Source: Thalassospira lucentensis
Lineage (GTDB): Bacteria > Pseudomonadota > Alphaproteobacteria > Rhodospirillales > Thalassospiraceae
DNA: 64,000 bases
Reading direction: 5' to 3'
Assembly (NCBI RefSeq): GCF_011806425.1
Contig: NZ_JAATOV010000001.1
Span: 248,001-312,000, forward strand
Of this stretch, positions 1 to 64,000 are shown in pieces (the stretch's first letter is position 1; every line of letters begins with the position of its first letter). A program made the position numbers and the translations under genes. The notes beneath the pieces were generated by a model. The model was not told the DNA's origin. It saw only the letters and a program-made list of their open reading frames with translations, and did not search any database.

Positions 1-77
1 AAACGTTGCTAGTTTTTGCTTTGGACCTGTCAAGTGATGCCGATCACCAATAATTACAACCCTGACTTCGCCATTTG

Positions 78-1286
78 CTATTTTTTGCCACCTGCAAGAA
101 GCCTTGCCTCGGGCATCAGACGCAATCGGATCATTGCCAACACGCCCAGCAACGGCCCAATCGACAGCATGGCAAATGCGCCCCACCATCCAAATGCGCC
201 TGCAACCACCGGTACAAGGTGGATCGACAGCAAGGCGATGATAAATCCGATCGCATTTTGTAATGTCAGCGCCGTTCCGACCTGATGGGGATCGGCCAGT
301 TCGATCACACAGGACGAAAACTGTGCAGAATCCGCGATCACGGAAAGCCCCCAGACCAGACAAATGACAAACAGCACCGCAAATGGTGCATCCGCCAGAG
401 CACCGACCAGCAACGCGCAAAGGCCACTGATACACATGGCGGCAATGGTCACCGTCGTCCGCCCAATCCGATCGGCGAAATATCCCCCGGCAAGCGATCC
501 AAATGCGCCAATCCCAACGATGCCAAAGGTCGACAATGCCGACCAGACACCCGCGTTTTCAACCAAACGATCCGAAAGACTTGAATACAGGAATAACCCG
601 ATCCAGCCCCACATGGCATACAGTTCCCACATGTGGCCGAAATAACCGTAACAGGCATAACGCAGTGGCTTATTGGCCCAGATATGCCCCACCATGCGTG
701 GATCAAAACGCGGCGACGCGCCCGGTGTGCCGCCAAGATTGACAAACAAGATCACAAGTGCGGCTGCGTAAGCCGACACACTGGCCGCAACAATCACCCA
801 CCGCCAATTAAGCGGCACGACAACCGAAAACAAATGCGGCAAGGCCGATCCCAGTGTCAGCGCCCCGACAAGCACCCCCACCAGAAAACCGGTATCGCCG
901 CGCGACCACGTCGCCACCATTTTCATGCCAATCGGGTAAATGCCCGCCATGCATATCCCGGTTACAACCCGCAACGCGATAACAACACCCCCGTCAATCG
1001 GGACGGTCAGGATCAGGATATTGGCGGTTGCCGCGATCAAGGCCGATGCCGCCCAAAAGCGGCGCGGTTCAATGCGATCGGCCAAACCAAGAACCGCACT
1101 GATCAGCGTGCCCAGCACAAAGCCAAACAGAACCGAACTGGTAAATAACGATGATTGAAGCGCGCCCAGATCAAACTCGGCACGCAATTGCGGCAGCACC
1201 GCCGTTGCCGAAAACCAAAGGGCAAGCGCCATCAACTGACAGACCGTAATCATTGAAACGGCAAAGCATTTTCCCGTGCGCGTCAT
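78..1286 (-). CDS. MFS transporter
   Basis: Probable 12-helix major facilitator permease of the inner membrane; the substrate cannot be told from sequence. The N-terminal half carries a loop 2-3 motif variant (GLADRIEPRRFW) and the C-terminal half the matching GGYFADRIGRTTV, typical of the two MFS repeats. I chose the ATG at 1286 (protein starts MTRTGKCF, 402 aa) because GGGGA lies upstream of it. An in-frame ATG at 1328 adds 14 hydrophilic residues and has no ribosome binding site. It lies downstream of the liv-type operon on the same strand but is separated from it by a terminator, so it is probably transcribed alone. Confidence 0.85.
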   Translation of the reverse strand: MTRTGKCFAVSMITVCQLMALALWFSATAVLPQLRAEFDLGALQSSLFTSSVLFGFVLGTLISAVLGLADRIEPRRFWAASALIAATANILILTVPIDGGVVIALRVVTGICMAGIYPIGMKMVATWSRGDTGFLVGVLVGALTLGSALPHLFSVVVPLNWRWVIVAASVSAYAAALVILFVNLGGTPGASPRFDPRMVGHIWANKPLRYACYGYFGHMWELYAMWGWIGLFLYSSLSDRLVENAGVWSALSTFGIVGIGAFGSLAGGYFADRIGRTTVTIAAMCISGLCALLVGALADAPFAVLFVICLVWGLSVIADSAQFSSCVIELADPHQVGTALTLQNAIGFIIALLSIHLVPVVAGAFGWWGAFAMLSIGPLLGVLAMIRLRLMPEARLLAGGKK

Positions 1287-1470
1287 GCCATCCCCGGCCC
1301 ATTTGTTATCATTTTCGCCATCATACACAGAAGTGCGCGAATGCCCATCTTCGAACGGTTTGAAGTTTCAGCCATTCCAGGAGGACGATCAAAGCAACGC
1401 CCAAATCAACCCGAACGGCCTTGGCAGGGCGGTTAGATCATTAACAACTTCTCCCCACCTTTAACCCCGC

Positions 1471-1505
1471 AAAAAAAGATGCCGCTGACCAAGCCAGACG
1501 GCATC
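1471..1505 (-). terminator. Rho-independent terminator of the liv/acyl-CoA ligase operon
   Basis: A 7-bp perfect stem (GATGCCG at 1478-1484, CGGCATC at 1499-1505) with a 14-nt loop is followed on the minus strand by seven U residues (1477-1471). It lies 56 bp past the stop codon of the last gene of the ABC importer operon. Confidence 0.85.
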
Positions 1506-1560
1506 AAGTTTCCCGAGCGGGAATGAGGTATTGGGCAATCTGAGTTAGTTAACTTGCTTT

Positions 1561-2790
1561 CTACGCGGTCCGCTTGTCATCAATGACCTTGCCATCATTG
1601 GGAAGGCTGCCCGTCGCGGCACATTCGACCGCCCCACGCAATTTGCAGACGCTGGCAAGGGTTTCGCCAATGGCATCAACATGCCCGGCGTCCGGCCCCT
1701 CGCAGATCAGGGTCATGACGTCATTGTCGTTTTCACGGGTGACAACAAGGCGAGCCTTGGTGATTTCGTCGTGACGCTTGATGACTTCGGCAACCTGCTG
1801 CGGATGGACAAACATGCCTTTGACTTTGGTGGTTTGATCCGCGCGGCCCATCCACCCCTTGATCCGGTCATTCGTCCGTCCACACGGGCTTTGGCCCGGT
1901 GCGATGGCCGATAGATCCCCGGTCGCAAAGCGGAGCAACGGATAATCCATATTAAGCGACGTGACGACGACTTCGCCGACCTCGCCCTCTGCCACTGGAT
2001 CGCCGGTCCCCGGGCGCACGATTTCAAGAATGATGTCTTCGGCGACGATCATGCCGTCCTTGGCATCGCTTTCATAGGCAATCAAACCAAGGTCCGCACT
2101 AGCATAACATTGCAACATCGCGATATCGCGTTCGGCAAACCAGCTGCGCAGGGTTTCGGGCAATGCTTCGCCGGAAACCAGTGCGCGTTTGATCGACGAA
2201 ATATCCGCGCCAAGTTCATCGGCCTTTTCGATCAGGATTTTAAGGAACGATGGCGTACCGCAATAGCCCGTTGGTTTCAGATCGCTGATGGCTTTGACCT
2301 GTGCTTCGCTTTGTCCAACCCCGGCCGGGATCACGACACAGCCACATGCCCGTGCGCCACTATCAAAAATAAAGCCACCCGGGGTCAGATGATAAGACAG
2401 GCAGTTATGCACAATATCGCCCGGGCGGAACCCGGCGGCAAAGAATGCGCGGCCCATACGCCACCAATCATCACCCTTACCCTGCGGATCATAAATCGGC
2501 CCTGGGCTTTGGAACATGCGCGCAAGGGCCGGAACCGGCGTTGCGTTTAACCCGGCAAAGGGTGGTTCTTTTGCCTGGGCGTCGATCAGATCGGATTTTC
2601 GCGTGACCGGCAGTTTCGCCAAGGCATCGCGGCTGGTGACGGTTTGCGGATCAACATCGCTTAGGATACGTCCAAATCCAGCGGACTTTGATTTCGCGTG
2701 ATGAATGACACGCGGCAATGCGGCCATTAATCCGGCATCGCGATCGGCTGGTTTGCGCGTTTCAATTCCGTCGTAATAGGTTTTAAGCAT
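1561..2790 (-). CDS. PaaK-type phenylacetate-CoA ligase family protein
   Basis: Adenylate-forming enzyme related to phenylacetate-CoA ligase, 409 aa, expected to activate an aromatic or other carboxylic acid with ATP and CoA in the cytoplasm. Family features seen are the YCGTPSFLKIL segment, YASADLGLIAYE, and LLRFATGDLSAI with the conserved Asp. The usual phosphate loop (TSGTTGKP in the superfamily) is not recognisable; at that place the protein reads FQSPGPIYDPQGKGDDW. It is the last gene of a seven-gene operon with a LivFGHMK-type importer, 45 bp after the preceding ATPase gene. From memory, this liv-linked subfamily often has the altered loop. The substrate is unknown; loss of adenylation activity is possible. 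Confidence 0.8.
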   Translation of the reverse strand: MLKTYYDGIETRKPADRDAGLMAALPRVIHHAKSKSAGFGRILSDVDPQTVTSRDALAKLPVTRKSDLIDAQAKEPPFAGLNATPVPALARMFQSPGPIYDPQGKGDDWWRMGRAFFAAGFRPGDIVHNCLSYHLTPGGFIFDSGARACGCVVIPAGVGQSEAQVKAISDLKPTGYCGTPSFLKILIEKADELGADISSIKRALVSGEALPETLRSWFAERDIAMLQCYASADLGLIAYESDAKDGMIVAEDIILEIVRPGTGDPVAEGEVGEVVVTSLNMDYPLLRFATGDLSAIAPGQSPCGRTNDRIKGWMGRADQTTKVKGMFVHPQQVAEVIKRHDEITKARLVVTRENDNDVMTLICEGPDAGHVDAIGETLASVCKLRGAVECAATGSLPNDGKVIDDKRTA

Positions 2791-2835
2791 GTCGCCCGTC
2801 TTTCATCCAAAATCACCAACACCCAAGATCAGGGG

Positions 2836-3657
2836 TTATAACCAACGTTTACGACGTTTATATGACTTGATGTTCTTAAAGCTTTTGCGATCTTCCGACC
2901 CACCACCAAGATAGAACTCTTTAACGTCTTCGTTATTCAGAAGCTCGTCGCGTGTGCCATCAAGCACCACCTTGCCGCTTTCCATAATGTAACCGTAATC
3001 GGCGACCTTCAGCGCAAAGTTGGCATTCTGTTCGACGATCAGCATGGTAATCCCTTGATCGCGATTGATCTTTTCGATGATCCCGAACACTTCCTTAACC
3101 AAAAGCGGCGACAGGCCCATGGATGGCTCATCAAGCAGGATCATTTTCGGCCGCGCCATCAAGGACCGACCAATGGCCAGCATTTGCTGCTCCCCACCCG
3201 ATAGGTACCCGGCAAGGCCGGTGCGTTCTTTCAGGCGCGGGAAATAGTCAAACACCATATCGATATCGTCTTTAACGCCCTTATCCTTACGGGTATAGGC
3301 GCCCAAACGCAGATTTTCGATACAGGTCATGTCTTCGATAATACGGCGGCCTTCCATCACCTGAAACAGGCCGGACCGTACGATGTCTTCGGGGTTTCCG
3401 TTGGCGATCTGTTTTCCCATGAAATTGATCTCGCCACGGGTGACTTCACCGTCTTCGGTTTTCAGCAACCCGGAAATCGCCTTAAGCGTTGTGGATTTAC
3501 CGGCCCCGTTTGGCCCAAGAAGGGTCACGATCTTTCCTTGCGGAACCTCTAACGATACCCCGCGCAGGACAAGGATCACCTCGTCATAAACAACTTCGAT
3601 ATTGTTGACCGACAACATCGGTTCGGCATTTTCGATTTTACGGGCGGGCTCTGCCAT
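2836..3657 (-). CDS. ABC transporter ATP-binding protein, LivF type
   Basis: Cytoplasmic ATPase subunit of a HAAT (branched-chain amino acid type) importer. Seen: Walker A GPNGAGKSTT, signature LSGGEQQMLAIGRSL, Walker B MILLDEPSMGLSP and switch region LIVEQNA. The ATG at 3657 (MAEPARK, 273 aa) has AAAGGGGA five bases upstream and is preferred to the ATG at 3687. The C-terminus has a basic tail ending YKRRKRWL, longer than classical LivF; I associate this with importers linked to acyl-CoA ligases. It is encoded with LivG-, LivH-, LivM- and LivK-type partners in one minus-strand operon. Confidence 0.92.
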   Translation of the reverse strand: MAEPARKIENAEPMLSVNNIEVVYDEVILVLRGVSLEVPQGKIVTLLGPNGAGKSTTLKAISGLLKTEDGEVTRGEINFMGKQIANGNPEDIVRSGLFQVMEGRRIIEDMTCIENLRLGAYTRKDKGVKDDIDMVFDYFPRLKERTGLAGYLSGGEQQMLAIGRSLMARPKMILLDEPSMGLSPLLVKEVFGIIEKINRDQGITMLIVEQNANFALKVADYGYIMESGKVVLDGTRDELLNNEDVKEFYLGGGSEDRKSFKNIKSYKRRKRWL

Positions 3658-3765
3658 GGTGTCCCCTTTGATCATATCCCTGTTCATCGCCCCACCGTCG
3701 GGGGGAAAACGGAAAACCCGCTTTCCCCCCGAACAGCATGGGAGACATTCGTCGTCGGACCGGTC

Positions 3766-5010
3766 TTAGTAACCGAGCCAGTCATCACGGCGCGGCAAGG
3801 TTACAGTGGTAACCTTTTCGACGGTCGGTTCGCCGCCTTTTGCCGATCCTTTATAGATATTGACGGTATTGATGCCGCGGTGATCTTCGGCGGTCCAGGT
3901 TGCTTCCATGCACACACCTTCAAGACCTTTGGGGACCCACAATTCGCGGGCATACATGCCGGCCTTGATGTTTTCACCGGTAATGCCACCATTTTCCTTG
4001 GCCCATTCCATGGCTTCTTTCATGTAATAGGCTGAACAAATGCCACGGATATAATGGTGGGTACGGAATTCCTTGCCCGAGCTGTCAGACATTTTCGAAA
4101 TTTCGCGCACAAGATCCATGCCCGGAACCCCTTCGTCGGTCCAGAAGCTGGTCATCGCCGGGAAGATGTAGTTATCAACATCGCCAATGGTTTTAAGCGT
4201 CTCGTAATCGCCCGCCCAGATATTGGCGAGCCATTTTGGCGTTGCGCCAACCGTGTCACAGGATTTCACCAGCGACACAACCGACGGGCCAAGATTGCCA
4301 AGATAGCCGTAATTCGTACCCGCTTCCTTGATGGTCAGGCACTGCGCTTTGAAATCGCCCGGCTTCATCGAAACGACCACCGGCTCGGTCACCTCAAAGC
4401 CAAGTTCGGTCGCATATTCAGCGCAGGCTTCTTTGGGCGCATTCGGGTAAGGATGGTTGTCCCCAATGTGCGAGAAGACCGGCTTGCCGCTTTTGCCAGA
4501 CGATTTCCAATCTTCTGCCGCCCACTGAACCATCGCACGGCAGGCATCGGAATAAGATGCGCCATAGAAGAAGTTATAAGGTGCGGGCTTGGCGGTTCTG
4601 GGGTTTTTGGCCGTCGGATCGGTCAGGTGACCGGAATAGGATGCGGAATAGACCGGCACCTTATCCTTGGCGACGAAGCTGATAAGGGCCTCGGTATCGC
4701 CCGTACCCCAGCCTTGCATCGCGACCATGTTGTTGCGCGAACGCCATTTTTTATAGTTGGCAATCGCTTGGGGTACTTTATAGGCGTAATCAATCGATTC
4801 TGAATCCAAAACGGTGCCATCAATCCCGCCATGGGTATTGATATAAGACAGCGCGTCACGCACCCCATCGGCATAGAACTTGCCGATAAAGCCGGTCGGT
4901 CCGGTGATATCCATCAAGTGACCGACAAACACCATGTCGTCATCGGCCTTGGCGGCTGTCATCGACAAGCTGGTCGCAACCAGTGCGGTTGCTGCAATTA
5001 CTCTTTTCAT
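3766..5010 (-). CDS. ABC transporter substrate-binding protein, LivK/HAAT type
   Basis: Periplasmic solute-binding protein of the peripla_BP_6 fold, 414 aa, which would deliver the ligand to the LivHM-type permease. A Sec signal peptide is visible (MKRVIAATALVATSLSMTAAKA, cleavage before DDD). The ATG at 5010 has AAGGGAG upstream; an ATG at 5061 would put 17 residues before the signal peptide and is rejected. Segments such as FVGHLMDITGP and YADGVRDALSYINTHGG fit the type I periplasmic binding fold. The neighbouring acyl-CoA ligases suggest a carboxylic acid ligand rather than leucine; that is inference. Confidence 0.9.
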   Translation of the reverse strand: MKRVIAATALVATSLSMTAAKADDDMVFVGHLMDITGPTGFIGKFYADGVRDALSYINTHGGIDGTVLDSESIDYAYKVPQAIANYKKWRSRNNMVAMQGWGTGDTEALISFVAKDKVPVYSASYSGHLTDPTAKNPRTAKPAPYNFFYGASYSDACRAMVQWAAEDWKSSGKSGKPVFSHIGDNHPYPNAPKEACAEYATELGFEVTEPVVVSMKPGDFKAQCLTIKEAGTNYGYLGNLGPSVVSLVKSCDTVGATPKWLANIWAGDYETLKTIGDVDNYIFPAMTSFWTDEGVPGMDLVREISKMSDSSGKEFRTHHYIRGICSAYYMKEAMEWAKENGGITGENIKAGMYARELWVPKGLEGVCMEATWTAEDHRGINTVNIYKGSAKGGEPTVEKVTTVTLPRRDDWLGY

Positions 5011-5121
5011 TACGACGTCTCCCTTGGACGTTTTACTCAACAAAGTAGCCTCCCGGTCCACGCCGATTTTTGATCCTGTTTCTTTGTTGTTTTTTAGCGA
5101 AACAGGCCTCGGCGGTATTGA

Positions 5122-6195
5122 TCAGTACGAGAAGGGATAAAGCTTCCAGTACGCCCTGATCTGTTGCCAACGATGGGCAAGCCCATCCGGCTCAAAGATC
5201 AGGAACAGGATGATGGCCAGACCGATCGCCATCTCCTTGATATAGGCCAGCCCATCGGTCACATCCGTCGAGCTTGCCCAGTCAAAAACACTTAATGCAC
5301 TGACACCGCTTTCCATGACTTCGGGCAACAACACCATAAAGACAGTGCCCATAAGCGTCCCCTTGACCGAGCCAAGACCACCAATAATGATCATGCCCAG
5401 AAACTGGATCGACAGCAGAATGGTGAAACCTTCGGCGGAAACAAAACCAAGATAATGCCCATACATCGCCCCGCCGACACCGGCATAAAACGATGAAACC
5501 GCAAAGCTCATCAGACGATATTTCGTCAGATTGATGCCCATGATTTCAGCTGAAAGATAATGATCGCGCACCGCAACAAATGCCCGTCCATCCCGGGTCC
5601 GCATCAGGTTGGTACCCAACAGATACATCACCACCAAGAAGAACAGGCAGACATAGAAGAAGCTAAAATCATCATAGATTTCATAGCCAAACACATTGAT
5701 CGGGTTGGCCGCCGCGCCATAAGAACCACCGGTAAACCATTCTGCGCGGGCAAAGAAATCTTCCAAAATGAACTGCGCTGCCAAGGTCGCAATCGCCAGA
5801 TACAGCCCCTTAATCCGGGCCGCAGGCAAACCAAACAGCAACCCTACCGCGGCGGTCATTAACCCGGCAAGCGGGATCGACAACAATACCGGAATGCCGG
5901 TGGTATTGTTGATCCATGCCGATGCAAACGCGCCAAAGCCAAAGAACGCCGCATGGCCCAGTGAAATCTGCCCGGTAAAACCAACCAGAATGTTCAAACC
6001 CAATGCGGCAATCGCGAAATAGGAAATCTGAATGAACAGATTGACGTAATACCCATCCAGAACAAACGGGATCAGGGCAACAGCGATCACACCAAGAACA
6101 GCGGCATTGCGTACAACCGTCGTATCAAAAATGCGGGTATCCTGCCGATAAGTCGTTCGGAAATCACCGCAGGGACGCATCGAAAATCCAGCCAT
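5122..6195 (-). CDS. ABC transporter permease, LivM type
   Basis: Inner-membrane permease of the HAAT importer, 357 aa with about nine to ten hydrophobic segments. Diagnostic stretches are LNILVGFTGQISLGHAAFFGFGAF near the N-terminus and FLGMIIIGGLGSVKGTLMGT in the second half, the EAA-like cytoplasmic loop of this family. It starts 18 bp after the LivH-type gene stops and is followed by the substrate-binding protein gene about 110 bp downstream. The partner is the LivH-type permease, with which it would form the translocation channel. Confidence 0.92.
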   Translation of the reverse strand: MAGFSMRPCGDFRTTYRQDTRIFDTTVVRNAAVLGVIAVALIPFVLDGYYVNLFIQISYFAIAALGLNILVGFTGQISLGHAAFFGFGAFASAWINNTTGIPVLLSIPLAGLMTAAVGLLFGLPAARIKGLYLAIATLAAQFILEDFFARAEWFTGGSYGAAANPINVFGYEIYDDFSFFYVCLFFLVVMYLLGTNLMRTRDGRAFVAVRDHYLSAEIMGINLTKYRLMSFAVSSFYAGVGGAMYGHYLGFVSAEGFTILLSIQFLGMIIIGGLGSVKGTLMGTVFMVLLPEVMESGVSALSVFDWASSTDVTDGLAYIKEMAIGLAIILFLIFEPDGLAHRWQQIRAYWKLYPFSY

Positions 6196-6213
6196 CGTTT
6201 CTTTCCTCGTCCC

Positions 6214-7107
6214 TTAGACACGTTCGATATCTTTGGTGCCAAACAGGCCATACGGCTTGATGCACAAAATAATGATCAGCACATAGAACGGCGCGATCGA
6301 AAACAAATTGCCCCAGTGCAGATACTGCCCATCAACAAACTCGGCCGTGTTTTCAAGCAAGCCAATAATCACACCGCCAACAACCGCCCCGACAATGGAA
6401 TCAAGCCCCCCCAAAATGACCGCCGGAAACACCTTGATCCCGATGACCGAAAGTGCTGATGACACGCCGTTGACCATGCCGATCACGATCCCGGCGACAC
6501 CCGACACCAGGGCGGAAATAGCCCAAGACATGGCAAAAACGGTTTTCACGGAAATGCCCAGACTTTGGGCGACCTGCTGATCAAACGCGGTGGCGCGCAT
6601 CGCAAGGCCAAGCTTGGAATATTTAAAGAACCAATAGAACCCGGCCATGATGAACAACGAGATCACGAAACTCATGATATAGGCGGTCTCGATCTGCATC
6701 CCGAGGACGTTCAATGAACGGGTTTCAAACACCTGTGGATAGGTTGCCGTGGTAGCCCCGAAAATCCATTTGGTTGCCGCCTGGAAAAAGATCGAAAGCC
6801 CGATGGTCACCATGATCACGGAAATAATCGGTTCGCCAATCATGGGCCGTAAAACCACCATCTGCAGGATGACGCCAAACGCCATCATAAACAGCAGCGT
6901 AAACAAGAACCCCATCCAGAACGGCATGTGCATTTCGACAAGAAACGCATAACAGACCCATGCCCCGATCAGCAGGAATTCACCCTGAGCAAAGTTGACG
7001 ATCTGGGTTGATTTATAGATCAGCACGAAACACATGGCGACGACGCCATACAACGTTCCGACGATCAACCCGTTCAGCAGCAGCTGGAACAGAAGTTCGA
7101 AATTCAT
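6214..7107 (-). CDS. ABC transporter permease, LivH type
   Basis: Second inner-membrane permease of the importer, 297 aa. Family signatures are the N-terminal NGLIVGTLYGVVAMCFVLIY and IVNFAQGEFLLIGAW, and the loop FPAVILGGLDSIVGAVVGG. The ATG at 7107 gives the expected LivH length. It follows the long acyl-CoA ligase gene by about 60 bp and precedes the LivM-type gene by 18 bp, so translation of the two permeases is likely coupled within one mRNA. Confidence 0.92.
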   Translation of the reverse strand: MNFELLFQLLLNGLIVGTLYGVVAMCFVLIYKSTQIVNFAQGEFLLIGAWVCYAFLVEMHMPFWMGFLFTLLFMMAFGVILQMVVLRPMIGEPIISVIMVTIGLSIFFQAATKWIFGATTATYPQVFETRSLNVLGMQIETAYIMSFVISLFIMAGFYWFFKYSKLGLAMRATAFDQQVAQSLGISVKTVFAMSWAISALVSGVAGIVIGMVNGVSSALSVIGIKVFPAVILGGLDSIVGAVVGGVIIGLLENTAEFVDGQYLHWGNLFSIAPFYVLIIILCIKPYGLFGTKDIERV

Positions 7108-7168
7108 GTTGCCATCCCTGTAATGGCGGCCCGGCCCAATGGCGCGGAACCACAGTTTATTTGCGGCC

Positions 7169-9118
7169 TTATTCGGCTGCTTTCGGGGCCGTCTTTGCGG
7201 CCTTGATTTCTTCTAGATCGACCACTTTGACACTTGTCTGAATGCGGGTTTTTGACCCGTCCTGGAAGGTGATCATGGTATCGATATCAACCTTGTCATT
7301 TCCGGCATAAACAGCGTCGATGATGTCGGCATATTTTTCGGCAACGACACTGCGGCGTACCTTGCGGGTCCGGGTCAGTTCGCCGTCGTCAGCATCAAGT
7401 TCCTTGTACAGCAGCAAGAACCGTTTGATCCGCTGCGCTTCGGGCAAGGTTTCGTTTACCTGACGCACTTCATCGACAATCATGTCATAGACTTGCGGCT
7501 GGGCAGACAGGTTGGTGTAGTTGGTAAAGGCAATGCCGCGCTGCTCGGCCCACTTGGCCATGATCGAATAACGGATACAGATCATGGTCGACAGGAACGG
7601 CAGGTCCTTGCCCAGAATGACGGCCTCGGCAATGAAGGGCGAAAACTTCAATTTGTTTTCGATAAATTGCGGCGAATACCGCACCCCGGTCGATGTTTCC
7701 GCCAGGTCCTTCATCCGGTCAATCACCACAAGGTGCTTGTTTTCATCCTTGAAGTACCCGGCATCCCCGGTATGCATCCAGCCATCCCGAACGTCTTCGT
7801 CATAGGCGGCCTGATTTTTATAGTAACTGGTGAACATGCCCGACGTGCGGGCAACGATTTCACCCACGCCATTTTCATCGGCATTGATGACTTTGACTTC
7901 GGAATTATCAAACGCAATCCCGACCGTATCAAAATCAATGTCATCAGGTTGGTGAATGGTATAGGCACCGCACAGCTCAGTCTGACCATAAAGCTGACGC
8001 AGCGGCACGCCCATCGCATGGAAGAACTTAAACGTTTCCGGGCCAATTGCCGCCCCACCAGTCGCGGCAGAGCGCAGATTGGTAAAACCCAACCGATCTT
8101 TCAGGGCGTTCATCAGCATCCAATCGGCCAGTTTTGAATGCCCGCCACTGTCCAAGGCGGTGCGTGCCAACGCCATGCCAGCATCGTACATTTTCTGTTT
8201 GAACGGCGTTGAATCCATCATCCGTGCGCGCACATCCGCAGCAATGGTTTCCCAAACGCGCGGTGCCAGCAGGACAAAGTTCGGGCCAATTTCGCGCAGG
8301 TCTTCCATCATGGTTTCCTGCTCTTCAACGAAATTGACGATCTGTCGGCTGATCAGCGACTGACCAACCACATAGACCTGCTCCATAATCCAGGGCAGCG
8401 GCAAAACCGAAACATAGTTATCGCCCGGATATTTTGGATCGGCGCGCAAATAGGCCGCACAGTGATCAAGGAAATCGGCACTATTAAGCATCGCCATTTT
8501 CGGCTTGGACGTGGTGCCAGATGTGGTGCACAGGATCGCGCATTCATCGCCGCGCGTATCGGCCACCATCTTATCATACAGACCGGGGTCTTTGGCCTCG
8601 ACGGCGCGGCCCATTTCATAAAGCTTTTCTACATCCAAAAGGCGCGGATCGTCGTATTTGCGCATGCCGCGTGGATCGCAATAGACAATATGATCAACTG
8701 TTGGGATATCCTCGCCAAGTTCGATCAGCTTGTCACACTGTTCTTCGTCCTCAGCAATCAGGATGCGCGCCTCGGAATAGGTAATCAGAAACGCGACTTC
8801 TTCATGTAGACTATCTTGATAAAGTCCAACGGATCGGCCACGCAGCGCATGGGCGGCAATTTCCGCCCAAACCCATTCGGGACGGTTTTCACCGATAATG
8901 CCAACCACATCGCCCGGCCCTATTCCAAGGGCATGCATGCCAAGCGTCATCCATTTGACGCGGTCGTTGTAATCTTTCCAGGTGAACTCCTGCCAGATGC
9001 CAAATTCCTTTTCGCGCATGGCAACGTCATCGCCCCATTTGCGCGCGTTATAGGCCAGCACTTTGGGGAATGTGTCCATTGCCTGGACATCTGCATATTC
9101 GGGAATATTGCTACTCAT
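7169..9118 (-). CDS. AMP-binding long-chain acyl-CoA synthetase-like protein
   Basis: ATP-dependent acyl-CoA ligase of the ANL superfamily, 649 aa, similar in length and layout to long-chain fatty acyl-CoA synthetases. Seen: phosphate loop ILCTTSGTTSKPKMAML (Ser where Gly is usual after the TT), QLYGQTELCGAYT (motif A5), and GWMHTGDAGYFKDENKHLVVIDRMKD (Asp/Arg/Lys of the hinge region). It sits between the LivG-type and LivH-type genes, with only 2 bp between it and the ATPase gene, so it is an integral part of the transport operon. The likely role is trapping the imported acid as its CoA thioester; the substrate is not determined by sequence. Confidence 0.9.
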   Translation of the reverse strand: MSSNIPEYADVQAMDTFPKVLAYNARKWGDDVAMREKEFGIWQEFTWKDYNDRVKWMTLGMHALGIGPGDVVGIIGENRPEWVWAEIAAHALRGRSVGLYQDSLHEEVAFLITYSEARILIAEDEEQCDKLIELGEDIPTVDHIVYCDPRGMRKYDDPRLLDVEKLYEMGRAVEAKDPGLYDKMVADTRGDECAILCTTSGTTSKPKMAMLNSADFLDHCAAYLRADPKYPGDNYVSVLPLPWIMEQVYVVGQSLISRQIVNFVEEQETMMEDLREIGPNFVLLAPRVWETIAADVRARMMDSTPFKQKMYDAGMALARTALDSGGHSKLADWMLMNALKDRLGFTNLRSAATGGAAIGPETFKFFHAMGVPLRQLYGQTELCGAYTIHQPDDIDFDTVGIAFDNSEVKVINADENGVGEIVARTSGMFTSYYKNQAAYDEDVRDGWMHTGDAGYFKDENKHLVVIDRMKDLAETSTGVRYSPQFIENKLKFSPFIAEAVILGKDLPFLSTMICIRYSIMAKWAEQRGIAFTNYTNLSAQPQVYDMIVDEVRQVNETLPEAQRIKRFLLLYKELDADDGELTRTRKVRRSVVAEKYADIIDAVYAGNDKVDIDTMITFQDGSKTRIQTSVKVVDLEEIKAAKTAPKAAE

Positions 9119-9120
9119 GC

Positions 9121-9930
9121 TCAGGCCACCTGCTCGTCATCGTCTGTGTCGTCGTCTTCTTCGCCGAGATAGGCTTTTTTGACGTGCTTGTTGGCCATCA
9201 CTTCATCGGGCAGGCCTTCGGCAATCTTGCGACCGAAATCAAGAACCATCACACGGTTGGAGATATCCATCACAACCCCCATGTCATGTTCGATCATCAC
9301 GACCGTCATGCCCCACTCTTCGTTGAGGTCGATGATAAACCGCGCCATGTCCTCTTTTTCTTCAAGGTTCATGCCGGCCATCGGCTCATCGAGCAGAATC
9401 AGATCAGGACGCAGTGCGACCGCGCGTGCCAATTCGACACGCTTGCGCAAACCATATGACAGCGTGCCAGCAGTTGCCTTGCGGATATGGGAAATCTCAA
9501 GAAAATCAATGACGTCTTCGCAGAAACGACGGTGTTCAAGCTCTTCCTTCTGAGCGCCGCCAAACCAATAAAGCGGCCCGTTAAAAACATTATTTTTCAA
9601 AAGGTGGTGGCGCCCGACCATGATGTTATCAAGCACATTCATGTGCCCAAAAAGCGCCAGGTTCTGAAAGGTTCGACCGATGCCAAGCTCTGCGCGGTCA
9701 TTTGGCTTAAGCCCGGTAACATCCTGCCCCTTAAACGATACTGTGCCCGATGTCGGCGTATAACGCCCCGATACACAGTTAAGCATCGATGTCTTACCGG
9801 CACCGTTTGGACCAATAATCGAAAAAAGCTCGCCTGGCTGGACGGAAAAGCTGACGTCGCTAAGCGCACGCACACCGCCAAACACAAGCGACACGTCGCT
9901 GATCTGCAAAATGGGACCTTGTGACGTCAT
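9121..9930 (-). CDS. ABC transporter ATP-binding protein, LivG type
   Basis: ATPase subunit of the HAAT importer, 269 aa. Seen: Walker A IGPNGAGKTSML, signature LSYGLRKRVELARAV, Walker B LILLDEPMAGMNLEE, and the LivG-typical MIEHDMGVVMDISNRVMVLDFG near the end, followed by an acidic tail (DDDTDDDEQVA). The ATG at 9930 has AGGGAGGAT upstream; an in-frame ATG at 10116 would add 62 residues of unrelated sequence and is rejected. It is the first gene of the seven-gene operon. Confidence 0.93.
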   Translation of the reverse strand: MTSQGPILQISDVSLVFGGVRALSDVSFSVQPGELFSIIGPNGAGKTSMLNCVSGRYTPTSGTVSFKGQDVTGLKPNDRAELGIGRTFQNLALFGHMNVLDNIMVGRHHLLKNNVFNGPLYWFGGAQKEELEHRRFCEDVIDFLEISHIRKATAGTLSYGLRKRVELARAVALRPDLILLDEPMAGMNLEEKEDMARFIIDLNEEWGMTVVMIEHDMGVVMDISNRVMVLDFGRKIAEGLPDEVMANKHVKKAYLGEEDDDTDDDEQVA

Positions 9931-10097
9931 AACGTCGCTTATCCTCCCTGACTTGGACCGCAAATACCGCAGAACCGCATTCCCGGTTCGTGTCGGTTGA
10001 TATTGCACGCCGCTTTTCAGTTTCCCTGATGATGTGTCGGATTTTTTATATGACCCTGACCTTACGGAAACCGGGCCTGACACATTTAATAAGCATT

Positions 10098-10126
10098 TAA
10101 GTACCAATTTCAGCATATTGCGTCAA
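10098..10126 (-). promoter_or_regulatory. Candidate sigma-70 promoter for the importer operon
   Basis: Minus-strand TTGACG (10126-10121), a 17-nt spacer, then TACTTA (10103-10098). The -35 is good and the -10 poor. It is about 170 bp ahead of the LivG-type start codon. Sequence match only. Confidence 0.3.
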
Positions 10127-10660
10127 TGCAATGATCCACAAGGGATTGACGCTTTTTCACAAATTCGCACCGCACAATTTAAAGACTAACTTTAAACATG
10201 CCCCATCGACCTATGATTACGTAACGTTATTTACATATTGGGCGTTCGCAGACACACGGCACATCACCGCAACGCAAAAAACTTTACACATCCTGCAGCG
10301 CACAATTTTAAGTTTATCTTTTGGGAAAAACCGTCAAATTGCGCAGCAACCAGACAGACAAAACCCATCCGATTCGCCGGGCATCTGATCACATTACAAT
10401 CTCGACTAAGCTGACAGTCCAGGCTTGGTAAGGACATCAGTCCGAACCCTGTCGCCACGCATTTCGTCAAATAGACTCGGCACTTTCAAATTGCGCATTG
10501 AAAGGCGAATTGACGAACCACATATCTACTTTTGGTTTTTCAACACTTGTTGTGCTTTGCCAATATGCTGCAATCAGGGCATTTTCCCGAATACCCCTTT
10601 TCCGGGTCTGGACTTTCGAAGGGAATTGTGGTGTAACCCCGGTGCACATTCATATGTAGC

Positions 10661-10734
10661 CGTGACCCGCGTCACGAGATACAGATAGCCCACCGCTCGG
10701 CGCTCCGACGGTCGGGGTGTCTTGTCACGACAAG
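10661..10734 (+). promoter_or_regulatory. Three inverted repeats in the acnA leader
   Basis: Three perfect dyads lie in 74 bp ahead of acnA: CGTGAC-CCGC-GTCACG (10661-10676), CCGAC-G-GTCGG (10705-10715) and CTTGTC-AC-GACAAG (10721-10734). The last ends 28 bp before the start codon, so it may lie in the 5' untranslated mRNA. They could be operators or RNA hairpins controlling aconitase; the regulator is unknown. Confidence 0.45.
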
Positions 10735-10762
10735 CCCTTTTAACCACCTTGAGGAGGGTCTG

Positions 10763-13450
10763 ATGTCCATTTGTGGCAAAGACAACCTGAAAACGCGCCG
10801 CACGCTGAAAGTCGGGGACAAATCTTTCGACTATTACAGCCTGAAAGCTGCTTCCGAAAAAATCGGCGACGTTTCTAAACTTCCCTTCACGCTGAAGGTC
10901 GTTCTTGAGAACCTTCTGCGTTTCGAAGACGATTTCACAGTTAAGTCCGACGACGTCAAAGCCGTTGTAGACTGGCTCAAAGATCGCAAAAGCGACCACG
11001 AAATCAACTATCGTCCGGCCCGCGTCCTGATGCAGGACTTCACGGGTGTTCCGGCTGTTGTTGACCTTGCCGCGATGCGCGATGCCGTTGTCAACATGGG
11101 CGGCGACGCCCAGAAGGTGAACCCGCTTTCACCCGTTGACCTCGTCATTGACCACTCGGTCATGATTGACTTCTTTGGCACCGATGATGCCCTTGAAAAA
11201 AACATGGAAGTCGAGTTCGAACGTAACGGCGAACGTTATGGCTTCCTGCGTTGGGGCCAGAACGCGTTCAACAACTTCCGCATCGTCCCGCCGGGCGCAG
11301 GTATCTGCCACCAGGTTAACGTCGAGCATCTCGCAAAGGTCGTTTGGACTGGCGAAGACGCAGACGGCAAAACCGTTGCATATCCTGATACGCTGGTTGG
11401 TACCGATTCACACACCACCATGGTCAACGGCCTTGCCGTTCTTGGTTGGGGTGTTGGCGGTCTTGAGGCCGAAGCTGCAATGCTCGGTCAGCCGATCTCG
11501 ATGCTGATCCCGGAAGTTGTCGGCTTTAAGCTGACCGGTTCCATGAAAGAAGGCATCACCGCAACTGACCTTGTTCTGCGTGTCGTTCAGATGCTGCGTG
11601 AAAAAGGCGTTGTTGGTAAATTCGTCGAATTCTATGGCGATGCCCTTGCCCACATGAGCCTCCCGGACCGTGCGACCATTGGTAACATGGCACCGGAATA
11701 CGGCGCGACCTGTGGCTTCTTCCCGATTGACGAAGAAACGCTTAACTACATGCGTTCGACCGGTCGTGACGAAGACCAGATTGCCCTTGTCGAAGCATAT
11801 GCCAAAGAACAGGGCATGTGGGGCGACCCGGCACATGAAGCTGAATACACCGCAACGCTTGAGCTGGACATTTCAACTGTCGAGCCGGCCCTTTCGGGTC
11901 CGAAGCGTCCGCAGGACCGTGTTCTGCTGAAAGAAGCCGTATCAAGCTTCAACAACACCTTTGCTGAAATGGCACCGGGTGTTGATGCTGATCGTTCTGT
12001 CCCGGTTTCGAATGAAAACTTCGAAATGAAAGACGGTAACGTCGTTATCGCCGCGATCACCTCGTGCACCAACACCTCAAACCCGAGTGTGTTGATCGCC
12101 GCAGGTCTTTTGGCGAAAAAAGCTGTTGAACTTGGCCTGACCAGCAAGCCGTGGGTGAAAACCTCACTCGCACCGGGCTCTTTGGTTGTTGCCGATTATC
12201 TCGAAAAAGCTGGCCTTCAGGATTATCTGGATCAGCTTGGCTTTAACATTGCCGGTTTCGGTTGCACCACCTGTATTGGTAACTCTGGTCCGCTCGCGGA
12301 TCCGATTGCCGGTGCGATTGAAGACAAAGACATGCTGGTAACGGCTGTCCTGTCTGGTAACCGTAACTTTGAAGGTCGTATCAGCCCGCACGTTAAGGCA
12401 AACTACCTTGCCTCTCCGCCGCTGGTTGTTGCCTATGCCCTTGCAGGTAACCTCAAAGTCGATCTGGACAAAGATCCGCTTGGTACCGACAAAGATGGCA
12501 ACGATGTCTATATGAAAGACATCTGGCCGACCAACAAAGAGATCGCGGACACCATTGCATCCTCGATCTCGGCTGCGATGTACAAAGATCGTTATGACAA
12601 CATCTTTGCCGGTCCGAAACCATGGCAGAACATCCAGGTTACCGAAGGCGAAACGTTCAAGTGGGACAACAAATCCACTTACGTTCAGAACCCGCCTTAC
12701 TTCGTCGACATGGCGAAGGAACCTGGTGAATTCTCCGAAGTTCATGGCGCACGTCCGCTTCTGATCCTTGCTGACTCCGTCACGACCGACCACATTTCAC
12801 CGGCCGGCTCGATCAAGGAAGAAAGCCCGGCAGGCGAATACCTTAAGGAACACGGCGTCGCTGTTCGCGACTTCAACTCCTATGGTGCACGTCGTGGTAA
12901 CCACGAAGTCATGATGCGCGGCACCTTTGCCAACATTCGTATCCGCAACGAAATGGCACCGGGCACCGAAGGTGGTGTTTCGGTTCATTATCCGTCCGGC
13001 GAACAGGGTTGGGTCTATGACGTAGCAATGCGTTATCAGGCCGAAGGCACCCCGCTTGTGATTGTTGCTGGTAAAGAATACGGCACCGGTTCGTCGCGTG
13101 ACTGGGCAGCAAAAGGCACCAACCTGCTTGGCGTCAAAGCTGTGATCGCGGAAAGCTTCGAGCGTATCCACCGCACCAACTTGGTCTGCATGGGCGTTCT
13201 GCCGCTGCAGTTCAAAAACGGTGAAGGTCGTGCGACCTACAAGCTTGATGGTTCGGAAACCTTTGACGTTCTGGGTATTGCCGATGGCATCACCCCGCAA
13301 CAGGACGTTACGGTTCGCATCACGCGCAAAGATGGCAGCACCGAAGAGTGCACCGCCACCTGCCGTATCGATACCGAGAACGAAGTTCTCTACTACCAGA
13401 ACGGCGGCATCTTGCAGTTCGTTCTGCGTAACATGATCAAAGCGGCCTGA
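10763..13450 (+). CDS. acnA: Aconitate hydratase A
   Basis: TCA-cycle enzyme that isomerises citrate to isocitrate through a [4Fe-4S] cluster, 895 aa, the usual length of AcnA/IRP-type aconitases. Cluster ligands are seen at Cys435 ([11 protein letters not shown]) and Cys501/Cys504 ([14 protein letters not shown]). Other signatures are [22 protein letters not shown] in the N-terminal half and the C-terminal swivel domain [33 protein letters not shown]. The start codon follows GAGGAGGGTCTG, a strong ribosome binding site. It is monocistronic, closed by a terminator at 13486. A role as an RNA-binding regulator under iron stress is known for the family but not shown here. Confidence 0.98.
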
Positions 13451-13485
13451 TTTCCGATTCGGAAATCATCTGCTTGATGACTTTT

Positions 13486-13521
13486 CACCCCGTCGGGCAA
13501 CCGGCGGGGTGATTTTATTTT
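13486..13521 (+). terminator. Rho-independent terminator of acnA
   Basis: 11-bp stem with one G-U pair (CACCCCGTCGG, GCAA loop, CCGGCGGGGTG) followed by ATTTTATTTT. A smaller hairpin (GATTTCCG-ATT-CGGAAATC, 13449-13467) overlaps the acnA stop codon just before it. Confidence 0.85.
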
Positions 13522-13619
13522 GCCGACCTTTCATTGGTTCAAAATCATTGCCACATGAAGTTTGATCCATAACAATTCTTAGGAACAGCTAGTCTGATAG
13601 GCAGTGAAAGAAGATTGAA

Positions 13620-16226
13620 TTGGCCACCACATCACAGCCCGACGAAAACGAAGCACGTTTACAGGTTCGAATGATACGCCCCACCTCTGACGATGGACCA
13701 AACAGTGGTCGAACGGTCGGCACCCTGTCGCCCGGTAAGGTTCTGACGTGCGCCCCAGACTTGCCACTTGGCAAGGCGATCGCGCATATGAGGAAAAGCA
13801 ATTGCAGTTCAATTGTTGTGGTGTCGTCGCATAAACCCATCGGGATCATCACCGAAAAAGACGTCTTATCCCTGCCCGCAGACAGCCATTCTGCCCTGAA
13901 TGCGCCGATCGAAAATCACATGTCCAAACCGGTACATACCATTTCGGTCCATGCCAGCCAGCAGGCAGCAATCGTGCGTATGCGCGACTTGAATGTGCGC
14001 CATCTGGCAACCGTTGATGAGCAGAACCATTTGGCGGGTATCATCAGCCAAACCGACCTGATCCGACAGGTTGCTGTCAGTAAATCGCTTAATTCCAATG
14101 ACGTTGAAACCGCTGTGCGGCGCTCGACGCTGTTTGTTGATGCAGGCATATCTGTCAGCGACTTACGGCTGAAAATGCATTCGGAAAAATGCGACAACGC
14201 CATTGTCACCGGTTTTGACCGCGACCTTCCCGCGGCCGAGCAAACCGGGATCATTACCGAACGCGATATTCTGCGCTATCTGGTGGACGGAAACGAACAT
14301 CAAAGTGCTGGCGATATTGCCACACGTCCGGTGACCATGGTCAATCATGCCATAAACCTGAATGACGCACGCGATATTATGATGCGCGCCAATATCCGTC
14401 ATCTTGTTGTGCATAACCGCCACAAAGAAGTCATTGGCGTTCTGTCGTTCGCCGATTTGCTGCATTTCATTGAACAGGACTATTTCGCACAGCTGCGCAG
14501 CTTGAACGAAGACAACAACAGCGACGTCGCAAATGCCAAGCGGTCCCTGTTGCTGGCTCATAAGCTTATTGAAACCTCACCAGACTGCGTGATGGTTTGT
14601 AATGCGCGCGGCGATATCGAGGCCGTCAATCCTGCCTTCACTCGTGTCACCGGCTATCAGGCCGAAGAAGTGATTGGCAAGAACCCGCGTATTTTACAAT
14701 CGGGCCGCCAAAACAAGGCGTTTTATGACGCCATGTGGGGCGAAGTCATGCGCACCGGAAACTGGGAAGGCGAGATTTGGAACCGCCGCAAATCGGGCGA
14801 AATTTATCCCGAATGGTTGTCGATCATGGCAATCCGCGATTCCGATGGCATCACCAGCCACTATGCCGCGATCTTTACCGACATCAGCGGGCGCGAGAAA
14901 AATCGCGAAAATATCCGGCGCTTGGCCCATACGGATGAATTGACCGGCATGCCCAACCGCCGCCGGTTTGCCGAACTTCTATCGCATCATATCGGACGTG
15001 CGCGCCAGCAGGGCACGCGCCTTACGGTGATCATGCTTGATATTGATAACTTCCAACGCGTCAACAGCGCGCTTAGCCATAATGACGGCGATGATGTTCT
15101 GATTGAAGTTGGTCGTCGCATCACCCGCGAACTTGGCCAAGACGCCGTAGTCGCGCGTGTCGGTGCCGATGAATACGCCGCCATTTTACCCGACGTTCAA
15201 ACCGATCATGACGCACGCAAGGCATCTGATACTTTGCTCGGCCGTTTACGCGAACCTTACATGACCCGAAAGGGTACAGAACTTTATCTGTCGGCAAGTA
15301 TCGGCATCGCCTGCTTCCCCGAAGACGCCCACGACACCAGCATGCTTCTGCGTAACGCGGAACTTGCGATGATGGAGGCCAAGGAAGAAGGCCGAAACCG
15401 TGCCCTCAAATACCGCCAGGCACTTGAATCCCAAAACGGTGCCGAACTCGAACTTGAAACCGCGTTCCGCCAAGCCCTTGATAATCAGGAACTACATTTA
15501 GTTTATCAGCCACAATTCGATGCCCGCACCCAAGAGCTTTGCGGTGTAGAGGCCTTGGCAAGATGGACACGCCCCGATGGCACCGTCATTCCGCCATCGA
15601 CATTTATCCCGATGGCCGAAAACATCGGTGCGATTGATGATCTGGGCCGGTGGGTGATGCGCACCGCATGCCGCCAATTGATAAACTGGCGCGCTGAGGG
15701 ACTGCTTAATTTGCGTGTGGCCATCAACGTGTCGGTTCAGCAGTTCTATGGTGCTGTTGATTTCGCCGAACAGCTTCGCACCATTTTGCTCGACAAAGGT
15801 ATTGCCGCGGATCGCCTTGAAATCGAAGTCACCGAAAGCCTGTTCATGCGCAATATTGATGATATGCGAATCAAGCTTCAGCGCGTGCGTGATCTTGGCG
15901 TCAATATCTCACTCGACGATTTTGGGACTGGTTTCTCAAACCTTAGCTACCTGCGCACCCTGCCGTTTGACACGCTTAAGCTTGATCGTAGCTTTGTGAT
16001 CGATATCGATAACGGCGAAGATGGCCAGGCCCTAGCGTTGTCGATCCTTAAAATGGCGCAAAACCTTGGTAAAACCTGCGTTGCTGAGGGGGTCGAAAAC
16101 CATCATCAACTGGCCTTCCTGCGTAATGCCGGTTGTGATTTGATCCAAGGATATCTTCTGGGCAAGCCAATGCCAGCTGATGACATCACGGCCATCGCCA
16201 AACAACAGCAATCCTTGGCCATTTAA
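13620..16226 (+). CDS. CBS-PAS-GGDEF-EAL signalling protein
   Basis: Cytoplasmic cyclic-di-GMP turnover protein, 868 aa. Domains in order: four CBS repeats (about residues 33-90, 98-160, 170-230, 235-292), PAS (about 310-420), GGDEF (about 430-590) and EAL (about 605-860). The GGDEF signature is degenerate: RVGADEY replaces RxGGDEF. The EAL domain looks intact: VEALARW near residue 640, EIEVTES, SLDDFGTGFSNL and KTCVAEGVEN. It is therefore more likely a phosphodiesterase than a cyclase, tuned by adenylate-type ligands at the CBS pairs; this is inference. The start is TTG at 13620, with GAAAGAAG about eight bases upstream; the next ATG (13671) lacks a ribosome binding site. No transmembrane segment is seen. 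Confidence 0.92.
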   Translation: MATTSQPDENEARLQVRMIRPTSDDGPNSGRTVGTLSPGKVLTCAPDLPLGKAIAHMRKSNCSSIVVVSSHKPIGIITEKDVLSLPADSHSALNAPIENHMSKPVHTISVHASQQAAIVRMRDLNVRHLATVDEQNHLAGIISQTDLIRQVAVSKSLNSNDVETAVRRSTLFVDAGISVSDLRLKMHSEKCDNAIVTGFDRDLPAAEQTGIITERDILRYLVDGNEHQSAGDIATRPVTMVNHAINLNDARDIMMRANIRHLVVHNRHKEVIGVLSFADLLHFIEQDYFAQLRSLNEDNNSDVANAKRSLLLAHKLIETSPDCVMVCNARGDIEAVNPAFTRVTGYQAEEVIGKNPRILQSGRQNKAFYDAMWGEVMRTGNWEGEIWNRRKSGEIYPEWLSIMAIRDSDGITSHYAAIFTDISGREKNRENIRRLAHTDELTGMPNRRRFAELLSHHIGRARQQGTRLTVIMLDIDNFQRVNSALSHNDGDDVLIEVGRRITRELGQDAVVARVGADEYAAILPDVQTDHDARKASDTLLGRLREPYMTRKGTELYLSASIGIACFPEDAHDTSMLLRNAELAMMEAKEEGRNRALKYRQALESQNGAELELETAFRQALDNQELHLVYQPQFDARTQELCGVEALARWTRPDGTVIPPSTFIPMAENIGAIDDLGRWVMRTACRQLINWRAEGLLNLRVAINVSVQQFYGAVDFAEQLRTILLDKGIAADRLEIEVTESLFMRNIDDMRIKLQRVRDLGVNISLDDFGTGFSNLSYLRTLPFDTLKLDRSFVIDIDNGEDGQALALSILKMAQNLGKTCVAEGVENHHQLAFLRNAGCDLIQGYLLGKPMPADDITAIAKQQQSLAI

Positions 16227-16330
16227 GAACACGGCGTTTCACGCTTTGGCCTTCACCACAGGCCCCGTTCAATAAATGCTCAAGGCCTTGTGATTTGGGG
16301 ATGTGCCATGCTTTCGGGCATCATGCGGGT

Positions 16331-17074
16331 ATGAACATGATCCGTGCCCTTATCCTTACGCTGCCTCTTGTCCTTTTGGGATTTTCGAACGCCGCCACGG
16401 CGGATGATGGCGTGCGGCCCCGCGCCGTGGTCGAGCTTTACACATCAGAAGGATGCAGCTCCTGCCCGCCAGCGGACGCTGCTTTGCATACCGTAAATCA
16501 GGACCGCCGCGATCTTTTGGTGCTGTCATATCATGTGGATTATTGGAACTATCTGGGTTGGACGGACCCATTTTCCAGCGCCATGTTTACCGACCGCCAG
16601 CATGCCTATGCCCAGCATATGCGCGAAAGATACGTTTATACGCCGCAAATCATCATCAACGGTCATCACGTCGTAAAATCCCCCGACCAGCAAACGATTA
16701 AAGTCGCCAGCAACCAAATTGCACCCTTGCAAGACATCGTCGATTTGACCCTCGCCCCACGGGATAAAAACCACCCTGCCCGCGGCACCATAAAACTTCG
16801 CACGCTTAACCATACAAAGAACGCCAACGGGTTAAAACTTTGGCTGGTTGGGTTTGATGACGAACGTGCCCGTGATGTCCGATCCGGCGAAAATGCTGGT
16901 CGGCGTCTGGTGCATGCCAATGTGGTTCGTGAAATGATCGATCTGGGAACTTGGAACGGCACGGCCGATCAGCGGAATTTCACCATGCCATCGCCCTGCG
17001 ATGGCGGCGTAGCGGTTTTAGTTCAAGATGGATCAGGTGGTCCGATCATCGCCGCCTCGATGGTGCAGTTCTGA
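16331..17074 (+). CDS. DUF1223 secreted thioredoxin-like protein
   Basis: Exported protein of the DUF1223 family, 247 aa, with a signal peptide (MNMIRALILTLPLVLLGFSNAATA). Just after the mature N-terminus comes VVELYTSEGCSSCPPADAAL, with a CxxC pair around residues 42-45 in a thioredoxin-like fold; YVYTPQIIINGHHVV matches the cis-proline region. The molecular function of DUF1223 is not established; a periplasmic thiol role is plausible next to the ccm operon, but this is inference. The ATG at 16331 is chosen because it begins the signal peptide; 16295 would add 12 residues. Confidence 0.85.
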   Translation: MNMIRALILTLPLVLLGFSNAATADDGVRPRAVVELYTSEGCSSCPPADAALHTVNQDRRDLLVLSYHVDYWNYLGWTDPFSSAMFTDRQHAYAQHMRERYVYTPQIIINGHHVVKSPDQQTIKVASNQIAPLQDIVDLTLAPRDKNHPARGTIKLRTLNHTKNANGLKLWLVGFDDERARDVRSGENAGRRLVHANVVREMIDLGTWNGTADQRNFTMPSPCDGGVAVLVQDGSGGPIIAASMVQF

Positions 17075-17093
17075 CCTCGCAAACATGCACAGC

Positions 17094-17130
17094 ACACGCC
17101 CTTTCGGCGTGTTGAAATCTTTCTTTCCTG
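17094..17130 (+). terminator. Weak terminator-like hairpin after the DUF1223 gene
   Basis: 7-bp perfect stem ACACGCC-CTTTC-GGCGTGT (17094-17112) followed by an interrupted pyrimidine tract (TGAAATCTTTCTTTCCTG). The U-run is poor, so function is uncertain. Confidence 0.4.
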
Positions 17131-17266
17131 CCAAACCCAACTCTCTCTTTTGATTGATTTGAAACAATGCCATTGGTTTCAATGTCGGTTAAAGCATGAA
17201 CATTAAGTGCGAACGCGTTATAGAATGACGTGACGCAATGCGATTTTCGATAATAGAACGGGTTAC

Positions 17267-18013
17267 ATGGCAGTTTTTAGCGGTTCTGATCTGACCTGCC
17301 TTCGTGGAGAGCGACTGGTTTTTGGCGGCCTATCCTTTGCCGCCAATCCGGGCGACGCGATCATGCTGCGCGGGCGCAACGGCGCTGGTAAATCAAGCTT
17401 GCTGCGCTTGATGGCCGGGTTGCTCGTACCGCGATCAGGTATGATCACTTGGGATGGCGAGTCCATTCATAAGGACCGTGTGGGCCACAACGCCCGTCAG
17501 CAATATCTTGGTCATCAGGATGCAATAAAACCTGTCTTGTCGGTCCGCGATAATTTACGTCTTTGGGCGCAATTGCGCGGGGTAAAGGACATCGACGCGG
17601 CCATTGACACCGCACTTCACGCGCTTGAAATCCATCATCTTTCGCGTACCGCCGGTCGGTATCTTTCAAGTGGCCAAAAACGCCGCACGGCCTTGGCCCG
17701 CATTCTGATCGGTGAAACGCAGTTATGGCTTTTAGATGAGCCGACTGTCGGCCTTGACCGCGAAAGCTGTGCCGAACTGGCCCGCCTGATTGCCGATTTC
17801 CGTGCCAAGGGCGGCATTGTGATTTACTCCACCCATATCGACCTTGCCGTTGATGACCCGGCCCTGCTGGATCTTGATGAGTTTGCTATCCCAATGGTCG
17901 AATGGCTCCAAGATCAAGACGCGCATGAACAGGACGCTGATCCCGAGTATGACCTGGATACCGACGCACCGCAATTGGCCGTGCCTTCTGATCGCCAAGG
18001 AGCCGCGCAATGA
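17267..18013 (+). CDS. ccmA: Heme exporter ATP-binding protein CcmA
   Basis: ATPase of the CcmAB(C) complex, which drives release of holo-CcmE in system I cytochrome c maturation; 248 aa. Seen: Walker A RGRNGAGKSSLLRLMAGLL, signature YLSSGQKRRTALARIL, Walker B LWLLDEPTVGLD. The acidic C-terminal extension (EQDADPEYDLDTDAP) makes it longer than E. coli CcmA. It overlaps ccmB by 4 bp (ATGA), indicating translational coupling, and opens a nine-gene ccm operon. Confidence 0.95.
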   Translation: MAVFSGSDLTCLRGERLVFGGLSFAANPGDAIMLRGRNGAGKSSLLRLMAGLLVPRSGMITWDGESIHKDRVGHNARQQYLGHQDAIKPVLSVRDNLRLWAQLRGVKDIDAAIDTALHALEIHHLSRTAGRYLSSGQKRRTALARILIGETQLWLLDEPTVGLDRESCAELARLIADFRAKGGIVIYSTHIDLAVDDPALLDLDEFAIPMVEWLQDQDAHEQDADPEYDLDTDAPQLAVPSDRQGAAQ

Positions 18014-18675
18014 CCGGATTTTTCGCCATTTTGCAGCGTGACTTGCGGCTTGCCCTGCGTCAGGGGGCTGACTCCGTCATGGTGGTTGCCTTCTTTATCG
18101 TCACCACCACGCTTTTCCCGTTTGGGGTCGGCCCCGAAGCCAACATTCTGGCGCGCATTGCATCGGGTGTGATTTGGGTTTCCGCCCTTTTGGCGGCAAT
18201 GTTGTCGCTTGAACGTGTGTTTCAGACCGATTACGAAGACGGCACGCTTGAACTTCTGACCTTATCGCCGGTATCGCTTGAACTGGTTGTATTGGGAAAG
18301 GCCCTTGCCCACTGGCTGACAACCGGGTTGCCGCTTATTATCGCGGCCCCGCTGATGGCGGTGATGCTGAACATGGACCCGGCGGGCTTTGGCGTTTTGA
18401 TGGTTGCCATGCTGCTTGGCACCCCGGCCCTTAGTTTGATTGGCGCAATTGGTGCAGCCCTGATATTGGGCGCGCGACGCGGCGGGGTTTTGGTGTCCTT
18501 GCTGGTTTTACCGCTGTATATCCCGATTTTGATTTTCGGGGCTGGTGCGGTCGAAGCCGCATTGCTTGGTGTTTCCGCTGCTGCCCAGTTGCAAATCATG
18601 GGGGCGATTTTGCTGCTGGCCTTGGCGGCGACACCGTTTGCCACGGCCCATGCACTCCGCCAGGCCATGGAATAG
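18010..18675 (+). CDS. ccmB: Heme exporter membrane protein CcmB
   Basis: Inner-membrane subunit of the CcmABCD complex, 221 aa with six predicted helices. Family stretches seen are LERVFQTDYEDGTLELL, SPVSLELVVLGKALAHWL and MLLGTPALSLIGAIGAAL. The start overlaps the ccmA stop. Length and hydropathy match CcmB. The ccmC gene follows after 84 bp. Confidence 0.95.
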   Translation: MTGFFAILQRDLRLALRQGADSVMVVAFFIVTTTLFPFGVGPEANILARIASGVIWVSALLAAMLSLERVFQTDYEDGTLELLTLSPVSLELVVLGKALAHWLTTGLPLIIAAPLMAVMLNMDPAGFGVLMVAMLLGTPALSLIGAIGAALILGARRGGVLVSLLVLPLYIPILIFGAGAVEAALLGVSAAAQLQIMGAILLLALAATPFATAHALRQAME

Positions 18676-18759
18676 GTACTGGCGTCGATGGAACTATGCG
18701 CCTAAATAGACGACCAAACGAACGACTTCTGCGGCACGCCGCGCACCGGACGAGAGAAA

Positions 18760-19548
18760 ATGCATCGCTTTGCTAAACCCAGTGTCTTTCTGAAAATAAC
18801 CGCGCCAATCCTGCCATGGTTGGTCGGTGCGACGGTCATTTTGATTGCGTCGGGGCTTTATTTTTCCCTGATCGCGTCCCCCGTTGATTATCAGCAGGGC
18901 GCGACCGTTCGTATCATGTATCTGCATGTGCCTGCCGCTTGGATGGGGCTGTTTTGTTATGTCGGGATGGCGCTTTGCGGGGCCATGAGCCTGATCTGGA
19001 AGCACCCGCTTGCCGATATCTGCGCGCGTGCAACCGCCCCGATTGGCGCGACATTTACCGCCCTTTGCCTGATTACCGGATCGCTTTGGGGCGAACCGAT
19101 GTGGGGCACATGGTGGGTATGGGATGCGCGCCTGACATCGATGCTTATCCTGTTGTTCCTGTATCTTGGCTATATCGCGCTTGTGAATGCGTTTGATGAT
19201 CCAGAACGTGGGTCAAAAGCCGGATCGGCACTGGCATTGGTTGGTGCGATCAATGTACCGATTGTCAAATTCTCGGTCGATTGGTGGAATACCTTGCATC
19301 AACCAGCATCGATTGTCCGTGTCGATGGACCGGCTGTTGATCCCAGCATGCAATTGCCGCTGGCTTTGATGATCTTTGGATTTACCGGATACTATTTCGT
19401 CGTTCTGATCCTGCGCGTACGGCTGGAGCTTAATGAGCGCCGTATTCGCGCCCTGCATCTTAGCGGCATGTTTGATGACAATGGCGAAAACAGCACTGCC
19501 GAGACCAAACCTTATGATCCGAGTCACAATGCGGAGGCCAGCCAATGA
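18760..19548 (+). CDS. ccmC: Heme-trafficking membrane protein CcmC
   Basis: Transfers heme to the chaperone CcmE at the periplasmic face; 262 aa, six helices. The tryptophan-rich heme-handling motif is clear (WGTWWVWDARLTSMLI), flanked by conserved His residues in MYLHVPAAWMG and NTLHQPASI. The C-terminal hydrophilic tail is longer than in E. coli. Its last codon overlaps the ccmD start by 4 bp. Confidence 0.96.
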   Translation: MHRFAKPSVFLKITAPILPWLVGATVILIASGLYFSLIASPVDYQQGATVRIMYLHVPAAWMGLFCYVGMALCGAMSLIWKHPLADICARATAPIGATFTALCLITGSLWGEPMWGTWWVWDARLTSMLILLFLYLGYIALVNAFDDPERGSKAGSALALVGAINVPIVKFSVDWWNTLHQPASIVRVDGPAVDPSMQLPLALMIFGFTGYYFVVLILRVRLELNERRIRALHLSGMFDDNGENSTAETKPYDPSHNAEASQ

Positions 19549-19742
19549 CTGAGTTCTTCTCTATGGGCGGCTATGCAAGCTATATATGGCCGAGTTACGG
19601 CATCACAGCACTGGCGATGATTGTTCTTTTGCTGGCGACATTGCGTGGTCTGCGCAACAGCCGCCGCGAACTTGATCAGCTTGAAACGGTGCTGCAGGCA
19701 CGGCGCCCGCGTCGTAATCGCAAAAGCCGCAAAGCCACCTGA
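19545..19742 (+). CDS. ccmD: Heme exporter small protein CcmD
   Basis: Single-span membrane protein of 65 aa that stabilises CcmC-CcmE and helps release holo-CcmE. Seen: FSMGGYASYIWPSYGITALAMIV (the YxW motif followed by the helix) and a basic C-terminus rich in Arg and Lys. It is encoded by a frame overlapping ccmC and ends 14 bp before ccmE. Confidence 0.92.
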   Translation: MTEFFSMGGYASYIWPSYGITALAMIVLLLATLRGLRNSRRELDQLETVLQARRPRRNRKSRKAT

Positions 19743-19756
19743 CCGGAGATAAGAAA

Positions 19757-20245
19757 GTGTCCCTTTCCCGCGCCAAAGCCCGTAAACGCCAACGGATGTA
19801 TATCATCGGCGCCGTGATGATTGCCGTTGCTGGTGCCGCCGCACTTGCATTGACGGCGTTTGAAGATTCTGTTGTCTTCTTCTTTAGCCCGTCAGAAATT
19901 GTCGAAAAATCACCAATCGATCCGGATCAACGTTTACGAATTGGTGGCCTGGTCGAAGAAGGCACGGTGAGCAAACAGCAAGACGGCAAAACGGTTAACT
20001 TCGTCGTAACAGACATGGCAGAATCAATCACAGTTGCCTATGCCGGTATCCTGCCCGACCTATTCCGCGAAGGACAAGGGGTCGTCGCCGAAGGACACAT
20101 GTCACCGAACGGGACGTTTGTGGCATCTGAAGTTTTGGCAAAGCATGATGAAAACTACATGCCGCCAGAGGTTGCAGAATCCCTTAAAAAAAGCGGCCAT
20201 TGGGAAGAAATCGAAGCGAAAAACGCGGAACAAATGCGCAATTAA
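19757..20245 (+). CDS. ccmE: Cytochrome c-type biogenesis heme chaperone CcmE
   Basis: Membrane-anchored periplasmic heme chaperone, 162 aa, start GTG. One N-terminal helix (MYIIGAVMIAVAGAAALALTAF) is followed by the beta-barrel domain with VEEGTVSKQQDGKTVNFVVTD. The covalent heme-binding histidine is His130 in LAKHDENYMPPEV, the same number as in E. coli. Holo-CcmE passes heme to the CcmF/H ligase. A 138-bp gap containing a hairpin separates it from ccmF. Confidence 0.96.
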   Translation: MSLSRAKARKRQRMYIIGAVMIAVAGAAALALTAFEDSVVFFFSPSEIVEKSPIDPDQRLRIGGLVEEGTVSKQQDGKTVNFVVTDMAESITVAYAGILPDLFREGQGVVAEGHMSPNGTFVASEVLAKHDENYMPPEVAESLKKSGHWEEIEAKNAEQMRN

Positions 20246-20320
20246 GCCACATTCTGCCATCATAAAATCCAGCTTCGTGCACAAGGAAAACACCGCATCC
20301 ATCTTCCCGCGTCAAACGGG

Positions 20321-20342
20321 CTCATTGTGGACAGACAATGAG
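20321..20342 (+). repeat. 8-bp inverted repeat in the ccmE-ccmF gap
   Basis: CTCATTGT-GGACAG-ACAATGAG forms a perfect 8-bp stem with a 6-nt loop, 41 bp ahead of the ccmF start codon. There is no U-run after it, so it is not an obvious terminator. It might be an mRNA processing or stability element. Confidence 0.45.
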
Positions 20343-20383
20343 ACGGTGGTTGCAGATCAAATTCGGGGAAGCCTTAACAGCAG

Positions 20384-22510
20384 ATGATTGCAGAGTTCGG
20401 ACATTTTGCCCTGCTTCTGATTCTGGTGGCCGGCTTCAGCCAGGCCCTGCTGTTTAGCCCAATCAGGCTGACAGTCGGCAGAATTGCAGCAGCCCTATCA
20501 TTCGGCCCCAAGACCGCCGCAGCCGTTTCAGGAAATGCTGGAACAGGAACCGTATCCGGTGCTGGTCTTGATGCTGATGAACACCCTGACATGGCTGGTT
20601 CACCGGTAGAGGCATATGCTTTGCCCTCCAACATGATCGCGTTGCCGGTGGTCATTTTGGTGCTGGGGCTCATTGCGCAAGCTGCCTTGATCCAATCCTT
20701 TATCGTCAGTGATTTTAGCCTGCCGATTGTTGCGGGCATCAGCCATTCATCAACGCCGTTGCTGTTTCGTGTGGGCGCTGCCTTTATCACTGATGGCGGG
20801 GCAATGCTGCTGTGGGTGCTGGCAACCGCATTGGCCAACACCGTCTTTGCCCTGCAAGTCTTTCGCCGGTCGTCCCAACCCGACACCAGCGCGATTGTAC
20901 AAAATCAGTTTACCGCCAACGCGCTTTCAATCCTTGGTATTGTCATCACGGTTCTTGCCGTTGTGACCTTGGTCGACGCCGATCCGTTTTTACGCGAAGC
21001 CGTCGCCCCGCTCGATGGGCGGGGCATGAACCCGCAAAGCCAGGATATGTTGCGTATCCTGCGCGAACCGGCTCTTTACCTTGGCTTGGCGGGATTGGCC
21101 GTCATTTTTGCCGTCACCGTTTCCGGCCTTGCCGTGCGCAAGATTGACCGTGGCTTTGCCGAAACGCTGCGCCCTTGGGTCATGGGGGCTTGGCTGCTTC
21201 TTGGTCTTGCTATTGCGATCAATGCCTATCGGTCCTACAGCCAACAGGCATGGGGAACCTGGTGGTATTGGGACACGGCTGAAAACAGTCTGCTGATCCC
21301 GTGGCTTTTGGCGACTGCACTTGTCCATTGCCGTGCGGTTCTTGAAAAGACCGAAACCCTTAAAAGCTGGACGGCATTTTTGGGGATTTCGGCATTCGCG
21401 CTTGGATGGTTTGGCGTTTATCTGACCCAGTCTGATCTTTTAAGCCCACTGCCTAAAATGCTGACGCAAAGCGGCAATAGCACGGCTCTTTTGATTGGCT
21501 TTTGCGTTTTATTTAGTGCCGCCTACTTCCTGTTTTGGCGCCAATCTGACCGCATGGCCGAGCAAAAAGCCTTTGGCTTTGTCTCACGCGAAAGTGGCAT
21601 GTTCGTCAACAGTGTGACCCTATCACTGATGGCGGCTGTCATTCTGATCGGGACAATTTATCCACTGGTTCTGCGCTGGGTTGACGGTGAACACATCACC
21701 GTTGGCGCACCGTTTTATGTCACCACCCTGTTGCCTGCCATTCTTCCGCTGATGTTTATCATGGGCTTTGCCCCGGTTTTACGTTGGCGTCAGGATGAAT
21801 TGTGGTTAATCGGGCGGCGGATGAAACTCGCGGCGATCCTGTCGGCCATCATTATTCTGTTTGTCTCGATCCGCTTTATTGAACTGTCGCCTTTGCCGCT
21901 GATTGGCCTTGGGTTGGCCGGGTGGATATTGACATCCTCGGTCAGTGATCTTTGGGCACGTCTGTGGCACCAACCCGATCACGGCGAAAGCAAATATCGC
22001 AATCTGCAGCTTCTTGGTCCACGCTATATCAGCATGACCCTATCCCATATCGGGCTTGCCATCCTGATCGCTGGTGGATCCGCCAGTGCGGTCTGGGAAG
22101 AACAGGTTGTTCTGTCTGCCCGTGCGGGTCAAAGCATTCAGGTCGGGCCCTATAACCTGCAATATGAAGGCGTGTCCCTTTTGGCGGGCGAAAACTATGC
22201 CACCCGCCAGGCGACCTTTATTCTGTACCGCAATTCTCTGCCCCTCGAAGAACTGTTTCCAGAAATCCGCTATTACCCAATCCGTGGCACGGAAACCCGC
22301 GAGGCCGATATTTTCCACGGCCGCGATGGTGACGTTCATGTATCCGTCGGTGATCGTTCCGAAGATGGCGGACGCATTGTAACCGTGCGCTTTCTGCCAA
22401 TGATGCCGTGGGTTTGGGGCGGTATGATTTTGATGCTGATTGGTGGCAGCGTTAGCATCCTGACGCGTATTTTCCTGCGCATTCGCAAGAACGGAGTTCC
22501 CGCTTCATGA
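20384..22510 (+). CDS. ccmF: Cytochrome c heme lyase subunit CcmF
   Basis: Large polytopic protein, 708 aa, that joins heme to apocytochrome c with CcmH/CcmI. The WWD motif is present as AWGTWWYWDTAENSLLIPWLL. Conserved segments around the heme ligands include FRVGAAFITDGGAMLLWV and the C-terminal SHIGLAILIAGG. About 13-15 hydrophobic segments are visible. Compared with E. coli CcmF there is an extra Gly/Ala-rich loop after the first helix (about residues 40-75). The start ATG at 20384 fits the MIAEFGHFALLL N-terminus of the family. It overlaps ccmG by 4 bp. Confidence 0.96.
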   Translation: MIAEFGHFALLLILVAGFSQALLFSPIRLTVGRIAAALSFGPKTAAAVSGNAGTGTVSGAGLDADEHPDMAGSPVEAYALPSNMIALPVVILVLGLIAQAALIQSFIVSDFSLPIVAGISHSSTPLLFRVGAAFITDGGAMLLWVLATALANTVFALQVFRRSSQPDTSAIVQNQFTANALSILGIVITVLAVVTLVDADPFLREAVAPLDGRGMNPQSQDMLRILREPALYLGLAGLAVIFAVTVSGLAVRKIDRGFAETLRPWVMGAWLLLGLAIAINAYRSYSQQAWGTWWYWDTAENSLLIPWLLATALVHCRAVLEKTETLKSWTAFLGISAFALGWFGVYLTQSDLLSPLPKMLTQSGNSTALLIGFCVLFSAAYFLFWRQSDRMAEQKAFGFVSRESGMFVNSVTLSLMAAVILIGTIYPLVLRWVDGEHITVGAPFYVTTLLPAILPLMFIMGFAPVLRWRQDELWLIGRRMKLAAILSAIIILFVSIRFIELSPLPLIGLGLAGWILTSSVSDLWARLWHQPDHGESKYRNLQLLGPRYISMTLSHIGLAILIAGGSASAVWEEQVVLSARAGQSIQVGPYNLQYEGVSLLAGENYATRQATFILYRNSLPLEELFPEIRYYPIRGTETREADIFHGRDGDVHVSVGDRSEDGGRIVTVRFLPMMPWVWGGMILMLIGGSVSILTRIFLRIRKNGVPAS

Positions 22511-23043
22511 GATTATCGCTTGCTATTATTCCGCTGGTTTTGTTTGCGGCATTGGCCGGGGTTTTCCTGCTCAATATCGACAAGGATTCATCCGTTGTTC
22601 CGTCTGTCTTGATTGACAAACCCGCACCAGATTTCTCGCTCCCGCCACTGCCGGGGGCCGATAAGGGCCTGTCGCGTGCTGATCTGACCAAGGGCGAAGT
22701 TTCCGTTCTCAATGTCTTTGCCAGCTGGTGCATCCCATGCCGTGCGGAACATCCGCTGATCAAGCGCATGTCACGCGAAGCAGGTGTGCCGATCTATGGC
22801 CTGAACTATAAGGAAAAAGACCCACAGGACGGGGTTAAATGGCTCGAAGAGCTTGGCAATCCTTATCAGGCTGTTGGCATGGATTTGTCGGGTCGAACCG
22901 GGATTGATTTTGGGGTATACGGCGTCCCGGAAACCTTCATCATCGATGGTCAGGGCAACATCAAATACAAACATGTCGGCCCCATCAGCACAGAAGTCCT
23001 TGAAAACGTTCTGCTGCCAAAAATCGCGGAGTTAAAAGGATGA
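22507..23043 (+). CDS. ccmG: Thiol:disulfide oxidoreductase CcmG (DsbE)
   Basis: Membrane-anchored periplasmic thioredoxin that keeps apocytochrome c CxxCH cysteines reduced; 178 aa. One N-terminal anchor helix, then the CcmG-type active site FASWCIPCRAEHP with Cys75 and Cys78, and the cis-proline region YGVPETFIIDGQGNI. It overlaps ccmF upstream and ccmH downstream by 4 bp each. Electrons would come from a DsbD-like protein such as the one encoded at 57072. Confidence 0.95.
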   Translation: MRLSLAIIPLVLFAALAGVFLLNIDKDSSVVPSVLIDKPAPDFSLPPLPGADKGLSRADLTKGEVSVLNVFASWCIPCRAEHPLIKRMSREAGVPIYGLNYKEKDPQDGVKWLEELGNPYQAVGMDLSGRTGIDFGVYGVPETFIIDGQGNIKYKHVGPISTEVLENVLLPKIAELKG

Positions 23044-23540
23044 GAAAACCGTTTCTAGCATTCATCTGCCTTATGGGTCTTGCGATGCCCTTGGCGATCA
23101 GCAGTCCGGCCCTTGCGGTTAATCCCGATGAAATGCTGTCCAATCCGGTTCTGGAAGAACGTGCGCGCGACATCAGTCAGGAACTGCGCTGTTTGGTGTG
23201 TCAGAACCAGTCGATTGACGATTCGGATGCGGAACTGGCCCATGACCTGCGTGTTCTCGTGCGTGAACGCCTCGTCGCTGGCGACACCAATGAGGAAGTC
23301 ATCGATTATATCGTTGCCCGGTACGGTGACTATGTGTTGCTGAACCCGCCGCTTAAGCCCGAAACATACGTTTTGTGGGCAAGCCCGATTGTATTGGCAA
23401 TCCTTGCCCTGCTGGCGGTTGCTGCGTTCTATCGCCGCAAGCAACGCGAAGCTGCGGCAAAACCAGATACCCTTTCAAGCGACGAAGAAACCCGCCTGAA
23501 TGAAATTCTGGGTAAATCCGAAAATGGTGGCTCGAAATAA
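23040..23540 (+). CDS. ccmH: Cytochrome c maturation protein CcmH (CycL)
   Basis: Periplasmic thioredoxin-like factor, 166 aa, with signal peptide, the active site QELRCLVCQNQSIDDSDAELA (Cys51 and Cys54), YGDYVLLNPP, and a C-terminal membrane helix (VLWASPIVLAILALLAVAAF). This is the short alphaproteobacterial form (CycL); the TPR part of E. coli CcmH is encoded separately as ccmI downstream. The stop codon TAA overlaps an ATG that opens a 17-codon leader frame before ccmI. Confidence 0.95.
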   Translation: MRKPFLAFICLMGLAMPLAISSPALAVNPDEMLSNPVLEERARDISQELRCLVCQNQSIDDSDAELAHDLRVLVRERLVAGDTNEEVIDYIVARYGDYVLLNPPLKPETYVLWASPIVLAILALLAVAAFYRRKQREAAAKPDTLSSDEETRLNEILGKSENGGSK

Positions 23541-23593
23541 TGCGATTTATACGTATCGCGACACCTAAATTATCGACCGGGGGCGCTTTGTGA
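23540..23593 (+). CDS. Possible 17-codon leader ORF coupling ccmH to ccmI
   Basis: An ATG overlapping the ccmH stop (TAATG) opens MRFIRIATPKLSTGGAL, whose TGA stop overlaps the GTG start of ccmI (GTGA). The arrangement would let ribosomes pass from ccmH to ccmI by re-initiation. The short frame contains a run of five G at about 23579-23583. One extra G would fuse the leader to ccmI, so a sequencing error or real frameshift is an alternative. No family match. Confidence 0.3.
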   Translation: MRFIRIATPKLSTGGAL

Positions 23594-24309
23594 TCTGGCT
23601 TGGTTTAACTGTTCTGGCCTGTATGGTCGCGGTTGCGATCTATTTCAGCATGCCCAAAACAAAAGACCAACCCAACCGATCCGTTGGGCGCGCCGCGATT
23701 GCCGTGGTGCCCGTACTCGCGGCGATCGGGATTTACAGCTTCTTGGGCAACCCGACCCTGCCCGCACAGCCATATGCGGACCGCGATGGCGAACGCAATC
23801 TGGCGGCCGCCGCGGCCGCTGCTGGCAACGTCACCGACCCGAACTACAAAACCGATCAGCAAATCCGCAAATTGCTCAATCAGATCGTGCTGTCCCTCGA
23901 AGTAAACCCACGCAACCTGCAAGGCTGGATCGTTCTGGCGCGTGGATCTTTGCGTTTGGGGAATGTGGATCGCGCAGTCGCCGCCTTTGCGCGTGCATAT
24001 GCCCTTTCGGGGCATAATCCGCTGTTGGCAATTGAATATGCCGACACCCGCATCACATCACAAAATGGCGAAATTGACAGCACGTCACGCGATCTGGTGC
24101 TGCATGCCCTTGGGCAAATGCCAAACCATCTTCTGGCGCGCTACTATTACGGCATGATGCTCAAACAAAATGATAAATCGGCCCAGGCGTTGCGCGTGCT
24201 TCAGGACCTTTATCGTGACATCCCCAAAGACGATCCTTTGGGCAATGCCACCGAAAGCGTGATTAAATCTCTTCAGGAAAACGGCGATCAAAAGGTCGAG
24301 ACGCAATAA
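23590..24309 (+). CDS. ccmI: Cytochrome c maturation TPR protein CcmI
   Basis: Apocytochrome c chaperone of the heme ligation complex, 239 aa. Two hydrophobic segments occur near the N-terminus (residues 2-19 and about 33-52), followed by a periplasmic TPR region with helices such as NLQGWIVLARGSLRLGNVDRAVAAFARAYAL. The start is GTG at 23590, in the position expected for the first helix (MIWLGLTVLACMVAVAIYF). It is the last ccm gene; the next gene is on the opposite strand. Confidence 0.9.
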   Translation: MIWLGLTVLACMVAVAIYFSMPKTKDQPNRSVGRAAIAVVPVLAAIGIYSFLGNPTLPAQPYADRDGERNLAAAAAAAGNVTDPNYKTDQQIRKLLNQIVLSLEVNPRNLQGWIVLARGSLRLGNVDRAVAAFARAYALSGHNPLLAIEYADTRITSQNGEIDSTSRDLVLHALGQMPNHLLARYYYGMMLKQNDKSAQALRVLQDLYRDIPKDDPLGNATESVIKSLQENGDQKVETQ

Positions 24310-24393
24310 GCTTTGATGCGTTTAAGACGCACGAGCTATCTATCAGGATGCGGCATAAAGGCCCACCCATGAGGGCATCGTCCTGAAAGGGTT

Positions 24394-24672
24394 TTACCGC
24401 CCGATCAGATACAAAACACCCAGCAAAATAACGACAATCACGCCCAACGTCCCAACCAGCGCACATAGGCGCAGGACTGGATGAAGTTGCGACAGATCGC
24501 TATCGGGTTTGGTTTGGGGGCTTTCCCCACTGCCGGTGGGGCTGTTGCGCTCTTCAAAGCGACGCAGTGCTTCGTGCGCACTCATCGGCGGCATCGGTAT
24601 CCGATCAAGCACGGTTCCATGATCCGTTTTATTGGAACCGTGGGAACCGTGCTTGTCTGGATTTTCAGGCAT
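24394..24672 (-). CDS. Small tail-anchored membrane protein, function unknown
   Basis: 92-aa protein not recognised as any named family. The first two thirds are hydrophilic, with a short tandem repeat HGSHGSN near residue 9, then MSAHEALRRFEERN and a Ser/Pro-rich linker. The C-terminus is one strong hydrophobic helix (LCALVGTLGVIVVILLGVLYLIGR), so the protein would be anchored in the inner membrane with a cytoplasmic N-terminus. It is encoded 18 bp downstream of the lytic transglycosylase gene on the same strand and may be co-transcribed. At 24609-24652, inside the coding region, GCACGGTTCC faces two direct copies of GGAACCGTG. Confidence 0.6.
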   Translation of the reverse strand: MPENPDKHGSHGSNKTDHGTVLDRIPMPPMSAHEALRRFEERNSPTGSGESPQTKPDSDLSQLHPVLRLCALVGTLGVIVVILLGVLYLIGR

Positions 24673-24690
24673 GATCTAAATGAATGCTGA

Positions 24691-26547
24691 TTAACGCTGC
24701 GCGGTCAGGCCGCGGTCAGCCAAACCATCTTGCGGCTGATATTTTGGCCAATTGCCACTGGCCAGCAAATCAAGTGATGGCGTTTCCTGACCAAACCGCG
24801 AACGATACATCCAGAAATTCGCCATCACACGCTCGACAAACAGTCGGGTTTCACGCGATGGGATGCTCTCGATGAAGTAAAGCGGATCAACATTATCGTT
24901 AAGCGCCTTCTGCCAGCGAATAAGATTACCAATGCCACCGTTATAGGCCGCCATCAGTTCCAAGATGCCGTTATCAACGCCATTCTGCTCAAGCAAATAG
25001 TCAACGTATTTCTGACCAAGCGACAGGTTAACTTCTGGCCGATAAAGCTCAGCACGGTTTTTGCCGCGGAACTGCTGATTGCCAATATAGTTTGCGGTCG
25101 CTGGCATCAGTTGCATCAAACCACGTGCACCAGCATGGCTGCGCGCATCGGCTTTAAACCCGGATTCTTGACGCATGAACGCATAAATCAGGGCACGGTC
25201 AACTTCATAGCCACCTTCTGGTGCCCATGGCGGAACCGGATACAGCGCATTCACGATCACTTCGCCAGTTTTCTGCGCGATATAGCTTCCCAAACGCATG
25301 GTAAGGGATGCGAAGTTTGCGGTATCGGTCAATGCCAACACAGCACGACGCAGCGAGTCATCATTTTCAGCAGCAGCTTTGCGCAATTCACGTTCGGCTT
25401 CATCACGCTGATTGACCTGCAAAAGTGCCAGTGCACGACGGCCATGCGGATCAAGCTTCAGCTTGTTCGCACGGTTTTCGTCAAGCTCAAGGCTATCCCA
25501 GTCAAACGCATCGTCGCGGCCAAGCGCACGCATCGCAAGCAAACCATAAAACGAACGCGGATATTCCGCCGCACGGTTCAACATTTTGTCCGCTTGTTCG
25601 AAACGGCCTGCGGCCAAATCGATACGTGCGGCCCAAAATGCGCCCGCTGTACGGGTCCAGCTTGATGCGTATTTATTGGTGCTCAGATCGACGAAATGTT
25701 TGTGGGCAACATCCATCTTGCCCAAACGCCACGCGGTCAAACCGGCTGTCCAATGCGACTGCGGCAGGTATTTCCCAGACCGCTTTGCGGCTTGTCCGGC
25801 AAATTTCAATGCAAGATCAGGTTTACCGAAATAGTAATACCCCGATGCAATGGACGTACGGGCCTGATCAAGCTCAAAGGAATCAAACAGACGTTTTGCT
25901 TCCTGGCTTTCGATCACCTGCAACGCCCCGGTCGGCCAGCCCGTACGAATACGGTGGCGAATCCGACGCTTAAGCGTTGAAAGCCGCGCACGTTGCTTGG
26001 CCGAAAGGCTTTTGGTCGATTTATGATAATAAGGGCGGATATCTTCGTAGTCGTACCCGGCCCCCGAAACATAACCGCCAACCGGCTTTTTCGGATAGCT
26101 GGCAGTGCCACGGCGGGTCAGCGCAAGTTTATAAATGCGCGGTGCCTGCGGCAGATCGGCATATTTCGCCAGCCAATCTTTAAGTTCCTTGTAACGCGAA
26201 CGATAAGCCGTCGGGTGCAAATAGCGCTGCGCCATAACATGGCCCATCAGGACATCGTCATTCAGGCGCGCAATTAGGCGGTCCGCATCTTTCCAGCGGC
26301 CCTGCTCTTGCACGGCAAAAATCTGTTCGTAAAGTTCTGCGTCACGCTTGGAAAGCGGTTTTGGCAGCGACACCGAAAGCGTATCACCAAAATCAGGGTT
26401 GCTCAGCGACGCTTGTTCCGGCGTGTCAGCGACAGCAGGCATCGGCGCAGTCATGGCAAATGACATGGCGCAGAAAACAGCGGTGATTAGGCCCCGTCGT
26501 AGTGCCGTTTGCACACGCGGTCGGTTTGTTCTTAGTGCTTCGATCAA
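24691..26547 (-). CDS. Soluble lytic murein transglycosylase (SLT family)
   Basis: Periplasmic enzyme cleaving peptidoglycan glycan strands with 1,6-anhydro product formation. About 618 aa: signal peptide (ALRRGLITAVFCAMSFAMTAPMPAVA), a long alpha-superhelical U-domain, then the C-terminal SLT domain with the catalytic Glu in AFMRQESGFKADARSHAG followed by ARGLMQLMPATA and MAAYNGGIGNL. The start is uncertain. TTG at 26547 places the signal peptide about 13 residues in, with GGGGAA upstream; an ATG at 26703 gives an implausible Cys-rich extension. It is the typical stand-alone Slt70-like architecture. Confidence 0.9.
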   Translation of the reverse strand: MIEALRTNRPRVQTALRRGLITAVFCAMSFAMTAPMPAVADTPEQASLSNPDFGDTLSVSLPKPLSKRDAELYEQIFAVQEQGRWKDADRLIARLNDDVLMGHVMAQRYLHPTAYRSRYKELKDWLAKYADLPQAPRIYKLALTRRGTASYPKKPVGGYVSGAGYDYEDIRPYYHKSTKSLSAKQRARLSTLKRRIRHRIRTGWPTGALQVIESQEAKRLFDSFELDQARTSIASGYYYFGKPDLALKFAGQAAKRSGKYLPQSHWTAGLTAWRLGKMDVAHKHFVDLSTNKYASSWTRTAGAFWAARIDLAAGRFEQADKMLNRAAEYPRSFYGLLAMRALGRDDAFDWDSLELDENRANKLKLDPHGRRALALLQVNQRDEAERELRKAAAENDDSLRRAVLALTDTANFASLTMRLGSYIAQKTGEVIVNALYPVPPWAPEGGYEVDRALIYAFMRQESGFKADARSHAGARGLMQLMPATANYIGNQQFRGKNRAELYRPEVNLSLGQKYVDYLLEQNGVDNGILELMAAYNGGIGNLIRWQKALNDNVDPLYFIESIPSRETRLFVERVMANFWMYRSRFGQETPSLDLLASGNWPKYQPQDGLADRGLTAQR

Positions 26548-26776
26548 AACTAGTCTATTCCCCAACGAGGCTGTATCGCAAAGCCACGTATTTATCGCGA
26601 AGCAGTTTGATGTCGCAACCCGTTGCAAGCGATGTTCCCCCGCGCAACGGCGGTTCTTATAACAGGAAACGCCAAAACAGCGAAATGATTTATCCAGAAT
26701 CAATCACTTGGCGTGGCCTCTCGGCCATCAACGGCAAACTGCATATCTCCTATGCACCCCGCCCAAAACTGCATAT

Positions 26777-27691
26777 TTACGAAAGTTTTTGCAAAATCGC
26801 GCGCAAATCGCGCCATGCTAGTCGCTTTTGTTCGGGTGTTCGCAACAGATATGCCGGGTGGAACATCGCCGTCAAATCGGCCTTCGCACCATCGGCAAAG
26901 ACCATTTCCTTCCACGTTCCGCGCAACCGGGTAATCCCGCGATCTTCTTCCATCAGGGCCTTGGCCGAACTGCCGCCAAGGCAAACCACGACTTTTGGCA
27001 CAATCAGTTCAAGGTGACGACGCACGAACGGCTCGCACACGGCGGTTTCCGCTGTGGTAGGGGGCCGGTTTCCCGGCGGACGCCATGGCAAAATATTGGT
27101 GATGTAAACTTCTTCACGCGAAAGCCCGATGGATCGCAACATCGCATCCAAAAGCTTCCCGCTTGGCCCAACAAACGGCAGCCCCTGCCGATCCTCTTCT
27201 GCACCGGGGGCTTCGCCGACCAGAACAAGCTTGGCCTCGGGATTGCCGACACCAAACACGGTATTGCTGGCCGACTTTTTAAGCGCGCATCCTTCGAACT
27301 TTTCAATCGCGTCTTTAAGCTCATCAAGCGTCTTGGCGGCCGCCGCGGCATCACGGGCAGACTGGCGTGCTTCGTGCGGCGTATCTGACAACAAGAACCC
27401 ACCATCGGCGGGCGCAGACGCCATTCCACCGCTTTGCGCCGGGCCGTTATTTGGTCTAGCTCCAGAACCGGAGCCCGGACGCGCAGCAGACGGCCCACGG
27501 CCAGCCCCTTGCCCACCTGCCGGGGCAAAACCCGGACGGTTGGCAGCATTTCGGCTTAGGCTCTCGGACGCCTTAAAGCGATCAAGCGGTTCATCCGCGA
27601 TCGCCTCGTCCACACCCATTTCATACTGCCAAATCAGCGCTTGAAACGGATCGAGATTATGTACATCAAAATCTGTAATTGGTTTGCTCAT
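26777..27691 (-). CDS. Uracil-DNA glycosylase, family 4-like
   Basis: DNA repair enzyme removing uracil from DNA, 304 aa. The UDG core fills the C-terminal 200 residues: VLVGEAPGAEEDRQGLPFVGPSG (motif 1), ITNILPWRPPGNRPP and the C-terminal MFHPAYLLR with the conserved His. The N-terminal 100 residues are a low-complexity Pro/Gly/Ala-rich linker. Classical family 4 enzymes bind a [4Fe-4S] cluster with four Cys. Here only EGCALK and AVCEPF keep a Cys; the first ligand position and the one before RPPGN (Trp here) are replaced, so the cluster is probably absent. Alternative: a related UDG subfamily. Confidence 0.85.
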   Translation of the reverse strand: MSKPITDFDVHNLDPFQALIWQYEMGVDEAIADEPLDRFKASESLSRNAANRPGFAPAGGQGAGRGPSAARPGSGSGARPNNGPAQSGGMASAPADGGFLLSDTPHEARQSARDAAAAAKTLDELKDAIEKFEGCALKKSASNTVFGVGNPEAKLVLVGEAPGAEEDRQGLPFVGPSGKLLDAMLRSIGLSREEVYITNILPWRPPGNRPPTTAETAVCEPFVRRHLELIVPKVVVCLGGSSAKALMEEDRGITRLRGTWKEMVFADGAKADLTAMFHPAYLLRTPEQKRLAWRDLRAILQKLS

Positions 27692-27795
27692 TTACACAAA
27701 GACGGTGTATGTTGCGCCGCACCCGTATATGGCACGCATGAATTTTGACAGACCTTAACGATTTTGGTCCACTTGCACCATATACAAACGCGATG

Positions 27796-27875
27796 TTAAT
27801 CGGTACATCTATACCGATTAAACAATAAATGTCAGAAATCAGGGCTTGGGCGAGACCCTGATCGGTAAATACCGG
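27796..27875. promoter_or_regulatory. Operator-like dyads upstream of the ETF-QO gene
   Basis: TTAATCGGTA-CATCTA-TACCGATTAA (27796-27821) is a perfect 10-bp inverted repeat. Forty bases on, CGGTA-AA-TACCG (27863-27874) repeats the same half-site core with shorter spacing. A third small dyad, CGGAC-N7-GTCCG, occupies 27888-27904. They lie in the 244-bp divergent gap between the UDG and ETF-QO genes, 60-140 bp ahead of the ETF-QO start. The regulator is unknown. Confidence 0.5.
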
Positions 27876-27935
27876 CTTGCGACTAAACGGACGGAAACAG
27901 TCCGATATGGTTGGCAACCAAAGGAGAGAGGCCAA

Positions 27936-29573
27936 ATGGAACGCGAATCCATGGAATTTGACGTGGTTGTCGTCGGTGCCGGTGTGTCCGGTCTGTCGGC
28001 GGCCATCAAACTGATGCAGCTCGCCCAGGAACAAGAAAAAGAAATCACCGTCTGTGTGGTGGAAAAAGGTTCCGAGGTTGGCGCACATACCCTTTCGGGT
28101 GCTGTGATGGAGCCCCGCTCCATGAATGAACTTTTCCCGGACTGGAAAGAACGCGGTGCGCCGCTGAATGTCCCCGCCGGTGAGGACCAGTTCATGGTGC
28201 TGAGCGAAACGGGTGCGAAAAAGCTGCCAACCCCGCCACAGATGCACAACAAGGGCAATTACATCGTCAGCCTTGGCAATGTCTGCCGTTGGCTTGGCGA
28301 ACAGGCCGAGGCCCTTGGCGTTGAAGTTTATCCTGGTTTCGCCGCTGCCGAAGTTCTGTTTAACGAGGATGGATCGGTCAAGGGCATCGCCACCGGCGAT
28401 ATGGGTCTGCAGCGTGATGGTACACCGGGCCCGAACCACGAACCGGGCATGGAACTGCACGCCAAATATACCTTCTTTGCCGAAGGTTGCCGTGGATCGC
28501 TGTCTGAACAGCTGATCAAAAAGTTCGATCTGCGCAAAAATTCCGATCCGCAAACCTATGGCATCGGTATCAAGGAACTTTGGGAAGTTGATCCGGCCGT
28601 CCACAAAGAAGGCCTGATCCAGCACACCACCGGCTGGCCGCTTGATAAGGACACCTATGGCGGATCATTCCTGTATCATCTGGATAACAATCAGGTGGTG
28701 GTTGGCTTCGTGATCGGTCTTGATTACGAAAACCCGCATCTCAGCCCGTTTGAAGAATTCCAGCGTTTCAAAACGCACCCGAATGTCCGCAAGATTTTCG
28801 AAAATGGTCGCCGCATTTCCTATGGCGCACGCGCGCTGAACGAAGGCGGCTTCCAATCGATCCCTGATCTGGTCTTCCCTGGTGGGTGTTTGATTGGCTG
28901 TTCGGCCGGCTTTATGAATGTGCCCAAAATCAAAGGGTCACATACCGCGATGAAGACCGGCATGCTTGCCGCCGAAGCCGCGTTTGAAGCCCTGACCGCT
29001 GACGAAGTACCGTCATCGATGGAAAGCTATCCGTCGCGTCTGAAAGACAGCTGGGTTTATCCAGAACTGCACAAAGTGCGTAACATCCGCCCAAGCTTTG
29101 CGAAATGGGGCTTCTGGGGGGGCATGGCCTATAGTGCGGTGGATACATATCTGTTTGGCGGCAAGGCCCCATGGACCTTTAAAAACCATGCAGATCACGC
29201 TTGCCTGAAACCCGCCAGCGAAATGCCAAAGATCGACTATCCGAAACCCGACGGCAAAATCACCTTTGACAAGTTGTCTTCGGTCTTCCTGTCCAACACC
29301 AACCACAGCGAAGATCAGCCAATCCACCTGACATTGAAAGATGCCAGCGTGCCGGTTGACGTGAACCTTGCGGTGTATGACGGCCCAGAAGCCCGCTTCT
29401 GCCCGGCTGGGGTGTATGAGTTTGTCGAAGACGAAGATAACGGTGGCAAACGTCTTCAGATCAATGCCCAGAACTGCGTGCATTGTAAAACCTGCGACAT
29501 CAAAGACCCGACCCAAAACATCGTCTGGGTCGTGCCAGAAGGCGGCGGAGGTCCGAACTACCCCAATATGTAA
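27936..29573 (+). CDS. Electron-transfer flavoprotein:ubiquinone oxidoreductase
   Basis: Membrane-associated flavo-iron-sulfur enzyme, 545 aa, that passes electrons from ETF (fatty acid, amino acid and dimethylglycine oxidation) to the quinone pool. Seen: N-terminal FAD-binding [19 protein letters not shown], the quinone/membrane-associated middle region, and a C-terminal [4Fe-4S] segment [10 protein letters not shown]...[17 protein letters not shown] with four Cys. The length matches human and bacterial ETF-QO. The ATG at 27936 is preceded by AAGGAGAG; an upstream ATG at 27846 would add 30 unrelated residues. It is monocistronic with a strong terminator. Confidence 0.96.
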
Positions 29574-29603
29574 TTTGGAAGTCCAACCGGATTTCTCCAT
29601 ACA

Positions 29604-29638
29604 AATAAGGGCCGCATTTTGCGGCCCTTATTCTTTTG
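29604..29638 (+). terminator. Terminator between ETF-QO and aldehyde dehydrogenase genes
   Basis: Perfect 13-bp stem (AATAAGGGCCGCA, TTT loop, TGCGGCCCTTATT) followed by CTTTTGTC. It lies between convergent genes. The plus-strand U-run is the better one, but minus-strand transcripts may also end here (TTTGTATGG). Confidence 0.85.
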
Positions 29639-29660
29639 TCTGATGATTGGAAAATCTGGC

Positions 29661-31199
29661 TTATTCCGGCGCATAGCCAAATGCAGCCGGCGGGTTTTCC
29701 GCCGTTTCGGTCCAGACACTTTTGGGCTGCATATATTCCATCAGCCCTTCCTTGCCGCTGGACCGGCCATAGCCACTGTGACCAAATCCGCCAAACGGCG
29801 ACATGACGTTGATCGTCTTATAGCTGTTGATCCAAAACGTTCCCGCACGCACGTTTGCCGCAACCCGGTGCGCACGATCAACGCGGTTGGTCCAAACTGC
29901 ACCAGCCAGCCCAAACTTACTGTCATTGGCGATTGCAATTGCATCGGCTTCGTCGTCGAACGGAATAACCGACACAACCGGGCCAAAGATTTCCTCGCGC
30001 GCGATGCCCATATCGTTGCGCACATTGCCAAGCACCGTCGGACGCAGGAAATAACCATCGGCACAGATGCCGCCTTCCGGGCGCGCACCGCCGGCCAAAA
30101 CCTCTGCCCCTTCTTGGCAGCCTGCTTTGATCAGGCCCTCAATTGTCTGATACTGGGCCAAGTTATTAATCGGCCCAATCTGGGTTGCGGGATCAAGCGG
30201 ATCGCCTACCGGGATCTGATTGGCCCCATCGACCAGCATATCGACAAACCGATCAAGCACGGATCGCTGGACCAACAACCGCGATCCGGCCACACAGCTT
30301 TGTCCCGCACCGCTGAAGATCGCAGCCTGTGCGCCAAGAACCGCCCGTCTCAAATCGGCATCCTCAAAAACAATATTGGCCGATTTACCGCCAAGTTCCA
30401 AAACACAGGGCACAATATTTGCCGCGGCTTGGGCCGCAATCGCCGCCCCGGTTTTGGGTGATCCGACAAACACAACCTTGCGCGTGACATCATGGGTGGT
30501 CGCGGCCACACCGGTGGTCATGCCAAGCCCGGTCAAAATCGTGATAACCCCATCAGGCAGACCGGCCTTTTTGCTGAGCCCACCAAGGGCAAGCGACGTT
30601 AACGGCGTCATTTCCGATGGTTTAAGAACCGCAGCATTGCCCGCACAAAGGGCGGGTGCCAATTGCCAACCGGCTGTAAAGATCGGTGCGTTCCACGGTG
30701 TAATCTGGGTGATCACGCCATATGGCTCTGGCCGGGTATAGTTAAGGTGACTGGTCGGAACCGGGATCACATCGCCATGCAGTTTGTCCGCCCAACCGGC
30801 GTAGTATTCAAACATTTCAGCGACTTTAAGAACCTCGACCCGGGTATCGCGGATTGGCTTTCCGGCCGAAACGGTTTCCAACACAGCCAGTTGCTCAAGA
30901 TGGTCACGCACCTGTTGACCAATGCGCCACAAGATACGTCCGCGCTCCGCCGCCGGAAGCGCCCACCAAACACGTTGACCTTTTTCTGCCGCCTGCATCG
31001 CGGCATCAACAACCTCGGCGCCTGCATCTTTAAGTTCAAGAAATGCCTTGCCGGTTGCCGGATCAATCAGATCAAACGCTTCACCACGCCCAGCCATCAT
31101 TGCCCCGTTTACCCAGCTTCCGATCTCAGCGTCGCCAAAGAAGGGCTGCATCGCCGCCTTGTAATCGCGATCCATCAGGGTTTCGTTTGCCACGGTCAT
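29661..31199 (-). CDS. NAD(P)-dependent aldehyde dehydrogenase
   Basis: Aldehyde to carboxylate oxidation by an ALDH-superfamily enzyme, 512 aa. Catalytic elements are intact: the Glu region VLELGGKSANIVFEDADL, the nucleophile Cys in FSGAGQSCVAGSRLLV, the NAD-binding VGSPKTGAAIAAQAA, and NVRAGTFWINSYKTINVMSPFGGFGHSGYGR near the end. It resembles betaine/aminoaldehyde and aromatic aldehyde dehydrogenases; the substrate cannot be set from sequence. It starts 3 bp after the stop of the upstream hydroxyacid dehydrogenase gene, so the two act together, and the pair is transcribed divergently from a LysR gene. Confidence 0.92.
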   Translation of the reverse strand: MTVANETLMDRDYKAAMQPFFGDAEIGSWVNGAMMAGRGEAFDLIDPATGKAFLELKDAGAEVVDAAMQAAEKGQRVWWALPAAERGRILWRIGQQVRDHLEQLAVLETVSAGKPIRDTRVEVLKVAEMFEYYAGWADKLHGDVIPVPTSHLNYTRPEPYGVITQITPWNAPIFTAGWQLAPALCAGNAAVLKPSEMTPLTSLALGGLSKKAGLPDGVITILTGLGMTTGVAATTHDVTRKVVFVGSPKTGAAIAAQAAANIVPCVLELGGKSANIVFEDADLRRAVLGAQAAIFSGAGQSCVAGSRLLVQRSVLDRFVDMLVDGANQIPVGDPLDPATQIGPINNLAQYQTIEGLIKAGCQEGAEVLAGGARPEGGICADGYFLRPTVLGNVRNDMGIAREEIFGPVVSVIPFDDEADAIAIANDSKFGLAGAVWTNRVDRAHRVAANVRAGTFWINSYKTINVMSPFGGFGHSGYGRSSGKEGLMEYMQPKSVWTETAENPPAAFGYAPE

Positions 31200-31201
31200 T
31201 T

Positions 31202-32158
31202 TTATTCTCCTGCCTTAAGGGGATCGGTCTTGGTTACGGTGTTTGTCGCGGACGTGTTTTTCAACTCGGTGATCCGGTTGAAATCTTCGCCATCGGCAAG
31301 GCTATCGGCACTTTGCGCCCATAACTCACCGGCCAGCTCAGAAACCGGCATCGCGATATCTTTCTGTGCTGCCAACGCCATGGCAAGGCGCACATCCTTG
31401 CGCATCAGGCCCATGGTAAATCCGCTGTCAAACGCACCGTTCATCACCCACTTGGGATAATTGACCTCGCTAATCGCGCTTCGGCCTGACCCGGCATTCA
31501 ATGCATTTATCAGGTTCTCGACCTCAACCCCGGCTGCGGTGCCAAGGCGTATTGCCTCGCTCATGGTCAACAGGTGTGTTGCCACGAGCATGTTATTTAC
31601 AATCTTCACCGCATGCCCGGCACCAACCGGCCCAACATGGGTGATCTTGCCACCCAGCGCGGTTAGAACAGGCATCGCCTTTGCAAAATCGCTTTCCGAT
31701 CCGCCAACCATCATCGTCAGTTGTCCTGAATTGGCCCCGGCAGGGCCACCGCTGACCGGCGCATCAATCAGGATATGACCAAGCCGACGCAGCGATTGGT
31801 CAAGCGCGCGGGTCACATCGGGCTCGGACGTTGTGGTGTCAATCACCAGACGCGGTCCGCAATCACAGCCCGTCAGCCCACCGTCGCCCGTCAGAACCGC
31901 CGTGACATGCGCCGCTGTTGGCAGCGACAAAATGATGGTGTCACAGGATTTAAACAGCTCCTGCTGGCTTGTGACGATGGCGGCCCCGGCCTCGGCGGTT
32001 TCGATCCGCCGGTCGTTGGAAAGGTCAAACCCAACAACGGCAAAACCTTCGCGTAACAAGGTCCGCACCATGCCAAGCCCCATATTGCCAAGGCCAATCA
32101 CGCCTATGGTACCGGTGTTACCGATGGCGCCATCTGCACCAGTATTCGAATTCGTCAC
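31202..32158 (-). CDS. NAD(P)-dependent beta-hydroxyacid dehydrogenase (3-hydroxyisobutyrate dehydrogenase family)
   Basis: Cytoplasmic oxidoreductase acting on a beta-hydroxy acid, 318 aa. Seen: Rossmann motif GVIGLGNMGLGMVRTLLREG, the substrate motif DAPVSGGPAGANSGQLTMMVGG and the catalytic Lys in GHAVKIVNNMLVATHLL. The N-terminus has about 15 extra residues (MTNSNTGADGAIGNTG). It forms a two-gene operon with the aldehyde dehydrogenase (hydroxyacid gene first). Which family member (3-hydroxyisobutyrate, tartronate semialdehyde or threonate type) is not resolved. Divergent from lysR, hence a probable target of that regulator. Confidence 0.88.
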   Translation of the reverse strand: MTNSNTGADGAIGNTGTIGVIGLGNMGLGMVRTLLREGFAVVGFDLSNDRRIETAEAGAAIVTSQQELFKSCDTIILSLPTAAHVTAVLTGDGGLTGCDCGPRLVIDTTTSEPDVTRALDQSLRRLGHILIDAPVSGGPAGANSGQLTMMVGGSESDFAKAMPVLTALGGKITHVGPVGAGHAVKIVNNMLVATHLLTMSEAIRLGTAAGVEVENLINALNAGSGRSAISEVNYPKWVMNGAFDSGFTMGLMRKDVRLAMALAAQKDIAMPVSELAGELWAQSADSLADGEDFNRITELKNTSATNTVTKTDPLKAGE

Positions 32159-32325
32159 GATACTTGCCTCTCTGTTCGTTCTGATATGGCTGCGGACATA
32201 CGGGTTCGTTCGGGAAAAACATACGTCTTACCCCGCGCTCAGCGCTGATCCGCACCGATACGTCCGTTCATATTTTTGAGTTACCCAGCAACTGTCCGGT
32301 GGAACTGGGCCATATTCAAGATCAA

Positions 32326-32358
32326 TTGCCGGAACATGTTGTTGCCGAAACAGCAACA
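32326..32358. promoter_or_regulatory. Putative LysR operator, copy 1 (upstream of lysR)
   Basis: TGTTGC-CGAAACA-GCAACA (32340-32358) is a 6-bp dyad containing a T-N11-A LysR box (T32343 to A32355). A further half-site TTGCCGGAAC lies 16 bp upstream (32326-32335), echoing TTGCCGAAAC at 32342. It ends 40 bp before the LysR start codon and lies in the divergent gap shared with the dehydrogenase operon. A near-identical copy occurs at 33346. Confidence 0.65.
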
Positions 32359-32398
32359 GATATGCTCTGATAAAGGCATCACCCGATAAATTGATGTT

Positions 32399-33334
32399 AT
32401 GCACATGAAAATTGACGACAAACCGCTCCGCTATTTTCTGGCCGTGTTCGAAGCAGGCTCTATCCGCACCGCCGCAGACACCTTGCGGATCGCACCATCG
32501 GCCATCAGTCGTCAGATTTCTGCACTAGAAGCCCGTCTTGATACGCTGTTGATGGAACGCACCAAACGCGGGATTATTTTCACCGAATCTGGTCATATGG
32601 TCGCGGCCCATGCCCGTCGGCGCATCGAACTTGATGAAAGTTTTGCGGTTGATTTGGCCGCGGCGCGCGGGGCGATTGCAGGTACGGTCCGCATCGCTAC
32701 GGGCGAGGGTTTCGTTGTGGATTTGGTCAATCATGTGGTGCGGCCGTTGCGTGATGGATTTCCCGACATCCGGCTTGAAATTGATGTTGCCGGCACGGAA
32801 AAAATCACACACGGCATCTTGCGTGATGACTATGATATGGGGCTTGTTTTCAATCCCCCGCGCACCGCAGACCTTGAGTTACTGGCCGAGGATCACGCAC
32901 CGCTTTGCGCGCTTGTCCCGCCACAGTTTCCCTTAGCAAAAAAGAAAACCTGCAGCTTTTCCGAAACGCTTGGCTATCCGCTTGCACTGTTAAACCCGCA
33001 TTTTGGCGTTGCCAAACTTTTGGCCAACACAGATCAGGGCGACCGGGCGGCAAAGGATGCCTTTTTGACAGCCGATTCGATCAATGTCGCCATTCACTTT
33101 GTTCTGTCGGGGGGCGGGATTACCTATCTTCCGGCCTTTGCCGTATCCCGACAATTACGCAGGGGCGAGATCGTTGCCATCCCAATGACAGACGATTTTC
33201 TATCCCGCGTCCCATCCCATCTGTTGGTGCGCAAAGGTCGACCAAAAACCGCCGCAGTTCGGGCAGTTACCGGCGTCATCCGCGATCGGATGGAGGCATT
33301 TGGCGCGGCTTGGTATCCCGACGAACATCGGTAA
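32399..33334 (+). CDS. LysR family transcriptional regulator
   Basis: DNA-binding regulator, 311 aa (309 if the ATG at 32405 is used). The N-terminal winged helix-turn-helix reads YFLAVFEAGSIRTAADTLRIAPSAISRQISALEARL; the remainder is the two-lobed effector domain (residues about 95-300). It lies between two operons, a divergent one for ALDH plus hydroxyacid dehydrogenase and a co-directional one for DUF3100-like membrane protein, small membrane protein and M20 hydrolase. Dyads of almost identical sequence precede lysR and the DUF3100 gene. Likely local, self-regulating activator; the inducer is unknown. Confidence 0.93.
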   Translation: MHMKIDDKPLRYFLAVFEAGSIRTAADTLRIAPSAISRQISALEARLDTLLMERTKRGIIFTESGHMVAAHARRRIELDESFAVDLAAARGAIAGTVRIATGEGFVVDLVNHVVRPLRDGFPDIRLEIDVAGTEKITHGILRDDYDMGLVFNPPRTADLELLAEDHAPLCALVPPQFPLAKKKTCSFSETLGYPLALLNPHFGVAKLLANTDQGDRAAKDAFLTADSINVAIHFVLSGGGITYLPAFAVSRQLRRGEIVAIPMTDDFLSRVPSHLLVRKGRPKTAAVRAVTGVIRDRMEAFGAAWYPDEHR

Positions 33335-33345
33335 GCCCGAACACC

Positions 33346-33366
33346 CTGTTGCCGAAACGGCAACAG
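33346..33366. promoter_or_regulatory. Putative LysR operator, copy 2 (upstream of the DUF3100 operon)
   Basis: CTGTTGCCG-AAA-CGGCAACAG is a perfect 9-bp inverted repeat with a T-N11-A core. It shares 18 of 19 bases with the dyad ahead of lysR. It lies 12 bp after the lysR stop codon and about 200 bp before the DUF3100 start. Confidence 0.65.
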
Positions 33367-33563
33367 CAAGCTCCCAAAATGGCACTTGCCCCTTTTTCAC
33401 CAACTTTTCATTGTCACACAAAATTCCGGCCCTCAAATACGGCAGGATTATGAAACTTGCCAATGCTGGAAATTACAGGGATGGCACGGTCCGTTTTGCC
33501 AAAATCGTCGGCGAAATGCGCCCATCATCGTCAATGACACTGTTTATCAAGGAGACAGGGATA

Positions 33564-34394
33564 ATGAATGCGCTTCGGGGGCAAATGGGGCTATGGAAGC
33601 TTCATCTGGCCGTTATTGTGATCGGCGTCGTTGCCGAACTTATTGGTATTCGTAAAATTCCATTTGGAATTGGCGCGATCCTTCTTCTTCCGCTGCTTTA
33701 TGCCTTTGTCATGGCCGCACTGATGAACCCAAATGTGATGCCTAAATTTGGCAAATTCATTGGGGAAAAAGAAGTCAAAGCCGCTTCTCCGCTGATCGTC
33801 GTTGCGATCATGCCCTTCATCGCAAAATTTGGCACCACCATCGGGCCATCAATTCAAACCATCATCGAAGCAGGTCCTGCATTGTTGCTGCAGGAACTTG
33901 GCAATCTGGGGACCATTGTTCTGGCCTTCCCGCTTGCAGTTTGGGGCCTGAAAATGGGTCGCGAAGCCATTGGCGCGACCTTCTCCATCGCACGCGAACC
34001 AAACCTTGCCATCATCGCGGACCGTTATACCCTTAAAAGCCCAGAAGGCACGGGCGTTATGGGCGTGTATGTGATTGGCACCCTGTTTGGCACATTCATC
34101 TTCGCCATTTTGGCGTCTTTGTTTGCCAGCGTCGAATGGTTCGACCCGCGCGCATTGGCCATGGCATGTGGTATCGGCAGTGGCTCCATGATGGCGGCCT
34201 GCACTGGTGCCTTGACCGAAGCCATCCCTGCCATGAAGGACGAAATCCTTGCCCTTGCTGGTGCAAGTAACCTTCTGACATATGCAACGGGTCTTTATGC
34301 CGGGCTGTTCATTGCCCTGCCCGTTGTTGAAAAACTCTATAACGCAACCGCAGGCAAACGTGATCTTGCCGCCACCAAAAATAAGGAGGCTTGA
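33564..34394 (+). CDS. Multi-pass membrane protein, DUF3100-like
   Basis: 276-aa inner-membrane protein with about eight to nine hydrophobic segments; from memory it resembles the uncharacterised DUF3100 family (confidence moderate). Features: helix WKLHLAVIVIGVVAELIGI, Pro-rich IPFGIGAILLLPLLYAFVM, and a Gly/Ser-rich helix MACGIGSGSMMAACTGAL that could line a pathway. The ATG at 33564 has AAGGAG 10-14 bases upstream; an open frame continues back to 33300 inside lysR but has no start signal. It is followed at once by a second membrane protein and then an M20 hydrolase, which suggests a transporter for the hydrolase substrate. Transport is inference. Confidence 0.8.
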   Translation: MNALRGQMGLWKLHLAVIVIGVVAELIGIRKIPFGIGAILLLPLLYAFVMAALMNPNVMPKFGKFIGEKEVKAASPLIVVAIMPFIAKFGTTIGPSIQTIIEAGPALLLQELGNLGTIVLAFPLAVWGLKMGREAIGATFSIAREPNLAIIADRYTLKSPEGTGVMGVYVIGTLFGTFIFAILASLFASVEWFDPRALAMACGIGSGSMMAACTGALTEAIPAMKDEILALAGASNLLTYATGLYAGLFIALPVVEKLYNATAGKRDLAATKNKEA

Positions 34395-34396
34395 TC

Positions 34397-34885
34397 ATGG
34401 CCAACAGCACCATTGCAAAAGAAACCACCCGCCCGGAAATCAACCTTGTTGATCATGCCGTCACTCTGGTCATTGTCTGCCTTGTCGGCCTGATCATGAA
34501 CACGGTTGGCCCGGCCATTCCGCTTGCCGATGGGTTTGTCGGCATGATCGTGATCTATTTGATTTCGATGGTTGGCTTGATCCTGACCCGTTTCTCACCG
34601 TTTTATATGCCAAGTGTTGCTTGGATCTCGCTGGTCGGGATTGTGGCGACCCTGCCCTGGACACCAGGTTCTGAATGGATCGTCGCACAGGCAAAATCGG
34701 TTAACTTCCTTGCCCTTGCCACCCCGGCTCTTGCCTATGCCGGTTTTGCAATTGCCAAAAAGGAAATCGAAGTTGCCAAGCATTCCGGTTGGAAACTGAT
34801 CGTTATTGCTTGCCTTGTTTTCTTTGGCACCTATGCCGGTTCGGTTCTGGTTGCCGAGGGCATCTTGCGCCTGCAAGGCATCTAA
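34397..34885 (+). CDS. Small four-helix membrane protein paired with the DUF3100-like protein
   Basis: 162-aa protein not assigned to a named family. Four hydrophobic segments are seen: VTLVIVCLVGLIMNTVG, GFVGMIVIYLISMVGLIL, VAWISLVGIVATLPW and LIVIACLVFFGTYAGSVLVAEGILRL; a possible fifth is FLALATPALAYAGFAI. The start ATG at 34397 follows AAGGAGG and is only 2 bp after the DUF3100-like stop. Tight linkage suggests the two form one complex, as in transporters with a large and a small membrane subunit. Function is inferred from position only. Confidence 0.75.
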   Translation: MANSTIAKETTRPEINLVDHAVTLVIVCLVGLIMNTVGPAIPLADGFVGMIVIYLISMVGLILTRFSPFYMPSVAWISLVGIVATLPWTPGSEWIVAQAKSVNFLALATPALAYAGFAIAKKEIEVAKHSGWKLIVIACLVFFGTYAGSVLVAEGILRLQGI

Positions 34886-34903
34886 ACCAAACCAAAGACC
34901 TCT

Positions 34904-34938
34904 CACCGGGGCATCACACACGTTGCGATGCCCCGGTG
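34904..34938. repeat. Strong hairpin between membrane-protein pair and M20 gene
   Basis: Perfect 12-bp inverted repeat CACCGGGGCATC ... GATGCCCCGGTG with an 11-nt loop. The next bases (GGATATACTG) contain no U-run, so it is not a standard terminator. It could be an mRNA stabiliser or a partial attenuator between the transporter genes and the hydrolase gene. Confidence 0.55.
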
Positions 34939-34994
34939 GGATATACTGCTGAAAACTGCCCTAGATTTTCCGTTTCCGTTTCAAAAGATCGAGT

Positions 34995-36185
34995 ATGCAG
35001 ATGACTGTTAACGCGCCTGCCCTTCATCCTCGTGCCACCGAACTTGTTGATGAGTTTACTGCGTGGCGACATCATCTGCATGCTCATCCTGAAACGGCAT
35101 TCGAAGAAAATCTGACCAGCGCCTTTGTCGCTGAAAAACTGAAATCCTTTGGTCTTGAAGTCGCAACCGGTATGGCCAAAACTGGTGTGATCGCCACCCT
35201 TAAGGGCAACAAAGGCGATGGCAAACGGATTGGCCTGCGTGCTGACATGGATGCGCTTGACATCCACGAAACCACCAACCTGCCCTATGCCTCGAAATAT
35301 CCCGGCAAAATGCATGCGTGCGGCCATGATGGTCACATGACCATGTTGTTAGGCGCGGCAAAAATTCTGGCCGAAAATCCCGATTTTGCCGGTACGGTTG
35401 ATTTCATCTTCCAGCCCGCCGAAGAAAACGAAGGCGGCGGCCGCGAAATGGTCAATGAAGGCCTGTTTGATCAATATCCGTGTGATGCGGTCTATGGCAT
35501 GCATAACTGGCCGGGACGCGATGTCGGCACCATGGCGATGAAGCCGGGTCCGATGATGGCAAGCTACGATGTGATTGAAATCGTCGTCGAAGGCAAGGGC
35601 AGCCACGCCGCTATGCCGCATTTGGGACGCGACCCGATCACCACCGCAGGTCAGGTTTTGCTGGCCCTGCAGGCCATCGTGTCACGCAACGTCAATCCGC
35701 AACAAAGTGCGGTTATCTCCCCGACACAGATTTTTGGCGGCGACACCTGGAATGTGATCCCCGATACCGCAACCATTCGTGGCACCGTGCGCACATTCGA
35801 TCCCGCCATTCAGGACATGATCGAAGAACGCCTTAAAACAGTGGTTCATTCAACCGCTGCCGCATTTGATTGCCAGGCAAAGGTATCCTATCAGCGGCGC
35901 TATCCCGCCACGATCAACACAGAAGCCGAAACTGGTATCGCACAGGCCGCCGCAGCCAAGGTGGTTGGCGCACAAAACATCGACACCGACCCAGAATCCT
36001 CGATGGCCAGCGAAGATTTCGCCTTTATGCTCAATGAAAAACCGGGCAGCTATGTCTGGCTTGGCAATGGCCCGACCGATGGCAACTGCATGCTTCATAA
36101 CGCGGCTTACAACTTCAATGATGATGCCATTGCATATGGCGTCACCTATTGGGTCGCACTGGTGCACGAACATCTGTCGGCCTAA
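34995..36185 (+). CDS. M20 family amidohydrolase (hippurate hydrolase/N-acyl amino acid hydrolase-like)
   Basis: Cytoplasmic di-metal amidohydrolase, 396 aa, which hydrolyses an N-acyl or amide bond of a carboxylate substrate. Metal ligands are seen in KMHACGHDGHMTMLLGAA and FIFQPAEENEGGGREM, and near the C-terminus in SMASEDFAFMLNEKPGSY; the dimerisation/lid domain lies between. It starts MQMTVNAPALHPRATELVDEF; an ATG six bases later is an alternative. It lies downstream of the DUF3100-like and small membrane genes on the same strand, 109 bp away, after a strong hairpin. The exact substrate is unknown. Confidence 0.92.
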   Translation: MQMTVNAPALHPRATELVDEFTAWRHHLHAHPETAFEENLTSAFVAEKLKSFGLEVATGMAKTGVIATLKGNKGDGKRIGLRADMDALDIHETTNLPYASKYPGKMHACGHDGHMTMLLGAAKILAENPDFAGTVDFIFQPAEENEGGGREMVNEGLFDQYPCDAVYGMHNWPGRDVGTMAMKPGPMMASYDVIEIVVEGKGSHAAMPHLGRDPITTAGQVLLALQAIVSRNVNPQQSAVISPTQIFGGDTWNVIPDTATIRGTVRTFDPAIQDMIEERLKTVVHSTAAAFDCQAKVSYQRRYPATINTEAETGIAQAAAAKVVGAQNIDTDPESSMASEDFAFMLNEKPGSYVWLGNGPTDGNCMLHNAAYNFNDDAIAYGVTYWVALVHEHLSA

Positions 36186-36263
36186 GGTCACATCAGATTT
36201 TCCTTGTGTATGATGCAATCTGCGCGTTCAATACCCGCCCTTTTTTAGGAGCGGCCGAACATC

Positions 36264-36887
36264 ATGAAGATTGCAATCGTTACACTTGATGGCTTTAACG
36301 AGATTGACAGCTTTGTCGCGCTTTCGATTCTAAACCGCGCCAAGTCAGATGGGGTTTGCGCCGAAATTACCGGCATGGGTGACACGGTGACATCCCTGAA
36401 TGGTGTGACCGTTTCGGTGCAAAAACCGCTTTCATTTGCCGCACAGGCCGATGCCGTCATATTTGGCAGCGGCATTCATACCCGCGACCATATCAACACG
36501 CCCGACCTGATGGCCGAACTTTCGCTTGATCCGTCCCGGCAATGGATCGGGGCGCAAGGTTCGGGGGCGTTGTTCTTGCATCGTCTTGGCTTGTTACCGG
36601 CCACCATCACAACAGATGCACAAACCCGTTCCGTCTTGGGCCGGGCCGACACCATTGTCGAAGATCGCCCGCTTGTCGCACAGGGCAACATCGTCACCGC
36701 GGGCGGCTGTTTATCATCGGGTTATCTGGCGGGCTGGATGTTGGCCAAGCATCTTGGAATGGATAAGGCGCTTTCGATTTTGGAATTTGTCGCCCCGATT
36801 GGTCAAAAATCACAATTTTCCAAACAGGCCCGCGACATCATTAGCAAACAGTTAGATGTCCCGGCAAAGCGCCCGCTTTACTGCTAG
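36264..36887 (+). CDS. DJ-1/PfpI-fold protein without the usual nucleophile
   Basis: 207-aa protein of the class I glutamine amidotransferase-like DJ-1/PfpI fold, starting MKIAIVTLDGFNEIDSFVAL after AGGAG. The nucleophile elbow normally reads V-C-T-G-A-L; here it is AQGSGALFLHRLGLL, with Gly in place of Cys. The acidic residue normally in the first helix (P-Y-E-V) also appears lost (FVALSIL). The protein is therefore probably not an isonitrile-hydratase-like enzyme by the normal mechanism, and may bind a ligand. It follows the M20 gene by 78 bp and could be part of the same transcript. Confidence 0.75.
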   Translation: MKIAIVTLDGFNEIDSFVALSILNRAKSDGVCAEITGMGDTVTSLNGVTVSVQKPLSFAAQADAVIFGSGIHTRDHINTPDLMAELSLDPSRQWIGAQGSGALFLHRLGLLPATITTDAQTRSVLGRADTIVEDRPLVAQGNIVTAGGCLSSGYLAGWMLAKHLGMDKALSILEFVAPIGQKSQFSKQARDIISKQLDVPAKRPLYC

Positions 36888-37045
36888 AAATCACTGATCG
36901 TTCCCCCCGCACCCAACGTAAAGCTGACAAAGACCAGCTTATGGTGTTGCAAATGCTTTGCCTTATAATTGCCTACTGAGTAGGCTACCGCTGAGTTGCA
37001 ATATGGTATTGCATGGAATGCGGCACTACCGAAACCGATTTGCGG

Positions 37046-38776
37046 ATGCAGGATAAGCCTTTGAAACGTCAATTCTTACACATCATCCTTCCGGTGGCAG
37101 CACTTGCTCTGTCAGCCTGTGGCACCATGTCCAACGACAAGGGGCAGGCCGAATTCACATATCCGCAAAGCGATGGTTTCTCGGGCAATTTCCTGGCGGG
37201 TAAAGCCGCCCAGATGGAAAACAGCACCGATTATGCTGCGCGCTATTTGCTGCGCGCGCACGAACTTGATGCCGATAACAAGGAACTGCGCCGTCGCGCG
37301 TTCTTGGCTCTGGTTTCCGATGGCCGCATCGCCGATGCCGAGGGCATCGCACGTCAGCTTTATGCCGAAAACCACGAAGACCTGTTTGCCGTCATGGCAG
37401 TCATGGATGCCGACATTCAAAACGACGACTACCAGTCGGCACTTGATGTGGTTTCCGGCCTGCCCAAGCGGGGCATCAACGCCCTGATCGCGCCACTGGC
37501 CAAGGCATGGCTTTATGCCGGCCTCAATGACCAACAGCAGGCCCTTGCCAGCTTGAACGAAATGGAAGGCAACGGGGCCCTGAACCCGTTGTCGGAATAT
37601 CATCGCGGCCTGATCTTGGCGTATTTCAACGATCTTGACGGCGCCGAACGTGCCTTGGCCAGCGCATATGGCGACCCGGCTGATGCGCCGCTTCGCGCCG
37701 CCGAGGCCCTTGGCGCTGTCTATGAGCGCAAAGGCCAGACACAAAAAGCGGCCCTTCTTTATTCAAGCTATATGGACCGCCATCCACAATCTTTGGCGAT
37801 GCCCTATCACCTGCGTCGCCTTGAACGGGGCGACCCGCCGCTTGCGACGGTTGTGACACCGGCATCTGGCCTTGCAGAAGCCTATCTTGATATCGCGACC
37901 CTGCTTAGTCAGGAAAATGCGGTTGATCCGTCGCTTTTGCTGGCACGCTATTCCCTGTCGCTGCGTCCGGGCGATGACATTACCCGCCTTCTGGTCGGGG
38001 AAGTCATGGAAATTCAAAAACGCTTCGAAGCAGCCATTTCAGTCTATAGCGCGATCCCAAAATCATCGCCGCATAGCTGGAACGCCCGCCTGCGCATTGC
38101 CTCAAGCCTTGAGCAGATCGGCAAGGCCGACGAAGCCATCGCCCTTCTCAAAGACATGGTCAATGAACGCGACAGCCGCCCGGATGCCCTCATCCAGCTT
38201 GGCGACATCATGCGCTTCCAACAGGACTTTGCCGGTGCGGCAAATGCCTATGATCAGGCGATCAAACGTTTGGGTGGCGAATCCCAAGTTGGTTGGCGTT
38301 TATTGTATCGTCGCGGGATTGCCCATGAACGCGCCGGGAATTGGAAAAAAGCCGAATATGACTTCTTGCTTGCGCTCGAACTCGAACCCGAACAGCCTTA
38401 TGTGCTGAACTATCTTGGCTATAGCTGGGTTGAAATGGGCAAGAACTTCGACAAAGCCGAAGAAATGCTCAAACGTGCTGTCGCCCTGCAACCCGAAGAT
38501 GGCTATATCGTCGATAGTCTGGGCTGGGTTTACTACAAACTTGGTCGCTTTGAAGATGCGGTTACCCAACTTGAAAAGGCGGTCGAACTCAAACCCGATG
38601 ATCCCACGCTTAACGATCATCTTGGCGATGCCTATTGGCAGGCTGGCCGCTATCACGAAGCCCGTTTCCAGTGGAACCGTGCGCTGTCATTCGATCCGAC
38701 AGATGAACTGCGCGCCACCGTCGAAGCCAAACTGAATGGACAGGTGCCCAGCACCGACCCGCTTGTCGAAAATTGA
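37046..38776 (+). CDS. TPR-repeat lipoprotein
   Basis: 576-aa protein with a lipoprotein signal (FLHIILPVAALALSACG, lipobox LSAC), hence a membrane-anchored periplasmic protein. The rest is alpha-helical TPR repeats, clearest in the last 200 residues (NYLGYSWVEMGKNFDKAEEMLKRAVALQPEDG, then two more units). Such proteins usually act as scaffolds; the alphaproteobacterial gene next to ispE has no firm function. The ATG at 37046 gives a compact signal peptide; 37013 would add 11 residues. The ispE start follows after 21 bp, so the two genes are likely an operon. Confidence 0.88.
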   Translation: MQDKPLKRQFLHIILPVAALALSACGTMSNDKGQAEFTYPQSDGFSGNFLAGKAAQMENSTDYAARYLLRAHELDADNKELRRRAFLALVSDGRIADAEGIARQLYAENHEDLFAVMAVMDADIQNDDYQSALDVVSGLPKRGINALIAPLAKAWLYAGLNDQQQALASLNEMEGNGALNPLSEYHRGLILAYFNDLDGAERALASAYGDPADAPLRAAEALGAVYERKGQTQKAALLYSSYMDRHPQSLAMPYHLRRLERGDPPLATVVTPASGLAEAYLDIATLLSQENAVDPSLLLARYSLSLRPGDDITRLLVGEVMEIQKRFEAAISVYSAIPKSSPHSWNARLRIASSLEQIGKADEAIALLKDMVNERDSRPDALIQLGDIMRFQQDFAGAANAYDQAIKRLGGESQVGWRLLYRRGIAHERAGNWKKAEYDFLLALELEPEQPYVLNYLGYSWVEMGKNFDKAEEMLKRAVALQPEDGYIVDSLGWVYYKLGRFEDAVTQLEKAVELKPDDPTLNDHLGDAYWQAGRYHEARFQWNRALSFDPTDELRATVEAKLNGQVPSTDPLVEN

Positions 38777-38797
38777 CGCGTTGGGAAGGCATAATTC

Positions 38798-39727
38798 ATG
38801 TCCGCAACCTACAGCCAGCCCGCCCCGGCCAAGATAAACCTTTTCCTGCACGTCACCGGGAAACGCGATGATGGCTATCACCTTCTTGAAAGCCTCGTCT
38901 GCTTTACCGCGGCGGGGGATGCCCTAAGTGGCGAACTTCGCGACGATGGCAAGATCACCCTTGCCATAACCGGTCAGATGGCTGGCGACCTCTCAGACGC
39001 CCCGTCAGAAGACAACCTTGTCATCCGCGCGGCCCGCTTGCTGCAACAAGAAACCCAAACACCGCTTGGTGCGGATTTGGTCCTTGATAAACGCTTGCCC
39101 ATTGCATCGGGTATCGGTGGTGGATCGGCTGATGCGGCGGCGACCTTGCGCCTGCTTGTCGATATGTGGAAGCTTGATCTGGATGCCGATACCCTGTCGC
39201 GTATTGCGCTGTCACTTGGTGCCGATGTGCCGGTCTGTCTTCGCGGTCAAACGGTCTTGATGTCGGGAATCGGTGAAACCCTGACCGACCTTCCTGAATT
39301 TCCGTCCTTGCCGATGGTGTTGATCAATCCGGGCAAGCCGGTTTCAACACCGGCCATTTTCAAGGCCCGCGAAGAAGACGCCTTTAGCGACGAAAACCTG
39401 TGGGACGTCACCACCCACTATCAAAGTGGTGCAGCCCTTGCAGCAGATCTTCAGGACTGTGGGAACGACCTGACGCTTGCGGCAACGTCGATCTTGCCCG
39501 AAATTTGCGACATCTTAAATGCCCTGGCCCGCGAAGAAGGCTGCTTGCTGGCGCGCATGTCTGGATCGGGTGCGACCTGCTTTGCAATTTATGACACCCC
39601 CGATCAGGCAGAACAGGCCGCCAAGACCATTGCATCGGCCCACGAAGACTGGTGGATTACGCCGACACACACCCTGTCTGAGCAGGCCAAAACCCTGTCA
39701 AATATCGGCGCATCCTTCCCCGACTGA
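38798..39727 (+). CDS. ispE: 4-diphosphocytidyl-2-C-methyl-D-erythritol kinase
   Basis: Kinase of the MEP isoprenoid pathway that phosphorylates CDP-methylerythritol; 309 aa. GHMP-family motifs: APAKINLFLHVTGKRDDGYH at the N-terminus, the ATP loop LPIASGIGGGSADAAATLRLL, and RMSGSGATCFAIYDT near the C-terminus. Length and motif order match IspE. It is the only MEP-pathway gene in the window, placed between the TPR lipoprotein gene and tRNA-Gln. Confidence 0.96.
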   Translation: MSATYSQPAPAKINLFLHVTGKRDDGYHLLESLVCFTAAGDALSGELRDDGKITLAITGQMAGDLSDAPSEDNLVIRAARLLQQETQTPLGADLVLDKRLPIASGIGGGSADAAATLRLLVDMWKLDLDADTLSRIALSLGADVPVCLRGQTVLMSGIGETLTDLPEFPSLPMVLINPGKPVSTPAIFKAREEDAFSDENLWDVTTHYQSGAALAADLQDCGNDLTLAATSILPEICDILNALAREEGCLLARMSGSGATCFAIYDTPDQAEQAAKTIASAHEDWWITPTHTLSEQAKTLSNIGASFPD

Positions 39728-39757
39728 AATATTGATAAAAAACCTTGAAATAGAGGG

Positions 39758-39786
39758 TTGCACTCTTGCGACGAGGACGCTATTTT
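39758..39786 (+). promoter_or_regulatory. Promoter of tRNA-Gln
   Basis: TTGCAC (39758-39763), a 17-nt spacer and TATTTT (39781-39786), about 18 bp before the mature tRNA 5' end. Good fit to a housekeeping promoter. Confidence 0.6.
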
Positions 39787-39804
39787 CCGCGCCACGCACA
39801 CTGA

Positions 39805-39879
39805 TGGGGCGTGGCCAAGTGGTAAGGCATCGGTTTTTGGTATCGTGTACCGTAGGTTCGAATCCTACCGCCCCAGCCA
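39805..39879 (+). tRNA. tRNA-Gln (anticodon UUG)
   Basis: Full cloverleaf by eye: acceptor TGGGGCG/CGCCCCA, D-stem GCC/GGC, anticodon loop TTTTGGT with TTG anticodon, T-arm GTAGG-TTCGAAT-CCTAC, discriminator G and encoded CCA. The outermost anticodon-stem pair is T-T and one other pair is G-T. It reads CAA (and CAG by wobble). Confidence 0.97.
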
Positions 39880-39883
39880 AGAC

Positions 39884-39923
39884 AAACCGCTTTGAGGTTT
39901 TCCTCAAAGCGGTTTTCTTTTTT
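39884..39923 (+). terminator. Rho-independent terminator after tRNA-Gln
   Basis: Perfect 14-bp stem AAACCGCTTTGAGG, TTTT loop, CCTCAAAGCGGTTT, then TCTTTTTT. It ends the tRNA transcript five bases after CCA. Confidence 0.9.
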
Positions 39924-40022
39924 CCAGATCCCACAAAACATCTCAGCCCACATCAAGTCGCTGCCGCAGCGCGATATACACTGCGACATTGACCTAAATT
40001 GATACGAGCATTCCGCGCTTGA

Positions 40023-41072
40023 TTAAGAGATATCTCTTTGCGGTTTGGTCATGTTGGGGCCGGTGTTTTTGGCTTCATACATCGCGATATTAGCCCGTGC
40101 CACAAGGCTGTCTGACGTGTCGCCTTCTTCGGGTACGCCCAGCCCAACACTCAGGGTGAGTTCAAGACGATCTTCCTGGGCATGAAACGCAGTGTCGCGG
40201 ACCTTGTCGGTCAAACGCTGCAGGTATCGAAGCGCGCCTTCGGCCGTGGTTTCGGGCATCAGGATCAGGAATTCTTCGGCACCCCAACGCGAAATGATGT
40301 CGGTTTCGCGCATCATTTCGGACGACACTTTGCCAAACAGGCGAAGGGCCGCGTCCCCGGTCTGGGGGCCGTATTTCGCGTTCAGGTCTTTGAAATTATC
40401 GAAATCCAGCAATCCGATCACAAACGAATTGTCATAGCGCTTGGCACGTTCAAGTTCCTTGGTCAGGCACTCTTGCATGTAACGGCGGTTATAAAGACCG
40501 GTCAGCGGATCGGTTGTCGTAAGGTCTTCAACCTGTTGGCGGCTTGTTTCAAGCGCGCTCAGGTCACGACCGCGGGCGATTTCGTGGCCAACCCAGCTGG
40601 CAAACAGACGCACGATTTCGATGTCTTGTCCCGAAAACGGTCGTGTCGGTGACGGGCTTGAAAAGTTAAGTGTGCCAAACCGCACGCCATCAACCATGAT
40701 CGGCGCGCCAAGATAGGCCTCAAGCGCGAAGCTTTTATAACAGGGATGGGTTTTGATCTCGCTTTCGGCGACATGGTGAAAACCACACACGTCATCGGCC
40801 GCAACCACATGACAGCAATAGGTTTCCCCAAGATCAAAGCGCATGCCAGCTTTCACCTCATTTTCAGGATGGATTGCCTGCACAACGTCATAGATTTCCC
40901 CATCGATCTTGCTGAAAATCCCGATCGGCAGTCCGAAATGATCCGCCCCAAGATGCAAGATCGCATCCACGCGTTGCGTAAAATCAAGTTCCTGAGATGA
41001 CGTGATACGCTGCAACCGATGAAGCACGTGTTCAGCAGCTTTTTGGCCTGCGGCAGGTGTGTCGGTTGACAT
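40023..41072 (-). CDS. GAF-GGDEF diguanylate cyclase-like protein
   Basis: Soluble 349-aa protein with an N-terminal GAF sensor (about residues 25-165, containing HPENEVKAGMRFDLGETYCCHVV) and a C-terminal GGDEF domain. The signature loop is SRWGAEEFLIL, i.e. Ala in the second Gly position of GGEEF; the preceding GLLDFDNFKDLN metal-binding part is normal. Expected reaction is synthesis of c-di-GMP from two GTP, if the loop is active. The ATG at 41072 follows GGAAAGAAG. It is apparently monocistronic, convergent with tRNA-Gln. Confidence 0.9.
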   Translation of the reverse strand: MSTDTPAAGQKAAEHVLHRLQRITSSQELDFTQRVDAILHLGADHFGLPIGIFSKIDGEIYDVVQAIHPENEVKAGMRFDLGETYCCHVVAADDVCGFHHVAESEIKTHPCYKSFALEAYLGAPIMVDGVRFGTLNFSSPSPTRPFSGQDIEIVRLFASWVGHEIARGRDLSALETSRQQVEDLTTTDPLTGLYNRRYMQECLTKELERAKRYDNSFVIGLLDFDNFKDLNAKYGPQTGDAALRLFGKVSSEMMRETDIISRWGAEEFLILMPETTAEGALRYLQRLTDKVRDTAFHAQEDRLELTLSVGLGVPEEGDTSDSLVARANIAMYEAKNTGPNMTKPQRDIS

Positions 41073-41245
41073 GACTTCTTTCCACTCCAAACGAGATATC
41101 TGTTATCCGCAATGGGTCGGAACCACGTTACGGGCCCGGCGTCAAAAGCGCGGCATTTTATGTAAAAATTTCCACCTGCCTATAGCACACATAAGCGCAC
41201 AACTTACAATTAGAATAGTCTTACCTGCCATGACGAATAGCAGGC

Positions 41246-41995
41246 CTATCTAAGGCGTTGATTCGCGGTACGGTTCATTACGGCAACAAGGTCCGCAACG
41301 CGTGACACATCAACCCGCGTTCGGCCGTCCGCAACGCGGGTGCCGCCGGCATCCGTCAGCTTACAGGACGCATGCAGTTCCGCCGCCCCCGTGGTGGCCA
41401 AAATTTCCACGGCATTGAATGCCGTCACCCCGGCACCGGGCAAAATGCCAATCCGGCCAGCCGCCTGCTTGATCAGTGCGGCAATCTGATCGGCACCCGA
41501 TTTGGCATCGGCCTGCCCGCCACTTGTCAGAATACGGTCAAAGCCGATCTCGATGGCCTGTTCAAGCGCATCAAACTGATCCGGGACCTCGTCAAAGACG
41601 CGGTGCAATGTGGTTTGCAGGCCATCACATGCGCCCATCAAATCACGAAGTGCCGCGACGTTAAGGTGCTGATCCGGATCACAGGCGCCAAACACAACAC
41701 CCACCGCACCCGCCGCCCGCGCAAGGGTGATTTCATGCGTCATGATGGCAAGCTCGCCCGCGTCATAGTCAAACCCGCCCGGCCGGGGTCGAATCATCAC
41801 CATGCATGGGGCAGAAATACCTTTTATCTGGGCAAGCGCACCCGGTGTTGGGGTTAAGCCGCCCAATGCCAGCGCAGAACAATATTCAATGCGATCCGCC
41901 CCGGCCTCGACCGCGCGCGTGGCATCGGCAAAGCTTTCCACACAAACTTCCAGCAACGGGCGATGCATGGATGTATCATCACAAACACTACGCAT
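41246..41995 (-). CDS. cutC: CutC family protein
   Basis: TIM-barrel protein of the CutC family, 249 aa, historically linked to copper tolerance though its enzymatic role is not settled. Family motifs: LEVCVESFADATRAVEAGADRIEYCSALALGGLTP, MVMIRPRPGGFDY and ILTSGGQADAKSG. The ATG at 41995 (MRSVCDDTS) overlaps the stop of the upstream ROK kinase gene by 8 bp, with GGGA nearby; the open frame upstream of it is a shadow inside the kinase gene. Coupling with a sugar kinase suggests a carbohydrate-related role, which is inference. Confidence 0.9.
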   Translation of the reverse strand: MRSVCDDTSMHRPLLEVCVESFADATRAVEAGADRIEYCSALALGGLTPTPGALAQIKGISAPCMVMIRPRPGGFDYDAGELAIMTHEITLARAAGAVGVVFGACDPDQHLNVAALRDLMGACDGLQTTLHRVFDEVPDQFDALEQAIEIGFDRILTSGGQADAKSGADQIAALIKQAAGRIGILPGAGVTAFNAVEILATTGAAELHASCKLTDAGGTRVADGRTRVDVSRVADLVAVMNRTANQRLR

Positions 41996-42929
41996 GTTCT
42001 GTCCCATCTTTCGCATCCGAGACGGCAACTGCATCATGCAGCAACGACGCGCCGCGCAGGCCGCCATCCTTGCTATGTTGGCCCGGCACGACCAGTGGCG
42101 CGTCATACCGCCCCAACACGCGCTGGCGGACCATTCTATCAAGCTCTGCGATCAGGTTTGGCTCTGACGCCAGTCCACCACCGACTGGCACGCAATCGGG
42201 ATCAAGCACATTGACCATCAAGGCCAATTCGCGCGAGACGAGGTCGCAATAAATTTCAATGCTCCGCGTTGCCACGTCATCGCCCGAACGCCATGCGTCG
42301 GTGATGTCAAAACTGGTGATGCGGTTGCCGCTGGTCTGCGCATGGATATGCTCCAATCCACGCGCGCCACCCCACGCATCAAGGCATCCGGTGTGACCAC
42401 ATCCGCATTTCACTGGTGCCAATCCATTGCGGATTAGCCCCCCGGTCACGTCATTGCCATGCCCCCATTCACCACGAATGCCACTGCGCCCGCCGATGAA
42501 TTGACCATCGACAACAATACCGCCGCCAACACCGGTTCCCAGAATGATGCCAAAGACAGTACGATGATCTCGTGCAACGCCGGTTCGCGCTTCGGCCAGG
42601 GCAAAACAATCGGCATCGTTTTCCACCAGAACCTTGCGGCCCAGAATTGCCGATAACTCGGTTTCCAGACACCAGCCCATAATCGCGGGCACATTGGCCG
42701 AAATCACCGCACCGGTTTGCGGATCAAGCCCCCCGGCGAAACTGACCCCGATATTGGGGCGTTCGCCAAATTCAAGGTCGGCTTCGTCAATCAAGTTAGA
42801 CACCGCCGCAACAAACGCATTGCGGTCAAGTGACGGTGTGGGGGTTTTACTGTGCAACACAATGTCGCCAGCATCATCAAACACCCCGAACTCGATCTTC
42901 GATCCACCAATATCAAACGCGTATTGCAT
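41988..42929 (-). CDS. ROK family sugar kinase (N-acetylglucosamine kinase-like)
   Basis: ATP-dependent sugar kinase of the ROK family, 313 aa. Seen: N-terminal phosphate loop FDIGGSKIEFGVFD, catalytic Asp in VENDADCFALAEA, ATP motif GIILGTGVGGGIVVDG, GEWGHG and the zinc-binding CGCGHTGCLDAWGG. The layout is closest to NagK/fructokinase types, and GEWGHG suits N-acetylhexosamine kinases. The stop overlaps the cutC start, so the two are one operon; no transporter or nagA/nagB is adjacent. Confidence 0.88.
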   Translation of the reverse strand: MQYAFDIGGSKIEFGVFDDAGDIVLHSKTPTPSLDRNAFVAAVSNLIDEADLEFGERPNIGVSFAGGLDPQTGAVISANVPAIMGWCLETELSAILGRKVLVENDADCFALAEARTGVARDHRTVFGIILGTGVGGGIVVDGQFIGGRSGIRGEWGHGNDVTGGLIRNGLAPVKCGCGHTGCLDAWGGARGLEHIHAQTSGNRITSFDITDAWRSGDDVATRSIEIYCDLVSRELALMVNVLDPDCVPVGGGLASEPNLIAELDRMVRQRVLGRYDAPLVVPGQHSKDGGLRGASLLHDAVAVSDAKDGTEHA

Positions 42930-42985
42930 CGTCTGTCACCCCGTCAGCACTGATTATACCGGAATACACGACACACAGCACCGCC

Positions 42986-43022
42986 GCAAAAAGAAACGGC
43001 ACCTGCCAAATGGCAAGTGCCG
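42986..43022 (-). terminator. Rho-independent terminator of the M16 peptidase gene
   Basis: 12-bp stem with one mismatch (CGGCACCTGCCA / TGGCAAGTGCCG, 42997-43022, 2-nt loop) followed on the minus strand by TTTCTTTTTG. It ends 39 bp past the M16 stop codon. Confidence 0.8.
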
Positions 43023-43060
43023 CTTTCATCACGATGATGTTCGTTCTGGTCGGCGTTCGC

Positions 43061-44320
43061 TTAAGGGCGCAGACGCGCAGCCAATGTGTCATATTCCGGC
43101 ATCTTATCAACCGGGCCAAGGGCGGTGATGGTTGGTTTGCCTTCCAGCAACGCCTTCCCCGCACGGCGGACACTTTCAAGGTCAACCGCGTCGACCTTGG
43201 CAACGATTTCTTCCATGCTTTGCGGACGACCGAAAATCTGGATTTGACGGGCCAAGGTTTCACAACGACCGGAATTGCTTTCCATCGCCATCACCACAGA
43301 CGCCTTAAGCTGCGCCCGTGCACGGGTAACTTCGACTTCGCTCAGATCCTCGGTCGCGCGCACCAGTTCGTCACACATCACCGGCATCAATTCGCCAATG
43401 TCATTGGCCCCGGTCCCGGCATAAATCGAAAACAGGCCGCCATCGACATAATGCGACGAGAAACTGTAAACCGAATACACCAAGCCGCGCTTTTCACGGA
43501 TTGCCTGGAACAGGCGCGATGACATGCCCCCGCCCAAAAGCGTGTTAAACACCTGCAGATCAAAGAAGCTGTCATGGGTATATGACACCGTCGGCAGGCC
43601 AAAGATGACATGCACCTGTTCAAGCTTCCGGTTCTCGATCCGGCTGCCACCTTGGTATTTAAGCGCCTCGATCTCGTGCTCTTCATGGGCTGGCAGGCTG
43701 TCGAATTTTTCGGCAACCATATCAACAATGCGCTGATGCTCTACCTTGCCCGAGGCTGAGAAAACCATGTTTTTCGGGCTATAGCGCCGCGACATGAAAT
43801 CGAACAAGTGATCCCGCGACAGCGACGATACATTTTCCGGACTTCCAAGGATCGACCGACCGAGCGCCTGATTTGGCAGGGCGGTTTCCTGGAAATGATC
43901 GAAAATGATATCGTCGGGCGTATCGTTTGCCTGACCGATTTCCTGCAAGATCACCTGACGTTCGCGTTCAAGTTCCTTCTCATCCAATGTCGAATGCTGA
44001 AGGATATCGGCAATCACATCGATAGCCAGTTCCTGATCTTCGTGCAGAACCTTGCAGTAATAGGCCGTATTCTCGCGCGAGGTATACGCATTCATCTGCC
44101 CACCGACAGATTCGATTTCCTCGGAAATCTGCAATGCAGAACGACGACGCGTGCCTTTAAAGGCCATATGTTCAAGCATATGAGAGATGCCGTTAATGTC
44201 GGGCGTCTCGTGACGCGCGCCAACATCAACCCAACTTCCCAAGGCCACTGACTCAACATGGTCAAGGCGGTCCGTTGCGACAATCATCCCATTGTCAAGC
44301 TTGGTAAGCTCGACTGTCAT
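43061..44320 (-). CDS. M16 family zinc metallopeptidase (processing peptidase-like)
   Basis: 419-aa insulinase/mitochondrial processing peptidase-type protein. The inverted zinc site HxxEH is in MLEHMAFKGTRRRSALQIS, preceded by His of SHMLEH, and the distal Glu lies in the following helix. The C-terminal half is the paired non-catalytic M16 lobe (TLLGGGMSSRLFQAIREKRGLVYSVYSF). In alphaproteobacteria this gene commonly follows thrC, as here, 47 bp away. Probable cytoplasmic or periplasmic peptide degradation; no signal peptide is seen. Confidence 0.93.
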   Translation of the reverse strand: MTVELTKLDNGMIVATDRLDHVESVALGSWVDVGARHETPDINGISHMLEHMAFKGTRRRSALQISEEIESVGGQMNAYTSRENTAYYCKVLHEDQELAIDVIADILQHSTLDEKELERERQVILQEIGQANDTPDDIIFDHFQETALPNQALGRSILGSPENVSSLSRDHLFDFMSRRYSPKNMVFSASGKVEHQRIVDMVAEKFDSLPAHEEHEIEALKYQGGSRIENRKLEQVHVIFGLPTVSYTHDSFFDLQVFNTLLGGGMSSRLFQAIREKRGLVYSVYSFSSHYVDGGLFSIYAGTGANDIGELMPVMCDELVRATEDLSEVEVTRARAQLKASVVMAMESNSGRCETLARQIQIFGRPQSMEEIVAKVDAVDLESVRRAGKALLEGKPTITALGPVDKMPEYDTLAARLRP

Positions 44321-44367
44321 ATAGCAGTACTCCTGTGTTTCATTTCATATCCCACAACGCCAAATCG

Positions 44368-45765
44368 TCAGGCCGCACGCCGGTGTTTACGGACATGCGC
44401 CATCAATTCTGCGACATCGTTGGAAATGGGTTCGACCTTTTCTGGTCGGTCATATAGATCAGAAAGACGCGGCGGCAAGTCTGGATAGATGCCAGACGCC
44501 TGTTTAACCGCGTCGGGGAATTTCGCCGGATGCGCCGTTGCCAGTGCCACCATCGGCACCGACGTATCGCGATTGCATTCACGTCCCGACACGATCCCGA
44601 TCACGGAATGGGGGTCCACCAGTTCGCCAGTGGTTTCCAAAACGTCCTTAATCGCCGCACGGGTTTGTTCATCATCAACGCGATAACCATCAAAATGTTC
44701 GCGTGCGCGGCCATGCTGGCCCTGCGACATTTCCATCACCCCGGTTTCACGGAATTTGGTCATCATTTCCGCAATCGCCAAACCATCCCGGTCATAAAGA
44801 TCAAACATCAAACGTTCAAAGTTTGAACTGACCTGAATATCCATCGACGGGCTAAGCGACGGTTCCACACCTTCCATCTTCATCACGCCACTTTCAAAGA
44901 AGCGCGCAAGAATGTCATTGCGGTTTGCACCGACAACAAATTGTTTGATCGGAAGCCCCATCTGCATCGCCGCATAACCAGCATACACATTGCCAAAGTT
45001 ACCCGACGGCACAGAGAAGGAAATTTCACGTTCCGGCGATCCAAGCTGCACACCCGCCCAGAAGTAATAGGCGATCTGGCACATGATGCGCGCCCAGTTG
45101 ATCGAATTCACCGCCGAAAGCCCAACTTCATCGCGGAAACCGTGATCGTTGAACAATGCTTTGACCAGATCCTGACAATCATCAAATGATCCTTCAACGG
45201 CAAGGTTATGCACATTGTCAGACAGGATGGTGGTCATCTGGCGACGCTGAACTTCGGAAACGCGGCCTTTGGGATGCAGGATAAAGATATCGATGTTTTC
45301 ACGGTCACGGCATGCTTCAATCGCGGCTGATCCGGTATCCCCGGACGTCGCGCCAACAATGGTGATGCGTTCGCCGCGCTTGGCCAATACATGGTCAAAC
45401 AAACGTCCAACAACCTGAAGCGCATAATCCTTAAACGCCAATGTCGGACCGTGGAAAAGCTCCATCACCCAGTCATTCGCACCAAGCTGCTTAAGCGGTG
45501 CGACCGCCGCGTGATCAAAACCGTTATAAGTATCTTCAAGGATCGCCATCAGCGCGTCGTCATCAACAGCCCCGGCAACAAACGGCTGAATGACCTTAAA
45601 AGCAACCTGGGCATATGTCAGAGTTCGCAGCGCACGAATATCATCCTTGGAAAAGGTCGGCCAGGTTTCGGGGACATAAAGCCCACCATCACGGGCCAGA
45701 CCGGCAAGAAGAACATCATCAAACTGCAAAACGGGGGCGCTTCCCCGCGTACTGACATAGCGCAC
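44368..45765 (-). CDS. thrC: Threonine synthase
   Basis: PLP enzyme converting O-phosphohomoserine to threonine, last step of threonine biosynthesis; 465 aa. Seen: N-terminal RYVSTRGSAPVLQFDDVLLAGLARDGGLYVPE, the PLP Lys in FHGPTLAFKDYALQVVG, and VGATSGDTGSAAIEACR for phosphate binding. The start is GTG at 45765, with AGGAG eight bases or so upstream; an in-frame ATG at 45837 would add 24 residues not typical of ThrC. It is co-directional with and upstream of the M16 gene. Confidence 0.96.
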   Translation of the reverse strand: MRYVSTRGSAPVLQFDDVLLAGLARDGGLYVPETWPTFSKDDIRALRTLTYAQVAFKVIQPFVAGAVDDDALMAILEDTYNGFDHAAVAPLKQLGANDWVMELFHGPTLAFKDYALQVVGRLFDHVLAKRGERITIVGATSGDTGSAAIEACRDRENIDIFILHPKGRVSEVQRRQMTTILSDNVHNLAVEGSFDDCQDLVKALFNDHGFRDEVGLSAVNSINWARIMCQIAYYFWAGVQLGSPEREISFSVPSGNFGNVYAGYAAMQMGLPIKQFVVGANRNDILARFFESGVMKMEGVEPSLSPSMDIQVSSNFERLMFDLYDRDGLAIAEMMTKFRETGVMEMSQGQHGRAREHFDGYRVDDEQTRAAIKDVLETTGELVDPHSVIGIVSGRECNRDTSVPMVALATAHPAKFPDAVKQASGIYPDLPPRLSDLYDRPEKVEPISNDVAELMAHVRKHRRAA

Positions 45766-45940
45766 TATACCTGCTCCTGAGTTAGGCAATAACGGCTCTG
45801 CATATCTTTGCGCGCAAGACGCAAAAACACACTCCAACGCCTGAGTTAGTGATGGGAAGTGGTGTTATAGTCAAGGGACAATCAAACAGATCAGCCGCCC
45901 CATGCGTGTAAATGCGCAAAGCCCTTCAAATCATGGGCGC

Positions 45941-46357
45941 TTAGTCGACTGAGATGCCGTGTTCCTTAAGTTTCGCCTCGGCAATTGCGGCCCGGCGGAC
46001 CACGGTACGGTAATTGCCAAGCAGGATTCGCAAAACCGCTTTGACGAAGCGATCCGATCCAGACATTTTTGCTTCAAAGGTTTTGCGCGTGATCGCAACC
46101 AAGACCGTACGTTCAACCGCACGCGCCGATGCCATGCGCGGTTGTCGATCAACAAGGGCCAATTCGCCCAACAATCCACCCGCCTCGACCGTACCCAGAA
46201 TGACTTCTTCGTCATTGCCAAGGGTTTTGAAAATTTCGACTTTGCCTTCCTGCACGACATAGGCGCTGTTGCCGTACTTGCCTTCGCGAAAGATCACTTG
46301 GTCGATGGCAAAGACCTGCCGGTCCATCACATTCTTGTTGCCGTCGGTTATTCCCAT
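45941..46357 (-). CDS. Single-domain cyclic nucleotide-binding protein
   Basis: 138-aa protein consisting almost entirely of one CNB (CRP-like) beta-barrel: VIFREGKYGNSAYVVQEGKVEIFKTLG, then GGLLGELALVDRQPRMASARAVERTVLVAI, which matches the phosphate-binding cassette (GELAL, R-x-A-S-A). No DNA-binding or enzymatic domain follows. The last helix region (LRILLGNYRTVVRRAAIAEAKLKEHG) is basic. It may be a cAMP-sensing adaptor; the partner is unknown. It stands alone between the M32 and thrC genes. Confidence 0.85.
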   Translation of the reverse strand: MGITDGNKNVMDRQVFAIDQVIFREGKYGNSAYVVQEGKVEIFKTLGNDEEVILGTVEAGGLLGELALVDRQPRMASARAVERTVLVAITRKTFEAKMSGSDRFVKAVLRILLGNYRTVVRRAAIAEAKLKEHGISVD

Positions 46358-46443
46358 CTTGCACCCTCATCCATGATGGCGTGGGGCCCAACACATAATG
46401 GGGCCGCACACCCTTCGCGCCACGGATCACAGGTCAGATGCGC

Positions 46444-46478
46444 CAGGCCGCCAATCATCCATCGGCGGCCTGCGTTTT
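46444..46478 (+). terminator. Terminator-like hairpin, plus orientation
   Basis: 9-bp stem CAGGCCGCC ... GGCGGCCTG (46444-46472) followed on the plus strand by CGTTTTT. Genes on both sides are on the minus strand, so its orientation is unexpected; it might block antisense transcription, or act as a weak hairpin for the M32 mRNA. Confidence 0.4.
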
Positions 46479-46488
46479 TCGGAACGTC

Positions 46489-47979
46489 TTATTTCGGACC
46501 GTAGCGATTGATCATATGTGCCTTGAACGCATCAATACCAAGAACCTTGCCGGTCGCCGATTGCAAAATATCATCCGTCGAACGGCTTGATGCCTGACTA
46601 TGGATGTTCTTGCCAAGCCACGTCATCAAGGGTGCAAAGTTGCCTTCGCCAAGGGCACCGGGAATATCCGGGTTGGCTTCTTTGGCTGCGGCGTAAATTT
46701 GCGCGGCGGCCATCGCGCCCAGGGTATAAGTTGGGAAATATCCCCACGCCCCGGATGGCCAATGGATATCTTGCATACAGCCATCCCGGTCATTGGGCGG
46801 GGTAATCCCCAAAAGCTTTTGCATCATCTCGTTCCAGGCCGCTGGCAGATCGGAAAGTTTCATGTCCCCTTCGATCAAGGCGCGCTCAAGTCGATAGCGC
46901 AGGATCACATGCGCCGGATAGGTCACCTCGTCCGCGTCAACACGGATCAGGCCCGGCTCAACCCGGGTATAAAGGCGATGCAGGTTCGATGCATCCCACG
47001 CCCCACCATCGCCGCCAAAGGCCTTTTTAAACACCGGTGCTGCGTATGTCAGGAAATCCTCAGACCGGCAGGCCTGCATTTCCACCAACAGAGACTGGCT
47101 TTCATGCATGGTCATGCCGCGTGCCTTGCCAACCGGCTGATCGCGCCAATCTGACGGCAGGCCGCGTTCATACATCGCATGGCCGGTTTCGTGCAAAACA
47201 CCCATGATCGCGGACGTAAAGTCGCTTTCGTCATATCGGGTGGTAATGCGCACATCATCTGGGATGCCGCCACAGAACGGATGATGCGAAATATCAAGAC
47301 GCCCGTGGTCAAAATCAAACCCAACCGCCCTCATCAAATCCAACCCGACCCGGTTTTGCGTTTCAATCGGGAACGGCCCGGTTGGTGCAATTGGCGCATC
47401 TTCGGATTTCTGGCGTTCAATCACCTCGGCGGTAAAGCTTGGCAGGAAATCTTCAAGTTCGGCAAACAGGCTATCGATCCGATCAGACCGCATCATCGGA
47501 TCATATTGATCCAGCAACGCGTCATAGACCGATGTGCCCAGTGCCGCGGCCTTGGCATTGCCCGCCTCAATCGACAGATCCAGCACTTCCTGCAACTTTG
47601 GCAACAGCCCCTTAAAGTCATTTTGCGCCCGTGCATCGCGCCATGCGACTTCACATCGCGTCGCGGCCAACGACATTTTTTCGACCAGTTCGACCGGAAC
47701 GGCTGTGCCATGTACCCAGGCACGTTTCATTTCGCCAAGGTTTGCTTGTTGCCACGCATCAAGTTCTTCATCGCCCGCGGCCGCGATCAAATCGCCCATA
47801 TCAGGTGCGTTGATCAACTCGTTGCCCATCACATCAAGGGTCGCAAGCTGATCCGACCGGGCATTGGCCCCGCCTGCTGGCATGATTGCGGCCATATCCC
47901 AATGCAACATCCCGCCAATATCAGACAGAATATTCATCCGGCGAAAACGGGCTTCGAGGGTTTTATAGGCTGTGGTCAT
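46489..47979 (-). CDS. Carboxypeptidase M32 (Taq-type)
   Basis: Zinc carboxypeptidase of family M32, 496 aa, a cytoplasmic enzyme removing C-terminal residues. Active-site HExxH is in GVLHETGHAMYERGLPSDWR; downstream MTMHESQSLLVEMQ supplies the third ligand, and HPFCGGIPDDVRITTRYDE is a family signature. The ATG at 47979 (MTTAYKTLEARF) follows AGGAG; the frame stays open to 48153, but that extension resembles nothing. It is placed between the cytochrome oxidase operon and thrC. Confidence 0.95.
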   Translation of the reverse strand: MTTAYKTLEARFRRMNILSDIGGMLHWDMAAIMPAGGANARSDQLATLDVMGNELINAPDMGDLIAAAGDEELDAWQQANLGEMKRAWVHGTAVPVELVEKMSLAATRCEVAWRDARAQNDFKGLLPKLQEVLDLSIEAGNAKAAALGTSVYDALLDQYDPMMRSDRIDSLFAELEDFLPSFTAEVIERQKSEDAPIAPTGPFPIETQNRVGLDLMRAVGFDFDHGRLDISHHPFCGGIPDDVRITTRYDESDFTSAIMGVLHETGHAMYERGLPSDWRDQPVGKARGMTMHESQSLLVEMQACRSEDFLTYAAPVFKKAFGGDGGAWDASNLHRLYTRVEPGLIRVDADEVTYPAHVILRYRLERALIEGDMKLSDLPAAWNEMMQKLLGITPPNDRDGCMQDIHWPSGAWGYFPTYTLGAMAAAQIYAAAKEANPDIPGALGEGNFAPLMTWLGKNIHSQASSRSTDDILQSATGKVLGIDAFKAHMINRYGPK

Positions 47980-48057
47980 CGCGGACTCCTGGGCAACTTG
48001 TGGGCGACGGGGCGTTGGAAGGCTAAACGGTAAATTATCGCGAACGATAGCGTGAAC

Positions 48058-48091
48058 AAGGCCGGATGAGAATGCCTCATTCCGGCCTTTT
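48058..48091. terminator. Hairpin ending the cytochrome oxidase operon
   Basis: AAGGCCGGATGAG, loop AATGC, CTCATTCCGGCCTT, with a single bulged base. It lies 90 bp past the surf1 stop. The U-run is short on both strands (TTTT plus, TTGTTC minus), so efficiency is unclear. Confidence 0.55.
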
Positions 48092-48180
48092 AAGCTGTGC
48101 TGTTTGATGGACTTTGGGGCTTGCCGTAAATGCGGAATAACCGCCAGCGCCAAGCACCCAAACGCCGATCAAATCACGTC

Positions 48181-48918
48181 TTAGGCATCTTTGGCGTCAT
48201 TCTTATCTTTGTCGCCTTGTGGGCGACGATGATAGATGACGAATACGACAACCAGTGACAGTGCAAGGCTGTACCATGTGATGGCATATTGCAGGTGGTT
48301 ATTGGGCAATTCGACCTTTGCCTGTCCGCCAATCGGAAGGCCACCGGAAACCTCGTCTTCGTCGACTTCCAGATAATATTCGCTGGCAAGGTCTGCTCCG
48401 CTGTCTTCGGCCATGTGGCGCACATCGACATAGAACCACTGATTATTCAGCGCATCATTTTCCGGCTGTGCCCAATGTTTTTCTTTGGGCAAGCGCAAGA
48501 CGCCGGTAACACGTACCGGTTCTTCAATCAGGGTTTCCGGGCGGGTTGCCGGATCGCGGTTGTCGGACGGGACCCAACCACGGTTCACCAGAATAATTCG
48601 GCCATCATCTTGTTCAAGCGGGGTGATCAGTTGAAAGCCAACATTGCCGCGACGGGTGCGCGCCATCAGGTACTTTTCCTGATCGTGCAAGAAACGTCCT
48701 TCGGCATAGGCCGCCCGAAACGCCATCGCAGGATCAAGTGGCCGGTCCGTTGGCACCGCAATCGGCGGCAAGGTAGATTGTGCTTGGCGCTGCGCAATCA
48801 GGTTTTCTTTCCAGAACAACCGGTCAACCTGCCAACTGCCAAGACCGACAAGAATGATCAGAGACAATCCGACACAAATTTTCATCGCCATAGACGGGCG
48901 CGTGGTTAATAGAGGCAT
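48181..48918 (-). CDS. SURF1 family cytochrome oxidase assembly protein
   Basis: Inner-membrane heme a insertion factor for aa3-type oxidase, 245 aa. Two helices flank a periplasmic domain: N-terminal MKICVGLSLIILVGLGSWQVDRLFWKE with the family GxWQ..R motif, and C-terminal HLQYAITWYSLALSLVVVFVIYHRR. Middle motifs: GFQLITPLEQDDGRIILVNRGWVP. It is the last gene of the ctaC-D-B-coxF-G-E-DUF983-surf1 operon, 9 bp after the DUF983 gene. Confidence 0.95.
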   Translation of the reverse strand: MPLLTTRPSMAMKICVGLSLIILVGLGSWQVDRLFWKENLIAQRQAQSTLPPIAVPTDRPLDPAMAFRAAYAEGRFLHDQEKYLMARTRRGNVGFQLITPLEQDDGRIILVNRGWVPSDNRDPATRPETLIEEPVRVTGVLRLPKEKHWAQPENDALNNQWFYVDVRHMAEDSGADLASEYYLEVDEDEVSGGLPIGGQAKVELPNNHLQYAITWYSLALSLVVVFVIYHRRPQGDKDKNDAKDA

Positions 48919-48927
48919 AAAATGAAA

Positions 48928-49293
48928 TCAGTCCTGTTCGGAAGTCGTTCGATGGCGATATTGCAAAGCGACCATGAGACCTTTTAGCGGCCGAAGCAAG
49001 GCCAGTGTCACACCAAGGATGGTGGGGGCCCAAATCACGGCATGCAGCCAAAGCGGCGGTCGATAGGTCATTTCGCCCCATAATGCGATAGGGACGATCA
49101 CAAACCCAAGAATAAAAATGATGAAAATCGCCGGGCCATCACCGGCATCGTGCCCGCGCAGGTCAAGCCCACAGACGGCACACGATTCCCGAACAGTCAA
49201 ATAACCATCAAAAAGCTTTCCCCCACCGCAACGGGGGCATTTGCATGCCAGCCCGGTACGAAAGGGGGAAAGGTTTGGATAATATTCCGCCAT
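48928..49293 (-). CDS. DUF983 membrane protein
   Basis: 121-aa protein with an N-terminal zinc-ribbon-like segment (CKCPRCGGGKLFDGYLTVRESCAVCGLDL, four Cys in two CxxC pairs) and two hydrophobic helices (AIFIIFILGFVIVPIALW and LHAVIWAPTILGVTLALL). DUF983 is regularly found next to surf1 and ctaE in alphaproteobacteria. The exact role in oxidase assembly is unproven. Confidence 0.9.
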   Translation of the reverse strand: MAEYYPNLSPFRTGLACKCPRCGGGKLFDGYLTVRESCAVCGLDLRGHDAGDGPAIFIIFILGFVIVPIALWGEMTYRPPLWLHAVIWAPTILGVTLALLRPLKGLMVALQYRHRTTSEQD

Positions 49294-49329
49294 ATCAAAA
49301 GACCCGTTTCATGTTCGGGTCAGCACAGC

Positions 49330-50130
49330 TTATTTGCCGCCCCAGATGTAGACAGCAAAGAACAGGAACAGCCAGACAACGTCAACGAAGTGCCAATACC
49401 AAGCTGCTGCTTCCAGGCCGAAATGGTGGTCTGGTTTAAAGCCACCCTTGATCGCCCGGCCAAGACAGACCGCAAGGAACACCGTCCCGACAAACACATG
49501 GAACCCATGGAAACCGGTCGCCATATAGAAGGTCGATGAATAGATGTTGTCAGAAAAACCAAATGCTGCGTGGCTATATTCATAGGCTTGCAAGCACAAG
49601 AAGATCGCACCAAGGGCCACGGTCAATGCCAGGCCTTGGACCATGTCTTTCTTTCGACCCTCGATGCAGCCGTGATGCGCCCATGTCAGGGTACAGCCAG
49701 ACAACAGCAAAATCAGGGTATTGAGGAACGGCAAATCCCACGGATCAAGGACCTCAACACCTGCTGGCGGCCATTCGGTCACACCGGGGCTAAAGATCAC
49801 AAAAGCACTGTGGAAGAACGCCCAGAAGAAGGCGACAAAGAACATCACCTCGGATGCGATGAACAGCGACATGCCATAGCGCAGGCCGATCTGAACGACC
49901 TTGTTATGGTAAATCTTTGACTCGCTGATCACGTTGCTCCACCAGCGGAACATCACAAACAGGATGCCTGCAATTCCAAGCGCGGCCAGCCAAAAATCAG
50001 CAGGTGTCCGATCCGAATGCATGAACATGACCATACCGCCGGTAAACATACCCGCCGCAGTTGCCGCCACCAGCGGCCACGGGCTTGGGTCTACCAGGTG
50101 GAACGGATGTTTCTGAGCATGATCACTCAT
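49330..50130 (-). CDS. ctaE: Cytochrome c oxidase subunit III
   Basis: Seven-helix subunit of the aa3-type oxidase, 266 aa, starting MSDHAQKHPFHLVDPSPWP, the canonical N-terminus. Seen: FFVAFFWAFFHSAF, LSGCTLTWAHH and the C-terminal GFHGFHVFVGTVFLAVCLGR then AAAWYWHFVDVVWLFLF. It protects proton uptake and stability of the catalytic subunit. It follows ctaG by 80 bp in the operon. Confidence 0.97.
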   Translation of the reverse strand: MSDHAQKHPFHLVDPSPWPLVAATAAGMFTGGMVMFMHSDRTPADFWLAALGIAGILFVMFRWWSNVISESKIYHNKVVQIGLRYGMSLFIASEVMFFVAFFWAFFHSAFVIFSPGVTEWPPAGVEVLDPWDLPFLNTLILLLSGCTLTWAHHGCIEGRKKDMVQGLALTVALGAIFLCLQAYEYSHAAFGFSDNIYSSTFYMATGFHGFHVFVGTVFLAVCLGRAIKGGFKPDHHFGLEAAAWYWHFVDVVWLFLFFAVYIWGGK

Positions 50131-50210
50131 TCCTTGCCCCCCTCAATCCTTACAAAAGAAACTCAAGTTTACTTTGTTACAGAGACAACAGACCGCTTTA
50201 CGGCGTTCTG

Positions 50211-50801
50211 TTAGCCCCCCTGATCGTCCTTACTGTCCGGTGCTTCAACCGATGTTTCGGCCTTATAGAAGGTATAGGACAGGGTTATTGTCTTTACGTC
50301 TTGGGTATTGATGTCTTCGGCAATTTCGGGATCGACATAAAAGCTGACCGGCATGTCGACGCGCTCTCCGGCGTCCAGGGTCTGCTCGTCAAAGCAGAAA
50401 CAGGCGATCTTGCTAAAATATTGTCCCGCTTTAAGCGGTGTTACGTTGTAAACAGCTTGCCCGGTAATCGGGTGGTTCGACAGGTTCTCGGCCATGTAAT
50501 GGGCCAAATTATCCTGACCAAGCTGCACAGTAATTTCGCGTTGCTCGGGCTTGAACTGCCACGGCAGTTCGGAATTCACATCCGCGTTAAACCGCACCTT
50601 GATGGTTTTTTCCGATGCGGCTTCTGGCGCGTCATGGGCGACTTGGGTTGTACCACCAAAACCGGTCACCCGGCAAAACAGCGCATAAAGCGGAACAGAA
50701 GCATATGTCAGGCCGACCATGCCCGCGACAACGACAACGCACCCAAGCAAAAATCGCTTGTTGCGGGCCTTCATGTTGTCTGCGTGCTTCTGATCAGCCA
50801 T
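50211..50801 (-). CDS. ctaG: Cytochrome c oxidase assembly protein CtaG (Cox11)
   Basis: CuB-site copper chaperone, 196 aa. One N-terminal helix (FLLGCVVVVAGMVGLTYASVPLYALFC) is followed by an Ig-like periplasmic domain with the copper motif SKIACFCFDEQTLDAGERVDMPV (CFCF, two Cys) and a further Cys at the end of the anchor helix (ALFCRVTGFGG). It is encoded 6 bp after the small coxF-like gene. Confidence 0.97.
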   Translation of the reverse strand: MADQKHADNMKARNKRFLLGCVVVVAGMVGLTYASVPLYALFCRVTGFGGTTQVAHDAPEAASEKTIKVRFNADVNSELPWQFKPEQREITVQLGQDNLAHYMAENLSNHPITGQAVYNVTPLKAGQYFSKIACFCFDEQTLDAGERVDMPVSFYVDPEIAEDINTQDVKTITLSYTFYKAETSVEAPDSKDDQGG

Positions 50802-50807
50802 GGCTTC

Positions 50808-50948
50808 CTAGCTCATCTTTAAAATCGTTATCGCAAAGAACAAAACGGCCAAGCCACCAAGAATGACAAGAAACGCCCAGTTCTTTTTCTTACGCTTGGC
50901 AAGAAACGCTTCAAGTTCGGCCTTGTTTGGGTTCGGGTGCTCGGTCAT
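50808..50948 (-). CDS. coxF: CoxF-like small membrane protein (46 aa)
   Basis: Short gene between ctaB and ctaG, easily missed. It begins MTEHPNPNKAELEAFLAKRK, has a Lys-rich turn, then one helix (NWAFLVILGGLAVLFFAITI) and ends LKMS. The ATG overlaps the ctaB stop (ATGA), and the stop is 6 bp before ctaG. Position, size and single span match the small CoxF protein found between ctaB and ctaG in other alphaproteobacteria. It may assist oxidase assembly; this is by synteny. Confidence 0.85.
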   Translation of the reverse strand: MTEHPNPNKAELEAFLAKRKKKNWAFLVILGGLAVLFFAITILKMS

Positions 50949-51871
50949 GCGATAAATCCAGTCAACAACACATCCGCAACCATCGAACCAAACAGAACGA
51001 ACAAATACAAAATCGAATAGCCAAACATTTTATGTGGTGCGCGTTCTTCGGCATTGCGCAACACACGTACCGCATGACGCAGGAACCACAACCCGGTCAC
51101 AGTTGCTGTCACCGCATACAGAACGCCCAACAATCCGGTCGCAACCGGGATAAACGTCACCGGCAAAAGCAAGATGGTATAAATCAGCATCTGCTTTTTG
51201 GTGGCCGCTTCACCGGCAATCACCGGCATCATCGGCACGCCAACCTTGGCATAGTCCCCACACCGAAACAGCGCCAGCGCCCAAAAATGAGGTGGGGTCC
51301 ACATAAAGATAATCAAGAACAGCGCGATTGAATTAAGATCAATCCCGCCGGTCACCGACGCCCAGCCGATCATCGGGGGAAATGCCCCGGCGGCACCGCC
51401 AATGACGATATTCTGTGGCGTGCTGCGTTTAAGCCACATGGTGTAGACAAACACGTAAAACGCTATCGATACCGCCAACAACGCAGCGGCGGCAAAGTTG
51501 ATCGCAACCGCCATCACCGTGACCGACACAATCGACAAGGCAATGCCAAGCGATAACGCCTCATCAGCCGGAACACGCCCCGCCGGGATCGGCCGGTTTT
51601 GGGTGCGTTTCATATGCTGATCGATATCGCGATCGTACCACATGTTAATCGATGCCGCCGCACCACTGGCCACCGCGATACAGGCAATCGCGACGAGTCC
51701 AAGGAACGGATGGATCGATCCAGGCGCAATCAAAAGGCCCACCGCACCGGTAAAGACCACAAGGGTCATCACACCGGGTTTAAGTAACGCAATATAGTCG
51801 CGCACCTCCGAAACCGGCAGCGGAACTGCGTTATCTAGGGCAAGGGTCTGATTGGCAACCTGCTTGGTCAT
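50945..51871 (-). CDS. ctaB: Heme o synthase (protoheme IX farnesyltransferase)
   Basis: UbiA-family membrane prenyltransferase, 308 aa, adding a farnesyl group to heme b as the first step to heme a. The Asp-rich motif NMWYDRDIDQHMKRTQNRP is clear, and SVTGGIDLNSIALFLIIFMWTPPHFWALALF is the second signature. About nine hydrophobic segments. It is the third gene of the oxidase operon, overlapping coxF by 4 bp. Confidence 0.97.
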   Translation of the reverse strand: MTKQVANQTLALDNAVPLPVSEVRDYIALLKPGVMTLVVFTGAVGLLIAPGSIHPFLGLVAIACIAVASGAAASINMWYDRDIDQHMKRTQNRPIPAGRVPADEALSLGIALSIVSVTVMAVAINFAAAALLAVSIAFYVFVYTMWLKRSTPQNIVIGGAAGAFPPMIGWASVTGGIDLNSIALFLIIFMWTPPHFWALALFRCGDYAKVGVPMMPVIAGEAATKKQMLIYTILLLPVTFIPVATGLLGVLYAVTATVTGLWFLRHAVRVLRNAEERAPHKMFGYSILYLFVLFGSMVADVLLTGFIA

Positions 51872-51950
51872 GAAACTCTGGTCTTCTCTTCTTGGGGCGG
51901 TGGAATGCCCCCCGCAAGACGAACCTGCGGGGGACGTAAACCAGGATCAC

Positions 51951-54397
<2,447 letters not shown>

Positions 54398-55198
54398 GCG
54401 AATCTGCCCCCTCGCATTACATCTCAAGGCGATATGCCTCAATCGTCTCCGTCCGTGACCTTGGTCTATTGTTCATCTGGCAAGTTACGGGTCCCTCTGC
54501 AATAGGGGCTTGCCATCTCAACCAAAGATTACCTCAACCGCGAAGCCGGAGTATTTCCTCTGACATATCTTATTCTTAATTGTCCTGCACATGAAAGTAC
54601 ATCGGTAACGCAGGCAAATAGCGCATCTAGGGCATCTGATCCAGAAAAAACCTCGCTGCGATGCACCAAAAACCTACCTATCATACGGTCATTTTAGCGC
54701 TTTGGTTTTATCTAAAAAAACTCTAAATACCCACGCCTAGATAGAAAAACCGCCATTTGTTTCAGAATAATTCTGCAGCGCATGAAATTGTTGCCACGCA
54801 ACATAAACAGAGAATGACCTGCAAAACACTTCAACCAATGGATAAATCAAATCGCAAAAGTTTTTTGCACCAAAACATCCCTATTTTGCCAAAACACCGT
54901 TACGGCTTCCTTACGCCTGCAACTTTTCTAATAATATTGTGCAAAATCAGACCGCTGTCGCATCCAGCATCGGTCGATTCGCGCCCGATAAGAGATAAAT
55001 TTATTTGCTGGGCGATAAATTCAAGGTTCCAAGCCTTTAATTATCAGGTGCTTTCCCCAATATCACCGATAGGAAGTCGGTTAGCGAGATCGCGTTTGCA
55101 GATTACGCTGTTCTAAAGTATGGATTTCGCTGATTATCAAACAAAGGGATGCCAACGTCTCTTGCGCGATACCGATTGTTAAATTCAGAGGTTCGTTA
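54398..55198. other. Long AT-rich intergenic region between ctaC and a CheZ-type gene
   Basis: 801 bp with no supported gene. It is noticeably richer in A and T than the flanks, especially 54,560-55,100. It separates the divergent ctaC operon and CheZ-type gene and must contain both promoters. An open frame at 54757-55116 has no ribosome binding site, family resemblance or coding-like composition. No tRNA or strong hairpin was seen. Confidence 0.65.
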
Positions 55199-56017
55199 AT
55201 GGCACGCCACGGAAGCAAAAAACTGTTCACCGCCGAATTGCGGTTGCTCAACAAACTCGAAACCATGAGCGACATTGTCGCCTTGCCAACCGAGATGCCC
55301 TCCGAACCGCACCAACCTGGCAGCGGCCCGGACCTATCGGCGGTTCACCATGCCATTGAAGAGCTAAAGGCTGAGCTGCTTTCCGACATCCGTGGCATCA
55401 TGGAAGAGCAAAAAAAGCTCACCGTGCAGCATGAAAACGACGATGAAGACGATGCGCGCACCGAACTGCGGATGCTGAAAACCGAAATTCGCGCCTTGGC
55501 CAATTCCATTCAGGAAACCAAAAGGGAAATCGCCGCCCTTTATACCGCCCCTGAAGACGACAGCGGCACACGTATCAATATTGTGAAGGGCGAGTTGGAC
55601 TCTGTCGTTGCCGCGACCGAGGATGCCACTGCAAACATCCTTGATACGGTCGAGAAAATCGATACTGCGGCCCACAACATTCGTTCTGCCGCGCCAGATG
55701 ACTATACCCAGGGCCTTGCCGATGACATCGTTGAACTGGTGGTCAAAGTCTTTGAAAGCTGTAACTTCCAGGATTTGACCGGTCAGCGGATCACAAAAGT
55801 CGTCAACACCATGAAATATATCGAGGAACGCGTCACCCGCGTGATCGAAATTTGGGGCGATGATGACTTTGGCGAGTTCGATATCCCAGCCGATCCCAAA
55901 GGCCTCGACAATCTCGATAAGACCGTCACCAAGGCACCGGAAAACGCAACCCGCGTTAATCAGGACGAAGTCGATCAGATCTTCTCACAGGAAGAAATCG
56001 ACGCCCTGTTTGATTGA
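55199..56017 (+). CDS. CheZ-type chemotaxis phosphatase, paralogue 1
   Basis: 272-aa helical protein of the CheZ family, which dephosphorylates CheY-P. The signature ESCNFQDLTGQRITKVV contains the Asp and Gln that in E. coli CheZ (Asp143, Gln147) support catalysis. It is preceded by a long helix and by Glu/Lys-rich coiled-coil segments. The C-terminus ends SQEEIDALFD after an acidic linker, resembling the CheY-binding peptide of CheZ and the FliM N-terminus. A second copy is encoded at 60710-61612. No other chemotaxis gene is in the window, so the partner response regulator is unknown. Confidence 0.88.
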   Translation: MARHGSKKLFTAELRLLNKLETMSDIVALPTEMPSEPHQPGSGPDLSAVHHAIEELKAELLSDIRGIMEEQKKLTVQHENDDEDDARTELRMLKTEIRALANSIQETKREIAALYTAPEDDSGTRINIVKGELDSVVAATEDATANILDTVEKIDTAAHNIRSAAPDDYTQGLADDIVELVVKVFESCNFQDLTGQRITKVVNTMKYIEERVTRVIEIWGDDDFGEFDIPADPKGLDNLDKTVTKAPENATRVNQDEVDQIFSQEEIDALFD

Positions 56018-56050
56018 TCCGACTTTTATCAGCATCAGCCCAAACAGACA

Positions 56051-56076
56051 AAAGCCTGCCAATCGGCAGGCTTTTT
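56051..56076. terminator. Bidirectional terminator between CheZ paralogue 1 and the AlgH/YqgE gene
   Basis: Perfect 10-bp stem AAAGCCTGCC-AATC-GGCAGGCTTT with TTTTT on the plus side (to 56076) and TTTTGTCTG on the minus side. It lies between convergent genes. Confidence 0.88.
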
Positions 56077-56128
56077 CGCGTTTAGTCACATCAAGTCACA
56101 CAGCAAAGCTGAGATGACCGAAAGCCCC

Positions 56129-56707
56129 TTAGGCGTGGCCCGCTTCCCCCGACAGCAATTCTGGCGCAAAGCCAAGCTTGGTAAATGCCCGTTCCCATTT
56201 GTCTTCGCAATCAATGTCGAACAAAAGGTCGGCATCCGCATCAAGATGTAACCAGCCATTGGCCAGAATTTCATTTTCCAACTGTCCGCTGCGCCATCCG
56301 GCATAGCCAAGGGCAAGGATACGGTTTTCCGGCCCTTCGCCCAGCGCAATTTGCTCTAGAATATCGACGGTTGCCGTCACCGACACCCCGTTATCGACAT
56401 GCAAGGTCGCTTCGTTGGAAAAATCGGTGGAATGCAAAACAAAGCCACGGCTGCTTTCGACCGGGCCGCCAAAATGCACCTGAATGTCTTGGATGGTGTC
56501 GGCCGGGCGCGCAATGCCAAGCTGCTCAAGCAGTTCGGGGAATGTGATGCTGTCAATCACCCGATTGATCACCAACCCCATCGCACCGTCTTCATTGTGC
56601 GCGCAGACATAGACAACACTTTGCGAAAAGCGCGGATCACGCATGCCCGGCATTGCGATCAGCAACTTCCCACCAAGATATTCGCCTGTTGTGCTCCGCA
56701 CGCCCAT
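56129..56707 (-). CDS. YqgE/AlgH family protein (UPF0301)
   Basis: 192-aa cytoplasmic protein of the YqgE/AlgH family; molecular function unsettled. Family motifs: [56 protein letters not shown] and [15 protein letters not shown]. The ATG at 56707 ([14 protein letters not shown]) has AGAAAGAGA upstream; an upstream ATG at 56758 would add a charged stretch without support. It is divergent from the DsbD-like gene. Confidence 0.92.
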
Positions 56708-57071
56708 TTTTGATCTCTTTCTGTCTTTGGTTTCGTCAAGCCTAGCGCGATTAAGCATCCATTTCCATCAAGAACCCCGCATCGCGTGACAAAATATCAC
56801 GCATCGCAGTCCTATCGCGCTGTCTTAGATGTAATGTCGCATTTGGGACCTCGCCACGGCATATCGTGACTATTTTACAATCACGCCGCAAAAAATCCCC
56901 CCTCAGAGACACCCTTCACACAGTCGTGGCTTGATTTGATCGTGCGCTGGGATTACGCCTTGCCTATGTGAAAAAGCGCCTGATTTATGCCACACCCAAG
57001 CGGCATCACAATGCCAGCCATTTGACACCGTGGCAGAGATCATAACGCCCACCGAATTTAAGGACATCGAC
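56708..57071. other. Divergent promoter region, AlgH/YqgE versus DsbD-like gene
   Basis: 364 bp without a gene. It contains a dyad GCGTGA-CAAAATA-TCACGC at 56784-56802, itself flanked by ATCGC repeats, 77 bp upstream of the YqgE start. No clear -35/-10 pair was seen. Confidence 0.6.
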
Positions 57072-59303
57072 GTGCTCCGCCACCTGATCACCCGGTTTGT
57101 GTTTTTGCTTGCTGCCCTCTGCGCCCCGGTCTTAACGCTACCGGCAGTGGCGGCGACGGACGTCGCAACCCCGTGGACCGACGAAGACTTCACGTCTGTC
57201 CGCCTTATCAGCGCCCAAACCCAAACCGGCCCATCACATACACTTCGCCTTGGCCTTGAATTCGAACTGCAACCAGATTGGAAAATCTATTGGCGCAGTG
57301 CGGGGGATGCGGGCTTTCCGCCCAATCTTGATTGGACCGGATCGCAAAATGTCGGGGATGCGCATATCCTTTGGCCCGCCCCACACAGATTTTCGATCTT
57401 TGGCCTCGAAACATTTGGCTATAAAAACCACATCATCCTGCCAATTGATGTTGCCATTCCCGATCGCACACATCCGGTCGCGGTGAATTTGGCCGTTGAT
57501 TACCTTGTCTGCAGTGATATTTGCATCCCGGCATCCGCAACCTTCGCACTCGACATACCCGCGGGCGGCGATGCGTCCAAAACCGCGTCAAATGCATCGA
57601 TCACCAGCAAGCATGCCCACGAAATTGAAAAATTCGTCTCGCAAGTCCCGCTAAGCGGCGACAACCTTCCGATCAACGTCACCTCCATTTTCCCGACCCA
57701 AAGCGGCGAAGCAACCCAGCTGCGCCTGTCTGTTTCCGGCCTCTCAAATGCCGGTGTGTCGGTTGATGACATCATGGTTGAAAGCCCGCTTCGCATCGGC
57801 TTTGGCGCGCCGGTCATGACCGATGAAAACGATGATGCAGATATCCGCACGTTTGATATCCCTGTACTCGGCCTTAAACCCGATGAAACCCTTGCCTCGG
57901 AAAAGGTCACGGTCACCGTGGTGGCCGGGCCATTGGCCATCGAACAGGACCTGACCGTCGGGAAACAAGACGCCTCAGGATCATCGTCCCAAACCAGCAC
58001 GCCATCAAACGCCGCGTCTTCTGCAAAAGGCGCTTCATCTGCGAACAGCGCTGGCACCAATATCTGGCTCATCGGCCTATTTGCCTTGCTGGGCGGCTTG
58101 ATCTTAAACGTCATGCCCTGCGTACTGCCGGTTCTGTCGATCAAGGTGATGTCGGCGATCAATGCCCGCGACAGCGAAATCAGCCGGGTACGAAGTGGCT
58201 TCTTGGCCAGTGCGGCGGGCATTGTGACCTCGTTCTGGCTGATTGCGGCGGTGCTGATCGGCATCAAATTCGCCGGCGGCTCCATCGGCTGGGGCATTCA
58301 GTTCCAGCAACCGCTTTTCCTGACGGTCATGACAATCGTCCTGGCCCTGTTTGCCCTGAACATGTGGGGTCTGTTTGAAATTAACGGCTCGGACAATCTG
58401 GGCACAGCGGCCAACGACGTCATCACCCAGCAGGAAAAAGGGGGCCGTCACCTCAGCAGTCATTTCATGACCGGCATGTTTGCGACCCTGCTTGCCACCC
58501 CCTGCTCGGCCCCGTTCCTTGGCACGGCTGTTGGCTTCGCGCTAGCCGGCAGCAGCTTTGACATCCTTTGGATTTTCACCTTGCTGGGCATTGGCCTTGC
58601 CACACCGTATTTGGCAATCGCCATACAGCCGCGCCTCGCCCATCTGCTGCCCAAGCCGGGCCGATGGATGAATGTGGTCAAGGTCGTGCTGGGTGTCGCG
58701 CTGGTCGGGACTGCTGTTTGGCTGCTTGGTATTCTATCGGTTCAAATCGGCCTTGGTGGGGCGATTGCGGTTGGTATCGGGCTTGTGTTCGGGTCGGTGT
58801 TTGTCTGGGCCCGCACCCGCAGTCAAACTTTGCGCACCCGGTTCATCTTCACCGCCCTTGCGGTATGTGGTTTCTTGGTTGCCTTGTTTGCACCGGGTTT
58901 CTCGCGCCCCCCCGCCGCATCAAATACCGCGAATGGCCCCAATGGCACGAATGAGGCCCTGAATTGGCAGGCATTTGCGCCTGAATCCATTCCCGCCCTG
59001 ATTGCCGATGGCAAAACGGTGTTTGTCGATATCACCGCCGAATGGTGTGTCAGTTGTCAGGTGAACAAAAAACTGGTTTTGGAAACCGACGACGTCGCCA
59101 ACACATTGGCCGAGGACGACATTGTTCTGATGCAGGCCGACTGGACCCGTCCCGATCAACAGATCGCCGACTATCTGGCATCGTATGGCCGGTATGGCAT
59201 CCCGTTTAATGCTGTCTTTGGGCCAAGCACACCGGACGGCGTTTTGCTTTCTGAATTGCTCAGCAAAGATGCGGTTTTAGATGCCATCAAGGATGCACGC
59301 TAA
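57072..59303 (+). CDS. DsbD/ScsB-type thiol:disulfide interchange protein
   Basis: Inner-membrane electron conduit from cytoplasmic thioredoxin to periplasmic thiols, 743 aa. Order: signal peptide (MLRHLITRFVFLLAALCAPV), periplasmic DsbD-alpha-like domain with DYLVCSDICIP, Ser/Ala-rich linker, eight-helix core with NVMPCVLPVLSIKVMS and LLATPCSAPFLGTAVGF (the two redox Cys), and C-terminal thioredoxin domain with DITAEWCVSCQVNKKLVL. I chose GTG at 57072 because AAGGA precedes it and the signal peptide begins there; an alternative GTG is at 57030. The large N-terminal domain is ScsB-like. It could reduce CcmG for cytochrome c maturation. Confidence 0.93.
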   Translation: MLRHLITRFVFLLAALCAPVLTLPAVAATDVATPWTDEDFTSVRLISAQTQTGPSHTLRLGLEFELQPDWKIYWRSAGDAGFPPNLDWTGSQNVGDAHILWPAPHRFSIFGLETFGYKNHIILPIDVAIPDRTHPVAVNLAVDYLVCSDICIPASATFALDIPAGGDASKTASNASITSKHAHEIEKFVSQVPLSGDNLPINVTSIFPTQSGEATQLRLSVSGLSNAGVSVDDIMVESPLRIGFGAPVMTDENDDADIRTFDIPVLGLKPDETLASEKVTVTVVAGPLAIEQDLTVGKQDASGSSSQTSTPSNAASSAKGASSANSAGTNIWLIGLFALLGGLILNVMPCVLPVLSIKVMSAINARDSEISRVRSGFLASAAGIVTSFWLIAAVLIGIKFAGGSIGWGIQFQQPLFLTVMTIVLALFALNMWGLFEINGSDNLGTAANDVITQQEKGGRHLSSHFMTGMFATLLATPCSAPFLGTAVGFALAGSSFDILWIFTLLGIGLATPYLAIAIQPRLAHLLPKPGRWMNVVKVVLGVALVGTAVWLLGILSVQIGLGGAIAVGIGLVFGSVFVWARTRSQTLRTRFIFTALAVCGFLVALFAPGFSRPPAASNTANGPNGTNEALNWQAFAPESIPALIADGKTVFVDITAEWCVSCQVNKKLVLETDDVANTLAEDDIVLMQADWTRPDQQIADYLASYGRYGIPFNAVFGPSTPDGVLLSELLSKDAVLDAIKDAR

Positions 59304-59514
59304 AAGTCGGGCTTTAAAGGCTTGCCTTGCTCCTAACGCATTCCAGCCGCATCTTGGGATTATCGGAACAATTGCGACAGTACAGCGTAGAATTCATTAT
59401 ACTTGGTAAGACGGTCACGGATCTCATTGTACATCCAGTGATTTTATAGTTTGCTTCCAAGCATGCGCTCAATGACGCGATCAAAAATGGTCGCGCAACA
59501 TAACGGAGATATCC

Positions 59515-59994
59515 ATGACCATTTCAGTCGGCACCAAAATCCCGGATGTAACCCTGTTCCGCGCGACCAGCGACGGCCCAGAAGCTGTCAATTCCAAAGA
59601 ATTCTTCGCAGACCGCAAGATCGTTCTGTTTGCTGTTCCGGGTGCCTTCACCCCGACCTGTTCGGCCAAACACCTTCCGGGCTTCGTCGCCAAAGCTGAT
59701 GAAATTAAGGCCAAAGGCGTTGATGAAATCGTCTGCCTTGCCTCGAACGATGCGTTCGTCCTGCAGGCATGGGCCGAAAGCGAAAAGGCCGAAGGCATCA
59801 CCATGCTTTCCGATGGCGACCTTGCCTTTGTTGATGCCACCGGGCTTGAGCTTGACCTGACCGGTCGCGGCCTTGGCAAACGCGCCAACCGTTTTGTCAT
59901 GGTTGTCGAAAACGGCGAAGTCACCCATTTGGCCGTCGAAGAACCGGGCGCATTTGAAGTTTCCAGCGCAGAAGCCGTTCTGCCGAAGCTTTAA
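59515..59994 (+). CDS. Peroxiredoxin (Prx5/AHP1 type redoxin)
   Basis: 159-aa thiol peroxidase that reduces H2O2 or alkyl hydroperoxides. Peroxidatic Cys in FAVPGAFTPTCSAKHLPGF (around residue 49), the conserved Pro/Thr surrounds, and the Arg-containing GRGLGKRANRFVMVVENG. It starts MTISVGTKIPDV after CGGAG. It is monocistronic, 211 bp after the DsbD-like gene. The inverted repeat CGCGA-N10-TCGCG at 59476-59495 sits just ahead of the start. Confidence 0.94.
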   Translation: MTISVGTKIPDVTLFRATSDGPEAVNSKEFFADRKIVLFAVPGAFTPTCSAKHLPGFVAKADEIKAKGVDEIVCLASNDAFVLQAWAESEKAEGITMLSDGDLAFVDATGLELDLTGRGLGKRANRFVMVVENGEVTHLAVEEPGAFEVSSAEAVLPKL

Positions 59995-60013
59995 TCACGC
60001 TGGCCAATCGGTC

Positions 60014-60072
60014 CGCGACGTTAATCGTCGCGACAAAAACACAAAGCTCCGCAGGCCACTGCGGAGCTTTTA
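60014..60072. terminator. Tandem hairpins after the peroxiredoxin gene
   Basis: First hairpin CGCGACG-TTAAT-CGTCGCG (60014-60032), then a perfect 12-bp stem AAAGCTCCGCAG-GCCA-CTGCGGAGCTTT (60043-60070) ending in TTTT. On the minus strand the second hairpin is followed by GTGTTTTTG, so it may serve both convergent genes. Confidence 0.85.
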
Positions 60073-60093
60073 TGCGTAACAGCCAAAGATAAC

Positions 60094-60498
60094 TTAGCGC
60101 GGCAACAAAACCGGAATTGGGTCTTCGCGGTCATCGAAGTCACATTCAAAGGTCGGATTGGTGTGTTTCGCAATGAAATGCACAACGCCTTCGCGGAACT
60201 CTTCGACGATGGGCGACCAGCTCATGAAGACGTGGCCACGACTGTCATATTCGCGAATATCGGGGTCATCCATCAATTCTGAAAAGCTGTGGCCAAGATC
60301 TTCTGTTGCACCGGCAAGCAACCAGGATGGCTGCAAACCACCGTGCCACAAAATGTAAACGCCACCGACACCGTCCAGTTTCAGTTCCGAAACATCATCA
60401 ATCATGAACAGACGGTAATAGTCCCCGCGCGGACTTTTGCGCCACTTGATATCTTGTGCTTTTGGTTGGCGAATAGAGCCAAGAGACCAAAATCCCAT
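60094..60498 (-). CDS. Conserved-looking protein of unknown function
   Basis: 134-aa soluble protein, not recognised. It starts MGFWSLGSIRQPKAQDIKWR at 60498 behind the strong site GGAGGAAG; an ATG at 60534 is rejected. The sequence is acidic and Trp/Tyr-rich, with GVGGVYILWHGGLQPSWLL in the middle, where a small compact alpha/beta domain is likely, and FECDFDDREDPIPVLLPR at the end. No signal peptide or helix is seen. Codon usage resembles neighbouring genes, so it looks real. Helically phased 10-bp repeats lie directly upstream. Confidence 0.7.
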   Translation of the reverse strand: MGFWSLGSIRQPKAQDIKWRKSPRGDYYRLFMIDDVSELKLDGVGGVYILWHGGLQPSWLLAGATEDLGHSFSELMDDPDIREYDSRGHVFMSWSPIVEEFREGVVHFIAKHTNPTFECDFDDREDPIPVLLPR

Positions 60499-60510
60499 AA
60501 CTTCCTCCAA

Positions 60511-60544
60511 GCACGTCAAAACACGTGCAAACACATGTTACACG
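60511..60544 (-). repeat. Phased 10-bp direct repeats upstream of the unknown gene
   Basis: GCACGTCAAA, ACACGTGCAA, ACACATGTTA and the partial CACGC follow each other at 10-bp spacing, ending 12 bp from the start codon at 60498. They include CACGTG and ACATGT palindromes. The spacing of one helical turn suggests a protein-binding array or a leader element. Confidence 0.45.
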
Positions 60545-60709
60545 CATCCCAACATTGCTTATTATTCTTCTGGGTATAAACATACCGCAGTATATGTAAA
60601 CGATTGGTTGATTAATTCTGCCCGATAAAAACGCCAAACGACGCTTTCCAAAAAGGCGTTAATCACTCTTGTCGTTTAGATACAGGAAGTATTCTAAAAC
60701 TTTAACCGA

Positions 60710-61612
60710 TTAATCGAACAATTTGTCGATGTCGTCCTGGCTGATACCTTCGCCTTCTAATTGCGGTCCGTTTAGAAGGTCAGAATCTTCCGGTGCGTCA
60801 TCTTTGCTCTCTTTTTCTGGAACAGGAAGATCCGCAAACGCATCCTCGCCCCAGATAGAAATCATGTTGTGTACGCGTTCCTCAACAAATTCGAGGGTAC
60901 TGACAACCTTGTTGATACGCTGGCCTGTGATGTCCTGGAAATTACAGGACTCAAAGATTTTCGTCACATTGAATGCGATTTGCTCGACGTGATCAGCAAC
61001 GAAATCGTTCGGTGCTGAATTTTTCAACGTCATCGTCAAATCATCAATGATTTCAGCGGATTCAAGGATGGTGTGCGTCGCCATCTCTGTATCCTTGACG
61101 ATGGCATCCAGCTCCGTCGCGGCATTGATGAACCGATCATCTTCTGCCTTTGGATGACGCAGCGACGCTATCTGAAGCTTGGCCTTATGGATGTGCTCGT
61201 TCATCTGCTCGATCTGGGTGCGGATCAATTCCAGATCATCACGATCCGGTTCGGCCGCCCCGGGTCGATTGCTGTGTGACGGCTCGCTTGAAACCGGTTC
61301 TGGCAAAACATCCATCGGCGCATCGTCTGATGCGGATGCAGATGACGCTGCTTGTCCCCCATTTCCAACCGCGTCACGCAATTCGGCGACTTCTGTGCGC
61401 AAGGCCCGGATTTCATCAAGCACCGCCTGATTGATGCCGGATGGCTCGGCGGAAACAGGCGTTGGTGTTGGCGACGGCAAGACATCCCCGGCCCCCAAAC
61501 CACTTTCGAGGGTCGGGTCAAAAAATGAATCTGACCAATCCTCGACACTCCCACCCGCGCGTTCTTTTAGACGACGTTCTGCGGTAAACACTTTTTGCAC
61601 CCGACGCGACAT
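60710..61612 (-). CDS. CheZ-type chemotaxis phosphatase, paralogue 2
   Basis: 300-aa CheZ-family protein, paralogue of the one at 55199. It has the core ESCNFQDITGQRINKVVSTLEFVEERV with the catalytic Asp and Gln, long helical flanks and a C-terminal tail ending ISQDDIDKLFD. The first 110 residues differ from paralogue 1: a basic N-terminus (MSRRVQKVFTAERRLKER) and a Pro/Ser/Ala-rich linker. The ATG at 61612 has GGAGG 13 bases upstream; 61642 is less likely. Both copies end in the same CheY/FliM-like peptide. Target specificity is unknown. Confidence 0.87.
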   Translation of the reverse strand: MSRRVQKVFTAERRLKERAGGSVEDWSDSFFDPTLESGLGAGDVLPSPTPTPVSAEPSGINQAVLDEIRALRTEVAELRDAVGNGGQAASSASASDDAPMDVLPEPVSSEPSHSNRPGAAEPDRDDLELIRTQIEQMNEHIHKAKLQIASLRHPKAEDDRFINAATELDAIVKDTEMATHTILESAEIIDDLTMTLKNSAPNDFVADHVEQIAFNVTKIFESCNFQDITGQRINKVVSTLEFVEERVHNMISIWGEDAFADLPVPEKESKDDAPEDSDLLNGPQLEGEGISQDDIDKLFD

Positions 61613-61739
61613 GATTGAATTCAAACCTCCGGCAATGGGCATTCGCCCAATCGCACTATCCCCAAACTTAACCCCACCGGGCTCCGTTTATCACAATTGA
61701 AACAAGTATAAGGGTTGAGATTGCGACAAGTCCAACGAG

Positions 61740-61761
61740 TTTCAAGGACAAGTCCTTGAAA
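61740..61761. promoter_or_regulatory. 22-bp palindrome between gcvPB and CheZ paralogue 2
   Basis: TTTCAAGGAC-AA-GTCCTTGAAA is a perfect 10-bp dyad with a 2-nt centre, 128 bp upstream of the CheZ paralogue 2 start. It abuts the gcvPB terminator, overlapping its minus-strand U-run. It could be an operator or a second hairpin of the terminator. Confidence 0.5.
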
Positions 61762-61794
61762 AAGAACACCCCGACCATTTGGACGGGGTGTTCT
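61759..61794 (-). terminator. Rho-independent terminator of the gcv operon
   Basis: Perfect 11-bp stem AGAACACCCCG ... CGGGGTGTTCT (61763-61794) with a 10-nt loop, followed on the minus strand by UUUUU. It lies 24 bp past the gcvPB stop. Confidence 0.88.
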
Positions 61795-61817
61795 AAGTAA
61801 CCGCTAAACCTTACGGA

Positions 61818-63314
61818 TCAAGCTGTTTCCGGCTTCCAGCGCAAGACTGGCTTTCTTGCCGCCGCCGTTTCATCAAGACGACGACGTGGGGTCAGATACG
61901 GTGCATTCTTAAAGAATTCCGCATCCCCAGATTGCGCCTTGCCCACCAAATGCAGAACCGAATCACAGAATTCATCAATCGATTCTTTGGTTTCGGTCTC
62001 GGTCGGCTCGACCAAAAGCGCACCATGCACGACCAATGGGAAATACATCGTCATCGGGTGGAAACCCTCGTCAATGATTGCCTTGGCAAGATCAAGTGTC
62101 GAAACACCGGTATCTTTCAGGAAACCATCGTCAAACAGGGCTTCGTGCATGCAATAGCCCGGATAGGCCACGCTAAGCTTGTCTTTCAAACGGGCCAACA
62201 GATAGTTCGCATTAAGAACCGCATCGCCAGATGCCTGCCGCAAACCATCCGAACCGTGGCTTTTCATATAGGCCAGCGCGCGAATGAACATCCCCATCTG
62301 ACCATGGAAACCTTTCAGACGACCAAACGGCTTGGTGCCGTCATTTTCGTCTGCGGTTTCGACCAAACGAAACCCATTCTCGGTGCGCACCACATAGGGG
62401 ATCGGCGCGAACGGTGCCAAGGCATCGGAAAACACAACCGGCCCGGAACCCGGCCCACCACCGCCATGCGGCGTCGAGAAGGTTTTATGCAAGTTGATAT
62501 GCATCGCATCAATGCCAAGATCCGCCGGGCGCACCCGACCAACAATGGCGTTGAAGTTCGCCCCATCGCAATAGAAATAGCCACCAGCTTCATGCACCAG
62601 ATCGGCAATCTTGCGGACGTCACGCTCAAACAATCCGCAGGTATTGGGATTGGTCAACATGATCCCGGCCACATCATCGCCAAGCTTGGCTTCAAATGCG
62701 GCCAAATCAACACGGCCATCTTCGGTTGCCGGGATTGAATCCACGGTAAAGCCACAGGCCGCCGCCGTTGCCGGGTTGGTGCCATGTGCTGATTCCGGCA
62801 CCAAAACGCGACGACGGTTTTCACCGCGTGCATCAAGGGCCGCACGAATGGCCATCATGCCGCAAAGTTCGCCCTGCGCACCAGCCGCCGGTGACATGGC
62901 AACCGCGGGCATGCCGGTCAGAACCAGCAACCAATGCGCACATTGATCCATCAGCTCAAGCGCACCCTGAACCGTGCTTTCCGGCTGCATCGGGTGCAGA
63001 TCAGAAAGACCGGGCAGACGGGCAACTTTTTCGTTGATGCGCGGGTTATGCTTCATCGTGCATGACCCAAGCGGGAAGAACCCGGAATCAATGCCGAAAT
63101 TCTTCTGTGACAAACGGGTAAAGTGGCGCACTACTTGTGGTTCCGAAAGCCCCGGAAGACCAACATCGCTGTCACGGTCCAAACCGCCAAGACGCGATTT
63201 GGTTCCTTTGGGCTCAGGCAAATCAACGCCGGTACGGCCCGCTTGGCCCTGTTCAAAAATCAGTTTTTCTTCAAGAACAAGTCCACGGTTACCGGTATGG
63301 GTTGTGAAGGTCAT
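61818..63314 (-). CDS. gcvPB: Glycine dehydrogenase (decarboxylating) subunit 2
   Basis: PLP-bearing half of the split P-protein of the glycine cleavage system, 498 aa. The PLP Lys lies in [21 protein letters not shown]. Other signatures: [42 protein letters not shown] and [12 protein letters not shown]. Together with GcvPA it decarboxylates glycine and loads the lipoyl arm of GcvH. The start overlaps the gcvPA stop (ATGA), so the halves are translationally coupled. It is the last gene of the operon. Confidence 0.97.
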
Positions 63315-64000
63315 GCCAGCGCCTCCTTCAATGCGTCCGCTAGGGCCGCGATGTCGTCATCGGTATTGGTTTCGGTCACCGCCACCAAAAGGTAATTGTC
63401 CAGATCAGAACGGTTCGGATACAGACGCGACAATGGAACGCCACCAAGAACATTCTTGGCAACAAGCGTTTCAACGACTTCGGCCGCTGGCTTGGAAAGC
63501 TTCACGGTAAATTCGTTAAAGAAGCTGTCATTGACCACAGTAACACCCGGCACAGCATCCAACGCATCGGCAGCCTTACAGGCGTTTTCATGGTTCAATG
63601 TGGCCAAACGGCGATACCCATCTTCGCCAAGCAGGCTCATATGCACCGTAAAGGCCAGCGAACACAGACCCGAGTTGGTACAAATGTTCGAAGTCGCCTT
63701 CTCGCGGCGGATATGCTGCTCACGCGTCGAAAGGGTCAGAACAAAACCGCGCTTACCATCCTGATCGACGGTTTCACCACACAGACGACCGGGCATCTGA
63801 CGCACCAGTTTCTGGGTCGTGGCAAACAGACCAACATACGGCCCGCCATAGTTCAGCGCATTACCGATCGACTGGCCTTCGCCACAGACGATGTCAGCAC
63901 CAAAGCTGCCCGGCGATTTGATCGCGCCAAAGGCAACCGCCTCGGTAAAGACAACGACCAAAAGCGCGCCCTTTGCGTGGCAAACTTCGGCAAGCTTGGT
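63311..64000 (-). CDS. gcvPA: Glycine dehydrogenase (decarboxylating) subunit 1, 3' part
   Basis: Only the C-terminal 229 codons are in the window; the reading frame continues past position 64000 ([17 protein letters not shown] at the edge). Seen: [39 protein letters not shown] and [22 protein letters not shown], both typical of GcvPA. It is the non-PLP partner of GcvPB. Upstream genes (gcvT, gcvH) would be beyond the right edge. Confidence 0.95.

Follow-up and report, generated by a model that had tools for sequence, protein, structure and literature searches.

Two near-identical dyads beside a lysR gene and the putative regulon of a DUF3100-containing module in Thalassospira

The Escherichia coli AbgR-AbgABT system, which serves p-aminobenzoyl-glutamate utilisation, combines M20 hydrolases and an amide-specific membrane transporter with a neighbouring LysR regulator; AbgT is not a DUF3100 protein, and the system is not known to involve a HIBADH-ALDH pair. 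The closest described circuit that we found is that of the 3-hydroxypropionate-inducible LysR systems of Pseudomonas denitrificans, which govern the C3 and C4 operons. According to passages of that report, a LysR gene is oriented there against an operon that encodes an aldehyde dehydrogenase together with a 3-hydroxyisobutyrate-type dehydrogenase, a T-N11-A regulatory site is combined with an activation site near -35, and negative self-regulation of the LysR protein is suggested (PMC4617489). The arrangement of a LysR gene opposite HIBADH-type and aldehyde dehydrogenase genes is common to P. denitrificans and to the Thalassospira locus described here. However, these passages pair hbdH-4 with MmsA, whereas the best model for the Thalassospira aldehyde dehydrogenase (ALDH) is a betaine-aldehyde dehydrogenase, scoring below its cut-off; they also name no transporter or amidohydrolase (PMC4617489), whereas the Thalassospira locus has an M20 amidohydrolase and a proposed transporter. 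The likeness is one of arrangement, and in Thalassospira, unlike P. denitrificans, a single LysR appears to serve two operons, one to either side of it.

A second point of comparison is the lys box of PltR in Pseudomonas aeruginosa M18, an interrupted T-N11-A palindrome that spans -74 to -53 in its target promoter and is described as needed for binding and activation (PMC3382589). The PltR box measures 22 bp, with 9-bp repeats and a 4-bp interruption, whereas the Thalassospira dyad has 19 bp; the passages on PltR concern one target promoter, that of a biosynthetic operon, whereas the Thalassospira module would be catabolic (PMC3382589). In open-access full texts we found no paper containing the word DUF3100, and none that joins aminoacylase, LysR, 3-hydroxyisobutyrate dehydrogenase, aldehyde dehydrogenase and operon. 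The strings TTGC-N7-GCAA and GTTGC-N7-GCAAC together with LysR were likewise absent among the matches listed. The switch itself is of the textbook LysR type, a reading that is well supported; the pathway that it would serve is uncharacterised and recurs in many bacteria.

The two dyads and the genes they face

The window, that is, the whole stretch of 64,000 nucleotides from Thalassospira lucentensis that was analysed, contains the following features.

29661..31199, minus strand: aldehyde dehydrogenase (ALDH), downstream of HIBADH; Pfam Aldedh
31202..32158, minus strand: 3-hydroxyisobutyrate-dehydrogenase-like (HIBADH-type) NAD(P)-dependent hydroxyacid dehydrogenase; Pfam NAD_binding_2 and NAD_binding_11
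32317..32337, minus strand: proposed activation site ATGTTCCGGCAATTGAT with CTTG as -35-like element, HIBADH-ALDH promoter; includes the half-site 32326-32335
32340..32358, minus strand: site 1, dyad TGTTGCTGTTTCGGCAACA in the direction of HIBADH-ALDH; proposed main site of regulatory LysR binding, which also precedes lysR
32399..33334, plus strand: LysR-type regulator; Pfam HTH_1 and LysR_substrate
33347..33365, plus strand: site 2, dyad TGTTGCCG-AAA-CGGCAACA towards DUF3100; proposed regulatory binding site
33366..33388, plus strand: proposed activation site TCCCAAAATGGCA with CTTG as -35-like element, DUF3100 promoter; conserved spacing
33564..34394, plus strand: DUF3100 membrane protein, proposed first half of a transporter; Pfam PF11299
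34391..34885, plus strand: 164-aa membrane protein, proposed second half of the transporter; fused to DUF3100 in some relatives
34995..36185, plus strand: M20-family amidohydrolase/aminoacylase; Pfam Peptidase_M20 and M20_dimer, NCBIfam TIGR01891 above cut-off

Site 1 (TGTTGCCGAAACAGCAACA) and site 2 (TGTTGCCGAAACGGCAACA) agree in 18 of 19 bases and share a T-N11-A core at bases 4 and 16 of each, so that the identity and the core put forward in the original prediction are reproduced from the window sequence. Its coordinates were exact for site 1 and one base short at each end for site 2, given as 33348-33364. Site 2 forms a perfect palindrome, its 8-bp arms flanking three central base pairs; in site 1 one base breaks the palindrome. 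The extra half-site claimed upstream of site 1 is present (TTGCCGGAAC, 32326-32335), its start lying 14 bp before the dyad rather than the 16 bp first supposed, and it belongs to the divergent HIBADH promoter, as part of the proposed activation site.

The window holds only two such 19-mers. When TGTTGCCGAAACNGCAACA was searched with up to three mismatches, three matches were obtained in the window, corresponding to both sites and to site 2 on the other strand, as against a mean of 0.12 in dinucleotide shuffles, none of which reached three. In the 4.5 Mb genome of the same strain, a tight form of the pattern, TGTTGCYNNNNNGGCAACA, occurs at sites 1 and 2 only, and the reversed control pattern gives two matches. 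The 15-base core TTGCCGAAACNGCAA has two more exact copies in this genome, one inside a 295-codon open frame (L004) and one in the gap towards which two longer frames converge (L003); both lack the outer dyad bases, and we took them as chance occurrences.

A looser dyad, YGTTGC-N7-GCAACR, is found in seven places in the same genome, the two sites described here and five others, and its reversed control in three. All five other copies lie inside stop-to-stop open frames, three of them within about 150 bases of the frame's 5' end (C5:929379, C8:105662 and C9:105809; L166, L167 and L168, respectively). These three might be further sites, though the control leads us to expect about three copies by itself; we claim no further target in this genome.

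The LysR protein has the expected N-terminal HTH (PF00126, 6e-18) and C-terminal substrate domain (PF03466, 2.5e-36), and its start is probably the ATG at 32405 (MKIDDKP); in 17 of 19 Thalassospira genomes the match to it starts at residue 3 of the listed frame. HIBADH is listed from a GTG, and its true start may lie further in. DUF3100 probably starts at the ATG at 33564, after an AAGGAGA-type leader, and M20, separated from the preceding gene by a 109-bp gap, is probably the last gene of this operon. A Pfam search found no family for the 164-aa membrane protein. For ALDH, the best NCBIfam model, betaine-aldehyde dehydrogenase, scores 495 bits against a cut-off of 668.6; of the 39 matches, the best 25 include none to a methylmalonate-semialdehyde model. 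Sequence searches of solved structures returned a distant relative of M20, an aminobenzoyl-glutamate utilisation protein; they gave no match to LysR at E 1e-20 and no credible relative of DUF3100, for which the three matches had E values of 0.06 or worse. An AlphaFold model of DUF3100, built from a 3-row alignment, reached a mean pLDDT of 40.7 and was too poor for a fold search.

Close behind M20 lies a DJ-1/PfpI family gene (36264-36887). It has no match in the relatives scanned, including two from Thalassospira whose scanned sequence extends beyond M20 (L085, L086), and we left it out of the module.

Conservation of the dyads and promoter geometry

Among 29 Thalassospira genomes, lysR is present in 19 and DUF3100 in the same 19, and both dyads are found at the locus in all of these. 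Named records with a LysR 81-96% identical to this one all belong to Thalassospira, and a search of 317 genomes of the order at E 1e-50, with at most seven candidates scored per genome, matched 19 genomes, none of them outside the genus. Site 1 is unchanged in the 19 genomes. In site 2 the arms TGTTGCC and GGCAACA are invariant and the five central bases vary, which is the behaviour to be expected if a protein binds the dyad. The tight pattern occurs at both sites in every lysR-bearing genome, with extra single strays in four (G012, G023, G026, G028); eight of the 10 genomes without lysR contain no copy, and the other two contain one stray each (G003, G010). One genome carries a broken lysR, with an internal stop and a match in two pieces (G009:C1:3597272-3598194; L049, L050), and has retained both dyads and DUF3100.

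Outside the order, three genomes of one genus have a LysR 62% identical to that of Thalassospira; we call them Tistrella-type, since the coordinates of one agree with plasmid pTM3 of Tistrella mobilis. On plasmid pTM3 of Tistrella mobilis (Geminicoccales), the HIBADH-ALDH-LysR group lies about 6 kb from the DUF3100 group, and each has its own dyad: CGTTGCCATAACGGCAACG faces HIBADH and TGTTGCCGTCCCGGCAACG faces DUF3100. A second, distant LysR (26% identical) precedes DUF3100 on pTM3 and is thus a possible binder of the DUF3100-facing dyad in Tistrella. The prediction that the dyads are conserved beside orthologues therefore holds for both target operons in 19 of 19 Thalassospira and three of three Tistrella-type genomes. 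The wider proposal, that LysR controls HIBADH-ALDH and the operon of DUF3100, membrane protein and M20, gains support, since the dyads track lysR across the 29 genomes and stay with the operons where these are separated. In two of the three Tistrella-type genomes, a partial second copy of the dyad is seen 26 bp upstream of the DUF3100-facing dyad (L070:1295-1339 and L072:2470-2514).

Both promoter classes have one layout, a dyad followed after exactly 19 nt by CTTG, in 44 of 44 Thalassospira and Tistrella promoters. The two classes, each with 19 Thalassospira and three Tistrella-type members, contribute 22 of 22 HIBADH-facing and 22 of 22 DUF3100-facing promoters; many of these genomes are close relatives, so the 44 promoters do not represent 44 independent events. 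The Thalassospira DUF3100 promoters were gathered with a string in which CTTG could stand at any distance, a condition that cost no locus. When the two classes are aligned in register, seven positions downstream of the dyad carry one and the same base throughout, versus 0-3 at 24 other offsets.

Read in this way, site 1 on the minus strand faces HIBADH-ALDH and site 2 the operon of DUF3100, membrane protein and M20, each dyad pointing away from lysR and towards a structural operon. We propose that CTTG is the -35-like element of both promoters. Since a generic sigma-70 scan detected no promoter here, the -35 and -10 elements are assigned by conservation alone. If CTTG is the -35 region, the centre of the dyad falls near -65, the usual place of a LysR-type regulatory site, and the block between dyad and CTTG may be the activation site. 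A T-N11-A interrupted palindrome stands upstream of the target operons at both sites, as is typical of LysR-type control, in which a divergent regulator gene often shares this element. A conserved block at a fixed 19-nt spacing lies where an activation site would be expected in all 44 promoters, with no consensus promoter in the sigma-70 scan.

We infer the following circuit. LysR would bind both dyads: the HIBADH-ALDH promoter on the minus strand would have its upstream regulatory site in site 1, and the plus-strand promoter of DUF3100, membrane protein and M20 would have it in site 2. A weaker second site beside each -35 element would make up the classical LysR-type layout. LysR would activate both operons in response to an inducer, which is probably the compound taken up or an intermediate of its breakdown; since site 1 also lies upstream of lysR, the protein probably limits its own expression there, a self-control that its position makes plausible. 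DUF3100 and its partner would import an amide-type compound, M20 would hydrolyse the imported amide, and HIBADH and ALDH would oxidise an alcohol of a product via an aldehyde to an acid. We put the probability that an ordinary LysR-type activator binds both dyads and activates both flanking operons of an amide-catabolic module at about 85%. The operator would thereby tie DUF3100 and its partner, the M20 hydrolase and the two dehydrogenases into one probable regulon.

The same geometry bears on an unlikely variant, in which LysR binds both sites mainly as a repressor released by the inducer. Orientation and spacing by themselves are compatible with activation and repression alike. However, repressor sites more usually overlap the promoter, whereas here about 29 nt, including a conserved block, separate the centre of the dyad from the -35-like element downstream, which is the layout of an activator.

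Recurrence of the module and its dyad in other bacteria

DUF3100, its partner, M20, LysR (mostly 30-40% identical), HIBADH and ALDH recur together on plasmids and chromosomes, in shuffled order and varying completeness, and named records that combine LysR, HIBADH and DUF3100 come from Alpha-, Beta- and Gammaproteobacteria. Plasmid records comprised 70 with DUF3100 (60 listed) and 32 with HIBADH, from which 27 regions were taken; two Burkholderia records and most duplicates were left out. In 34 module loci, many of them close relatives, we searched for exact matches to the looser dyad, hereafter the strict dyad. It occurs 25 times in 18,684 bp of promoter windows versus three times in 541,693 other bp, and 0.01 times on average in shuffled promoter windows. 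At least one promoter-window dyad is found in 16 of the 34 loci; all 16 are among the 28 that match this LysR, and the six that do not match it (L116, L119, L120, L137, L143, L159) have none. Since five of the 16 are related Ensifer/Sinorhizobium loci and two are Paracoccus, the independent dyad loci, counting Tistrella, number about eleven.

Every named record that has a strict dyad belongs to the Alphaproteobacteria; the dyad is also found in four loci from elsewhere in the phylum (L142, L144, L147, L149) and in one further alphaproteobacterial locus (L148). Records of Ensifer/Sinorhizobium, Agrobacterium tumefaciens and Paracoccus have their own dyad at both the DUF3100 and the HIBADH promoters. 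Twelve of the 28 LysR-bearing loci lack the strict dyad, and five of these (L115, L161, L145, L154, L156) have a one-mismatch dyad in place; Psychrobacter and Paraburkholderia caribensis yielded none. The strict dyad is found in none of four Burkholderiaceae loci (L157, L170, L171, L174). Family f229 (six loci, four with LysR) has the dyad in none and, in the five loci L137-L141, no different dyad common to all five; its module may be regulated differently. The string GAACACC is common to three of the five f229 DUF3100 leaders looked at (L139, L140, L141).

Six further loci were hand-chosen later, with the pattern fixed beforehand. Two of the five with LysR and HIBADH matches have a strict dyad, in both cases between LysR and the HIBADH-ALDH operon, and no strict dyad occurs elsewhere in the six. 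In Pseudoroseomonas it stands shortly before the HIBADH match and overlaps the annotated start of that gene. In Rhodobacteraceae M382 it lies just behind lysR, before a run of ABC transporter, HIBADH and ALDH genes and about 5.3 kb from HIBADH; an ABC transporter occupies the place expected for DUF3100. The other three of the five, the Burkholderiaceae loci L170, L171 and L174 listed above, have no strict dyad, nor does the sixth, an Arthrobacter locus without a LysR match.

Three actinobacterial relatives of LysR (30-34% identical) have a dyad immediately in front of the lysR gene itself; it is strict in L089 and differs by one mismatch in L087 and L088. These loci adjoin an M20 hydrolase gene (by Pfam in L087 and L089), and L087 also has an MFS transporter. 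On a tree of the LysR proteins the dyad is clustered but not confined to one clade, with six changes versus 10.2 in shuffles; a protein was labelled as dyad-bearing if its locus has any strict dyad, so that the second Tistrella LysR counts as such, and L087 and L088 were labelled by hand.

This distribution bears on whether LysR is the protein that binds. Another regulator of the cell, such as a dimeric repressor encoded elsewhere, could recognise the dyads, with LysR between them by chance: the dyads are near-perfect palindromes of a kind that many repressors also bind, and the 12 LysR-bearing relatives without a strict dyad would fit. We nevertheless consider this quite improbable, because the dyad tracks the presence of lysR, the looser form being missing in all six module loci without a LysR match and the tight form, single strays apart, in Thalassospira genomes that lack the gene. 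Furthermore, the actinobacterial relatives have the dyad or a close form before lysR, beside different genes, and the 19-nt spacing to the -35-like element fits LysR-type activation. Least probable, and rejected, is that site 2 is a transcription terminator of lysR (an RNA hairpin) and site 1 an unrelated or duplicated copy. Only 13 bases do separate site 2 from the stop codon of lysR, and its predicted folding energy is -15.3 kcal/mol (z -3.3). However, no T-run follows it, and a search for terminator-like sites picked up neither of the dyads. The pair that would close the loop is not conserved either, since in seven of 19 genomes the loop is flanked by A and C, which cannot pair. Moreover, site 1 does not lie behind the end of a gene, and the DUF3100-facing dyad of Agrobacterium and Ensifer does not lie behind lysR.

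The proposed transporter and its possible substrate

In some relatives, DUF3100 and the 164-aa protein form a single reading frame: a 534-aa frame in L073 (G517) and coding sequences of 427 aa in L118 and 449 aa in L158. This suggests that the two proteins work as one transporter. Judged by the length of the coding sequence, L156 and L173 perhaps also contain the fusion.

A broader hypothesis, which we hold tentatively and at somewhat less than even odds, is that one LysR clade acting on GTTGC-N7-GCAAC in Proteobacteria and Actinobacteria runs a widespread, undescribed pathway, with DUF3100 and its partner as a new transporter family that imports an amide-linked compound, perhaps N-acyl or pantothenate-like, for M20, HIBADH and ALDH. 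If so, the operator would allow regulator, DUF3100 transporter and substrate to be assigned together. The operator is also ready for use in a reporter to screen inducers, and hence the substrate of DUF3100.

Pantothenate was considered as a candidate substrate; its breakdown proceeds by hydrolysis of the amide, after which the primary alcohol is oxidised twice. No genes for its later steps were noticed in the annotated neighbour lists, which were scanned without an aimed search, and literature on pantothenate-breakdown genes of this kind was absent among the matches listed. Serine/threonine breakdown genes lie near DUF3100 in three genera (L116, L118, L158): a threonine/serine dehydratase with a Rid protein, threonine dehydrogenase with glycine C-acetyltransferase, and L-serine ammonia-lyase. 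As a possible clue, these neighbours point to amides of hydroxy-amino acids rather than to pantothenate.
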